NCBI GenBank assembly: GCA_005881275.1
Contig: VBEF01000017.1
Span: 23,987 to 87,986 of the forward strand
Source of the DNA: Chloroflexota bacterium
GTDB lineage: Bacteria > Chloroflexota > Dormibacteria > Dormibacterales > Dormibacteraceae
Reading direction: 5' to 3'
Length of the DNA: 64,000 bases
The translations under genes were made by a program, and so were the position numbers. The first letter of the stretch is position 1. Every line of letters starts with the position of its first letter. Shown here piece by piece: positions 1 to 64,000 of the stretch. Under the pieces are notes generated by a model, which was given only the letters and a program-made list of their open reading frames with translations, was not told the origin of the DNA and searched no databases.

Positions 1-759
1 GGTTATGAGGTCGTCATCGGCGACCTGGAGGAGCTCGACACGCTCGCCGAAGCCTTCGACGGCGTCGACATCCTCTGGCTGCTGACGCCTGCTTCGGCCC
101 TGGAGCCGTCGATGGGCTCGAACGCGGTCCAGGCCGCCAAGCGAGCGAAGGTCAAACACATCGTGCGGAACTCGGCCATCAAGGCGGGACATGACGCCCC
201 GAACAGGAACGGCCGCCTGCATGCCCTCGTCGAAGAGTCCGTGAAAGCCTCGGGCATCCCATGGACGATCCTCCGTCCGCATTACTACATGCAGAACCTG
301 CTCAGCTCGGCAAGCTCGGTGAGCTCGGACGGCATGCTCTACATGAACATGGGCCAGGGCCGCGTCGGGACGATTGACGGGCGCGACGTGGGCGTGTTCG
401 CCGCCAAGATCATCGAGCACCCGGACCGTCACGCCGGCAAGACCTACACCCCGACCGGTCCGGAGTCGATCGACATGGGATCGGCAGCGAATGCCCTGAG
501 CCGGGTCCTCGGCAAACCGGTGACGTACGTCGCTCTGCCGCCAGAGGCCGCGCAGCAGGCGATGCTCGGCTTCGGCCTCTCGCGCTGGTTCGTCGGGAAC
601 GTGGTGGACTACGGCCGCGCGTATTCCGAGGGGTGGGGTGATTTCACAACGAGCGAATTCAAGGATGTCATCGGGCACGAGGCCCGCTCCTTCCAGCAGT
701 TCGCGACGGACTTCGCACCGGCCTTCGGTGGCTCGGTGAAGGAAGCAGCGCATGCTTGA
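1..759 (+). CDS. NmrA-like / atypical SDR NAD(P)-binding protein (5' truncated by window edge)
   Basis: Frame 1 is open from base 1 (GYEVVIGDLEELDTLAEAFDGVDILWLLTP...) into the 112..759 ORF; NmrA-type pattern, WTILRPHYYMQNLL. Confidence 0.8.
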   Translation, partial: GYEVVIGDLEELDTLAEAFDGVDILWLLTPASALEPSMGSNAVQAAKRAKVKHIVRNSAIKAGHDAPNRNGRLHALVEESVKASGIPWTILRPHYYMQNLLSSASSVSSDGMLYMNMGQGRVGTIDGRDVGVFAAKIIEHPDRHAGKTYTPTGPESIDMGSAANALSRVLGKPVTYVALPPEAAQQAMLGFGLSRWFVGNVVDYGRAYSEGWGDFTTSEFKDVIGHEARSFQQFATDFAPAFGGSVKEAAHA

Positions 760-777
760 TAGGCAGGAGGTTGGCTG

Positions 778-1272
778 ATGTCGAACGAGTTTTTCGCCCT
801 GGATTCCGAGGGCGGCGACCCGCTCTGGTACCTCCAGGTCCTGATGACGATCAAGGCGAGCGGCGACAAGACGGGCGGCGCGCTCGGCCTGCTCGACTTC
901 AAAACGCCGGCCGGCCAGACACCTCTCCATGTCCATCACCACGAGGACGAGGGCTGGTATTTGCTGGAGGGCCAGATCTCATGCACGTGCGGCGAGGAGA
1001 GCGTGACCGCCGGGCCGGGAGCGTTCCTGTGGCTGCCGCGCGACGTGCCGCACCGGTTGCGCTTCGAGACCGAATGCCATCTCCTGCAGATCGCGATCCC
1101 GGCGGGCCTGGAGGCCTTCCACAAGAAGATGGGCCAGCCCGCGCCGCGCATCGAGCTCCCCCCTCCTGGGCAGGTCCTCGACAAGGAGAAGTACCGCCGG
1201 CTCGCGTCCGAGCACGGCCTCGAGATCATTGAGCTCCCGCAGTGGGACAAGAAGGAGGAAGCCAAGCGATGA
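778..1272 (+). CDS. Cupin domain protein
   Basis: TPLHVHHHEDEGWYLLEGQISCTCGEESVTAGPGAFLWLPRDVPHRLR cupin motifs. Confidence 0.85.
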   Translation: MSNEFFALDSEGGDPLWYLQVLMTIKASGDKTGGALGLLDFKTPAGQTPLHVHHHEDEGWYLLEGQISCTCGEESVTAGPGAFLWLPRDVPHRLRFETECHLLQIAIPAGLEAFHKKMGQPAPRIELPPPGQVLDKEKYRRLASEHGLEIIELPQWDKKEEAKR

Positions 1273-1988
1273 CGGTTCTCGAGTACGACACGTTCACAGA
1301 AGGCGCAGTCGACCCCACCAAGTGGGTGCCGCTGCAGCTGCCCACGCCCGACGGGAGCATGTGGTCTTACGGCGACCCGCAGGCCAAGGTCGAGGCCCAC
1401 GACGGCACGCTGACCATCACAGTCAACCCATTCCGGCTCAAGCACGACAGCGTCCACATGCTCGACGACCCCAAGCACCTGCTGGTCACGCCGCAGCCGA
1501 TCCCAGTCCCAGCGACCGGGGCGCGCATCTCCGCAGAGATGGCCTGCGAGACCTACAACGGCAACCCGGACGACATCACCGACGGATGGGTCGGCCTCGT
1601 CGTGGGCGACTTCTCGACCGGGATGATATTCGACTGGATGCTCAGCGGGACGCGCGTGGGCGCCCTCTATGAGCGCCTGCCGATCCCCGGCGTGACTCCC
1701 GAAGGCGGCTCGTTCAGCTACCTGGTGCAATCGCCATTCGTCGCGATCAACGAACCTGGCAAGTTCAGGTCCTATGAGATCGCGCTCAACCCCAAAGCGC
1801 GCTCAGCCGAATGGAAGGTCGACGGCCAGGCTTTCTATCGCACCGAGGGGATCCCGGTGGAGGTCCAGTCGGTCACGTTGGGCCTGATCGTGTGCACGCT
1901 GAAGCCCACCGGCCCGCACGGCAGCACCTCGGTGCACGGCCAGGGTGCCAGGGGCAGCTGGCGGCACCTCAAGGTCGCGAGCGGGTAG
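1269..1988 (+). CDS. DUF6081-like (concanavalin-like fold?) protein
   Basis: ATG at 1269 overlaps the previous stop; MTVLEYDTFTEGAVDPTKWVPLQLP...; family from memory. Confidence 0.6.
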   Translation: MTVLEYDTFTEGAVDPTKWVPLQLPTPDGSMWSYGDPQAKVEAHDGTLTITVNPFRLKHDSVHMLDDPKHLLVTPQPIPVPATGARISAEMACETYNGNPDDITDGWVGLVVGDFSTGMIFDWMLSGTRVGALYERLPIPGVTPEGGSFSYLVQSPFVAINEPGKFRSYEIALNPKARSAEWKVDGQAFYRTEGIPVEVQSVTLGLIVCTLKPTGPHGSTSVHGQGARGSWRHLKVASG

Positions 1989-1994
1989 CGGTAC

Positions 1995-2759
1995 TCAGGT
2001 TCCCTCGAGCGCCGAGAAGAGCTGCAATGCGGTGCGGACAAGGGTGGGCTCGCGCTCGGGAGCGATCTGCGCCATGAGCGTGAGCGCGGCTCGCGCCGAG
2101 TGCTTGGCCACCAGCGACGCCGCCTTGCTCGCGTCCTTCCTCTTGCACGCGCGGAGGATTGCCTCGTGTTCCTCGAGCAGGCGAACGCCGCCCTGGATCT
2201 CCTCGGTCTGGAACATGCGCCGGAAGCGTTCCGCGCGGTCGAAGTACGTCGAGAGCGTGCGCGCAAACTCGCGCCCCGCCTCGGGGATCAGCGCGCGGTG
2301 GAACCGCCGGTGGGCACGCGCCCACGTTTCCGCGTTTGTGTCGGAGGCGTGCTTGCGCATCTCCTGCACGGCCTCGGCCAGCTCCTGGAGCCTGGATTGG
2401 TCGAGCAGCGGCACGGTGACCAGGACGCCGGTCGCTTCCAGCAGCACCCGGCTCCCATACACCGTATCGATGTCGCCGACGTCAAGCGCGGTCACGTGCG
2501 TGCGGCGGTTGTGCTCCGACTGGACGATACCCTCCGCTTGCAGCATGCGCATCGCTTCACGTAGCGGAGTCCGGCTGACGCCGAGGCGCTCGGCCAGCTC
2601 GACTTGGGAGATGCTCGCTCCGTTCGGGATGGCGCCGTCGAGGATCAGCCGGCGCAGGTATTCATGCAGCGAGCCCGCGGTCGCGCGGCCGTTGCGCCGG
2701 TACGGTTTGATCGCATCGAGTGAGACGCTGGAGCGTCGTCGGCGTTGCGGCGTTGCCAT
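1995..2759 (-). CDS. GntR family regulator, FCD (FadR) subgroup
   Basis: N-terminal wHTH ISQVELAERLGVSRTPLREAMRMLQAEGIV plus helical C-terminal domain. Confidence 0.9.
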   Translation of the reverse strand: MATPQRRRRSSVSLDAIKPYRRNGRATAGSLHEYLRRLILDGAIPNGASISQVELAERLGVSRTPLREAMRMLQAEGIVQSEHNRRTHVTALDVGDIDTVYGSRVLLEATGVLVTVPLLDQSRLQELAEAVQEMRKHASDTNAETWARAHRRFHRALIPEAGREFARTLSTYFDRAERFRRMFQTEEIQGGVRLLEEHEAILRACKRKDASKAASLVAKHSARAALTLMAQIAPEREPTLVRTALQLFSALEGT

Positions 2760-2789
2760 CGCAGCGGACAGTGTATGCAGTTAAGGACC

Positions 2790-3653
2790 ATGCGCCGCAT
2801 CGACGTTCACTGCCACCCCAACACCGCGGAGTGGTTCAACGCGATCACGCCGTACGTCGAGGCGCTGCGCACATACTGGAACCGCCCGTGGGCCCCGCTG
2901 CGCGAAGAGCAGGTCATCGAGGAGCTGCGCCAGGCGGAGGTTGAGGTGCTGATGGTCGCCTTCGATACCGAAACGGTCACCGGCTGCCCGCCGTGCACCA
3001 ACGACTACGTGGCCGGGCTGCGCGACCGGCATCCCGACGTGGTGCTCAACGCGTGGGCGTCGGTGGATCCGTGGAAAGGCCCGAAGGCGATCCAGGAGGC
3101 GGAACACGCCATCAACGACCTCGGTCTCATCGGCTTTCACTTCCATCCGATCTGCGGCGACTTCTCGGTCGACGACCCGAAACTGCGTCCACTCTTCGAG
3201 AAGATCACGGAGCTCGGCGTGCCCGTGCTCATCGACGTCGGCACGACCGGCATGGGCGCGGGCGCGCCGGGGGGCCTCGGCCGGCGTCTCAAGATGTCGC
3301 GGCCCCTGCCCGCGCTCGACGACCTCGCCGCCGACTTCCCCCAGCTCAAGATCATCGCCGCGCATCCCGGATGGCCTTGGACCGACGAGGTGCTGATGAT
3401 CTGCCTGCATAAAGGCAACGTGTTCTGGGAGATGTCAGGCTGGGGTCCCGAATATTTCCCCGAAGCGTTGAAGCACGATATCCCGCGACGGTTGAAGGAC
3501 AGGGTGATGTTTGGAAGCGACTACCCAAGTCTTACGCACAGAAGGCTTTTCGAGGGCTGGTCGAAGCTCGGGTACAGCGACGAGGTGATGGACGGGGTGT
3601 TCCACTCCAACGCCGAGCGCATCCTGAATTTAGCGATGGCAAGGAGGGCGTGA
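2790..3653 (+). CDS. Amidohydrolase family (ACMSD/resorcylate decarboxylase-like)
   Basis: MRRIDVHCHPNTAEWF..., AAHPGWPWTDE, MFGSDYP motifs; ATG at 2790. Confidence 0.85.
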   Translation: MRRIDVHCHPNTAEWFNAITPYVEALRTYWNRPWAPLREEQVIEELRQAEVEVLMVAFDTETVTGCPPCTNDYVAGLRDRHPDVVLNAWASVDPWKGPKAIQEAEHAINDLGLIGFHFHPICGDFSVDDPKLRPLFEKITELGVPVLIDVGTTGMGAGAPGGLGRRLKMSRPLPALDDLAADFPQLKIIAAHPGWPWTDEVLMICLHKGNVFWEMSGWGPEYFPEALKHDIPRRLKDRVMFGSDYPSLTHRRLFEGWSKLGYSDEVMDGVFHSNAERILNLAMARRA

Positions 3654-4573
3654 TGATCACAGCGATCGGACATGTCGCTCTCCAGGTCCCGAACCTGGAC
3701 GAGTCGGTGGCTTGGGCGACGACGGTGATGGGGCTGCGCGAGGTGGCGCGCGAGGGCGCCGGGCGCGCGCGGGGCTCACCTGCGGGCTCGACCTCCTTTC
3801 TGACGCATGGTGGCGCGCATCACTCGCTCATCTACATCGAGGCGGGCGAGGCGGCGCTCGATCACATCTCGCTCCAGGCCCGAGACGAGGACGCGATGCA
3901 TGAGCTGAACGACCAGCTCGCCAAGCACGGCGTGAGAACCATCGACCACCAGCGGGAACCTGGCGTGAAGGACTCAATCCGCTTCGCGGGCCCCGACGGC
4001 CATGTCTTCGAGGTCTTTACGGGGATGAGTCAGGACCAGCCCCGTCACACCGGCAAGGGCGTGCAGCCGCGCAAGTTCGGTCATCCGATGCTCAAGTCGG
4101 AAAGGCCGCGAGAGACGCAGCAGTTCATCGAGCAGGTGCTCGGGTTCCGCCTCTCCGACGATGTGGGCGACGGCACCCTGCTCTTCCTGCGTTGCAACGC
4201 CGACCATCACGGAATCGGCATCACCAAGGGCGGGGAGGGTCTGCACCACTACGCGTGGGAGGTGGAGAACATCGGAGCCCTCGGCATGCTGGGCGACGTC
4301 CTGGAGAAGAACGACGGCCGCTTTCTGTGGGGGCCAGGTCGCCACGGCGCGGGCGGCAACCTCTTTACCTACCACCTCGATCCCGCGGGCTGCGTTGTCG
4401 AGTACTACGCGGACCTGATCAAGATCTACGACGAGGCGACCTACAAGCCCGGTCGCTGGGAGATGTCCAACTATCGCTTCGCCAATCTCTGGGGTCCGGG
4501 CATTCCGGGCCACGAGTTTTTTGATGCCGGGGCAAACCTGCCGCGCGCGGGGGCGACCGCGAGCAAGAAGTGA
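3650..4573 (+). CDS. Glyoxalase/VOC, extradiol dioxygenase-like two-domain protein
   Basis: AIGHVALQVPNLDESVAWATTVMGL; second module GHPMLKSERPRETQQFIEQVLGFRLSD; LHHYAWEV. Confidence 0.85.
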   Translation: MMITAIGHVALQVPNLDESVAWATTVMGLREVAREGAGRARGSPAGSTSFLTHGGAHHSLIYIEAGEAALDHISLQARDEDAMHELNDQLAKHGVRTIDHQREPGVKDSIRFAGPDGHVFEVFTGMSQDQPRHTGKGVQPRKFGHPMLKSERPRETQQFIEQVLGFRLSDDVGDGTLLFLRCNADHHGIGITKGGEGLHHYAWEVENIGALGMLGDVLEKNDGRFLWGPGRHGAGGNLFTYHLDPAGCVVEYYADLIKIYDEATYKPGRWEMSNYRFANLWGPGIPGHEFFDAGANLPRAGATASKK

Positions 4574-5454
4574 AACCCTGGAGCCTCGTCACGTACCGGA
4601 CCGCGTCGGGGGAAGAGCGCGCCGGCGCCTGGCAGGACGGACGCGTGTCCGAGCTGCCGGTCGCGGCCTGTGGTGTGCTCGAGCTGATCGAGCTCTGGGC
4701 CGAGACGGAGCCGATCCTTCGTGGCTTCGACCCTCAAGCCGCAACCGAGGTGGCCGGTGCCGAGCTCGTGCTCCCCCTGAAGTATCCGCGCAAGGTGCTC
4801 TGCTCGGGCGCCAACTATCACGCGCACATGCGCGAGATGAAGGTCGATCGTCCCGATGACGCGCGTCCTTACTTCTTCCTCAAGCCGCCGACCACCGCGC
4901 TGGTCGGTCCGGGCGAGCCCATCGTGGTACCCGCCGATCCCGCAGCCAGGGTCGATTGGGAGGCCGAGCTCGCTGTGGTGATAGGTCGCCGCGGACATCA
5001 CATCAACCAGTCCGACGCGCTCACGTACGTCGCCGGCTACTCGGCTGTGAATGATGTTTCTCTGCGCGGCCCCCATCGCGTGCAGCATCCGATCGGCGCG
5101 CCGTTCGAGTGGGACTGGCTGGCGTCGAAAGGCGCCGACCGATCGACGCCGCTTGGTCCGGGGATCAGGCCCGCATTCATGGTCGGAGATCCGCAGCACC
5201 TCGACCTTCGCCTGTGGGTCAACGGCAAGCTGAAGCAAGAGGCCAACACCTCGGACATGGTCGTCGGAGTGGCGGCTCTCATCGCCGCAGCGAGCGAGCT
5301 GGTCACCCTCGAGCCTGGCGACGTCATCGCCACCGGCACGCCCGACGGCGTCGGCCTCCCGCGCGGCGAGTTCCTCCATCCGGGCGACCTGGTCGAGATG
5401 GAGGTCGCGGACTTTGGCCGACTCTCCAACCGCGTGGAGGCGGAATCGGCATGA
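4570..5454 (+). CDS. Fumarylacetoacetate hydrolase family protein
   Basis: LCSGANYHAHMREM, DWEAELAVVIGR, YVAGYSAVNDVSLR, TGTPDGVGLPRG. Confidence 0.9.
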   Translation: MKPWSLVTYRTASGEERAGAWQDGRVSELPVAACGVLELIELWAETEPILRGFDPQAATEVAGAELVLPLKYPRKVLCSGANYHAHMREMKVDRPDDARPYFFLKPPTTALVGPGEPIVVPADPAARVDWEAELAVVIGRRGHHINQSDALTYVAGYSAVNDVSLRGPHRVQHPIGAPFEWDWLASKGADRSTPLGPGIRPAFMVGDPQHLDLRLWVNGKLKQEANTSDMVVGVAALIAAASELVTLEPGDVIATGTPDGVGLPRGEFLHPGDLVEMEVADFGRLSNRVEAESA

Positions 5455-6485
5455 AGGCGGCAGTAATTCACGAGTTCGGCTCGCCGGATGTGCTGCGCAT
5501 CGAGGACGCATCGGCGCCTCGCCCCGCGGCAGACGAGGTGCTGGTTCGAGTCCACGCCATCCGCGTAGGCGGGTTGCTGGACGTCGGCACACGCGCGGGC
5601 CGCAATCCCTTCGCGCGTTTGACCTTTCCGCACATCCTTGGCGCTGACTTCGCCGGCGAGGTCGTCGAGGTGGGGGATGCGGTCACCAGCGTCAAGCCAG
5701 GCGACCGTGTGGCGGTCACGCCTTTCGTGGCCTGCGGCCGCTGCCCCGCGTGCCTGGCCGGCCGCGATTATGGATGTCCGAGCGCGCAGCTGGTCGGTGT
5801 CCACCGCCAGGGCTCCTACGCCGAGATGGTCTCGGTTCCTGAAAAGGTTGTGCGGCGAATCCCGCCGGGCCTCAGCTACGAGCAGGGCGCGGCCATGGCG
5901 TTGAGCGGTCCTGTCGCATTCACCCAGTTCTCAGTCGTCGGGCTCAAGGCGGGCGACTGGGTGCTGGTCACTGCTGCGGCGTCGGGCCTGGGTCTCGTCA
6001 CTGCGCTCGTAGCCAAGGCACTGGGCGCGCGCGTCATCGCCACCTCGCGTAAGGATTGGAAGCGCGAGATGCTTCGTGAGCGCGGTTTCGAAGCGGTGCT
6101 CGATACCGACGACGACGCATTCGGCAACCAGGTCGGCGAGCTCACGGGAGGCCAGGGCGTGGCGATCGCGGTCGACAACACGTCGTCGGCCACGATGTTC
6201 CCCGAGGTCCAGGGCGCGCTCGCCAGGCTGGGGGTGATCGTGACGTCCGGCGCCCAGGTGGCCGAGCCTGTTCCTGTCGACCTGCGCTCGCTCTACCTGA
6301 AAAGTCAGTCGGTGATCGGAATCCGGACCCACACGCAGGCGGCGCTCGACGGTTTCTGGCGCCTGGCGGGGAACGGCATGGAGACGCTTGTCGACAAGAC
6401 GTTTCCACTCGAGCAGGTGGGGGACGCGCATCGGTATGTCGAGGCGGAGAAGAACTTCGGCCGGGTGCTGCTGACGATCGATTAG
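5451..6485 (+). CDS. Zinc-type MDR alcohol dehydrogenase / quinone oxidoreductase
   Basis: MKAAVIHEFGSPDVLRIEDA, CGRCPACLAGRDYGC, rossmann region; ATG at 5451 overlapping the preceding stop. Confidence 0.9.
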   Translation: MKAAVIHEFGSPDVLRIEDASAPRPAADEVLVRVHAIRVGGLLDVGTRAGRNPFARLTFPHILGADFAGEVVEVGDAVTSVKPGDRVAVTPFVACGRCPACLAGRDYGCPSAQLVGVHRQGSYAEMVSVPEKVVRRIPPGLSYEQGAAMALSGPVAFTQFSVVGLKAGDWVLVTAAASGLGLVTALVAKALGARVIATSRKDWKREMLRERGFEAVLDTDDDAFGNQVGELTGGQGVAIAVDNTSSATMFPEVQGALARLGVIVTSGAQVAEPVPVDLRSLYLKSQSVIGIRTHTQAALDGFWRLAGNGMETLVDKTFPLEQVGDAHRYVEAEKNFGRVLLTID

Positions 6486-8110
6486 TGCGCTGCGGAGAGC
6501 TTCTCCGCCACCTGCTTGGTCAGGACGTTCTTCGCCACCTTGCCGAACTTGGACAGCGGAAGATCATCCGTCAGCTCGAGCCGCTCCGGCAGCTTGAATT
6601 TGGCCAGCCCCTTCTCCGCGAGGAACGCGGTCAGCTCAGGCAGGGTCAAGCTCCGGCCCGCCTTGAGGATGACGAATGCGCACGTCTTCTCGCCCAGGAC
6701 AGGGTCAGGCATGGGAACGCACGCCACGTTCATCACGGCGGGGTGCGACAGGATCAGGTTCTCGATCTCCTCCGCGCTGATCTTTTCCCCACCGCGATTG
6801 ATGAGGTCCTTCTTGCGCCCCTCGACCACGTAGTTGCCCGACGGGTGGCGTCGCATCAGGTCACCCGACATGTAGAAACCGTCAGGCGTGAAGGTGCGCG
6901 CGTTGTACTCCGGCACGCCGTAGTAGCCGCGCAGCGTGTACGGGCCTCGGACCAGTAGCTCTCCGATCTCGCCGTCCGTCACTGGGTTGCGTTCGTCGTC
7001 GACGATCATGATCTCGTCGTCGGGACAGACCGGCCGGCCCACCGTTTCGAATCGAACCTCGTCGGGGTCGTCGAGGCGGACGAACATCAGCAGACCCTCG
7101 GCCATGCCGAAGACCTCTTGCACGCGGGCGCTTGGAAAAAGGGCCTCGGCACGGCGCTTGACTTCGGGCTGCAGCTTCTGACCACCCGTGTTGATGACGC
7201 GCACGGAGCTGAGGTCGAAGCCGCCGATCGACGGCGCGTTGACGTAGCGGATGAGCAGGGCCGGCACGAGCTCTAGATGCGTCACGCGCTCGCGCTCAAT
7301 CAGCGGAAACACGTCGTCCGCCCGCGCTGACTCTGTCAGCACGACGCGCGCGCCTTCGACGAAGAAGCCGCTTATGCCGGGGCAGGCGAGCGGGAAGTTG
7401 TGCGCGATGGGGAGGACCACGAGGAGGCAATCGCCCGGTCGGACATCGTTGACCGCCACCGCCGCCTTGGTGTTGTACACGTAGTCGTTGTGCGTGCGGG
7501 GAATGAGCTTGGGCACGCCGGTCGTGCCGCCCGACAGCTGCAGGATGCACGGCTCTTCCGGGTCGACCTCGACCCTGTCCAGGCTCGCTTGCTCCAGCGA
7601 CGGCTTGCGCGTAAGCAGCTGCCGGATCGTGGCAGCGCCGAGGACGACGCGCAGCTCGGGGTGGGCCTCGCGGATGGGCGCGATCAGCTGGCTCGAATCG
7701 AAATCGCCAAGCTTTTCGCTGACCGCATAGCCGCTTGCCTCGGAGAGCTCGAAGAATGCGTTGATCTCCGTCCAACGATGTGAGGCAAGGGCCATGATCG
7801 GGATGGCTCCGAGGCGCTGCAGGGCAAAGTACAGATAGACGAACTCAGGCACGTTGGGCAGCTGGACCACCCAGCGGTCGAGTGGCGCGACGCCGAGCTC
7901 CAGCAGATGGAGCGCGAGCCGGTCGATCCTCTCCTTGAGCTGCGCGAACGTCACCCGATCGTCACCGCTTACCATGGCCACCAGGTCGCCGTGCGTCGCG
8001 AAGACGTCGTTGTAGTAGCGTCCCTGCGGGTTGTCTTCCCAGTAACCGAGCTCGCGATAACGCGCGGCGAGCTCCTCCGGAAACGGGGTGACGCCGGGCA
8101 GCTTGCTCAC
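6482..8110 (-). CDS. AMP-dependent aryl acid ligase (2,3-dihydroxybenzoate/salicylate-AMP ligase-like)
   Basis: LQLSGGTTGVPKLIPRTHNDYVYN, EVFGMAEGLLMF, YMSGDLMRRHPSGNYVVEGRKKDLINRGGEKISAEEIE; GTG at 8110 (VSKLPGVTPFPEE). Confidence 0.85.
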   Translation of the reverse strand: MSKLPGVTPFPEELAARYRELGYWEDNPQGRYYNDVFATHGDLVAMVSGDDRVTFAQLKERIDRLALHLLELGVAPLDRWVVQLPNVPEFVYLYFALQRLGAIPIMALASHRWTEINAFFELSEASGYAVSEKLGDFDSSQLIAPIREAHPELRVVLGAATIRQLLTRKPSLEQASLDRVEVDPEEPCILQLSGGTTGVPKLIPRTHNDYVYNTKAAVAVNDVRPGDCLLVVLPIAHNFPLACPGISGFFVEGARVVLTESARADDVFPLIERERVTHLELVPALLIRYVNAPSIGGFDLSSVRVINTGGQKLQPEVKRRAEALFPSARVQEVFGMAEGLLMFVRLDDPDEVRFETVGRPVCPDDEIMIVDDERNPVTDGEIGELLVRGPYTLRGYYGVPEYNARTFTPDGFYMSGDLMRRHPSGNYVVEGRKKDLINRGGEKISAEEIENLILSHPAVMNVACVPMPDPVLGEKTCAFVILKAGRSLTLPELTAFLAEKGLAKFKLPERLELTDDLPLSKFGKVAKNVLTKQVAEKLSAAH

Positions 8111-8111
8111 C

Positions 8112-8639
8112 TCACGATTGGGCGGCTTCGACTTCAGGGATCTGGGCTGCGAGGTGGACCTGAAGCCGACCGAGCAGCGAGATGAGGAGCTCCTTCTCGT
8201 TGGACCCGAGGACGGAGGCCATCGCGCGTTCGGCCGCGAAGTGCTCCGGCAGCAGACCATCGAGCAGCTTCTTGCCCGCGTCGGTGATCACGATGAGCGA
8301 CATGCGGCCGTCGACCCCGCTCCGGTTGCGCCGGATCAGCTTTTTGGCCTCGAGCGCGTCGAGGATCGCGGTTACCGCGGCCCGCGTCACCAGAAGGCGA
8401 TCTGCGATCTCGTGCGGATTCACCGCTTCGGACGACTGGCGGAGGATGACAAGCGCATTGAAGCCGGACAGCGACAGTCCATAACGCCGAAAACGCCGGC
8501 TCAGCGCTGTGGTGACCAGGCTGTCCGTGCGGATCAAGTTGATCAACACCTCCGTGGCGCGCCGCTCCATCTGCGGAAACTCCCGCTGGAGGGTGGAGGA
8601 GACGCGGACCGGAGCGTGAAGGTCCTTGCGCGTTGCCAT
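8112..8639 (-). CDS. MarR family transcriptional regulator
   Basis: wHTH LLVTRAAVTAILDALEAKKLIRRNRSGVDGRMSLIVITDAGKKLLD. Confidence 0.9.
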   Translation of the reverse strand: MATRKDLHAPVRVSSTLQREFPQMERRATEVLINLIRTDSLVTTALSRRFRRYGLSLSGFNALVILRQSSEAVNPHEIADRLLVTRAAVTAILDALEAKKLIRRNRSGVDGRMSLIVITDAGKKLLDGLLPEHFAAERAMASVLGSNEKELLISLLGRLQVHLAAQIPEVEAAQS

Positions 8640-8655
8640 GTTCGATATAGTACAC

Positions 8656-8665
8656 TAGTTAACTA
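8656..8665. promoter_or_regulatory. Putative MarR operator (perfect 10-bp palindrome TAGTTAACTA)
   Basis: Lies in the short divergent gap between the marR-type gene and the LLM oxidoreductase gene. Confidence 0.45.
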
Positions 8666-8694
8666 CTTTGGCAGCAAGGTTCGGGGACGGGCAC

Positions 8695-9717
8695 ATGGGC
8701 TTCACCTGTCACACCGGTGACCTCACGTGGGACGAGCTGATCTCATGGGTCCAGGAGGGGGAGAGGCTCGGCTACACAGCGTTCTGCACGACGGAAGAGT
8801 CGGGCAAGGACGCTTTTGCCGTGCTGGCCGTCCTCGCTCGGGAGACGCGCACGATCAGCCTGGGCACGGCGATCGTCAACTTCTACTCGCGGACGCCAAC
8901 GCTCCTTGCGATGAGTGCGCGCAGCATTCACGACCTGTCCGGCGGCCGGTTCGGACCGTTCGGCCTGGGCGCCGGTGGAATCGGGTTCATGCAGCGGGGT
9001 CACGGCATACACATTGAGAAGCCGCTGGCGCGGGCGAAGGAGACCGTAGCCATCGTGCGGGGCCTCCTGACGCAGAAGAAGTTCTCTTATGACGGGCAGT
9101 GGTTCAAGCCGAACGACTTCCACCTGCGCGAGGGTCCGATCGGTCAGGCCGCTCCGCCCATATGGCTCGCGGGACTCGGACCGAAGATGGTGGGCACCGC
9201 GGCCCAGGTGGCCGACGGCGTGATCGCCAACTGGCTCACGGAGGAGTCGCTGGCGGAGTACAGAGGGCTGATCGCGCAGGGAGCAGCGGAGGGGAACCGC
9301 GATCCGGACGGGGTTCAGGTCGCGACTCTATTGATGACTTGCGTCGATCCAGATGACGAAGCCGCCCTCTTTGCGGCGCGGCGCGGCCTCGCTTTTTACT
9401 GCGCCTCAGAGCACTACCTGCACATCGCCGATATATGCGGCCTGGGCGCTGACGCGCGCGAGGTCAAAGTGGCGTGGGAGGATCGGGAATTCGATCGAGC
9501 TACCCATCTCGTCTCTGACCGGCTGCTCGAAAAGTTCTGCCTCGTGGGCACGCCAGAGCAAAACGCCGAACGCATTCGGTGGCTGTTCGACAACGGGGTC
9601 TACCCGATTGTCTATCCCCTGCCCCGTCGGGAGCGGATGGTCGAAGACCACCATGCCGTCCTGCGACTTGCTTCGGGCTGGGCGGACGCGCTGGACGCGA
9701 CGCCGTCGGTCGGCTGA
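8695..9717 (+). CDS. LLM-class (luciferase-like, possibly F420-dependent) oxidoreductase
   Basis: SLGTAIVNFYSRTPTLLAMSARSIHDLSGGRFGPFGLG; ATG at 8695 (TTG at 8668 possible). Confidence 0.85.
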   Translation: MGFTCHTGDLTWDELISWVQEGERLGYTAFCTTEESGKDAFAVLAVLARETRTISLGTAIVNFYSRTPTLLAMSARSIHDLSGGRFGPFGLGAGGIGFMQRGHGIHIEKPLARAKETVAIVRGLLTQKKFSYDGQWFKPNDFHLREGPIGQAAPPIWLAGLGPKMVGTAAQVADGVIANWLTEESLAEYRGLIAQGAAEGNRDPDGVQVATLLMTCVDPDDEAALFAARRGLAFYCASEHYLHIADICGLGADAREVKVAWEDREFDRATHLVSDRLLEKFCLVGTPEQNAERIRWLFDNGVYPIVYPLPRRERMVEDHHAVLRLASGWADALDATPSVG

Positions 9718-9726
9718 GGTCGCGGC

Positions 9727-10461
9727 CTACTTCAGCAGGAGACCGATCGAGACGTTGCTGATGTCGGGGTGCGCACGCAGCGCGGCGAGCACGGCCTGGC
9801 CGGAGAACTTGCGCACATCGTATTGGCACAGCGCCACGCAGGGAAACCGGTCGCCCACTGTGTTGAACATCGCCTCGAAGTCGAGCAATTCTCGCTCTGA
9901 CGTAAACACGTCTCGCACCGACGCCATCTCGCCCACCACGCGGATGACGGTGGCCTGGCGGTCGACCGCGGACCAGAGCACCTTCTCGAAGTAGTCGAGC
10001 GCCTCACGTGCGTTGGAGCCAGGGGCGGCCCCGATCGTGAGCAGGCCAGACGCGATGGCCGCGTCTAGGTCGATGCCGGGCATGGCGTCCAGCGACTCCA
10101 TGTAGCTGGCGAGGTCTTCACCGTGCGCCATGAGGAACGCCGGCTGGCCGGCGCGAATGCCGTCGGCAAGGAACGGAGCGGTGAGGCGCGTCCGCGCGGC
10201 GTCGGTGTCGTACAGCGTGGCGAGGTGAGTCGGGACGTCGACCACCTGACCGGCGACGGTAACTCGAGGTCGATCCGAGCGGGGGGGCGGTCCGGCCGGA
10301 GCGGGAGCTACGAAGCGATCGACATGCTCCGCCTTGAACCGCCTTTCCAGGCGCTTACCCACCCGCTGAACGGGGAGAAGGCCCCGATCGCTCCAGCGCC
10401 GGACGGACGCCTCGCTGACCCCGAGGCGCTTCGCCGCCTGCAGCGTGCTCAGCCAGCTCAT
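9727..10461 (-). CDS. MerR-like HTH plus MEDS (DcmR-type sensory) domain protein
   Basis: SWLSTLQAAKRLGVSEASVRRWSDRGLLPVQRV; HLATLYDTD...FLADGIRAGQPAFLMAHGE; ...CVALCQYDVRKFSG. Confidence 0.8.
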   Translation of the reverse strand: MSWLSTLQAAKRLGVSEASVRRWSDRGLLPVQRVGKRLERRFKAEHVDRFVAPAPAGPPPRSDRPRVTVAGQVVDVPTHLATLYDTDAARTRLTAPFLADGIRAGQPAFLMAHGEDLASYMESLDAMPGIDLDAAIASGLLTIGAAPGSNAREALDYFEKVLWSAVDRQATVIRVVGEMASVRDVFTSERELLDFEAMFNTVGDRFPCVALCQYDVRKFSGQAVLAALRAHPDISNVSIGLLLK

Positions 10462-10514
10462 CTATCTCTCAGCAAGATACCGTGAATGATAGACCGGTAT
10501 AGTCCAGGGCACAG

Positions 10515-11234
10515 ATGGCAACCATGGCGCCACCGGGCGGCGGACGGGGAGGGACGCAGTCGACCAGCGTCCAGTCGGACGACCTGCCCAACCGTGGGTT
10601 TATCGCCGAGCTCTCGCCGGCCCTGACGGCTGAGCTCATCGAGGGAGCCCCTTCGGTCTACTACCCCGAGGGAAGCATCATCTTCTCCAACGGCAGCGGA
10701 ACCACGGCTGCTCTGGTGGTTTCTGGGCTTCTGCGCTACTACATGGCTGGAGCCGACGGGCGGGAGCTGACGGTCAGGTACGTTGGCCCTGGGGACATGG
10801 TCGGCACGCTTATCAGTGAGCGGTCCAGCCTCAGCACCCGGGCGCAGGCGATCCGGCCTTCGGTGCTCCTGCACCTGGACGTGGACCGTGTCCAGGCTCT
10901 CGCCCTGCGCCGCCCGGAGCTCTCGCAAGCCTTCATCAACGAGCTGTCCAGCAGGCTGCGTTTCGCGTTTCGGGCCCTCGCGGCCAGCGCGTTCATGCCT
11001 GTCCGCGCGCGTGTGGCCCGGGACCTGGTGGAGCGCGCGAAGATGTTGGGCCCGGTCGAGGCCGGCGTTCGCGTGGCCGTCACGCAGCAGTCACTCGCCG
11101 ACGCCACCGGCTCGGTCCGCGAGGTCGTCGCCAGAGCCTTGCGAGAGCTTCGCCGGGAAGGCGCGATCGCGACGGCGGACGACGGATTGACCATCCTTGA
11201 CCCCGACGCCCTGAAACGCATCGCAGCCGTGTGA
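10515..11234 (+). CDS. Crp/Fnr family transcriptional regulator
   Basis: cNMP-like domain (YYPEGSIIFSNGSGTTAALVVSGLLRYYM) and HTH VTQQSLADATGSVREVVARALRELRREGAI. Confidence 0.9.
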   Translation: MATMAPPGGGRGGTQSTSVQSDDLPNRGFIAELSPALTAELIEGAPSVYYPEGSIIFSNGSGTTAALVVSGLLRYYMAGADGRELTVRYVGPGDMVGTLISERSSLSTRAQAIRPSVLLHLDVDRVQALALRRPELSQAFINELSSRLRFAFRALAASAFMPVRARVARDLVERAKMLGPVEAGVRVAVTQQSLADATGSVREVVARALRELRREGAIATADDGLTILDPDALKRIAAV

Positions 11235-11257
11235 CTTAAGTCGACGCCAGCCGCGCC

Positions 11258-12604
11258 TTGAGTCACTGCAAAAGTGGCCACGTCGGCATCACGGTCGAAG
11301 CGGTGGAATTTCCTGGCGTCGGCGCGGAATCGCTTTTGGCTCGGGTCACCGACGACCTCGCGGACGCCGCTGCGGATGTGTTTGCGATCCTCGCCGCGGC
11401 GACGACCAGTCTCAGCCGGGTTCAGCAGGGCACCTGGATCGCGGTGCTCATGGATCCGGACCCGAGCACGTCCCACGTGTTGGTCGCCGACGACTCAGAC
11501 GGGGCGATGGCCACCTACATGAATCAATTTGTCGGCGCGCTGACCGGCCCCGCCGGCACGCCCACGCTCGCAATGTCGCAGCGGGTGATCGAGTCGTCCA
11601 GCCCGCTTCTGATCCCGGGTGTGCCATTCGACGAGTTCATTTCCATCCTGTCGCCGGCAGGCCAGGACTACTTCGTGCGCCACCCGCCTCCGGTCGCGAT
11701 GCCTGCCGTCGGACTCCTTGTCGTCCCGATGCGCGTGGGCGGCGCGACGATCGGGACACTCGGAAGATTCGATTGGCGTCAGCAACCCCCCTTGACCGAG
11801 GCGGACGTGGATCCGGTGCAGCTGGTTGCCGATCACGTGGCGCTGCTGCTCGAGAACGCTCGCCTCCACGCGGCCGTCAAGGATCAGGCTGAGCGTCTTG
11901 CGGTGGTAGAAGGTGTCGCGTTTGCGAGCAGGGTGGGTCAGGATCTCCGTCTTACGTTGCGGGTCGTGGTCGAGCAAATCACCGCAAGACTCAGAGTCGA
12001 CGCCGCCGATGTCCTGCTGGCCACCGAGCAGGGCGACTTCCTGTTCGTGGCCGCCAGCGCCGGGTTTCATTCCTCATCGATACCGGACTACCGCTTGCCG
12101 GCCGGCGCTTGGCAATCGATTCCAGCCGGATCACGACCGCATGTCGAGAACTTGAGAGACCTCGACCGCATGTTGCCGAATCCACGCCGGTCTCTCTACG
12201 CACGAGAGGGATTTCAGAGCTACGTCGGTTTGCCGCTCCACGCTCGCGGCCGGCTGGTCGGAGTGCTGGAGGTCTACAACCGAACGGTCGCGGTTTGGGA
12301 CCAGGCGTCGCTGGCCTTCCTCGACACGATCGGGGGCATCGTGACGGTCGCGGTCGATTACGCGGCCGCCTCGGCCGCGGCAGGCCTGGATCGCGTGACT
12401 GGCGCGCCGCGCCCCGGCATGAGCGACCTCGAGATGGAGATCTTGCGTCAGATCGTCGAGGGGCTAACCAACCGGGACATCGCCGAGAAGACGCACAGGA
12501 GCGAGAACACGATCAAGTTCCACGTCAGGCGGATTCTCGAGAAGGCTGGGGCGGCCAACCGGACAGAACTGGCTCGCAGGGCGACGCGCGAGGGGTGGCT
12601 CTGA
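11258..12604 (+). CDS. GAF-domain LuxR-type response regulator
   Basis: Two GAF-like segments; C-terminal MSDLEMEILRQIVEGLTNRDIAEKTHRSENTIKFHVRRILEKAGAANRTELARRA; start uncertain. Confidence 0.85.
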   Translation: MSHCKSGHVGITVEAVEFPGVGAESLLARVTDDLADAAADVFAILAAATTSLSRVQQGTWIAVLMDPDPSTSHVLVADDSDGAMATYMNQFVGALTGPAGTPTLAMSQRVIESSSPLLIPGVPFDEFISILSPAGQDYFVRHPPPVAMPAVGLLVVPMRVGGATIGTLGRFDWRQQPPLTEADVDPVQLVADHVALLLENARLHAAVKDQAERLAVVEGVAFASRVGQDLRLTLRVVVEQITARLRVDAADVLLATEQGDFLFVAASAGFHSSSIPDYRLPAGAWQSIPAGSRPHVENLRDLDRMLPNPRRSLYAREGFQSYVGLPLHARGRLVGVLEVYNRTVAVWDQASLAFLDTIGGIVTVAVDYAAASAAAGLDRVTGAPRPGMSDLEMEILRQIVEGLTNRDIAEKTHRSENTIKFHVRRILEKAGAANRTELARRATREGWL

Positions 12605-12751
12605 TCGGCGTCTGCCCATACTGCAGCAGCGGGCCCGAAAAAGAAGTGACCAGCGATCCGTCCGGCTTGCGCCCTTCGAACCACTGGCCACTTGGATCGT
12701 CGCACCCACCGGAAAAGTTTGCAAGAGGCGATTTTCGTCGCCAGGCAACCT

Positions 12752-13606
12752 TCAGTAGCTATCAGCCCCCGGATGCCGCTTGACGGGATTGGTCAGCTGG
12801 CCGATCCCGTCGATGCGGATGGTCACGACGTCCCCTTCCTGCAGGGTGAAGTCCGACGGCGGCACGATGCCGGTCCCGGTCAACAGGAAGCAGCCGGCAT
12901 CGAACCGCTGGTCTCGTCCCAGGTAGGCGACCAGCTCGGGGATCTCGCGCCGCATCGCCGAGGTCGACGTGCTGTTCCGGTAGACGAGCGCGGCGTCGCG
13001 GCTGATATCCAGCTCGATTGCTCGGTCGGAAGGCGAGTAGTCCCACGCGAGCGCGATCGCCGGTCCCAGCGCGCACGAGCCGTCGAACACTTTCGCCTGC
13101 GGCACGTACAGCGGGTTCTCGCCTTCGATGCTTCGCGAGCTGACGTCGTTGCCGATCGTGTAGCCGACCACCTGCATCCGGCTGTTGCACACGACGGCAA
13201 GCTCCGGCTCGGGCACGTCCCAGGTCGAGTCCGATCGGATGAAGATCGCCTCGCCATGCCCCCGCACGCGGTTCGCGGTCGCCTTGAAGAACAGCTCGGG
13301 TCTGGCCGCCGCGTAGACGCGGTCGTACGGATCCGAGCTCACCGCCTCATCGGTGCGTGCCTCCAGGCTTCGCCTGTAGGTCACGCCGGCCGCCCAAACC
13401 TCCTGGCTTCCGATCGGGGCGCCGATGTCGGCGCCATCCCGCGGTTGGATCTCTGGGCGCTTCTCCTCCAGCAATCGGCTGAGCTCGTCTTGCGGAAGCC
13501 GCAGCAGGGAGTCGATCGTGGAACCGTCGAGACGGCTCCAGGTCCCGTCCTTCTTCATATATGTGGCGCCGTCCAGCTGGACCAGGTGCCGGCCGGCGGC
13601 CGGCAC
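12752..13606 (-). CDS. Fumarylacetoacetate hydrolase family protein (AraD1 / diketo-deoxy-fuconate hydrolase-like)
   Basis: [79 protein letters not shown]. Confidence 0.85.
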
Positions 13607-13617
13607 GACATCGGTGC

Positions 13618-14919
13618 TCAGTCGGTCCTCCAGGCGGGGCCCGAAGGGTAGGCAAACTCACGGAGCGACTCTGGGCGCATGGTGATGCTGTAACCCGGTG
13701 CTCGCGGCGGGACATAGCAACCGTCGCGAATGACCACCGGGTCGAGGAAGTGCTCGTGCAGGTGCTCGACGTACTCGAGCACGCGATTCTCGAGCGACCC
13801 GCTCACCGCTATGTAGTCGAACATCGATATGTGCTGAACGTACTCGCAAAGCCCGACACCTCCGGCGTGCGGGCAGACCGGCACCCCGAACTTCGCGGCG
13901 AGGAGGAGGACCGCCAGGACCTCGTTCAGCCCACCCAGGCGGCAGGCGTCGAGCTGGCAGAAGCCGATTGCGTCCGACTGGAACAGCTGCTTGAAGATGA
14001 CCCGGTTCTGGCAGTGCTCGCCGGTGGCGACCTTGATCGGCGCGATCGCCCGCGCGATCGTGGCGTGGCCCAGCACGTCGTCGGGGCTGGTCGGCTCTTC
14101 GATCCAGTAGGGCCCGAACTCGGCGAGCCGCTTCATGTTAGTGATCGCGTCGCCGACCTCCCAGACCTGGTTCGCGTCCATCATGAGCCGGCGGTCCGGC
14201 CCGATCTCCTCCCGCACGATCCGCGCGCGTCGGACATCGTCCTCGATCTTCTGGCCGACCTTCATTTTTATGTGCGACCATCCCGCGGCGACGGCTTCAC
14301 GGCAGAGTTGACGCAGCTTCTCGTCGGAGTAACCGAGCCATCCCGCCGAGGTCGTGTACGCCGGATACCCGGCGCGCAGCATATCGGCCTCGCGCTTGGC
14401 GCGCGTCGGCGCCATGCGTTCGAGGATTCCGATCGCTTCCCCCGGAGTCAAGGCGTCGCTGATGTACCGGAAGTCGATGCACGCGACCAGCTGCTCTGGG
14501 GTCATGTCGATGAGGAGCTTCCACAGCGGCTTGCCTTCCACCTTCGCGTACAGGTCCCAGACTGCATTGACCAGCGCTGCGGCCGCGAGATGGATTGCGC
14601 CTTTCTCGGGACCGAGCCACCGCAATTGCTGCTCGCCGGTGACCGCGCGCCAGAACGTCCGCATATCCGAGGTGATGGAGTCGAGCGTCTGGCCGACGAC
14701 GACCGGCGCCAGCGCGTTGATCGCGGCGACGCACACTTCGGTGCCGCGACCGAGGGTGAAGGCGAGACCGTGCCCTTCGAGGTGATCGCTCGAGTCCGTC
14801 CTCAGCACGACGTAGGCGGCCGAGTAGTCAGGGTTCGTGTGCATGGCATCGGAGCCGGCGAGGGTCCGCGAGGTGGGAAAGCGCACGTCGTGCGCGGTGG
14901 CGCTGATGATGCGGTGCAT
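13618..14919 (-). CDS. fucD: L-fuconate dehydratase-type enolase superfamily protein
   Basis: [42 protein letters not shown]..., [49 protein letters not shown]; start CAT at 14917-14919, so the longer ORF to 15999 is spurious upstream. Confidence 0.88.
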
Positions 14920-14921
14920 GC

Positions 14922-15956
14922 CTATCCTTTCACCGCGCCGACCAGCAGGCCCTTGGCGATGTAACGCTCGAGCGCGATCGCCATCGCGATCACCGGCCCG
15001 ATCATGATCAGGATGAGCACGGACATGTACCACCACTGCGGTCCGCGGGTTGCGTTCTGCGCCGCGACCGTGAGAGGGAGCGTCTGCGCGTTCGCGCTGG
15101 TCAGGAAGAGGGCGATGAGGTATTCGTTCCACGCGAAGACGAGGACGAAGAGGAACGTCGCGACCAGCCCCGGCACCGCAAGGGGCAGCACGATCGAGCG
15201 GAAGATCCTGTAGGGCGACGCGCCGTCGATGGCAGCGCTTTCCTCCAGCTCGACAGGCACGCTCTGGAAGTAGTCGCGCATGAGCCAGACCACGATGGGC
15301 AGGTGCGCCGCGGTGTAGGTGATGATCAGTGCCGCCCACGTGTCGAGAAGCTGGAGCTGCTGGAAGAAGATGTAGATGGGGATGACCGTGGCGACCGGCG
15401 GCAGCATGCGCTGCGAGATCATCCAGAACGCGATGTCGTCGTTGCCGACGCCGCGCTTGAAACGTCGAGCGACCGTTTGCAGCAGCAGCACGAACACTGC
15501 AATCCCGGCCACGAGACCGACCGGCCACGGCCCACCTGCTACCACGACGACGACGGCGATCGCGAGCGCGATCACGAAGGATCCGATCGCGCCAAAACCG
15601 ACCTGGTAACGCATGCGCACAAGGGCGTAAGCAGCCATCGAGCCGAGCAGAACGGTGATCGCCGTGCTCGTCAGCCCGACCACCACCGTGTTGGTGTAAG
15701 GGCGGAACGTGTCCTCTCGGAGGTCGAAGAAGATGTAGTGCCACGAGTCGAGCGTCGGCTGAAAGTCGCGCCACGGGATGTAGAACGGCCCGCCGTTCAC
15801 CTCCAACGGCGTCTTGAGCGCGGTCACGGCCAGCCAGTAGAGCGGAAACAGGACCACGAAGGTCCAGGCGAAAAGAGCGATGTACGAGAGCGTCATCGCA
15901 GGGAACGAGATCGAAGTCGTCGAGACCGAACCGCCGCGTCTCCGGATGCTCGCCAT
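14922..15956 (-). CDS. CUT1 ABC transporter permease (MalG-like)
   Basis: EAA loop VELEESAAIDGASPYRIFRSIVLPLAVPGLVAT; ends LVGAVKG. Confidence 0.9.
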   Translation of the reverse strand: MASIRRRGGSVSTTSISFPAMTLSYIALFAWTFVVLFPLYWLAVTALKTPLEVNGGPFYIPWRDFQPTLDSWHYIFFDLREDTFRPYTNTVVVGLTSTAITVLLGSMAAYALVRMRYQVGFGAIGSFVIALAIAVVVVVAGGPWPVGLVAGIAVFVLLLQTVARRFKRGVGNDDIAFWMISQRMLPPVATVIPIYIFFQQLQLLDTWAALIITYTAAHLPIVVWLMRDYFQSVPVELEESAAIDGASPYRIFRSIVLPLAVPGLVATFLFVLVFAWNEYLIALFLTSANAQTLPLTVAAQNATRGPQWWYMSVLILIMIGPVIAMAIALERYIAKGLLVGAVKG

Positions 15957-15961
15957 CGAGG

Positions 15962-17134
15962 TCAGGCCGCCGCCGCGCGAGGGCGCAACAGGTTGACATA
16001 GGAGATGCCGACGAACGTCACCACGATGAGCAGCATGTAGGCGACCGCCGCGGAGCCCCCGATGTCGAGCGCTCGCCAGATCGTGTAGGCATGCAGCGTG
16101 AGCGATTCAGTGGCCGTTCCGGGGCCTCCGTTCGTGAGCACGTTCGGCAGGTCGACGATCTTGAAGCCCTCGATGATGCGGATCAGCACGACGGTGACCG
16201 TCGCGGGCAGGATCTGCGGAAAGGTGATCCGCCAGAACACCTGCAAGCGGTTGGCGCCGTCCACGACCGCCGCCTCGACCAGCTCATGGGGCAGCGTCTC
16301 GATCGCGGCCAGGAGCACGATGAAGATGAACGGCGTCCACTGCCAGATGTCGCCGACCATCACCGCCAGTCGCGCGCCCCATGGATTGGTGACCCACGAA
16401 ATGTCCGTCAATCCGAAGTGCGCCCACAGCGGGTACAGCGGACCTTTGCTCGTGTCCACAAGCATCCGGAACAGGTAGGCCACGCCGACGGGGGTGATCA
16501 TCATCGGGAGCAAGAAGACCACCCGGAAAAAGCGCCGTCCCGGGAGGTGCTGCACGACGAGCAAGGCCAGTCCCAGGCCGAGCAGGTACTGGACGGACAC
16601 GTCGACGGCGACGTAAACGAGCGTCACGACCAGCGTTCCCGGACGGCCGCTGGTCAGGATCGTGTTGACGACCAGCCAGACAAGCGCGCCGGCGATGGCC
16701 GTCGCCAGCACCCGGCCGACGAGTCCTCCAACGGTGAGGTTCGGTCCGCGCGCGTAGCGATAGAGCAGAAAGGCGAACAGCCCGTAGATCGCGACCAACA
16801 CCGCGATCCCGATGGGCGTCAGCGGTCCGGATACCCCCAGAAAGTGGGGTCGGTCGATGCCGAACAGCAGCTTCGCGTAGTTCGCGAAGCCGACAAACTT
16901 CAGCTGCACCCCGCCCTCCGAGAAGCCCAGGCGCGACAGAGAGACATAGAGCGACGTGAGCAGAGGAAAGATCGAGAAAGCGAGGATGACCAGGACGGCC
17001 GGGAGGATGAACACGCCGCCCGCGAAGCGGTCGAGGCGTGCGGCAACCGGACGCCACCAGGACGAGGCCCTCAGCGCGCGCGGCGACGCATGGATGCTCA
17101 CGGAGTCGGAATCCTTTTCACCAGTTCCTGGCAC
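15962..17134 (-). CDS. CUT1 ABC transporter permease (MalF-like)
   Basis: HELVEAAVVDGANRLQVFWRITFPQILPATVTVVLIRIIEGFKIVDLPNVLTNGGP. Confidence 0.9.
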   Translation of the reverse strand: MPGTGEKDSDSVSIHASPRALRASSWWRPVAARLDRFAGGVFILPAVLVILAFSIFPLLTSLYVSLSRLGFSEGGVQLKFVGFANYAKLLFGIDRPHFLGVSGPLTPIGIAVLVAIYGLFAFLLYRYARGPNLTVGGLVGRVLATAIAGALVWLVVNTILTSGRPGTLVVTLVYVAVDVSVQYLLGLGLALLVVQHLPGRRFFRVVFLLPMMITPVGVAYLFRMLVDTSKGPLYPLWAHFGLTDISWVTNPWGARLAVMVGDIWQWTPFIFIVLLAAIETLPHELVEAAVVDGANRLQVFWRITFPQILPATVTVVLIRIIEGFKIVDLPNVLTNGGPGTATESLTLHAYTIWRALDIGGSAAVAYMLLIVVTFVGISYVNLLRPRAAAA

Positions 17135-17150
17135 TGAATGGGATGAAGAG

Positions 17151-17179
17151 GGGCGGCGAGGTGCGTGACCCCGCCGCCC
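17151..17179. other. Hairpin (GGGCGGCG...CGCCGCCC) between SBP and permease genes
   Basis: 8-bp perfect arms in the SBP-permease intergenic gap; no strong U tract. Confidence 0.4.
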
Positions 17180-17185
17180 GTCGGT

Positions 17186-18679
17186 TTACTTCGTGATGCT
17201 CAGACTGGATCTGTAGGCGTCCAGCTGTGACTGGCGGCCGATCTCGTCCGTCTTCGCGTTCCATTGGTTGGTGATCTGAGTCATCGTCTGGCTCAGCGAG
17301 ATCTCACCCGCCAGGAACTGAGCGAGAGCCGTGTCCAGCGCGGTCTGCTGGTAGAACGCCGTCTGCGGGATGCGCAGGTCGAGGACCATGTTGGGGCTCT
17401 GCAGGCTCGACTGGATGGCTCCGAGATAGTCCTTCGCGGCCTGGTCGCTCATGCCCGAAGCGGTCCATGGACCCATGTTGGTGAAGTGCGAAGAGCGGTA
17501 GGGGTTGAATCCAGTCTTGCCGATCGTCACGTCGACGCTCGACTGCGCCGGCTGAGACATGTAGGAGAGGAACGCGAACGCGGCGTCCTTCACCTTGGCC
17601 GAGGCCGCCTTGTTGATCGCGCCTGACCAGCCGCCGAAGGCGGCGAATGGAGAGTGGTTCACGCCGTTGGTCGCGTAAGGGCACAGAGTGGCGTTGCAGT
17701 CGACCAGCTGGTTGCTCGACCGGTCGAGCACCTTCTTCGATCCGGGCAGAATGACTGCCCCGACCTTGTCCTGCACGGTGGACTGAGTCTTGTCGACCGC
17801 GAGCGGGCCGATGTCGCCCCAGTCGAGGGACAGGGCGCAGCGACCAGTCACGAACAGGCCGCGCGAGTCGCCGACGTCCTGGTTGAGCTGCTCAGGAGGG
17901 CCGATCTTGGAAAGCTGCTTGTAGACGGTTAGGGCCGCGGCGGCCGCCGGGTTGTTCGTCAATGGCTGCATGGTGTCGGTGTTGAAGAAAGCACCCTGCT
18001 TCGTGCCCTGGCTCTGCAGGTACGCCGCGGCGATCGAAATCCATGCCCAATACGACTGCGCGCTGCGCTTCATGGCCAGGCATGAGCCGTAGTCGGGCTT
18101 GCCATCGCCGTTCAAGTCCTTGCCCTGGAAGTGCTGGGCGATGCTGATGTAGTCATCCCAGGTCTCAGGCGCCTTGAGGCCGTCCTTCTGGAGCAGGTCC
18201 TTGCGGTAGTAGACCATCTGAAAGTCGCCGTCGAGGGGAATGGTGTAGACCTTGCCCTTGAACGTGGCGCTGAAGTCGCGGAAGAACGGTGCGATGTCGT
18301 TCCACTGCAGGGCCGAGTCGTTCTTGACCCGGTCGGTCAGGTCTTCGAGGTAGCCGGGCGGCACGTAGTCGCCCATCCACTGCGGGTCGAAGACCGTCGC
18401 GTCATACGAGTTTGTCTTCGTCGAGAAGTCCGTGAGGACCTTCTGGTACAGGTCGGAGAACGGGACTGTGATGATCTGCACCTTGGCGCCAGTCGCCTTC
18501 TCGAAGTCGGGGGCCCGGCGCTGCAGCGGCTCCGCGATCTGAGGACCGGTGAAAGTCACGACCCGAATCGTGGTGCCGCTGAACGATTGGTTCGAGGACG
18601 TATTCGACCCGTTGCTGCAGGCCGCAATCACGCCCACCCCCACCAACAGGACCAGGGCTCTCGCCAGGATTCGACTCAT
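17186..18679 (-). CDS. CUT1 ABC transporter extracellular solute-binding protein
   Basis: Signal peptide/lipobox MSRILARALVLLVGVGVIAACSNGSNTSS; SBP_bac_1 features (PLDGDFQMVYYRKDLLQKDG). Confidence 0.92.
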   Translation of the reverse strand: MSRILARALVLLVGVGVIAACSNGSNTSSNQSFSGTTIRVVTFTGPQIAEPLQRRAPDFEKATGAKVQIITVPFSDLYQKVLTDFSTKTNSYDATVFDPQWMGDYVPPGYLEDLTDRVKNDSALQWNDIAPFFRDFSATFKGKVYTIPLDGDFQMVYYRKDLLQKDGLKAPETWDDYISIAQHFQGKDLNGDGKPDYGSCLAMKRSAQSYWAWISIAAAYLQSQGTKQGAFFNTDTMQPLTNNPAAAAALTVYKQLSKIGPPEQLNQDVGDSRGLFVTGRCALSLDWGDIGPLAVDKTQSTVQDKVGAVILPGSKKVLDRSSNQLVDCNATLCPYATNGVNHSPFAAFGGWSGAINKAASAKVKDAAFAFLSYMSQPAQSSVDVTIGKTGFNPYRSSHFTNMGPWTASGMSDQAAKDYLGAIQSSLQSPNMVLDLRIPQTAFYQQTALDTALAQFLAGEISLSQTMTQITNQWNAKTDEIGRQSQLDAYRSSLSITK

Positions 18680-18740
18680 CTCTCTTTATCCCCTCTTGTA
18701 GCGCAAGAAGCCGCGGCCCGGGCCACCAGGGGGCCGTGGC

Positions 18741-18818
18741 ATATCCGATGAATACCGGATATTTAGCGCGTCCAGGCCGAATTGTCAAGCACAGACTGGC
18801 TAGTCATCCGATGTATAC
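18741..18818. promoter_or_regulatory. Candidate operator region upstream of SBP gene (ATATCCG-N8-CGGATAT plus second TCCGATG(A/T)ATAC copy)
   Basis: Perfect 7-bp inverted repeat 18741-18762; TCCGATGAATAC at 18744 and TCCGATGTATAC at 18807, 63 bp apart. Confidence 0.5.
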
Positions 18819-18821
18819 GCC

Positions 18822-19631
18822 TTAGGCAGGGGTCGCCAGGTCAAGGCTGAACCGGCCCAGCACACGGTGGAACAGGCCGACCAGGGCGGCCACCGGGGCC
18901 AGCGAGACGATCAGCGCGGCCGCTGCCGTCGGCCAGTCGAGCTCCCGTTCGAAGGTGAAGAAGTCGGACAGCCCAAGGGGAATGGTCTTGATCTCGCCCG
19001 AGGTCAGGACCAGCGGGACGAGCAGCATGTTCCAGTCCAGCACGAAGAGCACGAGCGCGGTCGCGACCACGCTCGGCGCGACGAGCGGCAGGATGACGCG
19101 GCCGATCACGCGAAAGAGCCCCGCGCCGTCGAGCACCGCGGCCTCCTCCCATTCGGGCGCCAGCTGCGCGACGGCCCCGTGGAGGACGAATACCGCAAGA
19201 GGCGCCGTGGCGGCTGCTTCGCTTAGAACCACGGCGGCGAAGCTGTCCAGGAGGTGCACCCGCCGCATGAGGTCGCTCAACGGGATCACGTAGGCCATGG
19301 CGGGCAGGCTGGCGAGGACGAGGAATCCCTGCGTGACGAAGCGGCTCGATCGAAACGGGGCGCGGGCGAGGCCGTACGCGGCAAAAAAGCCCGCGCCCAC
19401 TGCGATCGCCGCGGCGCATGCGGACGTGAGAACGCTCGTCACGAGCTCGTTCCAGAACGCCGGCTCGGCAATCCCGACCTCGGCGAAGTGATCCAGGGAT
19501 GCAGACCCGCGCCACGATGGCGGACGGCTGCTGTTGTCGGGCAGCACTCCAAGCGACGCGAGCGCCGTCCACAAGAGGGGAAGCAGAAACGCGAGGAGGG
19601 TCGCCGCCACGAGAACGCCTCGAAGCCTCAT
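18822..19631 (-). CDS. CUT1 ABC transporter permease (MalG-like)
   Basis: MRLRGVLVAATLLAFLLPLLWTALASLG...; EEAAVLDGAGLFRVIGRVILPLVAPSVVAT; start CAT 19629-19631. Confidence 0.9.
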   Translation of the reverse strand: MRLRGVLVAATLLAFLLPLLWTALASLGVLPDNSSRPPSWRGSASLDHFAEVGIAEPAFWNELVTSVLTSACAAAIAVGAGFFAAYGLARAPFRSSRFVTQGFLVLASLPAMAYVIPLSDLMRRVHLLDSFAAVVLSEAAATAPLAVFVLHGAVAQLAPEWEEAAVLDGAGLFRVIGRVILPLVAPSVVATALVLFVLDWNMLLVPLVLTSGEIKTIPLGLSDFFTFERELDWPTAAAALIVSLAPVAALVGLFHRVLGRFSLDLATPA

Positions 19632-20497
19632 TCGACAAACCTTGTCCTGGACAACCGGAGGTAGATGAGCCCCGCGCCGAGGACGGCCGCCGCGATCAAC
19701 CAACCCGAGGTGGCGCCGACGGGCCAGTCGTTGACTCCGAAGGCGCGGTTGTAGCTGTACAGGGCCGGTGTCACGGTCGCCGGCCCCGGGCCGCCCCCGG
19801 TCAGGATCAGGACCGCGTCGAACGTCCCCAACGACAGGCCGGTGAGCAGCATCGTGATCGTGAGCAGTAGAGGGCGGACGGCGGGGATGGCGACGTGCCG
19901 CACCCGTCCCGTCCACGATGCGCCGCTCAGGGTCGCCTCCTCCCAACGCTCGCTCGGGATAGAAGCCAGGCTTGGCAGGAGCAAGAACGTGACAAACGGA
20001 GCCACCCGCCACACCTCGACCGCGATCACGGCGGGAAGCGCAAGGCGCGGGTCGCCCAGCGGCGACGGCAGGTCCGGCCGGCCAAGCCAGCCCAGGACGA
20101 AATCCACGACGCCGGTAGCGCTGCCGAACAGGAAATGCCACATCACTCCGCTCGCGATGGGACTGACCAGCCACGGCAGCAGGAGCAAGACCCGCAGCGC
20201 CGCGCGCCCGTGGAACGGGCGGCGCAGCAAATAGGCGACGCTGAACCCGATCACGAGCTCGAGCGGCACGGCCACGAGCGTGAAGACGGCGACGTTGCGG
20301 GCCGCGGAGCCGAACAGGGGGTCGCGGATGACCGCCGCGTAGTTGGCGAGCCCCGAAAAATGCACGCCGATCGCGAACGGCGAGTACGTCGTGAACGTCG
20401 CGAGCAAACCGAGGAGCGCGGGAAGGACGAGCCAGCCGGCGAGGAGAAGGGCAAGCGGCGCGAACAGGAACAGCCTGTCGCGACGCGTCAGACGCAC
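19628..20497 (-). CDS. CUT1 ABC transporter permease (MalF-like)
   Basis: MRLTRRDRLFLFAPLALLLAGWLVLPALLGLLATFT...; EEATLSGASWTGRVRHVAIPAVRPLLL. Confidence 0.9.
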   Translation of the reverse strand: MRLTRRDRLFLFAPLALLLAGWLVLPALLGLLATFTTYSPFAIGVHFSGLANYAAVIRDPLFGSAARNVAVFTLVAVPLELVIGFSVAYLLRRPFHGRAALRVLLLLPWLVSPIASGVMWHFLFGSATGVVDFVLGWLGRPDLPSPLGDPRLALPAVIAVEVWRVAPFVTFLLLPSLASIPSERWEEATLSGASWTGRVRHVAIPAVRPLLLTITMLLTGLSLGTFDAVLILTGGGPGPATVTPALYSYNRAFGVNDWPVGATSGWLIAAAVLGAGLIYLRLSRTRFVE

Positions 20498-20500
20498 GTC

Positions 20501-21271
20501 TTACTTTGTGCCGCTGACGCCGCCGTCGACGACCAACCCCGACGCCATCACGAACCTGGATTCGTCCGACGCGAGGTAGAGCGCCGCGTTCGCGACGTCC
20601 TCTGGCCGTCCCAGGTCGTTCGTGAGCTGTCGCTTGCGAATCGCCGCCATACCTTCCTCCGGGTCGGTGTAAGACTCCTTCAGATAGCGTTCGACAAACG
20701 GCGTGAGTATGGTGCCGGGCAGCAGGGCGTTGACCCGAATCCCGTGCGGCGCCACATCGACCTGCATCGACTTGGTCAGGGACAGAACCGCGCCCTTGGA
20801 GGCCGCGTATGAAACGCGGCGCGCGAGGCCGATCTCCGCGATGCACGACGACATGTTGATGATCGAGCCCGAACGCTGCTTGATCATGTACGGCACCACG
20901 GCACGGCTCATCAGGTAGACGCCGCGGACGTTCACCCGCATCACGCGGTCGAACAGCTCGGGCTCCGTCTCCAGCACATCTCCGACGCCGCCTATGCCGG
21001 CGTTGTTGAACAGGACGTCGATACGCTCGAATCGATGCACCACGCGCTCCGCCAGGGCCAGGGTCTCGGCCTGGTCGGTGACGTCGACGTGCTCCGCAAC
21101 CGCTTCGCCCCCTGCCTTGGTGATCTCCTCAGCCGTCGTCTCGGCTGCGCCGAGATCGACATCCGAGACGATCACGCGCGCGCCCTCGCGCGCAAACAGG
21201 CGCGCGCTCGTCTGGCCGATGCCCGAGCCCGCGCCCGTGATCACGCAAACCTTTCCGTCGAGTCTGCCCAT
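20501..21271 (-). CDS. SDR family oxidoreductase (candidate 2-keto-3-deoxy-L-fuconate dehydrogenase)
   Basis: GKVCVITGAGSGIGQTSARLFAREGARVIVSDV, NNAGIGG, YAASKGA; C-terminal DGGVSGTK. Confidence 0.88.
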   Translation of the reverse strand: MGRLDGKVCVITGAGSGIGQTSARLFAREGARVIVSDVDLGAAETTAEEITKAGGEAVAEHVDVTDQAETLALAERVVHRFERIDVLFNNAGIGGVGDVLETEPELFDRVMRVNVRGVYLMSRAVVPYMIKQRSGSIINMSSCIAEIGLARRVSYAASKGAVLSLTKSMQVDVAPHGIRVNALLPGTILTPFVERYLKESYTDPEEGMAAIRKRQLTNDLGRPEDVANAALYLASDESRFVMASGLVVDGGVSGTK

Positions 21272-21332
21272 CGCGTTAGCTATATGCTGAAGCTCCGATG
21301 TTTGTCAATCAAATCGGGCCGTCCTATGCATT

Positions 21333-22100
21333 TTGGAACGAATGAAGGCACCGAACGTCGGACCTCTGGCGGGCAATGGATCAGGTCGCAAACGAGGCGC
21401 CGCCCGCGCCCCGAGCGTCACCGACGACGCCATCGACAAGATCCGAGAGCGAATTGTGTCAGGTGCCTGGGGCCCGGGCGACCGGCTGCCGAAAGAGAGC
21501 GAGCTGGCCGCGGAGCTCGGGCTCTCCCGCAACTCGCTCCGCGAAGCCGTCCGCGCGCTCTCCCAGCTGCGCGTGTTGGAGGTGCGCCAGGGCGACGGCA
21601 CCTACGTCAGCAGCCTCGAACCCGACCTGCTCCTGGAGAGCACCGGCTTCATCAGCCACCTCTTGCTGGGCGAGACGGCGATCGCGCTGTACGAGGTCCG
21701 TCGCATCCTCGAAGCCGCCGCCGCGGCCCTGGCCGCCGCGCGTATCGACGATGAGGAAAAACAGGACCTCGGATCCAGTCTCGATCGGATGCGCGAGGCG
21801 CAGGGAGTCGAGGAGCTCGTCGAGGCCGATGTAGCCTTTCATGCCGTGATCGCCCGCGCGACCGGGAACCCGGTTCTGATCTCCCTGCTCGCCAGCCTTT
21901 CGACGCGTATGCATCGCGTCCGCCTCTGGCACGGCCGGGCCGCCGACAACGCGCTCGATGTGACGCGCGAAGAGCACCGCCGGATCTACGAGGCGATCAT
22001 GCAGGGTGACCCCGAGCTGGCGCGGGCAGCGGCGACGGCGCACATCGCCAGCGGCGAGCGCTGGCTGCGGAAGCAGGTCGAAACGGGAGCGTCAGCCTGA
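21333..22100 (+). CDS. GntR/FadR (FCD) family regulator
   Basis: IRERIVSGAWGPGDRLPKESELAAELGLSRNSLREAVRALSQLRVLEVRQGDGTYV. Confidence 0.9.
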   Translation: MERMKAPNVGPLAGNGSGRKRGAARAPSVTDDAIDKIRERIVSGAWGPGDRLPKESELAAELGLSRNSLREAVRALSQLRVLEVRQGDGTYVSSLEPDLLLESTGFISHLLLGETAIALYEVRRILEAAAAALAAARIDDEEKQDLGSSLDRMREAQGVEELVEADVAFHAVIARATGNPVLISLLASLSTRMHRVRLWHGRAADNALDVTREEHRRIYEAIMQGDPELARAAATAHIASGERWLRKQVETGASA

Positions 22101-23074
22101 ATCCGACAGAGCGGGTCAAGCTTGGCCCCACGTCGCTCCAGGTCACACGGCTGGGTTTCGGCACTGCTCCCCTGGGGGGTCTGTTTCAGGCCCTCGCGGA
22201 TGACGAGGCGCACCGCGTCGTCGAGGCCGCGTGGTCGGCGGGCATTCGCTTTTTCGATACCGCGCCGCAGTATGGAAACGGCCTCGCGGAGCAGCGTCTC
22301 GGCACCGTCCTGAGAGCCAAACCGCGCGATCAGTTCGTGCTCGCGACCAAGGTCGGCCGCCTTCTCCGCGCGGGCGCTCCGCCACAGAGCGAGACGTTTC
22401 CCGATGCGCCCCCGCTCAATCCCGTCTTTGACTTCTCTTACGACGGCGTCATGCGTTCGGTCGAGGAGAGCGTTGCGCGGCTGGGCATCGAGCGCATCGA
22501 CATCCTTCACATCCACGACCCTGACGATCACTTCGCCGAAGCCCTGTCCGAAGCGTATCCGGCACTCGACCGGCTTCGGGCGGAAGGGACCATCACGGCG
22601 GTCGGAGCCGGCATGAACCAGGCCGAGATGCTGGCTCGTTTCGCGCGCGAGGCGAACTTCGACTGCTTCCTGCTCGCCGGCCGGTACACGCTGCTCGACC
22701 AGGTCGGCTTGAAGGAGCTGCTGCCGCTTTGCGCAGAGCGCGGGATCGCGATCATCGCGGGCGGAGTTTTCAACAGCGGCATCCTGGCCGATCCGACGCC
22801 CGGCACTCACTACAACTACAAGGCCGCCCCCGACGAGCTCGTCCAGCGAGCCGGGCGCATCAAAGCCGTCTGCGAGCGCCACGGCGTATCGCAGAAGGCC
22901 GCGGCGATCCAGTTTCCACTTGGGCATCCGGCCGTGCAGACAGTACTCACCGGATGCCGGTCGGTGGACGAGCTCAACGAAAACGTGGAGGCGTTTCAGG
23001 CGCCGATACCGCCGGCTGCGTGGGACGAGCTCAAGGCTGATGGCCTCCTCGTGGCCGACGCGCCGGTCCCCTGA
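22097..23074 (+). CDS. Aldo/keto reductase (L-fucose / D-threo-aldose 1-dehydrogenase-like), apparent CTG start
   Basis: Conserved N-terminus VKLGPTSLQVTRLGFGTAPLGGLF...GIRFFDTAPQYGNGLAEQRLG lies upstream of the ORF-track start at 22337; open from 22010 with no ATG/GTG/TTG before 22337; CTG at 22097 with GGGAG 7 nt upstream. Confidence 0.85.
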   Translation: MNPTERVKLGPTSLQVTRLGFGTAPLGGLFQALADDEAHRVVEAAWSAGIRFFDTAPQYGNGLAEQRLGTVLRAKPRDQFVLATKVGRLLRAGAPPQSETFPDAPPLNPVFDFSYDGVMRSVEESVARLGIERIDILHIHDPDDHFAEALSEAYPALDRLRAEGTITAVGAGMNQAEMLARFAREANFDCFLLAGRYTLLDQVGLKELLPLCAERGIAIIAGGVFNSGILADPTPGTHYNYKAAPDELVQRAGRIKAVCERHGVSQKAAAIQFPLGHPAVQTVLTGCRSVDELNENVEAFQAPIPPAAWDELKADGLLVADAPVP

Positions 23075-23901
23075 TGGTGGTCGATGCCCACCACCATCTC
23101 TGGGATCCCGCCCACCGGAAGTATCCGTGGATGGAGGATGACCTGGCCTCGATTCGCAGGCGCTTCGACGCGGGCGACCTGAAGCCGCTGCTCGACGCGA
23201 ACGGCATCGACCGAACGGTGGTCGTCCAGACTGTCTCGAGCCTGGAGGAGACGCGCGAGTTCCTCGAGGCCGCCGCGGAAAACGAGTTCATCGCCGGCGT
23301 GGTCGGCTGGGTGGACCTGACCGATCGGTCGGTGGCGAAGACCCTGGCCGGACTCCGCCGGAGCGAGGGTGGGAGCTTCCTGGTCGGGATCCGTCACCAG
23401 GTCCACGACGAGCCCGATCCGACGTGGCTGCTGCGTGAAGATGTGCAGCACGGGATCGCCGCGGTGGGGGAGGCCGGGCTGGCCTATGACGTCCTTGTTC
23501 GCACCCGAGAGCTGCCGGCCGCGCTGAAGACCGTGAAGCGGCACCCCCAGATTCGGTTTGTCATCGACCACGCCGCGAAGCCGCGCATCGCCGCCGGGGC
23601 CTGGGACTCCGCCTGGGAAGAAGCGCTCGCGCCGCTGAGCGAGCTGCCCAACGTCACGTGCAAGGTCTCCGGTCTTTTCACCGAAGCGGACTGGAAATCC
23701 TGGAAGGCCGAGCACGTAGAGCCCTACGTGCGACGGGTGATCGACTGGTTCGGCGCCGACCGGTGCATGTTCGGGTCGGACTGGCCGGTCTCATTGCTGG
23801 CCGCGTCATATCAGCAGGTTGTCACGACGATGCGCGACCTCGTCGCGAACGACGATCAGATCATGGGCGGCACGGCCGCGAAGGTGTACGGCCTGAGCTA
23901 G
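23074..23901 (+). CDS. Amidohydrolase, L-fuconolactonase-type
   Basis: MVVDAHHHLWDPAHRKYPWMEDDLASIRRRF..., FVIDHAAKPRIAAG, CMFGSDWPVSLLAASY. Confidence 0.88.
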   Translation: MVVDAHHHLWDPAHRKYPWMEDDLASIRRRFDAGDLKPLLDANGIDRTVVVQTVSSLEETREFLEAAAENEFIAGVVGWVDLTDRSVAKTLAGLRRSEGGSFLVGIRHQVHDEPDPTWLLREDVQHGIAAVGEAGLAYDVLVRTRELPAALKTVKRHPQIRFVIDHAAKPRIAAGAWDSAWEEALAPLSELPNVTCKVSGLFTEADWKSWKAEHVEPYVRRVIDWFGADRCMFGSDWPVSLLAASYQQVVTTMRDLVANDDQIMGGTAAKVYGLS

Positions 23902-23910
23902 CGTCTTGCT

Positions 23911-23955
23911 CCTCACCATTTAAGGGGATGTGGCGCCGAAGGCGCCGGAGGGGCC
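23911..23955. repeat. REP-like element copy A
   Basis: CCTCACCATTTAAGGGGATGTGGCGCCGAAGGCGCCGGAGGGGCC; hairpin GGCGCC-GAA-GGCGCC; matches copy at 48986-49032. Confidence 0.6.
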
Positions 23956-24024
23956 AGGCGCTCGCGCCTAGGGCCTGCAGGTTCACCGTCGCCGGAGACA
24001 CGCTCCCAACGCTACGTGGGGGAT

Positions 24025-25360
<1,336 letters not shown>

Positions 25361-25368
<8 letters not shown>

Positions 25369-26407
25369 GGGACGGGACTCTCGTGGCCCGCACGTCGACC
25401 GGCTGCCGTCGCGTCGCCGACTCGACCGCCGCCGCCATGAACGCCACGGTGCCGACGTTTTCGCGGCCGGAGCACTCGGGTTCGCGTTTCTCGCGGATCG
25501 CGTGGGCGAACTCGGTCAGCGTTCCCCAACGATCGACCCGCATCTCTGGCATGGGCAGTCGTTTCGACCGTCCGCCCAGAGGCCGGATCATGACCCTGTC
25601 GGCGAGCGCGCCATTGTCGTTGCGGCTCGTCCACGCGACCTCACCGCGCTCGAACTCCATGCGCCACTCGCCGGCCCAAGGCGTGATCGGGGCGGCGCTG
25701 ACCCAGCTCCCGCGATAGCTCACGACGATGTCGCCGAAAACGACGGTGGCGACGGCAACCGCCGGACCTGCAAATGCGCTCCAGGCTGGATTCCAAGACT
25801 CGCAGTAGATCCGATCGGGTTCGCGGTTGAGGAGCATGCGGAGCAGGTCGAAGTGGTGGATCGACATGTCGACCAGCAGCGGCTGCTCATCGCCGTGATG
25901 GCGCGCCCGGACCGTGGTGCTGACGCCTGAGAAGCGGCGGAAGTCGATCGATACCTCGGCGAGCTTGCCGAGCGCTTGCTCCTGGATGAGTCGCGCGACG
26001 GTCCGCACAGCTGGGAAGAAGCGGTAGTTCTGGCTCACCATCAGGGCCACGCCCTTCGATGCGGCGGCGCTGACGAGCTCCTCGGCCGTCATGACGTCGG
26101 GCGCGAACGGCTTCTCGACCAGGACGTGAAGTCCGGCGTCGACGGCGGCCCGGGTCAGCGGCGCGTGACCGTCGAGGGTCGCGGTGACAAGCACCGCCTC
26201 AGCCTCTGTCTTGGCGATGGCCTCGCGCAGCGTTGCGAAGCACCGATCCGCCGCACCGGGAACTTCTTGCTGAAGCAGCTTCAGCGACCCTGGATCGGAG
26301 TCGACGTAGCCGGCGACCTCGACTTCCTTGACCTCGGGGATGACTCGCCAGGCCCAATCTCGCCCCCAGCCGCCCAACCCGACCTGCAGCAACCGAATCG
26401 GCTTCAC
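25361..26407 (-). CDS. Gfo/Idh/MocA family oxidoreductase
   Basis: VKPIRLLQVGLGGWGRDWAWRVIPEV; LVEKPFAPDVMTAEELV; GTG start at 26407 preferred over ORF-track start. Confidence 0.85.
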
Positions 26408-26432
26408 GGTTTCGGCAAGAATAAGGCAGGTC

Positions 26433-27608
26433 GTGAAGCCAATCACCGAGATCGGCGCCGCCGTTGTCGGCACAGGGTTCATCGGCGTCGTCCACGTCGA
26501 GGCGCTGAGGCGCCTCGGTGTCCAGGTCCATGGTGTGGTCGGGTCGAGCCGGCAGCGCGCGGCATCGAGAGCCCGCGACCTCGGTTTGCCCCCCGCCTAT
26601 GAGAGCTTTCAGGCGATGCTGAATGATGCGCGAGTCGACGTCGTTCACATCACGTCGCCCAATCACCTGCACCACGAGCACGCGAAGGCCGCGCTGGAGG
26701 CGGGCAAGCACGTCGTCTGCGAGAAGCCGCTGGCGATGAGCTCAGCGCAATCGGCCGAGCTGCTCGAGGTGGCGCAGCGGAGCGGGCGCGTGCACGCGGT
26801 GAACTTCAACCTGCGCTTCTACGCCACGAATCAGCACGTCCACGGCATGATTGCGAACCGCGAGCTGGGCGACGTCCGTCTGGTTTCAGGTCACTACCTG
26901 CAGGACTGGCTGCTGCTCGACACGGACTGGAACTGGCGCCTGGACCCTCAGCTCGGTGGAGACCTTCGAGCCGTTGCCGACATCGGGTCGCACTGGATGG
27001 ACCTGACAACTTTTCTCACGGGCAAGCGGATCACAGCGGTGATGGCCGACCTGACCACGTTCATCAAGACCCGGCACCAACCATCCGGTCCGGTCGAGAC
27101 GTTCGCCACAGGTCGGGCGGTCGATGCGGTAGCGCGCGAGATCCATACGGAGGACGTCGCGACCATCTTGCTTCACTATGAGGACGGCGCTCGCGGTGCG
27201 GTCACCGTCTCTCAGCTCAGTGCCGGCCGGAAGAACTCGCTCGTATTCGAGATCGACGGCTCGAGCTCCGCCGCCTCCTGGAACTCAGAGAATCCTGATG
27301 AGCTGTGGATCGGGCATCGGGGCAGGCCCAACGAGCTGCTCCTGCGCGACCCGGCAATCCTGAACGACGACGGACGAAGGGTGGCGAGCCTCCCGGGTGG
27401 TCACGTCGAGGGCTTCGCCGACACCTTCAAAGCCCTGTACGCGGAGGTCTATCGCTCGGTCGCCGCAGGAAGACCGGCGGCCGGATACCCGACGTTTGCC
27501 GACGGCCACGACTCGATGCTCGTCTGCGAGGCCGTGGCGCGCAGCTCGAAGGAGGCTCACTGGGTCGAGGTCGAGAGAAGCCGCGCCGCGGCCGAACGAA
27601 GGCGATGA
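26433..27608 (+). CDS. Gfo/Idh/MocA family oxidoreductase
   Basis: ITEIGAAVVGTGFIGVVHVEALRRLG; VVCEKPLAMSSAQSAEL; GTG at 26433. Confidence 0.88.
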   Translation: MKPITEIGAAVVGTGFIGVVHVEALRRLGVQVHGVVGSSRQRAASRARDLGLPPAYESFQAMLNDARVDVVHITSPNHLHHEHAKAALEAGKHVVCEKPLAMSSAQSAELLEVAQRSGRVHAVNFNLRFYATNQHVHGMIANRELGDVRLVSGHYLQDWLLLDTDWNWRLDPQLGGDLRAVADIGSHWMDLTTFLTGKRITAVMADLTTFIKTRHQPSGPVETFATGRAVDAVAREIHTEDVATILLHYEDGARGAVTVSQLSAGRKNSLVFEIDGSSSAASWNSENPDELWIGHRGRPNELLLRDPAILNDDGRRVASLPGGHVEGFADTFKALYAEVYRSVAAGRPAAGYPTFADGHDSMLVCEAVARSSKEAHWVEVERSRAAAERRR

Positions 27609-28513
27609 AGCTCGGCCTGCTGACCGCCGCGTTTCCCTCGCTGACGCTCGAGCAGGTCGCTCAGTGGGCACACGACAACGGGTTCGAGGCGCTGGAGATC
27701 GCCTGCTGGCCGTCCGCCGCTGGCGAGGGGCGGCGCTACGCGGGGGTTGCGCACATCGACGTCGACCGTCTCGAGCCGAAACGAGTCCGCGACCTGATGA
27801 GGCGGTACAACCTGGAGATCTCGTCTCTCGCGTACTACCCGAACAACCTCGACCCCGACTCGGCGACAAGACAAGCGGCCAACGATCACCTGCGCGGGGT
27901 GATCGAAGCGGCAGAGCGGCTCGAGGTGGAAACAGTGGGCACATTCGTCGGCCGCGACCAGAACCGTTCGCTGGCCGACAACCTCGAAGACTTCAAGAAG
28001 GTTTGGCCGCCGATCATCAAGTTCGCCGCCCAGCACAAAGTGAAGGTCGCGATCGAGAACTGCCCGATGATCTTCTCCTCGGACGAGTGGCCGGGCGGCC
28101 GCAACCTGGCATACTCGCCGGCCATCTGGCGGCAGATGTTCGAGCTCATTCCGGATGAGAACTTCGGCTTGAACTTCGACCCTTCGCATCTTGTCTGGCA
28201 GTTCATCGACTACACGCGAGCGGTGCGCGAGTTCGGACCGCGCATCTTCCATGTCCACGCCAAAGATATGGAGATCGACCGCGACGGGCTTTACGAAAAC
28301 GGCGTGATGTCAGCCGGCCTCGGCTGGCAGGTGCCGAGACTTCCCGGCCTCGGCGAAGTCCGGTGGGATCGGTTCATCAGCACGCTGTACGCGATCGGCT
28401 ACGACTGGGTGGTCTCGATCGAGCACGAGGACCGCAAGTTCGAAGGCGAGCTCGAGCTGGTGCAGCGCGGCTTCCTCGTCGCCCGCAACACCCTCAGGCC
28501 GCTGCTCGTCTGA
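27605..28513 (+). CDS. Sugar phosphate isomerase/epimerase (xylose isomerase-like TIM barrel)
   Basis: MKLGLLTAAFPSLTLEQVAQWAHDNGFEALEIACW; NFDPSHLVWQ; IFHVHAKD; start overlaps preceding stop (ATGA). Confidence 0.9.
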   Translation: MKLGLLTAAFPSLTLEQVAQWAHDNGFEALEIACWPSAAGEGRRYAGVAHIDVDRLEPKRVRDLMRRYNLEISSLAYYPNNLDPDSATRQAANDHLRGVIEAAERLEVETVGTFVGRDQNRSLADNLEDFKKVWPPIIKFAAQHKVKVAIENCPMIFSSDEWPGGRNLAYSPAIWRQMFELIPDENFGLNFDPSHLVWQFIDYTRAVREFGPRIFHVHAKDMEIDRDGLYENGVMSAGLGWQVPRLPGLGEVRWDRFISTLYAIGYDWVVSIEHEDRKFEGELELVQRGFLVARNTLRPLLV

Positions 28514-28574
28514 GGGCGTAGTATTCGGCCGTCACTCGCGTGGAGTGGGGTGGATAAAAACGCGGGAGGACGAC

Positions 28575-29438
28575 ATGAGCACTACCGCCGAACGGTCTGG
28601 CGAGATCACCGAGCACGAGTCCCAGCAGGTCGAGCGTGCGAACGCATCAGGCCGCACGCCCGTCGTGTTCATCCACGGCTTGTGGCTCTTGCCGAGCAGC
28701 TGGGACCGATGGGCGGAATTGTTCGAGAACGCCGGCTTCACGGCGGTGAAGCCAGGTTGGCCCGACGATCCGGAAACCGTCTCGGAGGCGAAGGCGCATC
28801 CAGAGGTCTTCGCGGGCAAGAAGGTGGGCCAGGTCGCGGACCATGTCGACGCGGTCATCCACCGTCTGAACAAGAAGCCTGTCGTCATGGGCCACTCTTT
28901 CGGCGGGCTGCTGACGCAGATCGTCGCGGGCCGAGGTCACTCGGCGGCGTCGGTTGCGATCGACCCGGCGCCATTCCGCGGCGTGCTTCCACTCCCGATC
29001 TCGTCCCTCAAGTCCGCATCCCCGGTGCTTCAGAACCCAGCGAACTGGAACCGAGCAATCCCGCTCACCTATGAGCAGTTCCGCTACGCGTTCGCCAATG
29101 CCGTCAGCGAAGCGGAGGCGAGGGAGCTCTACGACACTTTCGCCGTCCCGGCGCCCGGCGCGCCTCTGTTTCAGGCCGCGGCCGCCAACGTGAACCCCTG
29201 GACGGAGGTGAAGGTCAACACCGTGAACCCCGAGCGGGGACCGCTGCTGATCATCTCCGGCGAGAAAGACCACACGGTTCCGTGGGCCATCGCGAATGCG
29301 TCCTACAAGCGCCAGAAGCGAAATCCAGGAGTGACCGAGATCACAGAGATGCCGAACCGCGGCCACGCCCTGGTCATCGACAACGGCTGGAAGGAGGTCG
29401 CGGAGACAGCGCTCGCCTTCATCAAGCGCTTCGTCTGA
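28575..29438 (+). CDS. Alpha/beta hydrolase
   Basis: PVVFIHGLWLLPSSWDRW, VVMGHSFGGLL, GHALVIDNGW. Confidence 0.9.
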   Translation: MSTTAERSGEITEHESQQVERANASGRTPVVFIHGLWLLPSSWDRWAELFENAGFTAVKPGWPDDPETVSEAKAHPEVFAGKKVGQVADHVDAVIHRLNKKPVVMGHSFGGLLTQIVAGRGHSAASVAIDPAPFRGVLPLPISSLKSASPVLQNPANWNRAIPLTYEQFRYAFANAVSEAEARELYDTFAVPAPGAPLFQAAAANVNPWTEVKVNTVNPERGPLLIISGEKDHTVPWAIANASYKRQKRNPGVTEITEMPNRGHALVIDNGWKEVAETALAFIKRFV

Positions 29439-30069
29439 GGGCGGCAACGGTCCACACCGGACCTCGCTGATCGAGAATCGGCTCCAGGCCGCGGCGCTTC
29501 GTCGTCGCGATGATCTCCTCGGGCGGGTGCACGAAGATGTGGAACTCGCGGCGCAAGAGCCACAGCAAGAGGTTGCTGATGCCGAGGCCGGCGCGCATCC
29601 ACCACGCGCCCGTCGGGTAGCTCAGGACGAGCAGCTGCCGCGCGCGATCCGCGGCCGCGCCCGCCAGCCGAGGCATATCGGGGTAGCAGCAGATGACGCG
29701 GTTCATGATCACGACGTCCGCGCCCTCGACCTGGCTCGCCGCCTGGGCGAAGTCCGTCACCTTGCGCTCGACGCGGTCGGTCAACCCAGCGTCGCTCAGC
29801 AGGCGCGCGGCGACGTCCTCATACGTTGGCGTCAGCTCGATGCTCACCGCGCGAGCCGCACCGGCTTTCAGGAGTTCGATCTGGACGGTTCCGATGCCGC
29901 CGCCCACCTCGAGCACGGTTCGGCCTTCGACGCCTTGAGACTTCAAAAAGTCCACGATCCGGCGCGAAGTTCCATCAAGGCCCCTGCGGCGGTAGCGGCG
30001 CGCCTCGGCACGTGCGCTGCGCTCGCTGAAGACCCATTTGTAACCCTTCGGCGAGCAGCAGTCGGTCAC
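29422..30069 (-). CDS. Class I SAM-dependent methyltransferase
   Basis: VLEVGGGIGTVQIELLKAGAARAVSIELTPTYEDVA; convergent 17-bp overlap with upstream hydrolase gene. Confidence 0.85.
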   Translation of the reverse strand: MTDCCSPKGYKWVFSERSARAEARRYRRRGLDGTSRRIVDFLKSQGVEGRTVLEVGGGIGTVQIELLKAGAARAVSIELTPTYEDVAARLLSDAGLTDRVERKVTDFAQAASQVEGADVVIMNRVICCYPDMPRLAGAAADRARQLLVLSYPTGAWWMRAGLGISNLLLWLLRREFHIFVHPPEEIIATTKRRGLEPILDQRGPVWTVAALRRSA

Positions 30070-30097
30070 GAGTCAGATCTTCCGGCGACCGGCCGAG

Positions 30098-30124
30098 GAG
30101 AGGGATCCATGGGGCTTCCCTCTC
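30098..30124. terminator. Hairpin GAGAGGGA...TCCCTCTC near the 3' end of corA
   Basis: 8-bp perfect inverted repeat just beyond the corA-like stop; no clean U-run on the minus strand. Confidence 0.4.
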
Positions 30125-30131
30125 ATTATTT

Positions 30132-31094
30132 CTAGATCCAGCCCCTTCGGCGGAAGAAGTACAGCTGGATCAGTATCGCTATGACCATCGTGCCGATGCC
30201 AAGCAGGAAGGCGGCGGTTGGCGTCTCGAGAACAGTGACCAGGTAAGCGAAGTTCATGCCGTAGAAGCCGGTCAGGAAGCTCAATGGCAGGAACAAGCTA
30301 GCGATCACGGTGAGCGCCTTCGTCGTCTGGTTGAGCCGGTTCGACACCGTGGACAGATACACATCCATCGCGCTGCTCAGCAGGTCGCGCAGGGAGTCAG
30401 CGGTCTCGTATTGCCGCACGATGTGGTCGTAGACGTCGCGGTAATAGAGGGTCATGTCCTGCTGCTGCAGGTGGATGCCGTGCGTGATGAGGGCCTGGAA
30501 GACGTCGCGCTGCGCGCCGAGAAACCGGCGCAGCTCCGTGACCGTGTGCTTCAGATGGTAGATGCGCTGGAGCGAATCCTGGGTGGCCTTCGCGGTGATC
30601 TCGTCCTCCAGGACATCGACCTCGTCATCGAGCTTTTCGAGCACCGGAAACGTCGTGTCGACGAGCGCGTCGATGGCGAGGTAGGTGAGGAACGCGGGCT
30701 TGCCGTGAGTGAGGTCCGGGCTCTTGTGAATTCGTTCCTGTAGCTCCTTGAGCTCTGCCGAGGGCTCGTGGTGGACGGTGATCAGGTAGTGCGCGCCGAC
30801 GTACAGGTGGTGCTCGCGCAGAGCAATTTCGTCGTTCTCCCAGACGGCGAGGAATATGACCGTGAAGTTGTAATCCGGGTATTCGTCGACTTTCGGCCGC
30901 TGGTTCTGGTGGCGGATGTCCTCGATGGTCAGGGGATGGAACTTGAACGTGTGCTCGAGTAGCTCGTAGTCGGATTCATCGGGCGCCTCGATGTCGAGCC
31001 AGAACCCGGACTCGTGCGCCTCGTCGAAGCAGCGCGTGATGTCCTCCACGCGCGTGGCGGGCGTCTTCCCGGTGACGGTGAGCAGGGTGCGCAA
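30132..31094 (-). CDS. corA: CorA-family magnesium/metal transporter
   Basis: C-terminal two TMs with GMNF (LTGFYGMNFAYLVT) and typical N-terminal CorA domain. Confidence 0.92.
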   Translation of the reverse strand: MRTLLTVTGKTPATRVEDITRCFDEAHESGFWLDIEAPDESDYELLEHTFKFHPLTIEDIRHQNQRPKVDEYPDYNFTVIFLAVWENDEIALREHHLYVGAHYLITVHHEPSAELKELQERIHKSPDLTHGKPAFLTYLAIDALVDTTFPVLEKLDDEVDVLEDEITAKATQDSLQRIYHLKHTVTELRRFLGAQRDVFQALITHGIHLQQQDMTLYYRDVYDHIVRQYETADSLRDLLSSAMDVYLSTVSNRLNQTTKALTVIASLFLPLSFLTGFYGMNFAYLVTVLETPTAAFLLGIGTMVIAILIQLYFFRRRGWI

Positions 31095-31362
31095 AGGCAG
31101 TACACAGTCTGCCGGAACGCGCCGATGGCGCAGCCGTCAGTGGCACCATTGGCTGAGCGCAGCCGTCTTCTTGGCCCTGTTCGGGCTCGCGATCCTGGCG
31201 ATCGTCGGGGTCGCCCGCCGCTCGCCATGGGCGCGATGGGTCGCCCTCGCGGATGGCATCGTGATCTCCCTGACCTGCCTGGGCCTCGTGCTCGGGATCC
31301 CGATCATCGTCGCCGCGGCACGGGCGCCTTTGGGTAGGCCTGCGTCGCCTACGGTTTCCTGA
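31078..31362 (+). CDS. Small putative two-TM membrane protein
   Basis: HHWLSAAVFLALFGLAILAIVGVARRSPWARWVALADGIVISLTCLGLVLGIPIIVAAA; start uncertain. Confidence 0.35.
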   Translation: MSRVRKGSTQSAGTRRWRSRQWHHWLSAAVFLALFGLAILAIVGVARRSPWARWVALADGIVISLTCLGLVLGIPIIVAAARAPLGRPASPTVS

Positions 31363-31972
31363 TTCCGGTGGCCGCGGCGGCCAGCCCGAGCGCGACGTAG
31401 GTCGCGGCGGCCACTCGACCCGTGCGGACTTGCGCGACACGGCTCCGCATGAAGCGCCGCGACACAGCTGCCGCCGCCAGCACATACGTCGCATCGACCA
31501 CGATCGCGATCGCGATGTAGACGATGCCCAGCACGATGACCTGCGGCGCAATGGGATGCGAGGTGTTCAGAAACTGGGGCATGAAGGCGACGAAGAACAC
31601 CGCCACCTTCGGGTTGAGCAGCTGGGTCACGAACCCCTGAACGAACATCCGGCCAAGCGGGGCGGGCTGCGGCGCCTGCACGTGGCCGACCTGACGCCAC
31701 CGCTGGATGCCGAGATAGATCAGGTAGGCGGCGCCGCCCAGTCGCAGCGCGTCGAGCGCTGCCGCCGAGGCGGCAAGCAGGGCCGCGACGCCGGTTGCGG
31801 CGGCCGCGATCCAGAGCATCTCGCCGAACTCGATGCCGAACATCGAGGCAAAACCCGCGCGTCTGCCCTGGGCGAGGCTCCGTGCCGTCACGTACAACAC
31901 GCCCGGCCCCGGCGAGACGGTCAGCAGAAAGGTGGCGAGGGCGAAGAGGAGAACCGTGGTGGCGGCGGGCAT
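31349..31972 (-). CDS. LysE/RhtB family amino-acid exporter
   Basis: LLTVSPGPGVLYVTARSLAQGRRAGFASMFGIEFGEMLW. Confidence 0.9.
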   Translation of the reverse strand: MPAATTVLLFALATFLLTVSPGPGVLYVTARSLAQGRRAGFASMFGIEFGEMLWIAAAATGVAALLAASAAALDALRLGGAAYLIYLGIQRWRQVGHVQAPQPAPLGRMFVQGFVTQLLNPKVAVFFVAFMPQFLNTSHPIAPQVIVLGIVYIAIAIVVDATYVLAAAAVSRRFMRSRVAQVRTGRVAAATYVALGLAAAATGIRKP

Positions 31973-32053
31973 CGCGTTGATGATGATGTTTGATCGAGAC
32001 TTCTTGGGGCGGTGGCGGGATCGACCCGCCTGGAATCCGCTTCCGGGATCAAA

Positions 32054-32083
32054 AAAGACGAGCGCGGTGCAGCGCTCGTCTTT
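32054..32083 (-). terminator. Intrinsic terminator, minus strand
   Basis: Perfect 12-bp stem AAAGACGAGCGC/GCGCTCGTCTTT, 6-nt loop, continuing to TTTTTT on the minus strand. Confidence 0.8.
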
Positions 32084-32098
32084 GCTAGGTGCCTGCGC

Positions 32099-32269
32099 TT
32101 ACCAGCGATACCAGCGTCCGCCGGACGATCCGCGAAAGACGAATCCGAGGGCCCACAGGATCAGGCCGATCAGCAGCACGATCCACAAAATTTGCAGCGA
32201 CGAAGAGAGGAGACCGCCCCCGCCGAAAAGCAGGAGAAGGAGAACGAGAACGATCAGGGCAGCAACCAT
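32099..32269 (-). CDS. Small hydrophobic protein (Lmo0937/DUF5670-like), absent from ORF track
   Basis: MVAALIVLVLLLLLFGGGGLLSSSLQILWIVLLIGLILWALGFVFRGSSGGRWYRW; GGAGGT Shine-Dalgarno 6 nt upstream of ATG; intrinsic terminator downstream. Confidence 0.75.
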   Translation of the reverse strand: MVAALIVLVLLLLLFGGGGLLSSSLQILWIVLLIGLILWALGFVFRGSSGGRWYRW

Positions 32270-32391
32270 CTGTATACCTCCTTGTTATTGATCGGCGAGC
32301 TTCTCGCGCGCCGCCTATCAAAGAAACAAGTCAGGCCGGACGATTACTTCCGCTTCTTGCCCCCAACGTCCGATACCGGAAAAGAACCCGC

Positions 32392-32652
32392 TCAGGTCGT
32401 CCGCATCGGCTCGCGCTTCACCATGTGCACGATCGCGACCAGGACGATAGCCCCGATCAGGGCGACGATGAACGAGATGACAAGGCCCGCCGGCTGGGTT
32501 CCGAAGAGCAGGGAGAAGACGAATCCGCCCAGGAATGACCCGACGATGCCAACCACGATGTCCCAGATGATCCCGTAGCCGTGCCCGCTCATGATCTTGC
32601 CGGCCAGCCAGCCCACGATGGCTCCCATGATCAGAAACCCGATGAGATGCAT
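32392..32652 (-). CDS. GlsB/YeaQ/YmgE family stress-response membrane protein
   Basis: MHLIGFLIMGAIVGWLAGKIMSGHGYGIIWDIVVGIVGSFLGG. Confidence 0.9.
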   Translation of the reverse strand: MHLIGFLIMGAIVGWLAGKIMSGHGYGIIWDIVVGIVGSFLGGFVFSLLFGTQPAGLVISFIVALIGAIVLVAIVHMVKREPMRTT

Positions 32653-32772
32653 CTAACGCAACCTCCAACTTGGTTTGGCTCGCCCGCAGCGCGAGTCTCA
32701 ATCAGGTAACCCGGTCCAGCCGCTTACTACCTGACCCCCGGGCGGCGTTTTCGGCCCGTGGGTGGCCCGAAA

Positions 32773-32845
32773 AAGTGGTATTGACCACTTGGCCGATCTG
32801 TGCTTAACTTTCGCGGATGAGTTGGCTTGGAGGGCAATACCACTT
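32773..32845 (+). promoter_or_regulatory. DasR/NagR-like operator plus second half-site; candidate -35 inside the operator
   Basis: AAGTGGTATTGACCACTT (32773-32790) resembles dre; AAGTGGTATTG repeated inverted as CAATACCACTT at 32835-32845; TTGACC-N17-TTAACT at 32781-32809. Confidence 0.65.
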
Positions 32846-32857
32846 GCGAGAGGCAGC

Positions 32858-33664
32858 GTGAGCAAGCAGGAGGACACGCGGGACCGCGTGCTCGACCTGG
32901 TCGAGTCACTCGCGGTGGGGCAGCCGATCCCGGCCGAGCGCCAGCTCGCGATCGACCTCGGCGTGTCCCGCCTGACGCTCAGGGCCGCCCTTGACGAGCT
33001 GGTCCGCGACGGCTACCTCGACCGGCGTCACGGAAGCGGCACCTACGTCACCGAACCCAAGATCGCCCAACCTCTGACACTGACGTCATTCAGCGACGAC
33101 ATGCGCCGTCGCGGCATGACTCCCGGCAGCCGGACCCTGGAGCTCAACTCGATGCTCGCGGGAGCGCGCCTGGCCCACCGGCTGGGTGTGTCCCCGGAGG
33201 CGCGGCTGATCCGTGTCAAGCGTCTGCGCCTGGCCGACTCGATGCCGATGGCGATGGAGATCCTTCACGTCCCCGAGGCGTTGGTGCCGGGGCTGACGCG
33301 CGCCGACTTCGAAGGCCACTCGTTCTATGAGCTGCTGCGCGAGAGATACGGCATCACGATCGTCTCGGGCACGCAGTCGATCGAGCCCACGGTGACCAGC
33401 GAGGACGAATCGGACGTCCTCGGGGTACCGCTTCACTCCCCTGCATTTCTCTTCGAGCGGACGACGATCTCCGAGTCAGGGCGGATCGTCGAGTTCGTCC
33501 GCTCCATCTATCGCGGCGACCGTTATCGCCTGGTCGCCGAGCTCGTACCGCAGCGAAGCCGCAACGGGCGCTCGGCCGGCGCCCTGCGCGGCTCAAATGC
33601 TGTGGTGGGGAATCGTGGTGGCGACCATCAGCAGGGCGCACCCGCGCCGCATTCAAAAACATAG
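32858..33664 (+). CDS. GntR family regulator, HutC/UTRA subgroup (DasR/NagR-like)
   Basis: IPAERQLAIDLGVSRLTLRAALDELVRDGYLDRRHGSGTYVTEPK; UTRA-like C-terminal domain; GTG at 32858. Confidence 0.88.
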   Translation: MSKQEDTRDRVLDLVESLAVGQPIPAERQLAIDLGVSRLTLRAALDELVRDGYLDRRHGSGTYVTEPKIAQPLTLTSFSDDMRRRGMTPGSRTLELNSMLAGARLAHRLGVSPEARLIRVKRLRLADSMPMAMEILHVPEALVPGLTRADFEGHSFYELLRERYGITIVSGTQSIEPTVTSEDESDVLGVPLHSPAFLFERTTISESGRIVEFVRSIYRGDRYRLVAELVPQRSRNGRSAGALRGSNAVVGNRGGDHQQGAPAPHSKT

Positions 33665-33679
33665 GGGGAAATCGCCTAG

Positions 33680-34963
33680 ATGAAATCGCGCAAAGCACCG
33701 TTAAGCGTCATCGGGATACTGATGGCGTTGGTGGCCGCCGCCTGTGGCGGCACCACCAGCTCCAACAACCCATCGACCCAAACTGGAACCCTCACGGTCT
33801 GGCTGATGAACGGAAGCGCTCCTCAGAGCGTGGTCGACGGCGTCAACGCCGACTTCAAAGCCAAATACCCCAACGTGACGGTCAACGTCGAGCTCCAGCA
33901 GTGGGGAGACATCGGCACCAAGCTCGATACCGCGTTTGCCGGCAGCACGCCGCCTGACGTGGTCGAGCTGGGCAACACGCTGGTGGCCAAGTACGCCGCG
34001 GCCGGGGCGCTCGGGGACATCAGCGGCAAGAAGTCGTCTTTCGACAACTCCGGAACCTGGCTGCAGTCCCTGACGGACTCCTGCACAGTGTCCGGCAAGC
34101 TCTACTGCGTCCCGTATTACGCGGGCAGCCGCGCGATCATCTACCGCAAGGATTTCTTCGCGGCGGCCAACGTCCAGCCTCCTGACAGCATGGACGGACT
34201 GCTCACCGTGGGCCAGAAGCTGATGGCGGCGCACAGCTCCGACCCGAACTTCTCGGCGCTCTACTACCCCGGCAAGTACTGGTACGCCGCGCTGCCGTTC
34301 GTGTGGGACTTCGGCGGCGACATCGCCACGCAGTCCGGCGGCAAGTGGCAGGGCTCGCTGAACTCACCGAACGCTCAGCAGGGTCTGACGAAGCTCAACA
34401 GCCTGGTCGCAGCGCTCTCTCGCGCCGACAAGACGGGAGACGAGGCCAAGCAGGACGCGGCGTTCGCGCAGGGCCACATCGCGATGATCATCGCCAACGG
34501 GTGGGAAGTCGGCGTCATCACCGACCCCAAGGCGGGCGACCCGAGTCTCAAGGACAAGCTCGGCGCGTTCCCAATCCCGAGCCACACCGCCGGGCAGACC
34601 GCCCCGGTGTTCCTCGGCGGCTCCGACCTCGGTGTCGCGGCCAAGAGCAAGCACCAAGACCTGGCGAACGAATGGGTCGCAACCTTCACCAACAACAAGC
34701 ACATGACCGAGATGGCGACCGTGGGCGGCGTCATCCCCAATAACACCTCGATGCTCAGCCTGGGTACCGGGATCAACGCGGTCTTCTACAGCGCGGCCAA
34801 GAACAGCAAGTTCGTGCCCAACTCGCAGAACTGGGCCAGCGTCGAGAATGCAAACGTGCTTCCTGACATGCTCGTCAAGATATTCACCAAGCAGCAGGCG
34901 ATTCCCGACGCCACTTCGTCGGCGAGCGGTCGCATCACCGCGCTGCTGAACGGCGGCGGCTAA
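33680..34963 (+). CDS. CUT1 ABC transporter solute-binding lipoprotein
   Basis: MKSRKAPLSVIGILMALVAAACGGTTSS lipobox; GTLTVWLMNGSAPQSVVDGVNADFKAKYPNVTVNVELQQW. Confidence 0.92.
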   Translation: MKSRKAPLSVIGILMALVAAACGGTTSSNNPSTQTGTLTVWLMNGSAPQSVVDGVNADFKAKYPNVTVNVELQQWGDIGTKLDTAFAGSTPPDVVELGNTLVAKYAAAGALGDISGKKSSFDNSGTWLQSLTDSCTVSGKLYCVPYYAGSRAIIYRKDFFAAANVQPPDSMDGLLTVGQKLMAAHSSDPNFSALYYPGKYWYAALPFVWDFGGDIATQSGGKWQGSLNSPNAQQGLTKLNSLVAALSRADKTGDEAKQDAAFAQGHIAMIIANGWEVGVITDPKAGDPSLKDKLGAFPIPSHTAGQTAPVFLGGSDLGVAAKSKHQDLANEWVATFTNNKHMTEMATVGGVIPNNTSMLSLGTGINAVFYSAAKNSKFVPNSQNWASVENANVLPDMLVKIFTKQQAIPDATSSASGRITALLNGGG

Positions 34964-35005
34964 CTCCGTAATTTCGTAGCAGACGAAGCAAGGGGGGCTG
35001 GTTCG

Positions 35006-35950
35006 ATGGGAGTGGCGATCGTCACGCCTGACCTCGAATCGGCTCCCCGGCGTCCGGGCCGGGTTCGGACAAATCTTCTTCCGTACGCGCTGATCGGGCC
35101 GAGCGTGGCGATCATCGCCGGCATCCTGGCGTTTCCGTTGGGGATGCTGGTGTGGCTCTCACTTCAGCGTTACGGCCTGCGCGAGCTCATCGCACATGCG
35201 GGCGAGTGGGTGGGGGCCGCCAACTACCAGAGGATCGTGGTCGATCCGCTGTTCCACCAGGTCATCGTCCGCTCGCTCCTGTTCACGCTTGCGTGTGTCG
35301 GCCTGACGGTGATCCTCAGCACGCTGATTGCGCTCTTGCTGCTCAAAGTGAGCCAGGCGGTCCGCGTCATCGTGATGAGCGCTCTTGTATTTGTATGGAC
35401 GACTCCTGTGATCGTTTCTGTCGATATCTGGCAGTGGATGTTCGATTACGAGTTCGGCGTCATCAACTACCTGCTGACCCAGCTTCACGTAGGGAACTTC
35501 ATCCACCACAACTGGTTTGACAATCCGATCCAGGGCTGGTCGGTCTTCGTCGTCATCGTCGTCTGGGGCGCGATTCCTTTTGTCACGATCACTTTGTTCG
35601 CCGGCCTGCTCCAGGTGCCGAGCGATGTGATCGACGCAGCGCATGTCGACGGAGCGGGCGCGTGGCAGAGGTTCTGGTTTGTGACCGCGCCAATGCTCAA
35701 GCCCATCTTTCTGATCGTGACCTGCCTTTCCACGATCTGGGATTTCGGCGTGTTCACCCAGATCTACGTGATGCTCAACGCCCGGCCGAGCGCCGACTAC
35801 TACACGATCGCCATCTATGCGTACCGCGAGTCGTTCGGCGTGACCCAGTACGGAATGGGAGCAGCGATAGCCGTCGTACTCGTGCTCGTGCTCGTGGTCG
35901 TCACCTTCTTCTACGTGAGGGAGACGGTCAAGGTGGCGGAGATCGCATGA
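35006..35950 (+). CDS. CUT1 ABC transporter permease (MalF-like)
   Basis: LLPYALIGPSVAIIAGILAFPLGMLVWLSL; DVIDAAHVDGAGAWQRFWFVTAPMLKPIF. Confidence 0.92.
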   Translation: MGVAIVTPDLESAPRRPGRVRTNLLPYALIGPSVAIIAGILAFPLGMLVWLSLQRYGLRELIAHAGEWVGAANYQRIVVDPLFHQVIVRSLLFTLACVGLTVILSTLIALLLLKVSQAVRVIVMSALVFVWTTPVIVSVDIWQWMFDYEFGVINYLLTQLHVGNFIHHNWFDNPIQGWSVFVVIVVWGAIPFVTITLFAGLLQVPSDVIDAAHVDGAGAWQRFWFVTAPMLKPIFLIVTCLSTIWDFGVFTQIYVMLNARPSADYYTIAIYAYRESFGVTQYGMGAAIAVVLVLVLVVVTFFYVRETVKVAEIA

Positions 35951-36852
35951 TCGCGCCGGGGACCGCCCAGGGCGTACAGACCGGGCGCGCGCGAGCAGCG
36001 ACCCAGGTCGGGCTCCGGCTCAACCTGGGGGAGCGCACCAGGCAGCTGCTGTATGACGCCACCGGCCTCGCCGTTGCGGCCGTGATGCTGTTCCCGATCT
36101 ACTGGATGGTCGCCACGGCGTTCAAGCCGGGCCACGACATCCTCAGCCTCACGCCGAAATGGATCCCCGCACCGTTCACGCTCGAGAACTTCCAGGACGC
36201 GATCACCCGTCCGTACTTCCTGGACGATGTCAAAAACAGCGTGATCGTCGTCGGGGTGATGCTCGTGCTTGGGCTGACGATCGCGTTCCTCGCCGCGGTC
36301 GGGACTGCTCGATTCGGCTTCAAGGGCCGGACCGCGTTCCTTGTGATGATCATCGGCGTGCAGATGGTGCCGCTGAACGCGCTCATCATCCCGCTGTACC
36401 TGATGCTCGATCGCGTCGGGCAGACCGATGCATTGCCCGGCGTCATCGCTGTCTATCTGGCCGTGGTGCTTCCTTTCATGATCTGGACTCTGCGCGGGTT
36501 CGTGGCGAACATCCCGGCCGAGCTAGAGGAGTCGGCGATGATCGACGGCTGCAGCAGGGTGGGTGCTTTCTTCCGCATCACTTTCCCTCTCGTGGGCCCC
36601 GGTCTCGTGGCGACCGCGATCTTCGGGTTCATCCAGGCGTGGAACGAGTACATCGTGGCCTACGTCCTGCTCTCCAGCCCGAACAATCAGACACTCACGA
36701 TCTGGCTGGCTTCGTTCACGACGAACCACGGGCCGCAGTGGGGGCCGCTCATGGCCGGCGCGACGCTGACCGGGGTTCCGGTGGTTGTCTTTTTCCTCGT
36801 CCTCCAGCGCTACCTGGCCGGCGGGCTGACCGCGGGAGCCGTCAAGGGATGA
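35947..36852 (+). CDS. CUT1 ABC transporter permease (MalG-like)
   Basis: ELEESAMIDGCSRVGAFFRITFPLVGPGLVAT; ATG at 35947. Confidence 0.92.
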   Translation: MIAPGTAQGVQTGRARAATQVGLRLNLGERTRQLLYDATGLAVAAVMLFPIYWMVATAFKPGHDILSLTPKWIPAPFTLENFQDAITRPYFLDDVKNSVIVVGVMLVLGLTIAFLAAVGTARFGFKGRTAFLVMIIGVQMVPLNALIIPLYLMLDRVGQTDALPGVIAVYLAVVLPFMIWTLRGFVANIPAELEESAMIDGCSRVGAFFRITFPLVGPGLVATAIFGFIQAWNEYIVAYVLLSSPNNQTLTIWLASFTTNHGPQWGPLMAGATLTGVPVVVFFLVLQRYLAGGLTAGAVKG

Positions 36853-38255
36853 CCTCGATCGAAAGGCTTGCGCTGCGCTGTCTCCTGCCGGGTTTCCAGG
36901 GCACCTCGGCGCCCGACTGGGCGCTTCGCAGCGCCGCATTGGGATTGGGTGGCGTCGTCCTCTACGGACGCAACGTGGAGAACCGCGCCCAGCTGAGGGC
37001 GCTGAACGCGGCGCTCCACGGCGCGCGTCCGGAGCTGCTGGTTGCGATCGACGAAGAGGGCGGCGACGTTACGCGCCTGGAGGCGACGACCGGCAGCTCC
37101 TATCCGGGCAACCTCGCCCTCGGCTCCGCCGGAGACATCGCGCTCACCAAAGAGGTTGCGGGTGCGATCGGCTCCGAGCTGAACGAGGTGGGGGTCGACC
37201 TCGACCTGGCGCCGGTCGCGGACGTGAACACAAATCCGCTGAACCCGGTCATCGGCGTCCGCTCGTTCGGCTCCGACGCGTCCGCGGTGGCGGCGCACAC
37301 CGCCGCCTGGGTCTCCGGGCTGCAGGGGGCGGGCGTCGCGGCGTGCGCCAAGCACTTTCCAGGCCACGGGGACACGTCGGTCGATTCCCATCTCGCGCTG
37401 CCCGTGGTCGGCGAGGATCCGCGCATTCGGACCCTCGAGCCGTTCCGCGCGGCGATCGACGGCGGCGTGCAGGCGATCATGAGCGCGCACATTGTTGCGC
37501 CGACCATCGACGCCGGGCCGGCGACCATCAGCAGGGCGATCATGACCGGCCTCCTGCGCGAAGAGATGGGCTTCGGGGGCCTCGCCCTCAGTGACGCGCT
37601 CGAGATGCGGGGGTTGAGCAACGGCCGTGACGTCGCGGAAGTCGCCGTCCTCGCCCTGATCGCGGGATGCGACGCGCTGTGCATCGGCGGCCACCTGGCG
37701 GACGAAGAGATCGTGGAGGAGATCGTCGGCGCCATCGCAACGGCGGTGAAGCAGGGGAACCTTTCCGAGCGGCGTCTGGCGGAGGCCGCGGCCCGCGTTG
37801 ATGCGCTGGCTGGATGGCGCAAAAGGCAGGGCGGCAACACGCACATCTCGAACGAAATCGGGATGGCCGCCGCCCGCCGGGCTATCTCGAGCGAGGGGCC
37901 AGTGCACGTCGGCCGCGAGGCTGCGGTGGTCCAGTTCGAGTCGACCCGCTCCATCGCGGCGGGCGATGTTCCCTGGGGCCTGGCCGCATCGCTCGCCACG
38001 CGTGGGGTAAGCGTTACTCGGGTAGAGGACGTCGATGCGGCTGAGGGCAAGAGCCTCATCCTTGTCGTTCGCGATCTGCACCGTCTGCCCGAGCAACGCC
38101 AGGCGATCGAGGCATGGCTGGCGCGGCGGCCGGACGCGATCCTGGTCGAGATGGGAGTGCCCGTTTGCAGGCCTTCAAAGGCCCGCGCCTACATTGCGAC
38201 CAACGGATCGGCACGCGTGTGCGCCGAGGCGGCCGCGGAGCTGATGACGGGATGA
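36849..38255 (+). CDS. nagZ: GH3 beta-N-acetylhexosaminidase (NagZ-like), apparently cytoplasmic
   Basis: LLVAIDEEGGDVTRLE, KHFPGHGDTSVDSHLALP; no signal peptide; ATG at 36849. Confidence 0.9.
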   Translation: MTSIERLALRCLLPGFQGTSAPDWALRSAALGLGGVVLYGRNVENRAQLRALNAALHGARPELLVAIDEEGGDVTRLEATTGSSYPGNLALGSAGDIALTKEVAGAIGSELNEVGVDLDLAPVADVNTNPLNPVIGVRSFGSDASAVAAHTAAWVSGLQGAGVAACAKHFPGHGDTSVDSHLALPVVGEDPRIRTLEPFRAAIDGGVQAIMSAHIVAPTIDAGPATISRAIMTGLLREEMGFGGLALSDALEMRGLSNGRDVAEVAVLALIAGCDALCIGGHLADEEIVEEIVGAIATAVKQGNLSERRLAEAAARVDALAGWRKRQGGNTHISNEIGMAAARRAISSEGPVHVGREAAVVQFESTRSIAAGDVPWGLAASLATRGVSVTRVEDVDAAEGKSLILVVRDLHRLPEQRQAIEAWLARRPDAILVEMGVPVCRPSKARAYIATNGSARVCAEAAAELMTG

Positions 38256-38259
38256 CCCG

Positions 38260-39120
38260 TTGAGCGAGAACCTGCACCCACGCGCCGACGAGATCGACGA
38301 CCTGTCGGCACTCGAGTTCGTCGCCCTGATGCACGCCGAGGACGTAGCCGCCCTCAACGCGATCACGCCCAGGCTAGAGGACGTGGCCCGGGCGGTCGAA
38401 GCGGTGACGGAACGCCTCAGCTCAGGTGGGCGGCTGCACTACTTCGGCGCGGGAACGAGCGGTCTGATCGCGGAGCTCGATGCGGCCGAGTGCCCGGCGA
38501 CGTTCGGCGTGGCCGGCGATCGCGTGCTGGCTCACTCGGTCGAAGATACGCAGGAAGACGATCGCGACCTGGGCGGCGAGACAGCCCGCCGCGCTGCGAT
38601 CGGCTCCGGCGACGTCGTGGTCGGGATCAGCGCGAGCGGAAGGACGCCCTTTGTTCTGGGTGCGTTCGAGCGAGCGGCGGTCGACGGCCCGCTGCGGATA
38701 GCGGTCACGTGCAAACCCGGCTCGCCGCTCGGCCAGGCGGCGGATATCGCGATCGAGGTGGACAAGGGTCCTGAGGTGATCGCCGGTTCGACGCGACTGA
38801 AGGCGGGCACCGTCCAGAAGGTGATCCTGAACATGTTGAGCACGGCGGTTTTCACGCGCCTGGCCCACACCCACCGCGGCAGGATGGTCGGCGTCGTCGC
38901 CTCCAACGAAAAGCAGCGCGGTCGGGCCGCGGGCGTGGTCGCCGACCTCGGCGCCGCATCGCGTGAGGAGGCCGTGGGCGCTCTGGAAGCCGCGCGTGGA
39001 AATGTGAAGGTCGCCATCGTCATGCTCCGCCGCGGCCTGAACCCGGATGAGGCGCGCCTGAGGTTGGACGCCGCGGGCGGCGATCTCAAGGTCGTGCTCG
39101 CCGAAGCGCGGCGTCCGTGA
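38260..39120 (+). CDS. murQ: N-acetylmuramic acid 6-phosphate etherase
   Basis: RLHYFGAGTSGLIAELDAAECPATFGV, DVVVGISASGRTPFVLGAFERA; TTG start. Confidence 0.93.
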   Translation: MSENLHPRADEIDDLSALEFVALMHAEDVAALNAITPRLEDVARAVEAVTERLSSGGRLHYFGAGTSGLIAELDAAECPATFGVAGDRVLAHSVEDTQEDDRDLGGETARRAAIGSGDVVVGISASGRTPFVLGAFERAAVDGPLRIAVTCKPGSPLGQAADIAIEVDKGPEVIAGSTRLKAGTVQKVILNMLSTAVFTRLAHTHRGRMVGVVASNEKQRGRAAGVVADLGAASREEAVGALEAARGNVKVAIVMLRRGLNPDEARLRLDAAGGDLKVVLAEARRP

Positions 39121-40121
39121 CGGCCCGAACCAGCCGGTTCCGAGCCGAGATCGCCGAGCAGCCGGAGGTGGCGGCGAGACTGCTCGCCCGTGGCGCCGAA
39201 GCAGCTAGCTCCATCGCTTCTCGCGTTCGGGAGGCCGCGCCGCGGGGGTTTGTGATCGCCGCGCGCGGCAGCTCGGACCACGCGGCGCTGTACGCAAAAT
39301 ACCTCTTCGGCGTGCGCAACCAATACCTCGTCGCGCTTGCCGCGCCCTCCCTGTTCACCCACTACGCGCGCCCGCCGCGTCTGGATGGCCAATCTGTGAT
39401 CGGCATCTCGCAGTCGGGTGAATCGCCTGACGTGATCGCGGTCATCGAGGAGGCAAGGCGCCAGGGCGCGCTGACGCTCGCGATCACGAACGATCCGCGC
39501 TCCAAGCTTGCTGCTTCCGCGGAGCTCGTGCTCGCGCTGCAGGCGGGTCCCGAGGTCAGCGTCCCAGCCTCAAAAACCTACACCGCGAGCCTGCTGGCGC
39601 TGGCCCTCATCTCCCAGGCGATGAGTCCAGACCCGTCGTTCGAGTCCGCGCTGAAAGCGGCGCCCGAGTCCATCGCGCGCACCCTCGATCGCGAAGCCGA
39701 GCTGGAAAGCCTCGTCCCGGCTTTGATGGGCCCGCGCGCCATCGTGCTCGGCCGGGGCTTCAACTTTTCGACCGCTGAGGAGATCGCGTTGAAGCTCAGC
39801 GAAACGAGCTACGTGCTCGCGCGTGCGTGGTCGGTTGCGGATTTCGAGCACGGCCCCATCGCGGTGGTCGAGGAGGGTCTGCCCGCGCTCATCGTCGACG
39901 GCGGCGGGCTCGTGGCCGCGAACCTCGAAGCGGTGAAGGCGCGCCTGCAGGAGCAGGGCTGCAAGGTGCTGCACCTGCTCGACGTTTCAGGGCTGCCCGA
40001 AGAGCTCACCCCGATCACGCTGGCCGTCTCCGGCCAGCTGCTCGCTCACCACGTCGCGGTCGCCCGAGGCTTCGACCCTGATCGTCCGCGGACGATTCAA
40101 AAAGTCACCCGGACCTGGTAG
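39117..40121 (+). CDS. Tandem-SIS protein, GlmS-like / NagB-II glucosamine-6-P deaminase
   Basis: FVIAARGSSDHAALYAKYLF, VIGISQSGESPDVIAVIEEARRQGALTLAITN, LGRGFNFSTAEEIALKLSET. Confidence 0.88.
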   Translation: MTARTSRFRAEIAEQPEVAARLLARGAEAASSIASRVREAAPRGFVIAARGSSDHAALYAKYLFGVRNQYLVALAAPSLFTHYARPPRLDGQSVIGISQSGESPDVIAVIEEARRQGALTLAITNDPRSKLAASAELVLALQAGPEVSVPASKTYTASLLALALISQAMSPDPSFESALKAAPESIARTLDREAELESLVPALMGPRAIVLGRGFNFSTAEEIALKLSETSYVLARAWSVADFEHGPIAVVEEGLPALIVDGGGLVAANLEAVKARLQEQGCKVLHLLDVSGLPEELTPITLAVSGQLLAHHVAVARGFDPDRPRTIQKVTRTW

Positions 40122-40343
40122 TCGCCCGGTGAGGTTCTCGTCGAGGACGATCAGTGCGGGCGTCATGACCGCGAGGAACTCGATCGCGTCTTCGATCGAT
40201 GTCGCGACCTGGACTTCGAAACCGGCCTGCTCGAACTCACGGCGAGCCGATCGCCGCTTGCGCGGATCGGTCAGGACGATGAGGATCCACGGCGTGACCT
40301 GGATCGTGTCTCGCTCGGCGTCGACGGGCGCGACAGCGATCAC
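39987..40343 (-). pseudogene. Truncated response-regulator receiver domain
   Basis: ILIVLTDPRKRRSARREFEQAGFEVQVATSIEDAIEFLAVMTPALIVLDENLTG then reads antisense into the SIS gene, lacking the REC C-terminal half. Confidence 0.55.
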
Positions 40344-40729
40344 GCCCCGGCCGCCGAGGCGGCCATCAGGCGATTCACTTCCTCCCGCAGCAACGAAAGG
40401 TCGACGGGCTTGCTGATGAAGCTGTCGACACCGCTGCCCTCGAGCGCGTCCCGGACCTCCTGGGAAAGGTCGCCTGTGAGTGCGATGACCTTGATCGGCC
40501 GCAAGACGTACCTCTTGCGCAGGAACTGCAGGACCTCAACACCGTCGTACATGGGCATGTGAACGTCCAGGATTACGAGCTGAAAGTCGCCGCTCGTGCC
40601 CATCTCGAGCGCGCGGTTGCCATCGTGAGCGATCGAGACCGAAAAGCCGTGCGACTCCAGGAAGTAGGTCAGCAGCTCCGCGCTGGGGGCGTCATCGTCG
40701 GCGACGAGTATGCGGCCGCGCCCACTCAC
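40340..40729 (-). CDS. Single-domain response regulator
   Basis: GRILVADDDAPSAELLTYFLESHGFSV...LVILDVHMPMYDGVEVLQFLRK...FISKPVD; GTG at 40729. Confidence 0.9.
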   Translation of the reverse strand: MSGRGRILVADDDAPSAELLTYFLESHGFSVSIAHDGNRALEMGTSGDFQLVILDVHMPMYDGVEVLQFLRKRYVLRPIKVIALTGDLSQEVRDALEGSGVDSFISKPVDLSLLREEVNRLMAASAAGA

Positions 40730-41136
40730 TGCGCGACTGCCCGCCGGCCGTCGTTCTCGACACCGGCGGACAGGAGCTGTCTTACCTGGACACCGAACGT
40801 GCGAGTGTCGATCGGTTTGGAGATGTAGGCGATGCACCCAGCATCCAGCGCAAGCTCGCGGTCGCCGGTCATCGCATGCGCGGTAAGCGCGACTATTGGT
40901 ACCGCCGCGGTCGCCGAGTCCGCCTTGATGAGCCGCGTCAACGTGAGCCCGTCCTGGCCGGGCAGCTGGACGTCCATCAGGATGAGGTCGGGGACGCAGT
41001 CCCCGAGCACGTCGAGGGCCTCGGGTCCTGAACCGGCGATCCGAACGTCAAAGCCTTCGAGCTCGAGCACCGCGCGAACGAGCATCTGATTGGCCTCGTT
41101 GTCTTCGACGACCAGGATCAGGCTTCGTGCCTTCAT
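40726..41136 (-). CDS. Single-domain response regulator
   Basis: LILVVEDNEANQMLVRAVLELEGFDV...DLILMDVQLPGQDGLTLTRLIKA...YISKPIDTRTF. Confidence 0.92.
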   Translation of the reverse strand: MKARSLILVVEDNEANQMLVRAVLELEGFDVRIAGSGPEALDVLGDCVPDLILMDVQLPGQDGLTLTRLIKADSATAAVPIVALTAHAMTGDRELALDAGCIAYISKPIDTRTFGVQVRQLLSAGVENDGRRAVAQ

Positions 41137-43733
41137 TTGCCTCCGTTGCGCTGAGCGACCACGTTCTTGAGCAACCCGACGATGTCCGACGTCGCCACGG
41201 ATCCGCGGCTCAGGATCTGCGACACGCGGCCGTTGAGCTGGCGCTTGTCGGCCTCGGTGAGATTGGCCGCCGTGAGGACCATGATCGGCGTGTCGCGAGT
41301 CTTGTCATCGCCGCGCAGCGCCTCGACCACGTCGAAGCCGTTTACGTCCGGCATGAGGAGGTCGAGCAGCACGAGGTCAGGCTTCGACCTCTTCGCAATC
41401 TTGATGGCATCGCGGCCCCCGGAGGCGGTCATCACCGTGAAGCCGGCGGGCTCGAGCGCCTCTGTGAGCAGCGTCCGGTTGGCCGGCTCGTCGTCGACCA
41501 CCAGCACCCGAACCTTGCGATTGCCTGGAGCGTGCGGAGCGTCGAAGCGGTCGAGGCGTTCCACCAGGGCTGAGGCGTTGACGGGCTTGACGAAGTAGTC
41601 GATCGCCCCCAGCGCGATGCCGAGCTCGGGGTTGTCGACGACGCTTACGACGACGACCGGGATGTGGCTCGTCGCCGCGTCGCTCTTCAACCTCGTGATG
41701 ACCTCCCAGCCGTCAAGCTCGGGCATGATGATGTCGAGCGTGATCGCCGCCGGCTTGAGCTCGCGCGCGAGCTCAAGCGCCTGAGTTCCCGATTTCGCCA
41801 CCTCGGTGCGATAGCCGGCGTTCCCGAGCTGGCGCGTGAGCAGCTCCGCGGCCGCGGGGTCGTCTTCCACCACCAGCACGAGCGGCCCGGCGCCATGTCC
41901 GTTCATCGACCTGGCGACGGCAGGCTCGCTCGGCGGCCGGACTGTCGCGTGGATCGGCATCACCAGGGTGAACACGCTGCCTTTGTTGACCTGGCTGCTC
42001 ACGCGCACGTCGCCGCCGTGAAGAGCGGCGAAACGCCTCGTCAGCGCGAGGCCGAGACCGGTACCTTCGTGCTTGCGGCCTGGTCCAGGGTCGACCTGGT
42101 GGAACTCGTGGAAGATCTCCTTCATGTCTGCGTCCGCGATGCCGATCCCGGTATCCGCAACTGAGATCTCCACCGTGTCCTTCACCCGGACGGCGGCGAT
42201 GGTCACCGTCCCTTCCTCCGGGGTGAACTTGATCGCGTTCGAGACGAGGTTCAGCAGCATCTGCTTCAGCTTGCCGCCGTCGGCGAGCACGTCGCCGGCG
42301 CCGTCGACGCTGACGCGCAAGGCGATGTTCTTCTTTCCGACGAGGGGCTCGACCGTCTTCGTGACCTGATCGACGGCCTCGGCAACGGAGACCATGCTCA
42401 GCCGAAGCTCCATCTGCCCGGCTTCAACCTTGGACAGGTCGAGGATATCGTTGATCAGCCCGAGCAGGTGCTTCCCGCTCGTCAGGATCTGGCTGAGGAA
42501 CCTCTTCCGCGTCGCGTCGTCGAACTGACCTTCGCGAGCATCCGTCATCAGCTCGGAGAAGCCGATGATCGCGTTCAGCGGGGTGCGCAGCTCGTGGCTC
42601 ATGTTGGCGAGGAAGACGCTCTTGTGCCGGTTGGCCTCCTGAAGCGCAAGATTCCGCTGCTCGAGCTCAACGATCAGGTGCCGGCGGTCGAGCGCGGTGA
42701 CGAACGCGCTCATCAGCTGCTGGGTGCGGTTCATCTCGTCGCCTCCGAAGCCGGGCGTGAACGGCCCAGCCAGAACGACGAGCGTGCCCGAGCCTGACAG
42801 CCCCGCCACGGGCAGCACGATCACGCTGCTGTCGACGTCCGACAGGCTGATTCGGCTGACTCCGCGGTGCAGGCGCGGCAGCATGCGTCCCAGTTCGACG
42901 ACCTGCGCAGAATCGACCCCGCGGCTCGCGGTTGCCTTGCCGGCAGCGTCGAACTGGACCGCCGCGGCGCCTCCCACGAGGCGGGTCGCCCACTCGAGCG
43001 CGCGTTTGGCCAGCGCGTCCCGGTCCTCGTCCACGAGCAGGTCCTCCATGAAGGCGCGCAGGCCTTCTTCCTCGGGTGCGCGCCACTGGCGGCGCAGCCA
43101 CGTCGGTGGCGCGAAGCTCGCGTAGAGCAGGGGGACGATCGCCAGGGCCGCCAGCTCGAAGATGACCTGGATGATGGGTTCTCGAACGAGGAATCCAATC
43201 GAGATCGCGAACAAGAGGATCCCAACAAGGCCGCCGAAGCCGATGCTCAGCGAGCGCAGCCTCCACGCCTGGACCGCAGGAAGGTTGCGCGCGACGAGCC
43301 AGAAGCGAGCGATCGGCTCGCCCACGCATGCGCACCAGATCAGGACCCAGACGACCGCGATGATCGTACTCGCGGTCCTGCCGACGGAAAGTGCCTGCGC
43401 AACGATGAGAAAGACGCTGGCTGCCGCCAACGATGCGATCGCGACGGCATGCCAGCGCCGAGGGAGGGGGATGAGGCTGTCTCGATAGAGGAGCAGCGCG
43501 TAACCGGAGCCGGCGAAGCCGAGCAGGTTGAGCGTGCCGAGCAGGGGGATGGTGAAGGGCAGGTGGGCCTGCAGGCGACCCAGTCCGGAAACCGCCGAGA
43601 GCAGGATGATGGCGAGGGCGAGGAAACCCATCGACCGGTCTCGGCTCCTCAGCCAGCTGATCGCGGTCACGAGCCCGAGGACCACGAATGCGGCCGCGAC
43701 CGCGTCTTGCAGCCAGGGAACCAGGTCGTTCAT
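41133..43733 (-). CDS. Membrane hybrid histidine kinase with two C-terminal receiver domains
   Basis: Multi-TM N-terminus; ANMSHELRTPLNAIIGFSELM; GTGLGLALTRRFAALHGG; two REC domains (ITLDIIMPELDG, LVLLDLLMPDVNG). Confidence 0.93.
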   Translation of the reverse strand: MNDLVPWLQDAVAAAFVVLGLVTAISWLRSRDRSMGFLALAIILLSAVSGLGRLQAHLPFTIPLLGTLNLLGFAGSGYALLLYRDSLIPLPRRWHAVAIASLAAASVFLIVAQALSVGRTASTIIAVVWVLIWCACVGEPIARFWLVARNLPAVQAWRLRSLSIGFGGLVGILLFAISIGFLVREPIIQVIFELAALAIVPLLYASFAPPTWLRRQWRAPEEEGLRAFMEDLLVDEDRDALAKRALEWATRLVGGAAAVQFDAAGKATASRGVDSAQVVELGRMLPRLHRGVSRISLSDVDSSVIVLPVAGLSGSGTLVVLAGPFTPGFGGDEMNRTQQLMSAFVTALDRRHLIVELEQRNLALQEANRHKSVFLANMSHELRTPLNAIIGFSELMTDAREGQFDDATRKRFLSQILTSGKHLLGLINDILDLSKVEAGQMELRLSMVSVAEAVDQVTKTVEPLVGKKNIALRVSVDGAGDVLADGGKLKQMLLNLVSNAIKFTPEEGTVTIAAVRVKDTVEISVADTGIGIADADMKEIFHEFHQVDPGPGRKHEGTGLGLALTRRFAALHGGDVRVSSQVNKGSVFTLVMPIHATVRPPSEPAVARSMNGHGAGPLVLVVEDDPAAAELLTRQLGNAGYRTEVAKSGTQALELARELKPAAITLDIIMPELDGWEVITRLKSDAATSHIPVVVVSVVDNPELGIALGAIDYFVKPVNASALVERLDRFDAPHAPGNRKVRVLVVDDEPANRTLLTEALEPAGFTVMTASGGRDAIKIAKRSKPDLVLLDLLMPDVNGFDVVEALRGDDKTRDTPIMVLTAANLTEADKRQLNGRVSQILSRGSVATSDIVGLLKNVVAQRNGGK

Positions 43734-43745
43734 CGATTCACCTCA

Positions 43746-45587
43746 GGCCGCGCCCAGCGCCGCGAGTGAAGGCATCTCGTTGACGAAGAGCTTCACGACT
43801 TCGGGATCCCATTGCCTTCCCGCGCCCGCGCTCAAGATGGCCAGCGCCTCGTCCACCGATTTTCGCTGGCGGTAAGGCCGGTCGTTGACCAGGGCGTCGA
43901 AGGCGTCGCTGACCGAAACAATGCGAGCCAGCCTCGGAATGCCGGCGCCTGACAGCCGATCTGGATAGCCGGTGCCGTCGAAGTGCTCGTGGTGGTTGCG
44001 GATGATCGGGAGGAGAGTGGCGCCTGAGCGCAGCGGCGCGACGATGTTCGCGCCGATGATCGGGTGCCGTTGCATCTTGGTCATCTCGTCGCTGTCGAGC
44101 GGTCCTGGCTTGAGCAGGATCGCGTCGGGGACGCCGATCTTGCCGATGTCGTGGATCAGGCCGCCGCGGTAAAGGGAATCGAGATCAGAGGATGAGAGGC
44201 CCAGCCGGGACCCGATCCGCCGCGCCGACTCGGCGACCCTGTGGGTGTGCGCCTCCGTGTATGGGTCTTTGGCTTCGACGGCGGCGGCGAGCGCGAAGAT
44301 CACGTGCTCGGCGCTGTCCAGCGAGTCGTAGGTGCCCTTCAGGCGTAGCGCGGAGCGCACTCTCGCCACCAGCTCCACGCGGTCGACCGGCTTCGTCATG
44401 TAGTCGTCCGCTCCCATCTCGAGCGCGCGCACGCGATCCGCGGTGCGGTCGAGCGACGTGATCATCACGACCGGCACCAGCTTGGACGCAGGATTCGCCT
44501 TGATCCGCTTGCACACTTCGTAGCCGTCCATGCCCGGCATCTGGACGTCGAGCAGGATCAGGTCGGGGGGAGACGCGCTTATGAACTTGAGCGCGCTAAC
44601 CCCGTCTTCGGCCGTTCGCACCTGGCATTCGACTCCGGCGAGGCACGCCTCGATGAGCTCGCGGTTGGCGGCCCCGTCGTCGACCACCAGCACGACGGGT
44701 GCGTGATCGGGCCGGGCCAGCTGTCGCGTGACCGGGACGATCGCGACTAGCTCGTCGCCGTGGCCGTTCGGCCATGCGGCGGGTTTCAGGGCGGCGACGA
44801 AGGCGGCGGCGGTGGCGAAGCGGTCGTCCGGGCGCTTCGCCAGCGCCTTGCGCAGAACTTCCTCGATGTGCGCGGAAAGCTCACCCCGGAGCTCGCGGGT
44901 CGCCGGCATCGGCTTGGTCACGTGGGAGAGGAGCACGGCTGCCGGCGTATCGGCTCCGAAGGGCACACGTCCGGTCAGCATCTCGTAGGCGACGACGGCG
45001 AAGGAGTAGATATCTGAGGCCGGGCCGATGGTCTCATCAGCCGCCTGCTCGGGCGACATGTACTCGGGCGTCCCCATCACGGTGCCCGAGCTGGTCAGCC
45101 TGCGCATCGAGCCCGCCATCCGGGCCAGGCCGAAGTCCGCGAGCACGGGCGTGCCGTCCTTGTGAAGCAAGATGTTCGAAGGCTTGATGTCCCGGTGCAG
45201 GATGCCGTTGGCGTGCGCGTGGTCGAGCGCGCCGGCCAGCTGCTCGAGCGTGTGCACAGACTGGCGAAGGTCCATCGGGGTGCCAACCCGGTCGGACAGG
45301 GTGCCGCCCTCGACGAGCTCGAGGACGAGGTAGGCCAGGCCTCCCTCATACCCGAAGTCGAAAACTTCCAGGATGTTGGGGTGCTTCAGGCGGGCCACCG
45401 AGCGCGCCTCCTGCTGGAATCTTTCGCGGTACTCCGGGTCCTCGGCGAAGAAGTCGGGGAGGACCTTGATCGCGACGTATCGGTCGAGGCCCGGGTGATA
45501 AGCCCGGTGCACGGTTGCCATGCCGCCGCGGCCGATGCGCTCCATCACGCGGTAGGGGCCGAGCGCCATCCCTTCGCGGATGTTCAT
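43746..45587 (-). CDS. Ser/Thr protein kinase - receiver - HD-GYP phosphodiesterase fusion
   Basis: IGRGGMATVHRAYH, HRDIKPSNIL, DFGLAR, PEYMSPEQA; LILLDVQMPGMDGYEV; LIHDIGKIGVPDAIL, HHEHFDGTGYPDRLSG. Confidence 0.93.
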
Positions 45588-45742
45588 CCGGCCACACCCA
45601 GCAGGACCAGGAGCGCCACAGCCGGCGGCAGGCCCATGAATCCGAGCGTCACGGCCGGCACAGCCAGGCTCATGACCGGCCGGCGGCCGGCGGGGACGTC
45701 CGCCTCCGCGCTGTCCGCGATTTCAACCCACGAGCCAACCAA
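45584..45742 (-). CDS. Small hydrophobic-tailed ORF coupled to the kinase fusion (not in ORF track)
   Basis: TTG start, LVGSWVEIADSAEADVPAGRRPVMSLAVPAVTLGFMGLPPAVALLVLLGVAG*; stop overlaps the kinase ATG (ATGA). Confidence 0.4.
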   Translation of the reverse strand: MVGSWVEIADSAEADVPAGRRPVMSLAVPAVTLGFMGLPPAVALLVLLGVAG

Positions 45743-45770
45743 CCCTTACTCCCTTGCCGGTCAGCGTAGG

Positions 45771-45827
45771 AAGTAATTACTTAGCGGCTCACGCTCCGAA
45801 GGGCCAATTCCCTACCCACCTGGGTAG
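45771..45827. promoter_or_regulatory. Two palindromes upstream of the kinase-fusion operon
   Basis: AAGTAATTACTT (45771-45782, perfect 12 bp) and CTACCCA-CC-TGGGTAG (45812-45827). Confidence 0.45.
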
Positions 45828-45845
45828 TTCTGTTAATCCAGACGA

Positions 45846-47537
45846 TCACAGCCACCCGTCCCGCGCCGCGCGGTGGGCGAGATCGGTCCGGTTTGTGGTG
45901 CCGGTCTTCTGGAGGATCTGACGGACGTGGAACTTGATCGTGTTCTGGCTGAGGTGGACCTGGGCGGCGATCTCGCGATTCCTCAGGCCTTCCCCGATGA
46001 GGCGGAGGATCTGGATCTCGAGCCGGCTCAGCGAGAGCGGCGGCGCCGGTGCCCGCCGCGGAAGCTCGGCGGCCTGGCTCTTGCGAAGTCGATCCTGCAT
46101 GGCGGCGTTGTCGATGGCGATCGCGGCGACGCTCCCCAGCGCGTCCAGGAAAGAGACCCATTCCTGGTCCGGCGCCAGCGGGGTCCGGTGGTAGACCTCG
46201 AGCGCGCCGAGGAGCTTGCCACGCGTGATCAGCGGCACGGCGCCGTAGGCCTTGAAGCCTTCGCGAGCGAATAGCGAGCGGCGGCGGAACTGGGAAAAGG
46301 CGCTCAATGCGGTCACGGTCTCGATCCGTCGCCCGATGACAGCCCGTCCCGGCAGGCCCTCGTCCACGGGCAGACGGTAGTCGGGCACCGCCGTGGCCAG
46401 GAACCCGGTGCTTGCGGCGAGGGCGAGCATGTTGTCCGGCTCCTCGAGCAGCAAGACGTCAGCCGCGTCGACCTTCAGCTGCGCCGTGACCTGGTCGAGG
46501 ATCACCTTGAGCGTGAGCCGAAGGTCGGGGCTCGCGCTCAAGGCCAGGCTCAGACTCTGCAGGGAGCCCAGCCGTTCGAGGCGCATCACCGCGTCCTCGT
46601 AAAGCTGGGCATTCTCGACCGCAAGCGCCGTCCGATCGGCGACGGCCTGCATCCAGAGGACGTCTTTCTCGGTCAGAGGATTCGAGCTGCGTCGCTCGCA
46701 AAGAGAAAGGGTGCCGACCGCCGCGCCACGCGCCCGCATGGGCACCATGAGCAAGCCCATCACCTCGTTCGAAATCGGCAGAGGATGGTCGGCGATGTAA
46801 CTCGCCACATGCGGATCGGTCATCTTCAGGATCTCCTCGAGCGCGATCTGTGGCAGGAGGAGGGGCTTGCCCGTCTCGATGACTCGCTGCCTGATGCCGG
46901 TGGTCGGCGTCTCTCCTGGCCGCCCGAAAGCGGCCAGGCCACGCTCGAAGTAGTCGACCATCTTGGGGGTGCCGGTGTCGGCCATCACGACCAGCGAAGT
47001 GCTTGGATCCTTGTTCAGGAGGGTGGCGACCCACGTTCCAGGTCGCATGTTGCTGAGGGCGCGGGTGACGACCTCGAGGATGGAGCGGGTTTCGAGGCCG
47101 GCGTCGGCCAGCTCAGCAAGCACCTCGCTCACGATGTGATCGCCGGCACTCCGGCTCGTCAGCCGGCTGCGCGCGAACAGATGACTGACGTCCGCCATGC
47201 TCGCCACGACGCGTGTCACCTCTCCGGAAGGTTCGAGCTGCGGCACCGCGTCGATCTGGAGCCAGACGTCGCTGCCGTCAGGACGCGTTGCCTTCGCCAG
47301 CACGCCTCGGATGGTCTGAAGACTCTTCAGCGACGCGGTGACCGGATGCACGGATATCGGTCCCTCGGGAGCTTCGAGAACCAACCACTCGGCATCCTGG
47401 GCGTATGACCCCACGAGGCTGTCCCGGGTCATCCCAAGCAGCGTGATTGCGGCCTCGTTGGCCTCCGTGACGCGGCCGCGGCCGTCATAGACGACGAGCG
47501 CACCGGGAAGGTTGTGCCAGCTCAAGCCTGCAACCAA
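45846..47537 (-). CDS. PAS-GAF-GAF LuxR-type regulator
   Basis: N-terminal PAS-like; GAF regions; SRLEIQILRLIGEGLRNREIAAQVHLSQNTIKFHVRQILQKTGTTNRTDLAHRA. Confidence 0.88.
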   Translation of the reverse strand: MVAGLSWHNLPGALVVYDGRGRVTEANEAAITLLGMTRDSLVGSYAQDAEWLVLEAPEGPISVHPVTASLKSLQTIRGVLAKATRPDGSDVWLQIDAVPQLEPSGEVTRVVASMADVSHLFARSRLTSRSAGDHIVSEVLAELADAGLETRSILEVVTRALSNMRPGTWVATLLNKDPSTSLVVMADTGTPKMVDYFERGLAAFGRPGETPTTGIRQRVIETGKPLLLPQIALEEILKMTDPHVASYIADHPLPISNEVMGLLMVPMRARGAAVGTLSLCERRSSNPLTEKDVLWMQAVADRTALAVENAQLYEDAVMRLERLGSLQSLSLALSASPDLRLTLKVILDQVTAQLKVDAADVLLLEEPDNMLALAASTGFLATAVPDYRLPVDEGLPGRAVIGRRIETVTALSAFSQFRRRSLFAREGFKAYGAVPLITRGKLLGALEVYHRTPLAPDQEWVSFLDALGSVAAIAIDNAAMQDRLRKSQAAELPRRAPAPPLSLSRLEIQILRLIGEGLRNREIAAQVHLSQNTIKFHVRQILQKTGTTNRTDLAHRAARDGWL

Positions 47538-47622
47538 GGTCTTCGAATTATCAGCAGCGGGACCCGCCGTTTGTTAACTAAGTCCCAGAACGATTCCGAT
47601 CGGTGAGTTCTAGACTGCCCAG

Positions 47623-47919
47623 ATGATCACGGTGCGCGCCGCCGAGCAACGCGACGGCTGGGTTTGCGAGGTCGCCCTCGATCAGGCTGGGGAGCGTACC
47701 CACCACACGGTGACGGTGACGCCCGGGGACCTTAATCGCTGGGGCGAGGGCACCCACCGCGAGGACGTCGAGAACCTGGTCGGCCGGAGCTTCGATTTCC
47801 TTCTGGAGCGCGAGCCGGCGAGCTCCATACTGCGCCGCTTCGATCTCTCGGTCATCCCGCGCTACTTCCCGGAATACGACCAGGTCTTCGGGCGACGAGC
47901 CGGACCGAAAACAGGCTGA
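47623..47919 (+). CDS. Conserved hypothetical protein
   Basis: MITVRAAEQRDGWVCEVALDQAGERTHHTVTVTPGDLNRWG...; good codon pattern. Confidence 0.65.
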   Translation: MITVRAAEQRDGWVCEVALDQAGERTHHTVTVTPGDLNRWGEGTHREDVENLVGRSFDFLLEREPASSILRRFDLSVIPRYFPEYDQVFGRRAGPKTG

Positions 47920-47931
47920 CCGCGAACCGCG

Positions 47932-48132
47932 TTACTTCTCGGTGTCTCGAGCCGAGTTTATCCACGCCTTGAGGTCGTCGATCACCGGCTGCGCGAACAG
48001 CAATGCGAGCATTGGCACGCCAAGCAGGTTGATCACCTGCCACAGCTCGATCTGCACGCTGCCGGCGCCCGCTCCCTGTGTCGTTCCGCTCCACATGCCG
48101 TGCGCGGTGGCGGCGATGGCTGCGAGCGTCAA
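47932..48132 (-). CDS. Small hypothetical membrane protein
   Basis: LTLAAIAATAHGMWSGTTQGAGAGSVQIELWQVINLLGVPMLALLFAQPVIDDLKAWINSARDTEK; TTG start overlaps an upstream mini-ORF stop. Confidence 0.45.
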   Translation of the reverse strand: MTLAAIAATAHGMWSGTTQGAGAGSVQIELWQVINLLGVPMLALLFAQPVIDDLKAWINSARDTEK

Positions 48133-48197
48133 GCCGCAGCCCTGCCCAGCTTCGGCGCGAGGCGCTGCAGCTTCTTCTGAGGGTTTGTGATCGGCAT
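48129..48197 (-). CDS. 22-aa upstream mini-ORF / possible leader peptide
   Basis: MPITNPQKKLQRLAPKLGRAAA* with strong AAGGAGAGGAGC-ATG Shine-Dalgarno; stop overlaps next start (TTGA). Confidence 0.4.
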   Translation of the reverse strand: MPITNPQKKLQRLAPKLGRAAA

Positions 48198-48349
48198 GCT
48201 CCTCTCCTTGCTTGAGGTTTCTGTTTAGGCAACGCCCGCATGCGGAGCGGATACCGAGGCGCGCGTCTTCACATCTCTATGCCGTCGCGCGCCTTCGCTT
48301 ATGAACGTGAACTCGGTTTGCGAGGCGGGGAAGGATTAACCTGCCCCTC

Positions 48350-48979
48350 GTGGCGGGCAAGTTTTCGGGTTGGAAGGGCGACTTCAAAGGCTTCTTTCTC
48401 GGCCTGCGCGCGAACAACAACAAGGCCTATTTCGAGGCGCACCGGCGCCAGTACGAGGATGAGGTCAAAGCCCCGCTGGTGGCCCTTCTTGAGGACCTCG
48501 AAGCCGATTTCGGCCCTCCGCGCCGGGTGTCGCGGCCAAATCGCGATATCCGCTTTTCCGCCGACAAGTCGCCTTACAAGCTGAACATCTACGCGGACCT
48601 GGAGCGTGGCGGCTACATCGCACTCGACGCCGAGGGCCTGGTCGCCGCCGGCGGCCGCTACATGCTCGAGGACGGGCAGCTCAGGAAGCTTCGCGAGGCG
48701 ATCGCGTCCGATCGTTCAGGCAAGCAGCTCGTCGCGATCGTCTCCGATCTGCGTAAGAAGGGTTATCAGGTGGAAGGCCAGGAGCTCAAGCGTGTCCCGC
48801 CGCCGTACCCGCAGGACCACCCGCGCGCGGACCTGCTGCGCCACAAGCGGCTGATCTACTGGAAACGTTGGCCGGTCGAGCCCTGGATCGCGACGCCCAG
48901 TGTTCGCGCGCGCGTCTCCAAGGCCTGGCGGGACGGCGAGGCGCTGAACCAGTGGTGCGCAAAACACATGGACGCCTAA
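48350..48979 (+). CDS. DUF2461 domain protein
   Basis: FFLGLRANNNKAYFEAHRRQYEDEVKAPLVALLEDLE...NRDIRFSADKSPYK. Confidence 0.88.
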   Translation: MAGKFSGWKGDFKGFFLGLRANNNKAYFEAHRRQYEDEVKAPLVALLEDLEADFGPPRRVSRPNRDIRFSADKSPYKLNIYADLERGGYIALDAEGLVAAGGRYMLEDGQLRKLREAIASDRSGKQLVAIVSDLRKKGYQVEGQELKRVPPPYPQDHPRADLLRHKRLIYWKRWPVEPWIATPSVRARVSKAWRDGEALNQWCAKHMDA

Positions 48980-48985
48980 AGCAGT

Positions 48986-49032
48986 CCTCCCCGTTTATGG
49001 GGAGGTGTCCGGCGAAGCCGGACGGAGGGGCT
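48986..49032. repeat. REP-like element copy B
   Basis: CCTCCCCGTTTATGGGGAGGTGTCCGGCGAAGCCGGACGGAGGGGCT; hairpin GTCCGGC-GAA-GCCGGAC; same architecture as 23911-23955. Confidence 0.6.
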
Positions 49033-50077
49033 GCATCTCGGCCAGTAGTCGCGCCGCCTCGCGCGCGTTCGTCGTGCCGTAGTTGGAGAAGCAGTTGTTG
49101 TAGATCACGTGTGTCTGCTTTGTCTGCCTGGCCACAGTGACGATGTTCGGCGTCCAGTCCGCAAGCTCGTCCTCGTCGTACAGGTAGCGGAACCGCTCTG
49201 ACGGCGCGATGTCCTTCTTCTCCCAGTTCTCCTTGTTGCGCCCGTGGAATCGAAACACCGCGAGCTCTTCGTTGGTCTGGATCACAACCGGAGGCACCGA
49301 GCTCTTGAAACCCTGCGGCTCATCGACCGCGACGTAAGGGATCTTGTTGTCCTCCAAGAACTTGACCGTTCGCTCGGCGTTCTTCTCGTTGAACCAGCTC
49401 CCGTGCCGGAACTCCACCGCGATGGGCAGGTCGAGACGCTGCCGGGTCTCGAGGATGAGCTCACGTGCCTCGTTCGACGGAAACACCCATTTCGGGAACT
49501 GGACGAAGACCGCGCCCAGCTTTCCTGCCTCGATCAGCGGCTCGAGCGCTTCGCGGAACTGCATGTACACCGCGTCGAGCAGCTCGGCCGGCATGTGCTT
49601 GCGATAGATGCGCTTCTTTTCCGTCAGCTCGCTGCTCAGCTCCTCTCGAATCGCTTTGGGCAGCCGAGCCACCTCCGTTGGCTGACCTGTCATCAGTGCG
49701 TGCGCTTTGATGTCGAAGACGAAGGCCCCCGGTGTGCGCTCGACCCACGACTCCGCGGTCTTCTTGTAGGGCAGCGCGTAGTACGTCGAGTCGACCTCGA
49801 CGACCGGGAACTGGCTCGCGTAGAAGCGCAGGCGCTCCTCTGCCGTGCTCGCGCCTTTCGGATAGAAGACTCCTGGCGCCGTCATCGTCGGGTCGGTCCA
49901 GCTCGCGGTGCCGAAACGCGCCTCGCCTTTGCCGACCTTGATCGGTGTTCGCCCGGCGTCGCCGCCCACTTCAGCCCGCCGGCGAGCGACCTCTACACCC
50001 GGATCATGCGCATCGGTCTTGGCCACCCGAGCTACGCCAACCACTCGGTGACGAACCTCGTGTTCAAGTGTCAACAC
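48995..50077 (-). CDS. DUF72 domain protein (start likely internal to this ORF)
   Basis: RFGTASWTDPTMTAPGVFYPKGASTAEERLRFYASQFPVVEVDSTYYALP...; NCFSNYGTTNAREAARLLAEM. Confidence 0.85.
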   Translation of the reverse strand: MLTLEHEVRHRVVGVARVAKTDAHDPGVEVARRRAEVGGDAGRTPIKVGKGEARFGTASWTDPTMTAPGVFYPKGASTAEERLRFYASQFPVVEVDSTYYALPYKKTAESWVERTPGAFVFDIKAHALMTGQPTEVARLPKAIREELSSELTEKKRIYRKHMPAELLDAVYMQFREALEPLIEAGKLGAVFVQFPKWVFPSNEARELILETRQRLDLPIAVEFRHGSWFNEKNAERTVKFLEDNKIPYVAVDEPQGFKSSVPPVVIQTNEELAVFRFHGRNKENWEKKDIAPSERFRYLYDEDELADWTPNIVTVARQTKQTHVIYNNCFSNYGTTNAREAARLLAEMQPLRPASPDTSP

Positions 50078-50085
50078 AGGCGAGT

Positions 50086-50352
50086 CTAACGACGAGTCGA
50101 GCTCAACCTCTTTTCGAGACGCGCGGTGTACATGACGACCAGCAGGGCGAAGATAAATGTTGGTCCGACGACCATTCCACTCGGCACGCCCGCCAGCACG
50201 AGAATGGTCGCGACGACGGCCAGTCCGACCAGAAAACCCATCGCGACCATCGCCGGACGTGCCTGGCGCTTGCGCCAGGAACGGAACATCATCGCGGCCG
50301 CCAGCAGGCAGGCGACATCGAGCGCCGCGACGCGCAGATAGGCGTCGTTCAT
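50086..50352 (-). CDS. Small hypothetical membrane protein
   Basis: MNDAYLRVAALDVACLLAAAMMFRSWRKRQARPAMVAMGFLVGLAVVATILVLAG...; ATG at 50352. Confidence 0.6.
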   Translation of the reverse strand: MNDAYLRVAALDVACLLAAAMMFRSWRKRQARPAMVAMGFLVGLAVVATILVLAGVPSGMVVGPTFIFALLVVMYTARLEKRLSSTRR

Positions 50353-50401
50353 GGCGCAGGAGGGTTGAAGGGGAGCACGACGCTCCCCTTCCGATTTCCG
50401 T

Positions 50402-52090
50402 TCATCCGGCAGCCGGGACCGGCTCCGCGCCAAGACCCGTCTGCGCGCGCACGTCGATCTCGTGGAACTTCTGCTCCGCCAGCCGGCCGGCTCCGGCCAG
50501 CTCGCCGAGGTACGTGCCGATGATCGCCAGCGCGAACCCGATGGGGATGCTGACGATGCCGACGTTTTGCAGGGGAAATGCTGGGTGCGTGTTGACCGGC
50601 ACGGTCCAGCCCGGCCCGATGGCGACGAGCCAGATCGTGACCAGGGATCCGCCGACCAGGGAGGCGACGGCGCCCCAGGTGTTGAACCGCTTCCAGAAAA
50701 GCGTGAACAGGATCGCCGGCAGATTGGCCGCCGACGCTATGACGAACGCGACACCCGCGACGAGAGCCGCGGCGTTGGCGGTGGCCCCGACGCGGGCGGC
50801 CAGCCAGATGGAGAGCAGCCCCACCAGGCCCGCCGTTATGCGCGCGACGGTGACCTGCTCACGGTCGCTTACATGTCCGTGGAGGATGTGTGTGCGGATG
50901 ACGTTGACGTAGAAGTCGTGGCTGAACGCGCCAGACGCCGCCAGCGTGAGGCCGGCCACCACCGCGAGGATGGTCGCGAACGCGACAGCCGCGATAAACG
51001 CGAGCAGGAACTCTCCGCCGGTTGTGCCGAAGAATTGGGTGCCGAGGAATTCGGCCAGGCGCGGTGCCGCCAGGTTGCTGTTCGTTTTGCAGTTCGGAGC
51101 CACTGTGGCGCAGATCTTTGCCTTGCCCACAAGGGTTGCGGCCCCGAATCCGAGGAACGTGGTCATGATGTAGAAGGATCCGATCAGACCCATCGCCCAG
51201 ACCACCGACTGACGCGCGGCCTTGGCGTTGGGCACGGTGAAGAAGCGCATCAGGATGTGAGGCAGGCCCGCTGTGCCGAGGATCAACGCCATGCCCAGCG
51301 AGACGTTGTCGAGAAGGGCAAGGTCGACGCCGAAGGCCTGCTTCTTCCCGTACTGGTAGAGGATGCCGGGGTCGGTGAAGTTCAGCCCGGTCGCCTTGTC
51401 CTTTACGCCGGCGACGGCGTCGAAGAAGCTGCCGAAGTTGAACCCGAAATGGAGCAGGACGAGAAAGCTCAGCAGGATCGCACCGCCCATGAGCAGAACG
51501 GCCTTCACGATCTGCACCCACGTCGTCGCGATCATGCCGCCGGCAATGACGTACACCATCATGAGGACGCCGACGACGGTGATCGACGGGTCGAGCTTGG
51601 TGCCGAAGATGGTCCAGTTGAACCACGGCTTGAGTGTCGAGTCGAGCGTTGGGATGAGTATCTTGATCAAGCTTCCGGCCCCGATCATCTGCGCCATCAT
51701 GTAAGACGCGCTGACGGCGACTGTCGAGAAGGCAGCGGCCGAGCGCACGGGGATCGGAGACATCCGGTACGAGAGGACGTCGGCCAGCGTGTATTTGCCC
51801 GTGTTGCGCATTGGCTCGGCGATCAGGAAGAGCACGGTCAGGTAGGCGACGAGCCACCCGACCGAGTACATGAAACCGTCGTAGCCGTTGAACGCAATCA
51901 GGCCCGCGATGCCGAGGAACGAAGCCGCGCTCATGTAGTCGCCGGAGATGGCAAGTCCGTTCTGCCATCCGGTGATGCCGCGTCCCGCGGCCCAGAACTG
52001 AACCGTGGTTCGCGTCCGTCGGGCGGCCCAGCCGGTGATCACCAGGGTGATCCCGACCACGATCAGGAAAAGAGTGAGGGTCAGGTTCAT
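50402..52090 (-). CDS. actP: Cation/acetate symporter (sodium:solute symporter, ActP-like)
   Basis: 13-TM SSS pattern; FWAAGRGITGWQNGLAISGDYMSAASFLGIAGLIAFNGYDGFMYSVGWLVAYL. Confidence 0.92.
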   Translation of the reverse strand: MNLTLTLFLIVVGITLVITGWAARRTRTTVQFWAAGRGITGWQNGLAISGDYMSAASFLGIAGLIAFNGYDGFMYSVGWLVAYLTVLFLIAEPMRNTGKYTLADVLSYRMSPIPVRSAAAFSTVAVSASYMMAQMIGAGSLIKILIPTLDSTLKPWFNWTIFGTKLDPSITVVGVLMMVYVIAGGMIATTWVQIVKAVLLMGGAILLSFLVLLHFGFNFGSFFDAVAGVKDKATGLNFTDPGILYQYGKKQAFGVDLALLDNVSLGMALILGTAGLPHILMRFFTVPNAKAARQSVVWAMGLIGSFYIMTTFLGFGAATLVGKAKICATVAPNCKTNSNLAAPRLAEFLGTQFFGTTGGEFLLAFIAAVAFATILAVVAGLTLAASGAFSHDFYVNVIRTHILHGHVSDREQVTVARITAGLVGLLSIWLAARVGATANAAALVAGVAFVIASAANLPAILFTLFWKRFNTWGAVASLVGGSLVTIWLVAIGPGWTVPVNTHPAFPLQNVGIVSIPIGFALAIIGTYLGELAGAGRLAEQKFHEIDVRAQTGLGAEPVPAAG

Positions 52091-52488
52091 GGCGCCGACC
52101 TCCTTCCGCGCGCGGCTCGCTCCCGAACCTTCGCGGCCAGCGGGTCAAACAGGCTGTTCGCCCTTCGGATGTAGAACCAGGCAAGCAACCAGGCGACCAC
52201 GAACTGCGAGAGCGCAAAGAGGTAGGCGATGTTGACGTGTCCGATCACGTCGGTCCGCATGAATCCGGGAGCGAGACCATTGGCGAGCGGGAGAAGGAAG
52301 TAGTAGACAAGGAAGAACGCGGTGGCGGGAAGGACGAAGCGGATCCGCGCCCTGATGAGCCGGCGGAACTCGTCAGTTTGCTCGAGGCCTTCCCAGTAGG
52401 CGACGTCCTCGCTTGTCGCCCCAGCTTCTCGAACTTCTCCCGGACTGCTCTCCGAGGGCTGGGCAGGCAGCGGACGATCGATCTCCAT
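52087..52488 (-). CDS. DUF485 domain membrane protein
   Basis: FRRLIRARIRFVLPATAFFLVYYFLLPLANGLAP...; upstream partner of actP-type gene; ATG at 52488. Confidence 0.88.
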   Translation of the reverse strand: MEIDRPLPAQPSESSPGEVREAGATSEDVAYWEGLEQTDEFRRLIRARIRFVLPATAFFLVYYFLLPLANGLAPGFMRTDVIGHVNIAYLFALSQFVVAWLLAWFYIRRANSLFDPLAAKVRERAARGRRSAP

Positions 52489-52543
52489 GGACACCTCCCC
52501 CCTGGCGGGCGTGGGCCCGCCAACATGGCCGTCAGAGGGAGGT
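52489..52543 (-). promoter_or_regulatory. Putative structured 5' leader sequestering the Shine-Dalgarno of the DUF485-actP operon
   Basis: Minus-strand RNA: ACCUCCCUC ... UGGCGGGC-CCAC-GCCCGCCA ... GGGGGAGGU-GUCC-AUG. Confidence 0.5.
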
Positions 52544-52622
52544 CAGATCAAAGCAACCAGGCCCCCGAATTACACCCCCGAGTTTCGGCTTGCCCCCCCT
52601 TGGCCACCCGAACGCTCTCAGA

Positions 52623-54077
52623 TTAGACCTTCGTTCGTGCCTTGTCAGGCCCAGCGAGCACGCGCTGGACCAGCCGCGCCTGCGAGATCAGATGACAGGG
52701 CGAGATGAACTCGCGGGTGACCCTCCGCCGCGCCTCCGCGCCCAGGCGGCTCGCCCGGCTCGGATCCCCCAAGAGGCCGGCCACCGCGCGGCCGAATGCC
52801 GGCAGGTCTTTCGGGTCGTCGACGAGGACCCCGCTCCGGCCGTCTTCGATCTGGTCGCCGATGCCGCCGACGCGGCTGGCCACCACCGGCCGCCCCTTCC
52901 ACATCGCCTCCGCGACCGTGAGGCCGAATCCCTCAGCCAGGCTCTTCTGGATCACGATATCGGCGCGTCGCTGCAGCGCGTTGACGATGGCGGCGTTTTC
53001 CTCGGTGTCCTCCATAGGGAGCTGCGCGATGGCGACTCGGGATCGCACGGCCGGCGGCAGGGTGCCGCGCCTGTGCTCCAGGTCGCTCAGCATCTCCGGC
53101 TGCTCGGGATCGTCATTGACCGAGGTCGGCGCCGGGCCGGCCAGCACAAGCCAGGCGTCGGTCGCGGGCGCGATGTGCCGGGCGAACGCTTCCAGGACGC
53201 CGGCGTGGTCTTTGAGCCTGTCCCAGCGCGAGACCTGCAGCACGATCCTGGCGTCACGAGGTGGCGGCGCATGGTCCATGAGGACCGACCGCACCACGCG
53301 GCCGACGGTTCCATCGTGTCTCGTGAAGGTCGCTTCGCCGTCGGCTCCCTGCAGCATGCCGCTCGCGTGAAGGATCGCCGTCACCGAGTCAGCCGTGAGG
53401 TCCACGTTCTTGGTCGAGAACGGGTCGATGCAGGGCGAGATGATCGCGACGCGCGATTCGTCCAGCCCGTCCCATATGTATGCGCGCCGGGAGAATACAT
53501 AGGCCGACGCGGTCGCGAGATATGGGCGTAGGAACGACCACCCGTTGCGCACCACATCGTTGGCGTCGTCGACGCCGATATGGCTCCGCCAGATGACCCT
53601 GACGCCGCGAGAGTTGAGGGTTGGAATCAGCCCGGCGGTCTGAGGATCGTGAAGGATGGCGACATCACCCGGGCGCATCAGCTCAGCCAGCGCGCCCGCG
53701 TTGCGCAACGAGGCCTGCTCGTACGTCGCTTTCTCCAGATCCTCGATCTGCGCGCCGTCCGTTGTCACTCCGTGGAGCAGGTTGTGCAGCTTTTTCGTGG
53801 TCTCGAAAAACTCGCTCGAGCCCTCGATCACGAGCCACCGCTCGTCGATGCCTGCGCCGCGGTCGTATGGGATCAACGACGCAAGCAGCTCCGCGACGCC
53901 GCCCCCGCGAGCTGTCGAGTTCACGTTCCACAGCACTCGGCCCCGCAGTGAATCGGCAAGCCCCGCCGTCTCGTGCTCCAGGTCAGACCAGAGATCGCCG
54001 TCGAGCAGGGGCCGAAACCCGTCGATAGGCGCCGAGCCAACCTCGACCTGCTTGATGGCCGCCTTCACGTTCGCCAT
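52623..54077 (-). CDS. Trehalose synthase-like GT4 glycosyltransferase (TreT-like)
   Basis: RVLWNVNSTARGGGVAELLASLIPYDRGAGIDERWLVIEG; HDPQTAGLIP; LAEGFGLTVAEAMWKGRPVVASRVGGIGDQI. Confidence 0.88.
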   Translation of the reverse strand: MANVKAAIKQVEVGSAPIDGFRPLLDGDLWSDLEHETAGLADSLRGRVLWNVNSTARGGGVAELLASLIPYDRGAGIDERWLVIEGSSEFFETTKKLHNLLHGVTTDGAQIEDLEKATYEQASLRNAGALAELMRPGDVAILHDPQTAGLIPTLNSRGVRVIWRSHIGVDDANDVVRNGWSFLRPYLATASAYVFSRRAYIWDGLDESRVAIISPCIDPFSTKNVDLTADSVTAILHASGMLQGADGEATFTRHDGTVGRVVRSVLMDHAPPPRDARIVLQVSRWDRLKDHAGVLEAFARHIAPATDAWLVLAGPAPTSVNDDPEQPEMLSDLEHRRGTLPPAVRSRVAIAQLPMEDTEENAAIVNALQRRADIVIQKSLAEGFGLTVAEAMWKGRPVVASRVGGIGDQIEDGRSGVLVDDPKDLPAFGRAVAGLLGDPSRASRLGAEARRRVTREFISPCHLISQARLVQRVLAGPDKARTKV

Positions 54078-54119
54078 AACTGGAAGAACGCGCCGGCGGA
54101 GGGGATACGCCCGTGTGGC

Positions 54120-54491
54120 TTAAGCCACGTTCTCGACCAGCTCGTCACCAACGATCTGCTCCGAGATCGCCTCGAGAACCCGGGTCGCGGCCGCTTCCGC
54201 GGCGGCGGGAGAAAGCCCCGCGGGCGAGCGCCCTTCGAATACGAGCCGAACTGGTTCGGTGTCGACGCGACTCGAGATGGCGCGCAACACTCCGCCGATC
54301 TGGGTTCCTGGCTTGCCGTCGTCCTGCAACACCACAGCGACGATGACCGCCCGTGCGCCCGAAATGGGGACCCCAAATACGAGGCGCTTGCTGCGGTCGA
54401 GCTCTATGGCCTGCCCGCGGTGCCGCGTGAGCCAGAGGTAGACGCGTGCCAGATCGCTTGTTCCATCCGTCTCGACTCGTATAGTGCTCAT
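54120..54491 (-). CDS. Hypothetical protein
   Basis: MSTIRVETDGTSDLARVYLWLTRHRGQAIELDRSKRLVFGVPISGARAV... Confidence 0.55.
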   Translation of the reverse strand: MSTIRVETDGTSDLARVYLWLTRHRGQAIELDRSKRLVFGVPISGARAVIVAVVLQDDGKPGTQIGGVLRAISSRVDTEPVRLVFEGRSPAGLSPAAAEAAATRVLEAISEQIVGDELVENVA

Positions 54492-54558
54492 CTCACCTCG
54501 CAACGCTATCGATGTCGCCAGCCGCTTCGATACGTATCCAGTAACCGAATCTGCCTAG

Positions 54559-54660
54559 CCTTTATTCGTGGCGCGCGACGCAATCGTCTGGGCGGTCGAG
54601 CTGCCTGACGGCGGGCCCACCGGAGGCTTCTTCCGCGACGGCCGGCCTGTGCCCTGGTAG
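54559..54660 (+). pseudogene. C-terminal remnant of an SDR (carbonyl-reductase-like) gene
   Basis: ARDAIVWAVELPDGGPTGGFFRDGRPVPW* resembles the C-terminus of CBR-type SDRs; in-frame stop at 54556-54558, no body of the gene upstream. Confidence 0.5.
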
Positions 54661-54737
54661 CCCTTTTCGCCGGCGACGGGGGTTGATAAGCTCACTGATG
54701 GCTGTTTTATTCGGGCTTTGCGTAGGGGGAAATTGGT

Positions 54738-56264
54738 ATGCGGGGAACTCTTCGTTTTGTGCGTCCGCGCTCGCTCCTGGCCGGGGCCTCGTTGATCGCG
54801 CTCGGATTTCCGGCGACCCCGGTCCACGCCGCAACGATCGGGGCGGTCGAGACGTACCTCGTGACGTACAACGCCGGCGCGTCGTCGAAGAATGCCGCGG
54901 CCCTGATCGCGGGTGCGGGCGGGCAGCTCCTCTACAACTACTCCCAGATCGGCGTGGTCATCGCAAGCTCCAACCGAAGCGACTTTGGCGCCAAGATCCG
55001 ATCGGCGGCGGGCGTCGAGGGCGCGTCGGCCACGACCGGTTTCGCGACCCACGTCAACGATGGAACGCTTGACGCTTCGGGCGTAACAGGCACTCCAACG
55101 CAGAACACTCCAGTCAGCGGCGACAGCTTGTCCTGGCGGCAGTGGGACATGACGCAGATCCACGCGTTCGAGGCGCAGTCGATAGAGAGCGGCAGCCGGG
55201 CCGTGACCGTAGGTGACATCGACACTGGCCTCGACTACACGCACCCCGACCTCGCCGCGAACGTCGATTTCGCGAACAGCGTGTCCTGCATCAACCAGGG
55301 CGTACCGGACCAGAGTCCGGCGGCGTGGAACGATGAAAACGGGCACGGCACCCACACCGCGGGCACGATCGCCGCGGCCCGCAACGGCATCGGCATCGTC
55401 GGCGTGGCGCCGAACGTCAAGGTCGCCGGGATCAGGGCCGGCAACGCCGCCGGTTTCTTCTTCCCAGAGGCGGTCGTCTGCGCATTCATGTGGGCGGGCA
55501 CGCATCCCGCGATCAAGGTCACGAACAACAGCTATTTCGCCGACCCGTGGCTGTTCAACTGCAAGAACGACCCTGGGCAGCGGGCGATCTGGAAGGCAGA
55601 ATCACGCGCGATCAAGTTCGCGATGCAGCAGGGCGTTACGGTGGTTGCGGCGGCAGGCAACGAAGCCGACGACCTCGCGCATCCGACCCAGGACGTCACA
55701 AGCCCGGATGACACGACGCCCGTAATTCGCCCTGTGGGCAACGAATGCGTCGTCATCCCGGTGGAGATTCCGGGGGTGATCGGCGTCACCGCGGACGGCA
55801 ACTTAGGAATGAAGTCCTTCTACTCCAGCTACGGAGTCGGGGCCGTGCAGGTGACGGCGCCCGGCGGCGACAGCATCCTGCAGAAGAATCCTCCGTCGAA
55901 CCCACTTGGCCGCGTGCTCTCGACGTGGCCCAGCGTCCTCGTGGGTACATGCGCCCCAGCGCGCCGAGTCTTCGAGGGATCGACGCTCTACTGCTACCAG
56001 CAGGGCACATCGATGGCCTCGCCCCACGTGGCTGGGGTCGCCGCGCTGATCGCGAGCCGTGGCATCACCGAGCCTGGGAGGGTTCAGGCGCGGATCAACA
56101 ACACCGCCGACCCGAAGGCATGCCCGTCGGCTGCTGAGGTCGTCGCGCTGTACGCGTTCTTCCCGTCTCTCTCCAATGGCGCGCCGCAGCAGTGCCAGGG
56201 CGGCGCCGGCTATAACTCGTGGTACGGCCACGGACAGGTGAACGCCCTGTCCGCCGTCAGCTAG
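54738..56264 (+). CDS. Secreted S8 family serine peptidase (subtilase)
   Basis: Signal peptide; catalytic motifs GDIDTGLDYTHPDL, NGHGTHTAGTIAA, GTSMASPHVAGVAAL. Confidence 0.93.
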   Translation: MRGTLRFVRPRSLLAGASLIALGFPATPVHAATIGAVETYLVTYNAGASSKNAAALIAGAGGQLLYNYSQIGVVIASSNRSDFGAKIRSAAGVEGASATTGFATHVNDGTLDASGVTGTPTQNTPVSGDSLSWRQWDMTQIHAFEAQSIESGSRAVTVGDIDTGLDYTHPDLAANVDFANSVSCINQGVPDQSPAAWNDENGHGTHTAGTIAAARNGIGIVGVAPNVKVAGIRAGNAAGFFFPEAVVCAFMWAGTHPAIKVTNNSYFADPWLFNCKNDPGQRAIWKAESRAIKFAMQQGVTVVAAAGNEADDLAHPTQDVTSPDDTTPVIRPVGNECVVIPVEIPGVIGVTADGNLGMKSFYSSYGVGAVQVTAPGGDSILQKNPPSNPLGRVLSTWPSVLVGTCAPARRVFEGSTLYCYQQGTSMASPHVAGVAALIASRGITEPGRVQARINNTADPKACPSAAEVVALYAFFPSLSNGAPQQCQGGAGYNSWYGHGQVNALSAVS

Positions 56265-56276
56265 AACCAGAGCGCA

Positions 56277-56301
56277 GGGCGGCCGAGCCGATCGGCCGCC
56301 C
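56277..56301. terminator. Strong hairpin downstream of subtilase gene
   Basis: Perfect 10-bp stem GGGCGGCCGA/TCGGCCGCCC, 5-nt loop; no U tract, so terminator activity uncertain. Confidence 0.5.
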
Positions 56302-56349
56302 CATTGCCCCGCTCCCGGCGGGCTGCCACGATGGTGCACTCAAGTCCAG

Positions 56350-58953
56350 ATGGCGGATCGCTCCACACTCGCACACGAAGCCAACCTCCTCGAGAGGTCG
56401 CGCGAGCTTGCCGCCCTGAGGTCGGGATTCGAGTCCGTCACCTCCGAGGGTCGTGGACGGCTCGTCTTCGTGTCGGGAGAGGCGGGGGTCGGCCAGACCG
56501 TGCTGATCCGGCGCTTTGCTGCCGCACTCCCCGCGTCCGCGGAGGTGCTCCTGGGAGCGTGCGACGCGCTTGCGACGCCTCGGCCGCTGGCTCCGTTCCT
56601 GGACGTGGCCGAGGTCACCGGTGGCGAGCTGAAGACCCTGGCAACTGAAGGCGCAAAACCGTACGAGTTTGCCGCGGCGCTGATGCGCGACCTGCGAGAA
56701 CGCGCGCCCCTTGTGGTCGTGGTCGAGGACCTGCACTGGGCCGACGCGGCAACGCTCGACGTGCTGCGCATCCTCGCCCGCCGCATCGAGTCGGTCCGCG
56801 TGCTCGTCGTCGGGACGTTCCGCGACGATGAGCTGGACCGCAAGCACCCCCTGCGAACAATGCTCGGTGACCTGCCGGCGGCGGGGGCGATCAGCAGGAT
56901 CCGGTTGGCGCCTCTTTCGGAGCACTCGGTTGCGCATCTGGCCGAGCCATTTGGTGTGGACGCGGCCCAGCTGTATCGCCAGACGTCGGGCAATCCGTTC
57001 TTCGTGACCGAGGTTCTGGCGGGCGGAACACAGGCCGTGCCGGCGACGGTGCAGGACGCGGTGCTCGCGCGCATCGCAAGGTTGAGCTCTGCCGGACGGA
57101 GTCTTGTCGAGGCAGCCTCGATCATTCCCGCGACCGCGGAGTTCTGGCTGCTCGAGCGCTTGTGTCCGGGCGGCATGGGCAGCGTGGAGGAGTGCCTCGC
57201 CGCGGGCGTGCTCACCGCGCATGCCGAAGGAGTCGCTTTCCGCCACGAGCTCGCCCGGCTTGCGGTGGACGCGTCGCTTCCCGCGAACCAGAAGGTGACG
57301 CTGCATGCGACGGCGATGTCAGCGCTTGCCGCCGCACCCGAGCACGATCCGGCTCGCCTGGCCCACCACGCCGAGGCGGCCGGCGACGCGCGCGCGGTGC
57401 TCGTCTATTCGGCGGAGGCCGCCGCGCGGGCCTCATCGTTGGGCGCGCATCGCGAGGCCGCTGCTCACCTGTTGCGCGCGATCCGGAAGGGGAAGCACAT
57501 GCCGGACGAGATGCTCGCGAGCATGCAGCAGCGGCGAGCGCACGCGTGCTACCTGTGCGGCCAGTTCGACGAAGCGCTCGAGGCGCAGCACGCCGCCCTC
57601 GACCTCTATCGAAAGCTCGACGACCGGCGGCGCATGGGCGAGTCGATGTGGTCGCTTTCGCGACTTTTCCGATACGTCGGTCGCGGTCCCGAGGCGCTCG
57701 AGTCGGCACAGGAGGCGATCCGCATCCTGGAGCAGCTGCCCGCGGGGCCTGAGCTTGCGCTCGCGTATTGCAACCTCTCGCACCTTTACGTCAATTCGGA
57801 AGATGCAGATGAGGCGAAGCTGTGGGCCCACCGCGCACTGGCGATTGCGGAGAAGCTCGGTCATGTCGAGGCCAGGGTCTACGCGGATATCAACCTGGCG
57901 GTCGTCGAATATCTGGCCAACCAATCCCCCGCTCTCGTCGGTGAGTTCGAACGAATCTTCCGCCTGGCTAAAGAGCATGGCCTCGACGAGCACGCGGGTC
58001 GTGCGCTGCTCCACCTCACCTGGTGGTCGCCTCGCTTCAAGTCGTACGACGTGGCCGATCGCTACTACGACTCTGGTCTCGACTTCTCCATCGAGCGAGG
58101 CCTCGACCTGTGGCGTCATTACATGCTTGCCTATCGAGCTCGCTGTGAGATGGACCGCGGCCGGTGGGACGAAGCCACCCGCCTGGCGGAGCTTGTGATC
58201 CGCGACCCGCTGTCGCCGGTGCCGCGCATCGTCGCGCTGGTCGTCCTGGGGCTCGTGCGCGCTCGCCGCGGGGACCCCGAGTGCTGGCCCCCGCTCGATG
58301 AGGCGGCCGCGCTGGCGGAGCCGATGATCGAGCTCCAGCGCCGCGAACCGGTGGCGATGGCGAGGGCCGAGGCCCTCTGGCTGGAGGGTCGAGAGGCCGC
58401 GATCGAAGCGGCGACGTCAGCCACGTACGAGATCGCGGTCCGACGCAACTCCAGCTGGGTGATCGGCGAGATGGCCTGCTGGCGCGCGCGTTCGGGAGCT
58501 CAGAAACTGCTGACCGGTCAGGTTCCACAGCCTTACGCGCTGGAGCTGCAAGGCAAGGCCCGCCAGGCCGCCGAACAATGGTTGCGCCTGGGCTGCACGT
58601 ACGAAGCTGCGATGTCCCTGGCATCGTCAGTCGATGAAGACGATCTTCGTGAGTCGCTGAGGCAGTTCCAGCTGCTGGGGGCCCGCCCCGCGGCGGCCAT
58701 CATCTCGCGGCGCCTGCGCCGGCAGGGGGTACGGAGCCTGCCTCGCGGGCCTCGCGCGACGACGCTGCGCAACCGCTCCAACCTCACCGAGCGCGAGAGC
58801 CAGATCCTCGCCATGGTCGCCGAAGGCCTGACCAATGGCGAGATCGCGGAGCGCCTCTTCCTCTCCACGAAAACCGTCGACCACCATGTCTCGGCCATCC
58901 TGGCCAAGCTCGGCGTCAAGACTCGCGGCCAGGCCGCGGCCCAAGTTAGGTAG
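56350..58953 (+). CDS. Large ATP-binding LuxR regulator (LAL/MalT-like) with altered Walker A
   Basis: VSGEAGVGQTVLIRRFA; LVVVVEDLHWADAATLDVLRI; TPR-like middle; C-terminal LTERESQILAMVAEGLTNGEIAERLFLSTKTVDHHVSAILAKLGVKTRGQAAAQ. Confidence 0.9.
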   Translation: MADRSTLAHEANLLERSRELAALRSGFESVTSEGRGRLVFVSGEAGVGQTVLIRRFAAALPASAEVLLGACDALATPRPLAPFLDVAEVTGGELKTLATEGAKPYEFAAALMRDLRERAPLVVVVEDLHWADAATLDVLRILARRIESVRVLVVGTFRDDELDRKHPLRTMLGDLPAAGAISRIRLAPLSEHSVAHLAEPFGVDAAQLYRQTSGNPFFVTEVLAGGTQAVPATVQDAVLARIARLSSAGRSLVEAASIIPATAEFWLLERLCPGGMGSVEECLAAGVLTAHAEGVAFRHELARLAVDASLPANQKVTLHATAMSALAAAPEHDPARLAHHAEAAGDARAVLVYSAEAAARASSLGAHREAAAHLLRAIRKGKHMPDEMLASMQQRRAHACYLCGQFDEALEAQHAALDLYRKLDDRRRMGESMWSLSRLFRYVGRGPEALESAQEAIRILEQLPAGPELALAYCNLSHLYVNSEDADEAKLWAHRALAIAEKLGHVEARVYADINLAVVEYLANQSPALVGEFERIFRLAKEHGLDEHAGRALLHLTWWSPRFKSYDVADRYYDSGLDFSIERGLDLWRHYMLAYRARCEMDRGRWDEATRLAELVIRDPLSPVPRIVALVVLGLVRARRGDPECWPPLDEAAALAEPMIELQRREPVAMARAEALWLEGREAAIEAATSATYEIAVRRNSSWVIGEMACWRARSGAQKLLTGQVPQPYALELQGKARQAAEQWLRLGCTYEAAMSLASSVDEDDLRESLRQFQLLGARPAAAIISRRLRRQGVRSLPRGPRATTLRNRSNLTERESQILAMVAEGLTNGEIAERLFLSTKTVDHHVSAILAKLGVKTRGQAAAQVR

Positions 58954-59055
58954 CTCTCCGCTCCAATCTGGGTAGTCCCACCGATTTCCGGCCCTGGGTG
59001 ACGCTCCTACCTTGCGTCTGGTGGCATGACCACACAACACGAGGAGGCTGAACAG

Positions 59056-59328
59056 ATGCCGCGATACGTAGTCGAGCGCACATTCCCCGACGGACTGCAC
59101 ATCCCGGTCAACGCCGACGGCGCCCAGGTGTGCCTGGCGGTGGTCGGAAAGAATTCAGACGAGGGAGTGACCTGGGTCCACTCCTACGTCACCGACGACA
59201 AGCACAAGACCTTTTGCGTGTACGACGCTCCCAGCCCTGAGGCGATTCGCAAGACGGCGAATCGCAACTCGCTGCCGGTGGACAAGATCACGCAGGTCAC
59301 CGTGCTCGATCCGTACTTCTACCGCTGA
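59056..59328 (+). CDS. DUF4242 (SCO4226-like) protein
   Basis: MPRYVVERTFPDGLHIPVNADGAQVC...GVTWVHSYVTDDKHKTFCVYDAPSPEAIRKTANRNSLPVDKITQV; GGAGG upstream of ATG 59056. Confidence 0.85.
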   Translation: MPRYVVERTFPDGLHIPVNADGAQVCLAVVGKNSDEGVTWVHSYVTDDKHKTFCVYDAPSPEAIRKTANRNSLPVDKITQVTVLDPYFYR

Positions 59329-59380
59329 GGAGGGGTGGACGGCAGTGTCTGAACCGCCCGCCTGAAGGCCGCCACCCAGG

Positions 59381-59869
59381 CTAGCTCCTGGAAGCGGGGT
59401 TGATCAGTTTCTGCAACCGATCGAGGAACGCGGTCTGCCCCTGGAGGATCATCCGGCGCGCGGTCTCGAGGTCGAACCAGGCGGCCTTGTCGACCTCGGG
59501 GAAACTTTGTTTCCGGCCTGAGCGCGGCGGCCACTCCATCTCGAAAGCTGCGCTGTCGAGTCGTGTGACGTCGAAGTCGCCTGGCGCGGCCCAGGCATGC
59601 ACCGCTTTGCCCCCGGCCTGCCGCACCGAGCCGAGCTGCATGAAATCCCCGTCAGGCGCCGCCTGACCGAGCTCCTCCTCGAACTCGCGGCGTGCCACGT
59701 CGATCGCGGCTTCGCCCGACTCGATCTCGCCTTTCGGTATCGACCAGGCGCCCTCGTCGCGTTTTTTCCAGAACGGTCCGCCGGGGTGCACCAACAGAAC
59801 TTCGGTCCGGCCCTCGCGATTGCGAAACAGCAGAAGACCCGCGCTCTCCACTGTTCGATACCTTGCCAT
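59381..59869 (-). CDS. NUDIX hydrolase
   Basis: Nudix box GEIESGEAAIDVARREFEEELGQ; ATG at 59869. Confidence 0.9.
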   Translation of the reverse strand: MARYRTVESAGLLLFRNREGRTEVLLVHPGGPFWKKRDEGAWSIPKGEIESGEAAIDVARREFEEELGQAAPDGDFMQLGSVRQAGGKAVHAWAAPGDFDVTRLDSAAFEMEWPPRSGRKQSFPEVDKAAWFDLETARRMILQGQTAFLDRLQKLINPASRS

Positions 59870-59928
59870 CCCGGGCGCGCCGCTCGCCGTGCTCGTAGCC
59901 TGGGGGGCAAACACGGAGGAGGATTGAG

Positions 59929-60240
59929 TTGGCAAACGAGACCAAGAACGCATGGGACCGGTTCGAGGAAGACATCCAGGGTCTGGCCGGCGAGCTCAAG
60001 CGACACTACAGACAGGCGAGCGACGAAAAGAACACAGCCGATCTGAACCGCTCGCTCGAGCAGTTGCGCCAGGCGGCCGACGCGGTCTTCAAATCGCTCG
60101 AGTCGGCGACGCGCGATCCGGAGGTGCGGTCGAAAACCAAGGAGACCGCACGCTCATTTGGCTCGGCGGTTGCGGAGACGTTCCGTGACCTCAGTGGCGA
60201 GATAGAGAAAGCAGTCAAGAAGCCGGCCGAGAAAAAGTAG
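59929..60240 (+). CDS. Small helical hypothetical protein
   Basis: RBS GGAGGAGGATTGAG-TTG; MANETKNAWDRFEEDIQGLAGELKRHYRQASDEKN... Confidence 0.7.
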   Translation: MANETKNAWDRFEEDIQGLAGELKRHYRQASDEKNTADLNRSLEQLRQAADAVFKSLESATRDPEVRSKTKETARSFGSAVAETFRDLSGEIEKAVKKPAEKK

Positions 60241-60246
60241 CTGGGC

Positions 60247-61377
60247 TCAGGTCCTCGTCGCCGCGCCGGCGCTCTGCCTGATCGTCAGCACGCGCGCGAT
60301 GTCGGCCGGCGACAGGATGCCGACCAGCTTGCCGTTGTCGAATACGAGCACGCGCTGCTCCAAGCCGGAGCCGATCCGCTGAATGAGGGCTGAAAGGTCC
60401 TCGCGCGGATTCGTCACCGGCACCTCGGCGATCGGTCGCGCCACGTCAATGAGGTGCTTTCGACCGCGCTCGCCGGCAGGCAGGCGCACCAGGTCGGAAA
60501 GCCTGACGACGCCGGTGAGCTTGCCAGACGGTTCATGCACCGGGTATGTGGTGAAAGGGTGGTTCGGCGCCACCGATTCGAGAAACTGCTCCACGCTGAC
60601 CCAGTCCGGCAGCGTGACCACGGGCGAGGTCATCGCGGCCGAGACCGGGACCGATCGGAGGAGCGAGCGAACCGCGGACCCTGCCTCTTCGGAAGCGCCG
60701 GCCGACAGGAGAAACCAGCCGAGGATCGCCATCCATGCGCCGTTCAAACCGCCACCGAGAAACACCCCGAGCACGCCACCGGCGATCATCAGGTAGGCGA
60801 AGAGGCGTCCGACCCGCACCGCGTTGTGGACGCCGCGCTGCCGGCTGCCGGACCGCCACCACAAAAGCGAGCTGAGGATGCGTCCGCCGTCGAGCGGAAA
60901 CGCGGGCACGAGGTTGAACAGCCCGAGCACCAGGTTGACGAAGGTGAGCCAGCCGAACAGGCCCGACAGCAGCGCGTTGCTTGACGTGACCGCGGCCACG
61001 GCAAACGCGATCGCGGCGATCACGAAGCTCGTGAGCGGCCCGACTCCGGCGATCAGGGCCTCGGCACGTGCACTTGCCGGTTCACCTTCGAGCCTCGAAA
61101 CCCCACCGAACAGCCACAGCGTGATGCCCGCGACCTTGACACCGTTGCGGCGCGCGACGATGGCGTGCGAGAGCTCGTGCGCCAGCAGAGATGCATAGAA
61201 GAGGACGGCGCCGATCACCGCGATGATCCAGTAGATGCCGGCCCCGTAGCCGGACGCCACATCGGGGAGGACGCTCGTCGCCAGCGTCCAAGCCACCAAC
61301 GCGAAGATGAAGATCAGGCTCCAGTTGAATCCGACCTCGATCCCGAACAGTCGACCAAGCCGGATGCTTGGAGTCAC
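60247..61377 (-). CDS. Site-2 protease family (M50) membrane metalloprotease with CBS domains
   Basis: LLAHELSHAIVARRNGVKV (HExxH); LDGGRILSSLLWW; CBS pair at C-terminus. Confidence 0.92.
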   Translation of the reverse strand: MTPSIRLGRLFGIEVGFNWSLIFIFALVAWTLATSVLPDVASGYGAGIYWIIAVIGAVLFYASLLAHELSHAIVARRNGVKVAGITLWLFGGVSRLEGEPASARAEALIAGVGPLTSFVIAAIAFAVAAVTSSNALLSGLFGWLTFVNLVLGLFNLVPAFPLDGGRILSSLLWWRSGSRQRGVHNAVRVGRLFAYLMIAGGVLGVFLGGGLNGAWMAILGWFLLSAGASEEAGSAVRSLLRSVPVSAAMTSPVVTLPDWVSVEQFLESVAPNHPFTTYPVHEPSGKLTGVVRLSDLVRLPAGERGRKHLIDVARPIAEVPVTNPREDLSALIQRIGSGLEQRVLVFDNGKLVGILSPADIARVLTIRQSAGAATRT

Positions 61378-61451
61378 AACAACGCGAGTCTAAAGCGCAT
61401 CAGCGATCTGCCCGATGATGCCCATCGGCCGCGCGCATCACGATAAGGGCG

Positions 61452-62756
61452 GTGGACAACGTAACCCTGGCGCGGGCGACGATGGGCACGTCCCTCGCCT
61501 TCCACATCGTGTTCGCGGTCCTGGGTGTCGGCCTGCCGCTGCTGATGCTCGTCGCGGAAGGGCTCTGGCTGAGGACACAGGACGAGGTGTGGCTGAACCT
61601 CGCCCGCCGTTGGTCCAAGGCCTTCGGAATCCTGTTCGCCGTTGGCGCCGTATCGGGTACGTCGCTCTCGTTCGAGCTTGGTCTCCTCTGGCCGCGATTC
61701 ATGGCGTTCTCAGGCGCGATATTCGGATTGCCGTTCTCGGCGGAGGGCTTCGCGTTCTTCATCGAGGCGATTTTTCTCGGCCTCTACCTGTACGGCTGGG
61801 ACCGGTTGACGCCGGTCGTCCACTGGCTGACGTCGATCCCCATCGCGGTGAGTGGCGCGCTGAGCGCCGTCTTTGTCGTGATGGCGAATGCGTGGATGAA
61901 CTCGCCCAGCGGGTTCCGTCTCGGCAGTGACGGCGGTTTGCTCGATGTCGACCCGCTCGCAGCCGCGCTCAACCCTTCCACCCCAACCGAGGATCCGCAC
62001 ATGCTGGTTTCGGCGTACGTCGTGACAGGTTCTCTCGTCGCGTCTGTCTACGCGATTGGACTCCTGAGGCGGCGCGACGACCCACTGCACCGGCGTGGGC
62101 TTGTTTTGGGGATGTCGATGGCGGCCGTGGCGATCGTGCTCGCAGGCATCACGGGCGATACCAGCGCGCGCTTCATCTACCAGGCGCAGCCGGCGAAGTT
62201 CGCATCTATGGAGGGCATCTACCACACCGTGCGCGGCGCCCCAGTCCATCTCGGCGGAATTCCAGTCGACTCCGAGCAGCGGGTCGTGGGCGCGATCGAG
62301 ATACCGAACCTGCTGAGCCTGCTCGCGGCGTTCGATCCCAACGCCGTGGTGCGCGGGCTGGATACCTTTCCTCCGAACGACCGGCCGAACACTGTCCTCG
62401 TCCATCTGTCGTTCGACACCATGGTTGGTTTCGGCACGCTGATCGGGCTCACCGCGGCGCTGTTCTGGCTTCTTGTCATCTTCCGGCGCCGCCTTCCGAT
62501 GTGGCGTCCGTTGCTCTTCTTGATCGTTGTGACCGGGCCGGCTTCAGTCATGGCGATGGAGGCGGGATGGTTCGTCACCGAGTTCGGACGCCAGCCATGG
62601 ATCGTCTACGAGGTTCTGCGTACGTCTGAGGCGGCGACCAACGCGCCCGCCCTCGGTCCGACATTCCTTATCTTCTTTGCCATCTACATCGGCCTGGCGG
62701 TCACGACCGCGCGCCTCCTCCTGCTCCAGGCGAAGAGGAATCGCGCGGCAGCATGA
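61452..62756 (+). CDS. cydA: Cytochrome bd-type ubiquinol oxidase subunit I
   Basis: FHIVFAVLGVGLPLLM, RWSKAFGILFAVGAVSGTSLSFELGLLWPRFM, GWFVTEFGRQPWIVYEVLRT. Confidence 0.93.
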   Translation: MDNVTLARATMGTSLAFHIVFAVLGVGLPLLMLVAEGLWLRTQDEVWLNLARRWSKAFGILFAVGAVSGTSLSFELGLLWPRFMAFSGAIFGLPFSAEGFAFFIEAIFLGLYLYGWDRLTPVVHWLTSIPIAVSGALSAVFVVMANAWMNSPSGFRLGSDGGLLDVDPLAAALNPSTPTEDPHMLVSAYVVTGSLVASVYAIGLLRRRDDPLHRRGLVLGMSMAAVAIVLAGITGDTSARFIYQAQPAKFASMEGIYHTVRGAPVHLGGIPVDSEQRVVGAIEIPNLLSLLAAFDPNAVVRGLDTFPPNDRPNTVLVHLSFDTMVGFGTLIGLTAALFWLLVIFRRRLPMWRPLLFLIVVTGPASVMAMEAGWFVTEFGRQPWIVYEVLRTSEAATNAPALGPTFLIFFAIYIGLAVTTARLLLLQAKRNRAAA

Positions 62757-63757
62757 GCGAGGCGGAGATTGTCGCGGCCATCCTGTGGTTGGCGCTCACG
62801 GCGTACGCGGTTTTGGCGGGCGCCGACTTCGGAGGCGGCGTATGGGACTTGCTCGCGAGCGGTCCTCATGAGGCCGAGCAGCGGCGCGCCGTCGCGGAGG
62901 CGATGGGACCTGTGTGGGAGGCCAACCACGTGTGGCTGATCTTCATGATCGTCGGCCTGTTCACCGGATTTCCGGCGGCATTCGGGATTCTGAGCATGGC
63001 GCTCTACCTGCCATTCACCATCGCCCTGGTCGGAATCGTGTTTCGCGGCGCGGCTTTCGCGTTTCGGGCGCATGGCAGAGAAGAGGTTGGCGCCGCGTCA
63101 GCGTGGGGCGTGGCATTTGGAGGCGCCAGCGTCATCGCGCCCTTTTTCATGGCGACCGGCGCGGCCGCGGTGGCTTCCGGCTCCATCCGGGTGTCCGGTG
63201 GACATCTCGTCTCGGGTTTCGAAGCCGGCTGGGCCACGCCTTACGGTCTGCTGGTCGGGCTGTTCGCCGTCGCGATGTGCGCGTACATCGCTGCGACCTA
63301 CCTGACCGTTGAAACCGAAGGGACGCCGCTCGAGGGCGACTTCCGGCGTAGGGCCGCGGTCGCCGGTCTCGTCGCCGGCGCTGCTGCCATCACGAGCCTG
63401 GTCCTCGCCCCGTTCGCGGCGCCGTCGCTCGCCCACGCGCTGTTCGGGCGCGGCCTGCCTCTGCTCGTCATCGCGCTGATCAACGGACCGATCGCCCTCG
63501 TTGCGGTATGGCGGTCGCGGCCGCGCGTTGCTCGCATCGCGGTCGCCGCCCAGGTGATCTTCGTGCTGTGGGCCTGGGCCGTGGGACAGTGGCCGTACCT
63601 CGTCCCGCCCGATCTCACGATCGCCGATGCGGCCGCGCCCAACGCCACGCTCACGGCGCTCCTCGTCGTGACGGGGATCGGGTCACTGCTGCTCCTACCA
63701 TCGCTCTGGTTTCTGTTCCGCGTGTTCAAGTCGCGGAACCCAGCCGCGATCTACTAG
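62753..63757 (+). CDS. cydB: Cytochrome bd-type ubiquinol oxidase subunit II
   Basis: LWLALTAYAVLAGADFGGGVWDLLA, GPVWEANHVWLIFMIVGLFTGFPAAF. Confidence 0.93.
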   Translation: MSEAEIVAAILWLALTAYAVLAGADFGGGVWDLLASGPHEAEQRRAVAEAMGPVWEANHVWLIFMIVGLFTGFPAAFGILSMALYLPFTIALVGIVFRGAAFAFRAHGREEVGAASAWGVAFGGASVIAPFFMATGAAAVASGSIRVSGGHLVSGFEAGWATPYGLLVGLFAVAMCAYIAATYLTVETEGTPLEGDFRRRAAVAGLVAGAAAITSLVLAPFAAPSLAHALFGRGLPLLVIALINGPIALVAVWRSRPRVARIAVAAQVIFVLWAWAVGQWPYLVPPDLTIADAAAPNATLTALLVVTGIGSLLLLPSLWFLFRVFKSRNPAAIY

Positions 63758-63767
63758 GGTCAGTCGC

Positions 63768-64000
63768 ATGGCGCCGGACAGATCGAGCCTTCGCACCGAT
63801 CGTCCGGCTGTGCTGTTTGACCTGGACGGCACGTTGCTGGACAGCGTCTATCAGCACGTGCTCGCGTGGAAGGAGGTGCTCGAGGCCTCGGGCATTCCGC
63901 TCTCCTTCTGGCGTATCCACCGCCGCATCGGTATGAGCGGCGGCCTGTTCGTGCGCGCGCTCGTCCGCGAAACCGGCCGCGATATCAGTCCGGACGAGGC
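63768..64000 (+). CDS. HAD-superfamily hydrolase (3' truncated by window edge)
   Basis: PAVLFDLDGTLLDSVYQHVLAWKEVLEASGIPLSFWRIHRRIGMSGG. Confidence 0.88.
   Translation, partial: MAPDRSSLRTDRPAVLFDLDGTLLDSVYQHVLAWKEVLEASGIPLSFWRIHRRIGMSGGLFVRALVRETGRDISPDE

Follow-up and report, generated by a model that had tools for sequence, protein, structure and literature searches.

The modules that concern us here, a Ser/Thr kinase, a receiver (REC) and an HD-GYP domain, are each well known, as is the pairing of the latter two, and crosstalk between Ser/Thr kinases and two-component systems is known mainly from separate proteins such as PrkC and WalR. The specificity of an HD-GYP enzyme (c-di-GMP, pGpG or 3'3'-cGAMP) is not readable from its sequence, and to our knowledge direct links of such crosstalk to c-di-GMP turnover are poorly defined. 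Among the closest described systems, PA4781 has a receiver that masks its HD-GYP domain while unphosphorylated, and activity returns on phosphorylation by acetyl phosphate (PMC3774798). PrkC acts as a kinase on Thr101 of the WalR receiver, a residue within a peptide that includes GADDYVTKP, and does not phosphorylate the T101S mutant (PMC4478028).

The window, by which we mean the whole 64,000-nucleotide stretch of DNA from a Chloroflexota soil bacterium that was analysed, carries all three modules in one gene, within a cluster of signalling genes whose features are as follows.

45846..47537, minus strand: PAS-GAF-GAF-LuxR-type HTH regulator, first gene of the cluster (Pfam; cluster conserved)
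43743..45587, minus strand: kinase-REC-HD-GYP fusion, a single 614-aa ORF with an ATG start (Pfam; about 20 orthologues)
44784..45554, minus strand: PknB-type Ser/Thr kinase domain, aa 12-268, with K41, E60, HRD131-133, K135, N138, D151FG, T165/S167 (activation loop) and T173 (Pfam, orthologue alignment, closest solved structures)
44697..44783, minus strand: flexible linker, aa 269-297 (residues 273-293 at pLDDT <50; dN/dS 0.28)
44349..44696, minus strand: receiver domain, aa 298-413, with D303, D304, phosphoacceptor D347, T377, K399 and the candidate Ser/Thr site T398 (Pfam, invariant residues)
44271..44381, minus strand: predicted unbroken connecting helix from REC alpha5 into HD-GYP, aa 403-439 (AlphaFold2 model)
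43782..44300, minus strand: HD-GYP domain, aa 430-602, with H447, H479, D480, K483, H508, H532, H533, GYP 540-542 and D561, and with Y443 in the place of PmGH E185 (Pfam; alignments to PmGH and V-cGAP3)
41133..43733, minus strand: transmembrane hybrid histidine kinase, HisKA-HATPase-REC-REC (Pfam, hydrophobic peaks, operon conserved)
40726..41136, minus strand: stand-alone receiver a (its start shares ATGA with the stop of the histidine kinase gene; Pfam; cluster conserved)
40340..40837, minus strand: stand-alone receiver b (Pfam; cluster conserved)
39987-40343, minus strand: short ORF with only half a receiver, at the operon's end (a similar receiver-like match lies at L175:7567-7947)

Pfam placed the three domains in this one ORF, as a sequence-only reading of the window had proposed, with Pkinase at residues 12-260 (E = 1.8e-47), Response_reg at 299-411 (E = 1.1e-30) and HD_5/HD-GYP at 434-597 (E = 1.2e-36). 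The motifs which that reading had quoted as intact (HRDIKPSN, DFG, SPE, LLDVQMPGMDG and HHEHFDGTGYP) were each found in the ORF, together with HDIGK, and its claim that the protein has no transmembrane helix agreed with a maximum mean Kyte-Doolittle value of 1.34 over 19-mers against the threshold of 1.6 above which a segment was called; it had given the right ORF at 43746-45587 with the stop codon left out, so that the start coordinate needed correction to 43743. Alignment of 20 orthologues revealed that K41, E60, HRD, K135, N138, DFG, T165 and T173 of the kinase are invariant, as is its APE-like motif, S178-P-E180, and that S167 of the activation loop is kept in at least 90%. Receiver residues D303/D304, D347, T377 and K399 are likewise invariant in these orthologues, as are the listed HD-GYP residues except Y443. 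PknB and PknA are the closest solved structures to the kinase by sequence and fold, and the PASTA kinase profile NF033483 matched just the kinase half, at 319.6 bits, below the NCBIfam cut-off of 450 bits, which together with the lack of a transmembrane segment places the protein outside the PASTA kinases. The HD-GYP domain keeps seven of the eight PmGH metal ligands, the eighth, Glu185, being Tyr443, and it falls outside the trinuclear E/D-T-G subgroup, with Y443-T-E aligned to PmGH E185-T-Q. For the Y/F subgroup, here including Tyr443, two rather than three metals are expected (PMC4159591). By the features tested, the protein is a Y/F-subgroup REC-HD-GYP response regulator that bears an intact Hanks-type kinase. 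Its closest solved HD-GYP relative by sequence is V-cGAP3 (5z7c), a 3'3'-cGAMP enzyme; because the source genome holds GGDEF proteins (10 GGDEF matches, with one EAL match), c-di-GMP is probably made in the organism and is the likeliest substrate, with cGAMP or pGpG possible.

The cluster has a conserved order, LuxR-type regulator, REC-HD-GYP with or without the kinase, transmembrane hybrid histidine kinase, REC and REC, in which the fusion is the second gene and occupies the response-regulator slot. The operon with its hybrid histidine kinase, which the sequence-only reading had not mentioned, is the main clue to what drives the fusion protein: this kinase has at least six hydrophobic peaks above the transmembrane threshold of 1.6, its gene starts 9 bp after the fusion stop with GGTGA in between, and it is the likely phosphodonor to the fusion's receiver. 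Of the two receivers in this histidine kinase, the second carries LLDLLMPDVNG, a sequence of phosphoacceptor type, but towards its C-terminal end has no KP motif of the usual kind. The fusion gene could have its own promoter, since 258 bp separate it from the end of the LuxR gene upstream; a promoter and terminator scan gave nothing above chance.

Beyond the window, the full-length fusion recurs at 66-89% identity in about 20 further genomes (MAGs) of species rank from this Chloroflexota family. Every one of the 17 genomes searched in the source genus carries it (a contig end cuts it in G301 and G087), as do five genomes of three other family genera (G215, G322, G323, G296 and G314, with the G323 gene running into a contig end). 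The source genome itself carries a second full-length copy at 69% identity (G000:C15:9916-11742; L002; L151), and an ORF within about 1 kb of this copy, on the same strand, has a GGDEF match (C15:12623-13054), such that the neighbouring gene may be a c-di-GMP synthase. In comparisons of 11 orthologues two by two (Nei–Gojobori), dN/dS was 0.13 for the kinase, 0.11 for the receiver and 0.15 for the HD-GYP domain, with 0.28 for the kinase-receiver linker and 0.64 for the C-terminal tail; purifying selection acts on all three domains.

Sister genera fill the same operon slot with a REC-HD-GYP protein that has no kinase and is up to 75% identical to the REC-HD-GYP half of the fusion, and G215 has both operon types, fused (L153) and unfused (L144). 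The kinase is therefore dispensable for the core circuit. In a REC-HD-GYP tree the fused rows do not form one clade; one row scored there as unfused, L157, is in fact a fusion gene truncated at a contig end, and we rejected it as an unfused copy. Because the kinases of this family's fused proteins all group in a single clade (SH-aLRT 99), the simplest reading is that a kinase was captured once at the base of the group and later lost about twice, as counted from changes on unrooted trees. Matches with internal stops in G261, G302, G303, G307 and G322, which had suggested intermediates with a stop between kinase and REC-HD-GYP, were rejected, since these are REC-HD-GYP genes of the ordinary kind and have no kinase upstream.

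A search of other phyla revealed the same kinase–REC–HD-GYP order in Planctomycetota (L212, L213 and L215), and a full-length or near full-length triple fusion was listed in 41 of 61 sampled Gemmatales genomes, often in two or three copies. One of the 41, G528, has stop codons in the reading frames, and in its locus L275 an in-frame stop inside the kinase domain splits the fused gene, by pseudogenization or sequencing error. The Gemmatales fusions are extended at the N-terminus and probably have a coiled coil inserted ahead of the HD-GYP domain, L212 is 35% identical to the window's fusion, and the order has its own unfused REC-HD-GYP orthologues (L277–L283). Because a joint REC-HD-GYP group was rejected (AU p = 0.004) and the Chloroflexota and Gemmatales fusion kinases fall in two separate clades, two independent joins are the better reading of these trees and a single ancient origin is not favoured; an AU test on fused rows only was set aside as uninformative, with unfused rows nesting among them. 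Two of the Planctomycetota proteins have altered HD motifs (YDLGL in L215, HDVGM in L213) and intact kinase motifs, which suggests that some of these fusions have lost phosphodiesterase activity.

No further triple fusion was among the matches listed for 118 other Planctomycetota, 99 Acidobacteriota, 78 Myxococcota and other Chloroflexota, samples in which only the top candidates of each genome were scored, and phage records and the 5000 best plasmid records included none with one place covering 80% of the fusion. The earlier judgement that the architecture is uncommon was hence half right: it is not among the matches listed for these other groups and plasmids, yet it is in every searched member of the source genus and in about two thirds of the 61 Gemmatales genomes. 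Acidobacteriota loci L304 and L306 have a kinase–REC gene that adjoins, convergently, a REC-HD-GYP gene, and planctomycete L292 has histidine kinase–REC, REC-HD-GYP and kinase–REC genes in a row; these adjoining genes are independent signs of functional linkage. Other Acidobacteriota combinations were a tandem REC-HD-GYP-REC-HD-GYP encoded as one ORF in each of L301 and L302 (782 and 692 aa) and a histidine kinase, receiver and HD-GYP domain in a single ORF (L313). The triple fusion is undescribed in the open PMC literature that we searched, with a census mention possible in subscription papers or domain databases, and what is new here is how widely Gemmatales carry this order of three domains, from an independent join. 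The fusion appears to be a recurrent wiring point between signalling systems.

Setting out from what we observed of the domain layout, the intact residues, the selection on them, the operon and the history of the fusion, we favour, with a probability of roughly 55%, a phosphodiesterase like RpfG and PA4781 that would be gated at Asp347 by the neighbouring histidine kinase and would receive a further input from its tethered Ser/Thr kinase. The protein would be a soluble, probably dimeric response-regulator phosphodiesterase that gained an N-terminal PknB-type kinase. As a first step, the membrane hybrid histidine kinase would phosphorylate Asp347, directly or through the operon's small receivers; as a second, the receiver would shift off the HD-GYP active site by way of the continuous 403-439 helix and switch on cyclic dinucleotide hydrolysis, most likely of c-di-GMP. 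As a third, the kinase, on its disordered tether of about 20-25 aa, would autophosphorylate its activation loop (T165/S167) and phosphorylate the receiver/HD-GYP half in cis, with Thr398 as a candidate, and/or partners near the complex; two phosphorylation inputs would thereby be integrated by a single output enzyme. Of the three steps that we infer, the third is the least certain. That the fusion functionally joins three signalling modes is, given its intact and conserved active sites, a fair expectation.

An AlphaFold2 model built from a deeper alignment (mean pLDDT 87.0, pTM 0.49) has well-formed domains, a disordered activation loop (155–170) and linker (273–293), and a helix at 403–439 that runs unbroken from the receiver into the HD-GYP domain; an earlier run with 20 close sequences was too poor (pLDDT 69.7). 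At a pTM of 0.49 the placement of the kinase relative to the other domains is not fixed by the model, and docking on the receiver is not implied. Thr398 (GADDYMTKP) aligns by motif with WalR Thr101, and position 398 is T or S in all 22 fused proteins, whereas 12 unfused relatives from this family have Ala there. Because those 12 rows fall in only about two clades, because T/S ahead of the conserved Lys is common among receivers generally and because T101S of WalR was not phosphorylated, Thr398 as a Ser/Thr phosphosite is a candidate and a lead, not proof.

An alternative that we consider unlikely, though worth weighing, is that the kinase acts in trans, with the REC and HD-GYP half serving as a sensor that sets kinase activity through Asp phosphorylation or cyclic-dinucleotide binding, and with its main output being to phosphorylate other proteins on Ser/Thr, such as the operon's LuxR regulator or small receivers. 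The intact kinase with its conserved activation-loop T165, its flexible tether, the conservation of the LuxR regulator and small receivers in the same cluster, and the Gemmatales fusions with altered HD motifs all fit such an arrangement, but some operons of the Chloroflexota family are missing the kinase and not the HD-GYP domain, and the HD-GYP residues are fully conserved in the fused members. Less probable still is a loose association, in which the kinase and REC-HD-GYP share a pathway, expression and stoichiometry with no regulation between domains; this would suit the flexible, faster-evolving linker, the low pTM and the orthologues that retain the operon without the kinase, whereas independent joins in the same order in two phyla, and side-by-side genes elsewhere, suggest coupling beyond co-expression. 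A misassembly or frameshift that merged separate genes, which the sequence-only reading had raised against itself, or a degenerate, non-functional kinase, has next to no chance of being right: the source genome is fragmented (127 contigs) and 86% complete, but the fusion is real because the same intact ORF turns up, at 66-89% identity, in many assemblies made independently and again as the 69% paralogue, with invariant catalytic residues and domains under purifying selection (dN/dS 0.11-0.15).

We propose more tentatively, at clearly less than even odds, a recurrent and independently evolved fusion class in which a Hanks-type kinase would directly control a cyclic-dinucleotide phosphodiesterase via the very receiver that a histidine kinase phosphorylates; if true, this would mean Asp and Ser/Thr control of c-di-GMP (or cGAMP) turnover in one polypeptide. 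The fusion covalently joins both inputs and the second-messenger enzyme, and the crosstalk question can be tested directly with one purified protein, for which the unfused orthologues in the same operon slot are natural, built-in controls and for which an independent counterpart exists in Gemmatales, an order with cultured members.

Compared with known systems, the fusion has a receiver followed by an HD-GYP domain, as do RpfG (Xanthomonas), PA4781 (P. aeruginosa) and TM0186 (T. maritima), keeps their active-site residues except at the variable Glu185 position and is likewise encoded beside a hybrid histidine kinase; unlike all three, it has an intact PknB-type kinase ahead of the receiver, and its metal site is of the Y/F type, whereas that of TM0186 is of the E/D-T-G type. 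From V-cGAP3, the 3'3'-cGAMP phosphodiesterase of Vibrio cholerae, only the HD-GYP part matches. The kinase shares its fold and motifs with PknA and PknB of M. tuberculosis and PrkC of B. subtilis, yet differs from them in having no transmembrane segment and no PASTA sensor and in carrying a receiver and a phosphodiesterase in cis. Acidobacteriota L304 and L306 and planctomycete L292 link the same three modules, but in two genes that each have their own receiver. The Gemmatales kinase-REC-coiled-coil-HD-GYP proteins share the domain order and come from a group that also has unfused REC-HD-GYP orthologues, and they differ in their 35% identity (L212), N-terminal extension, probable coiled-coil and separate clades for both halves.
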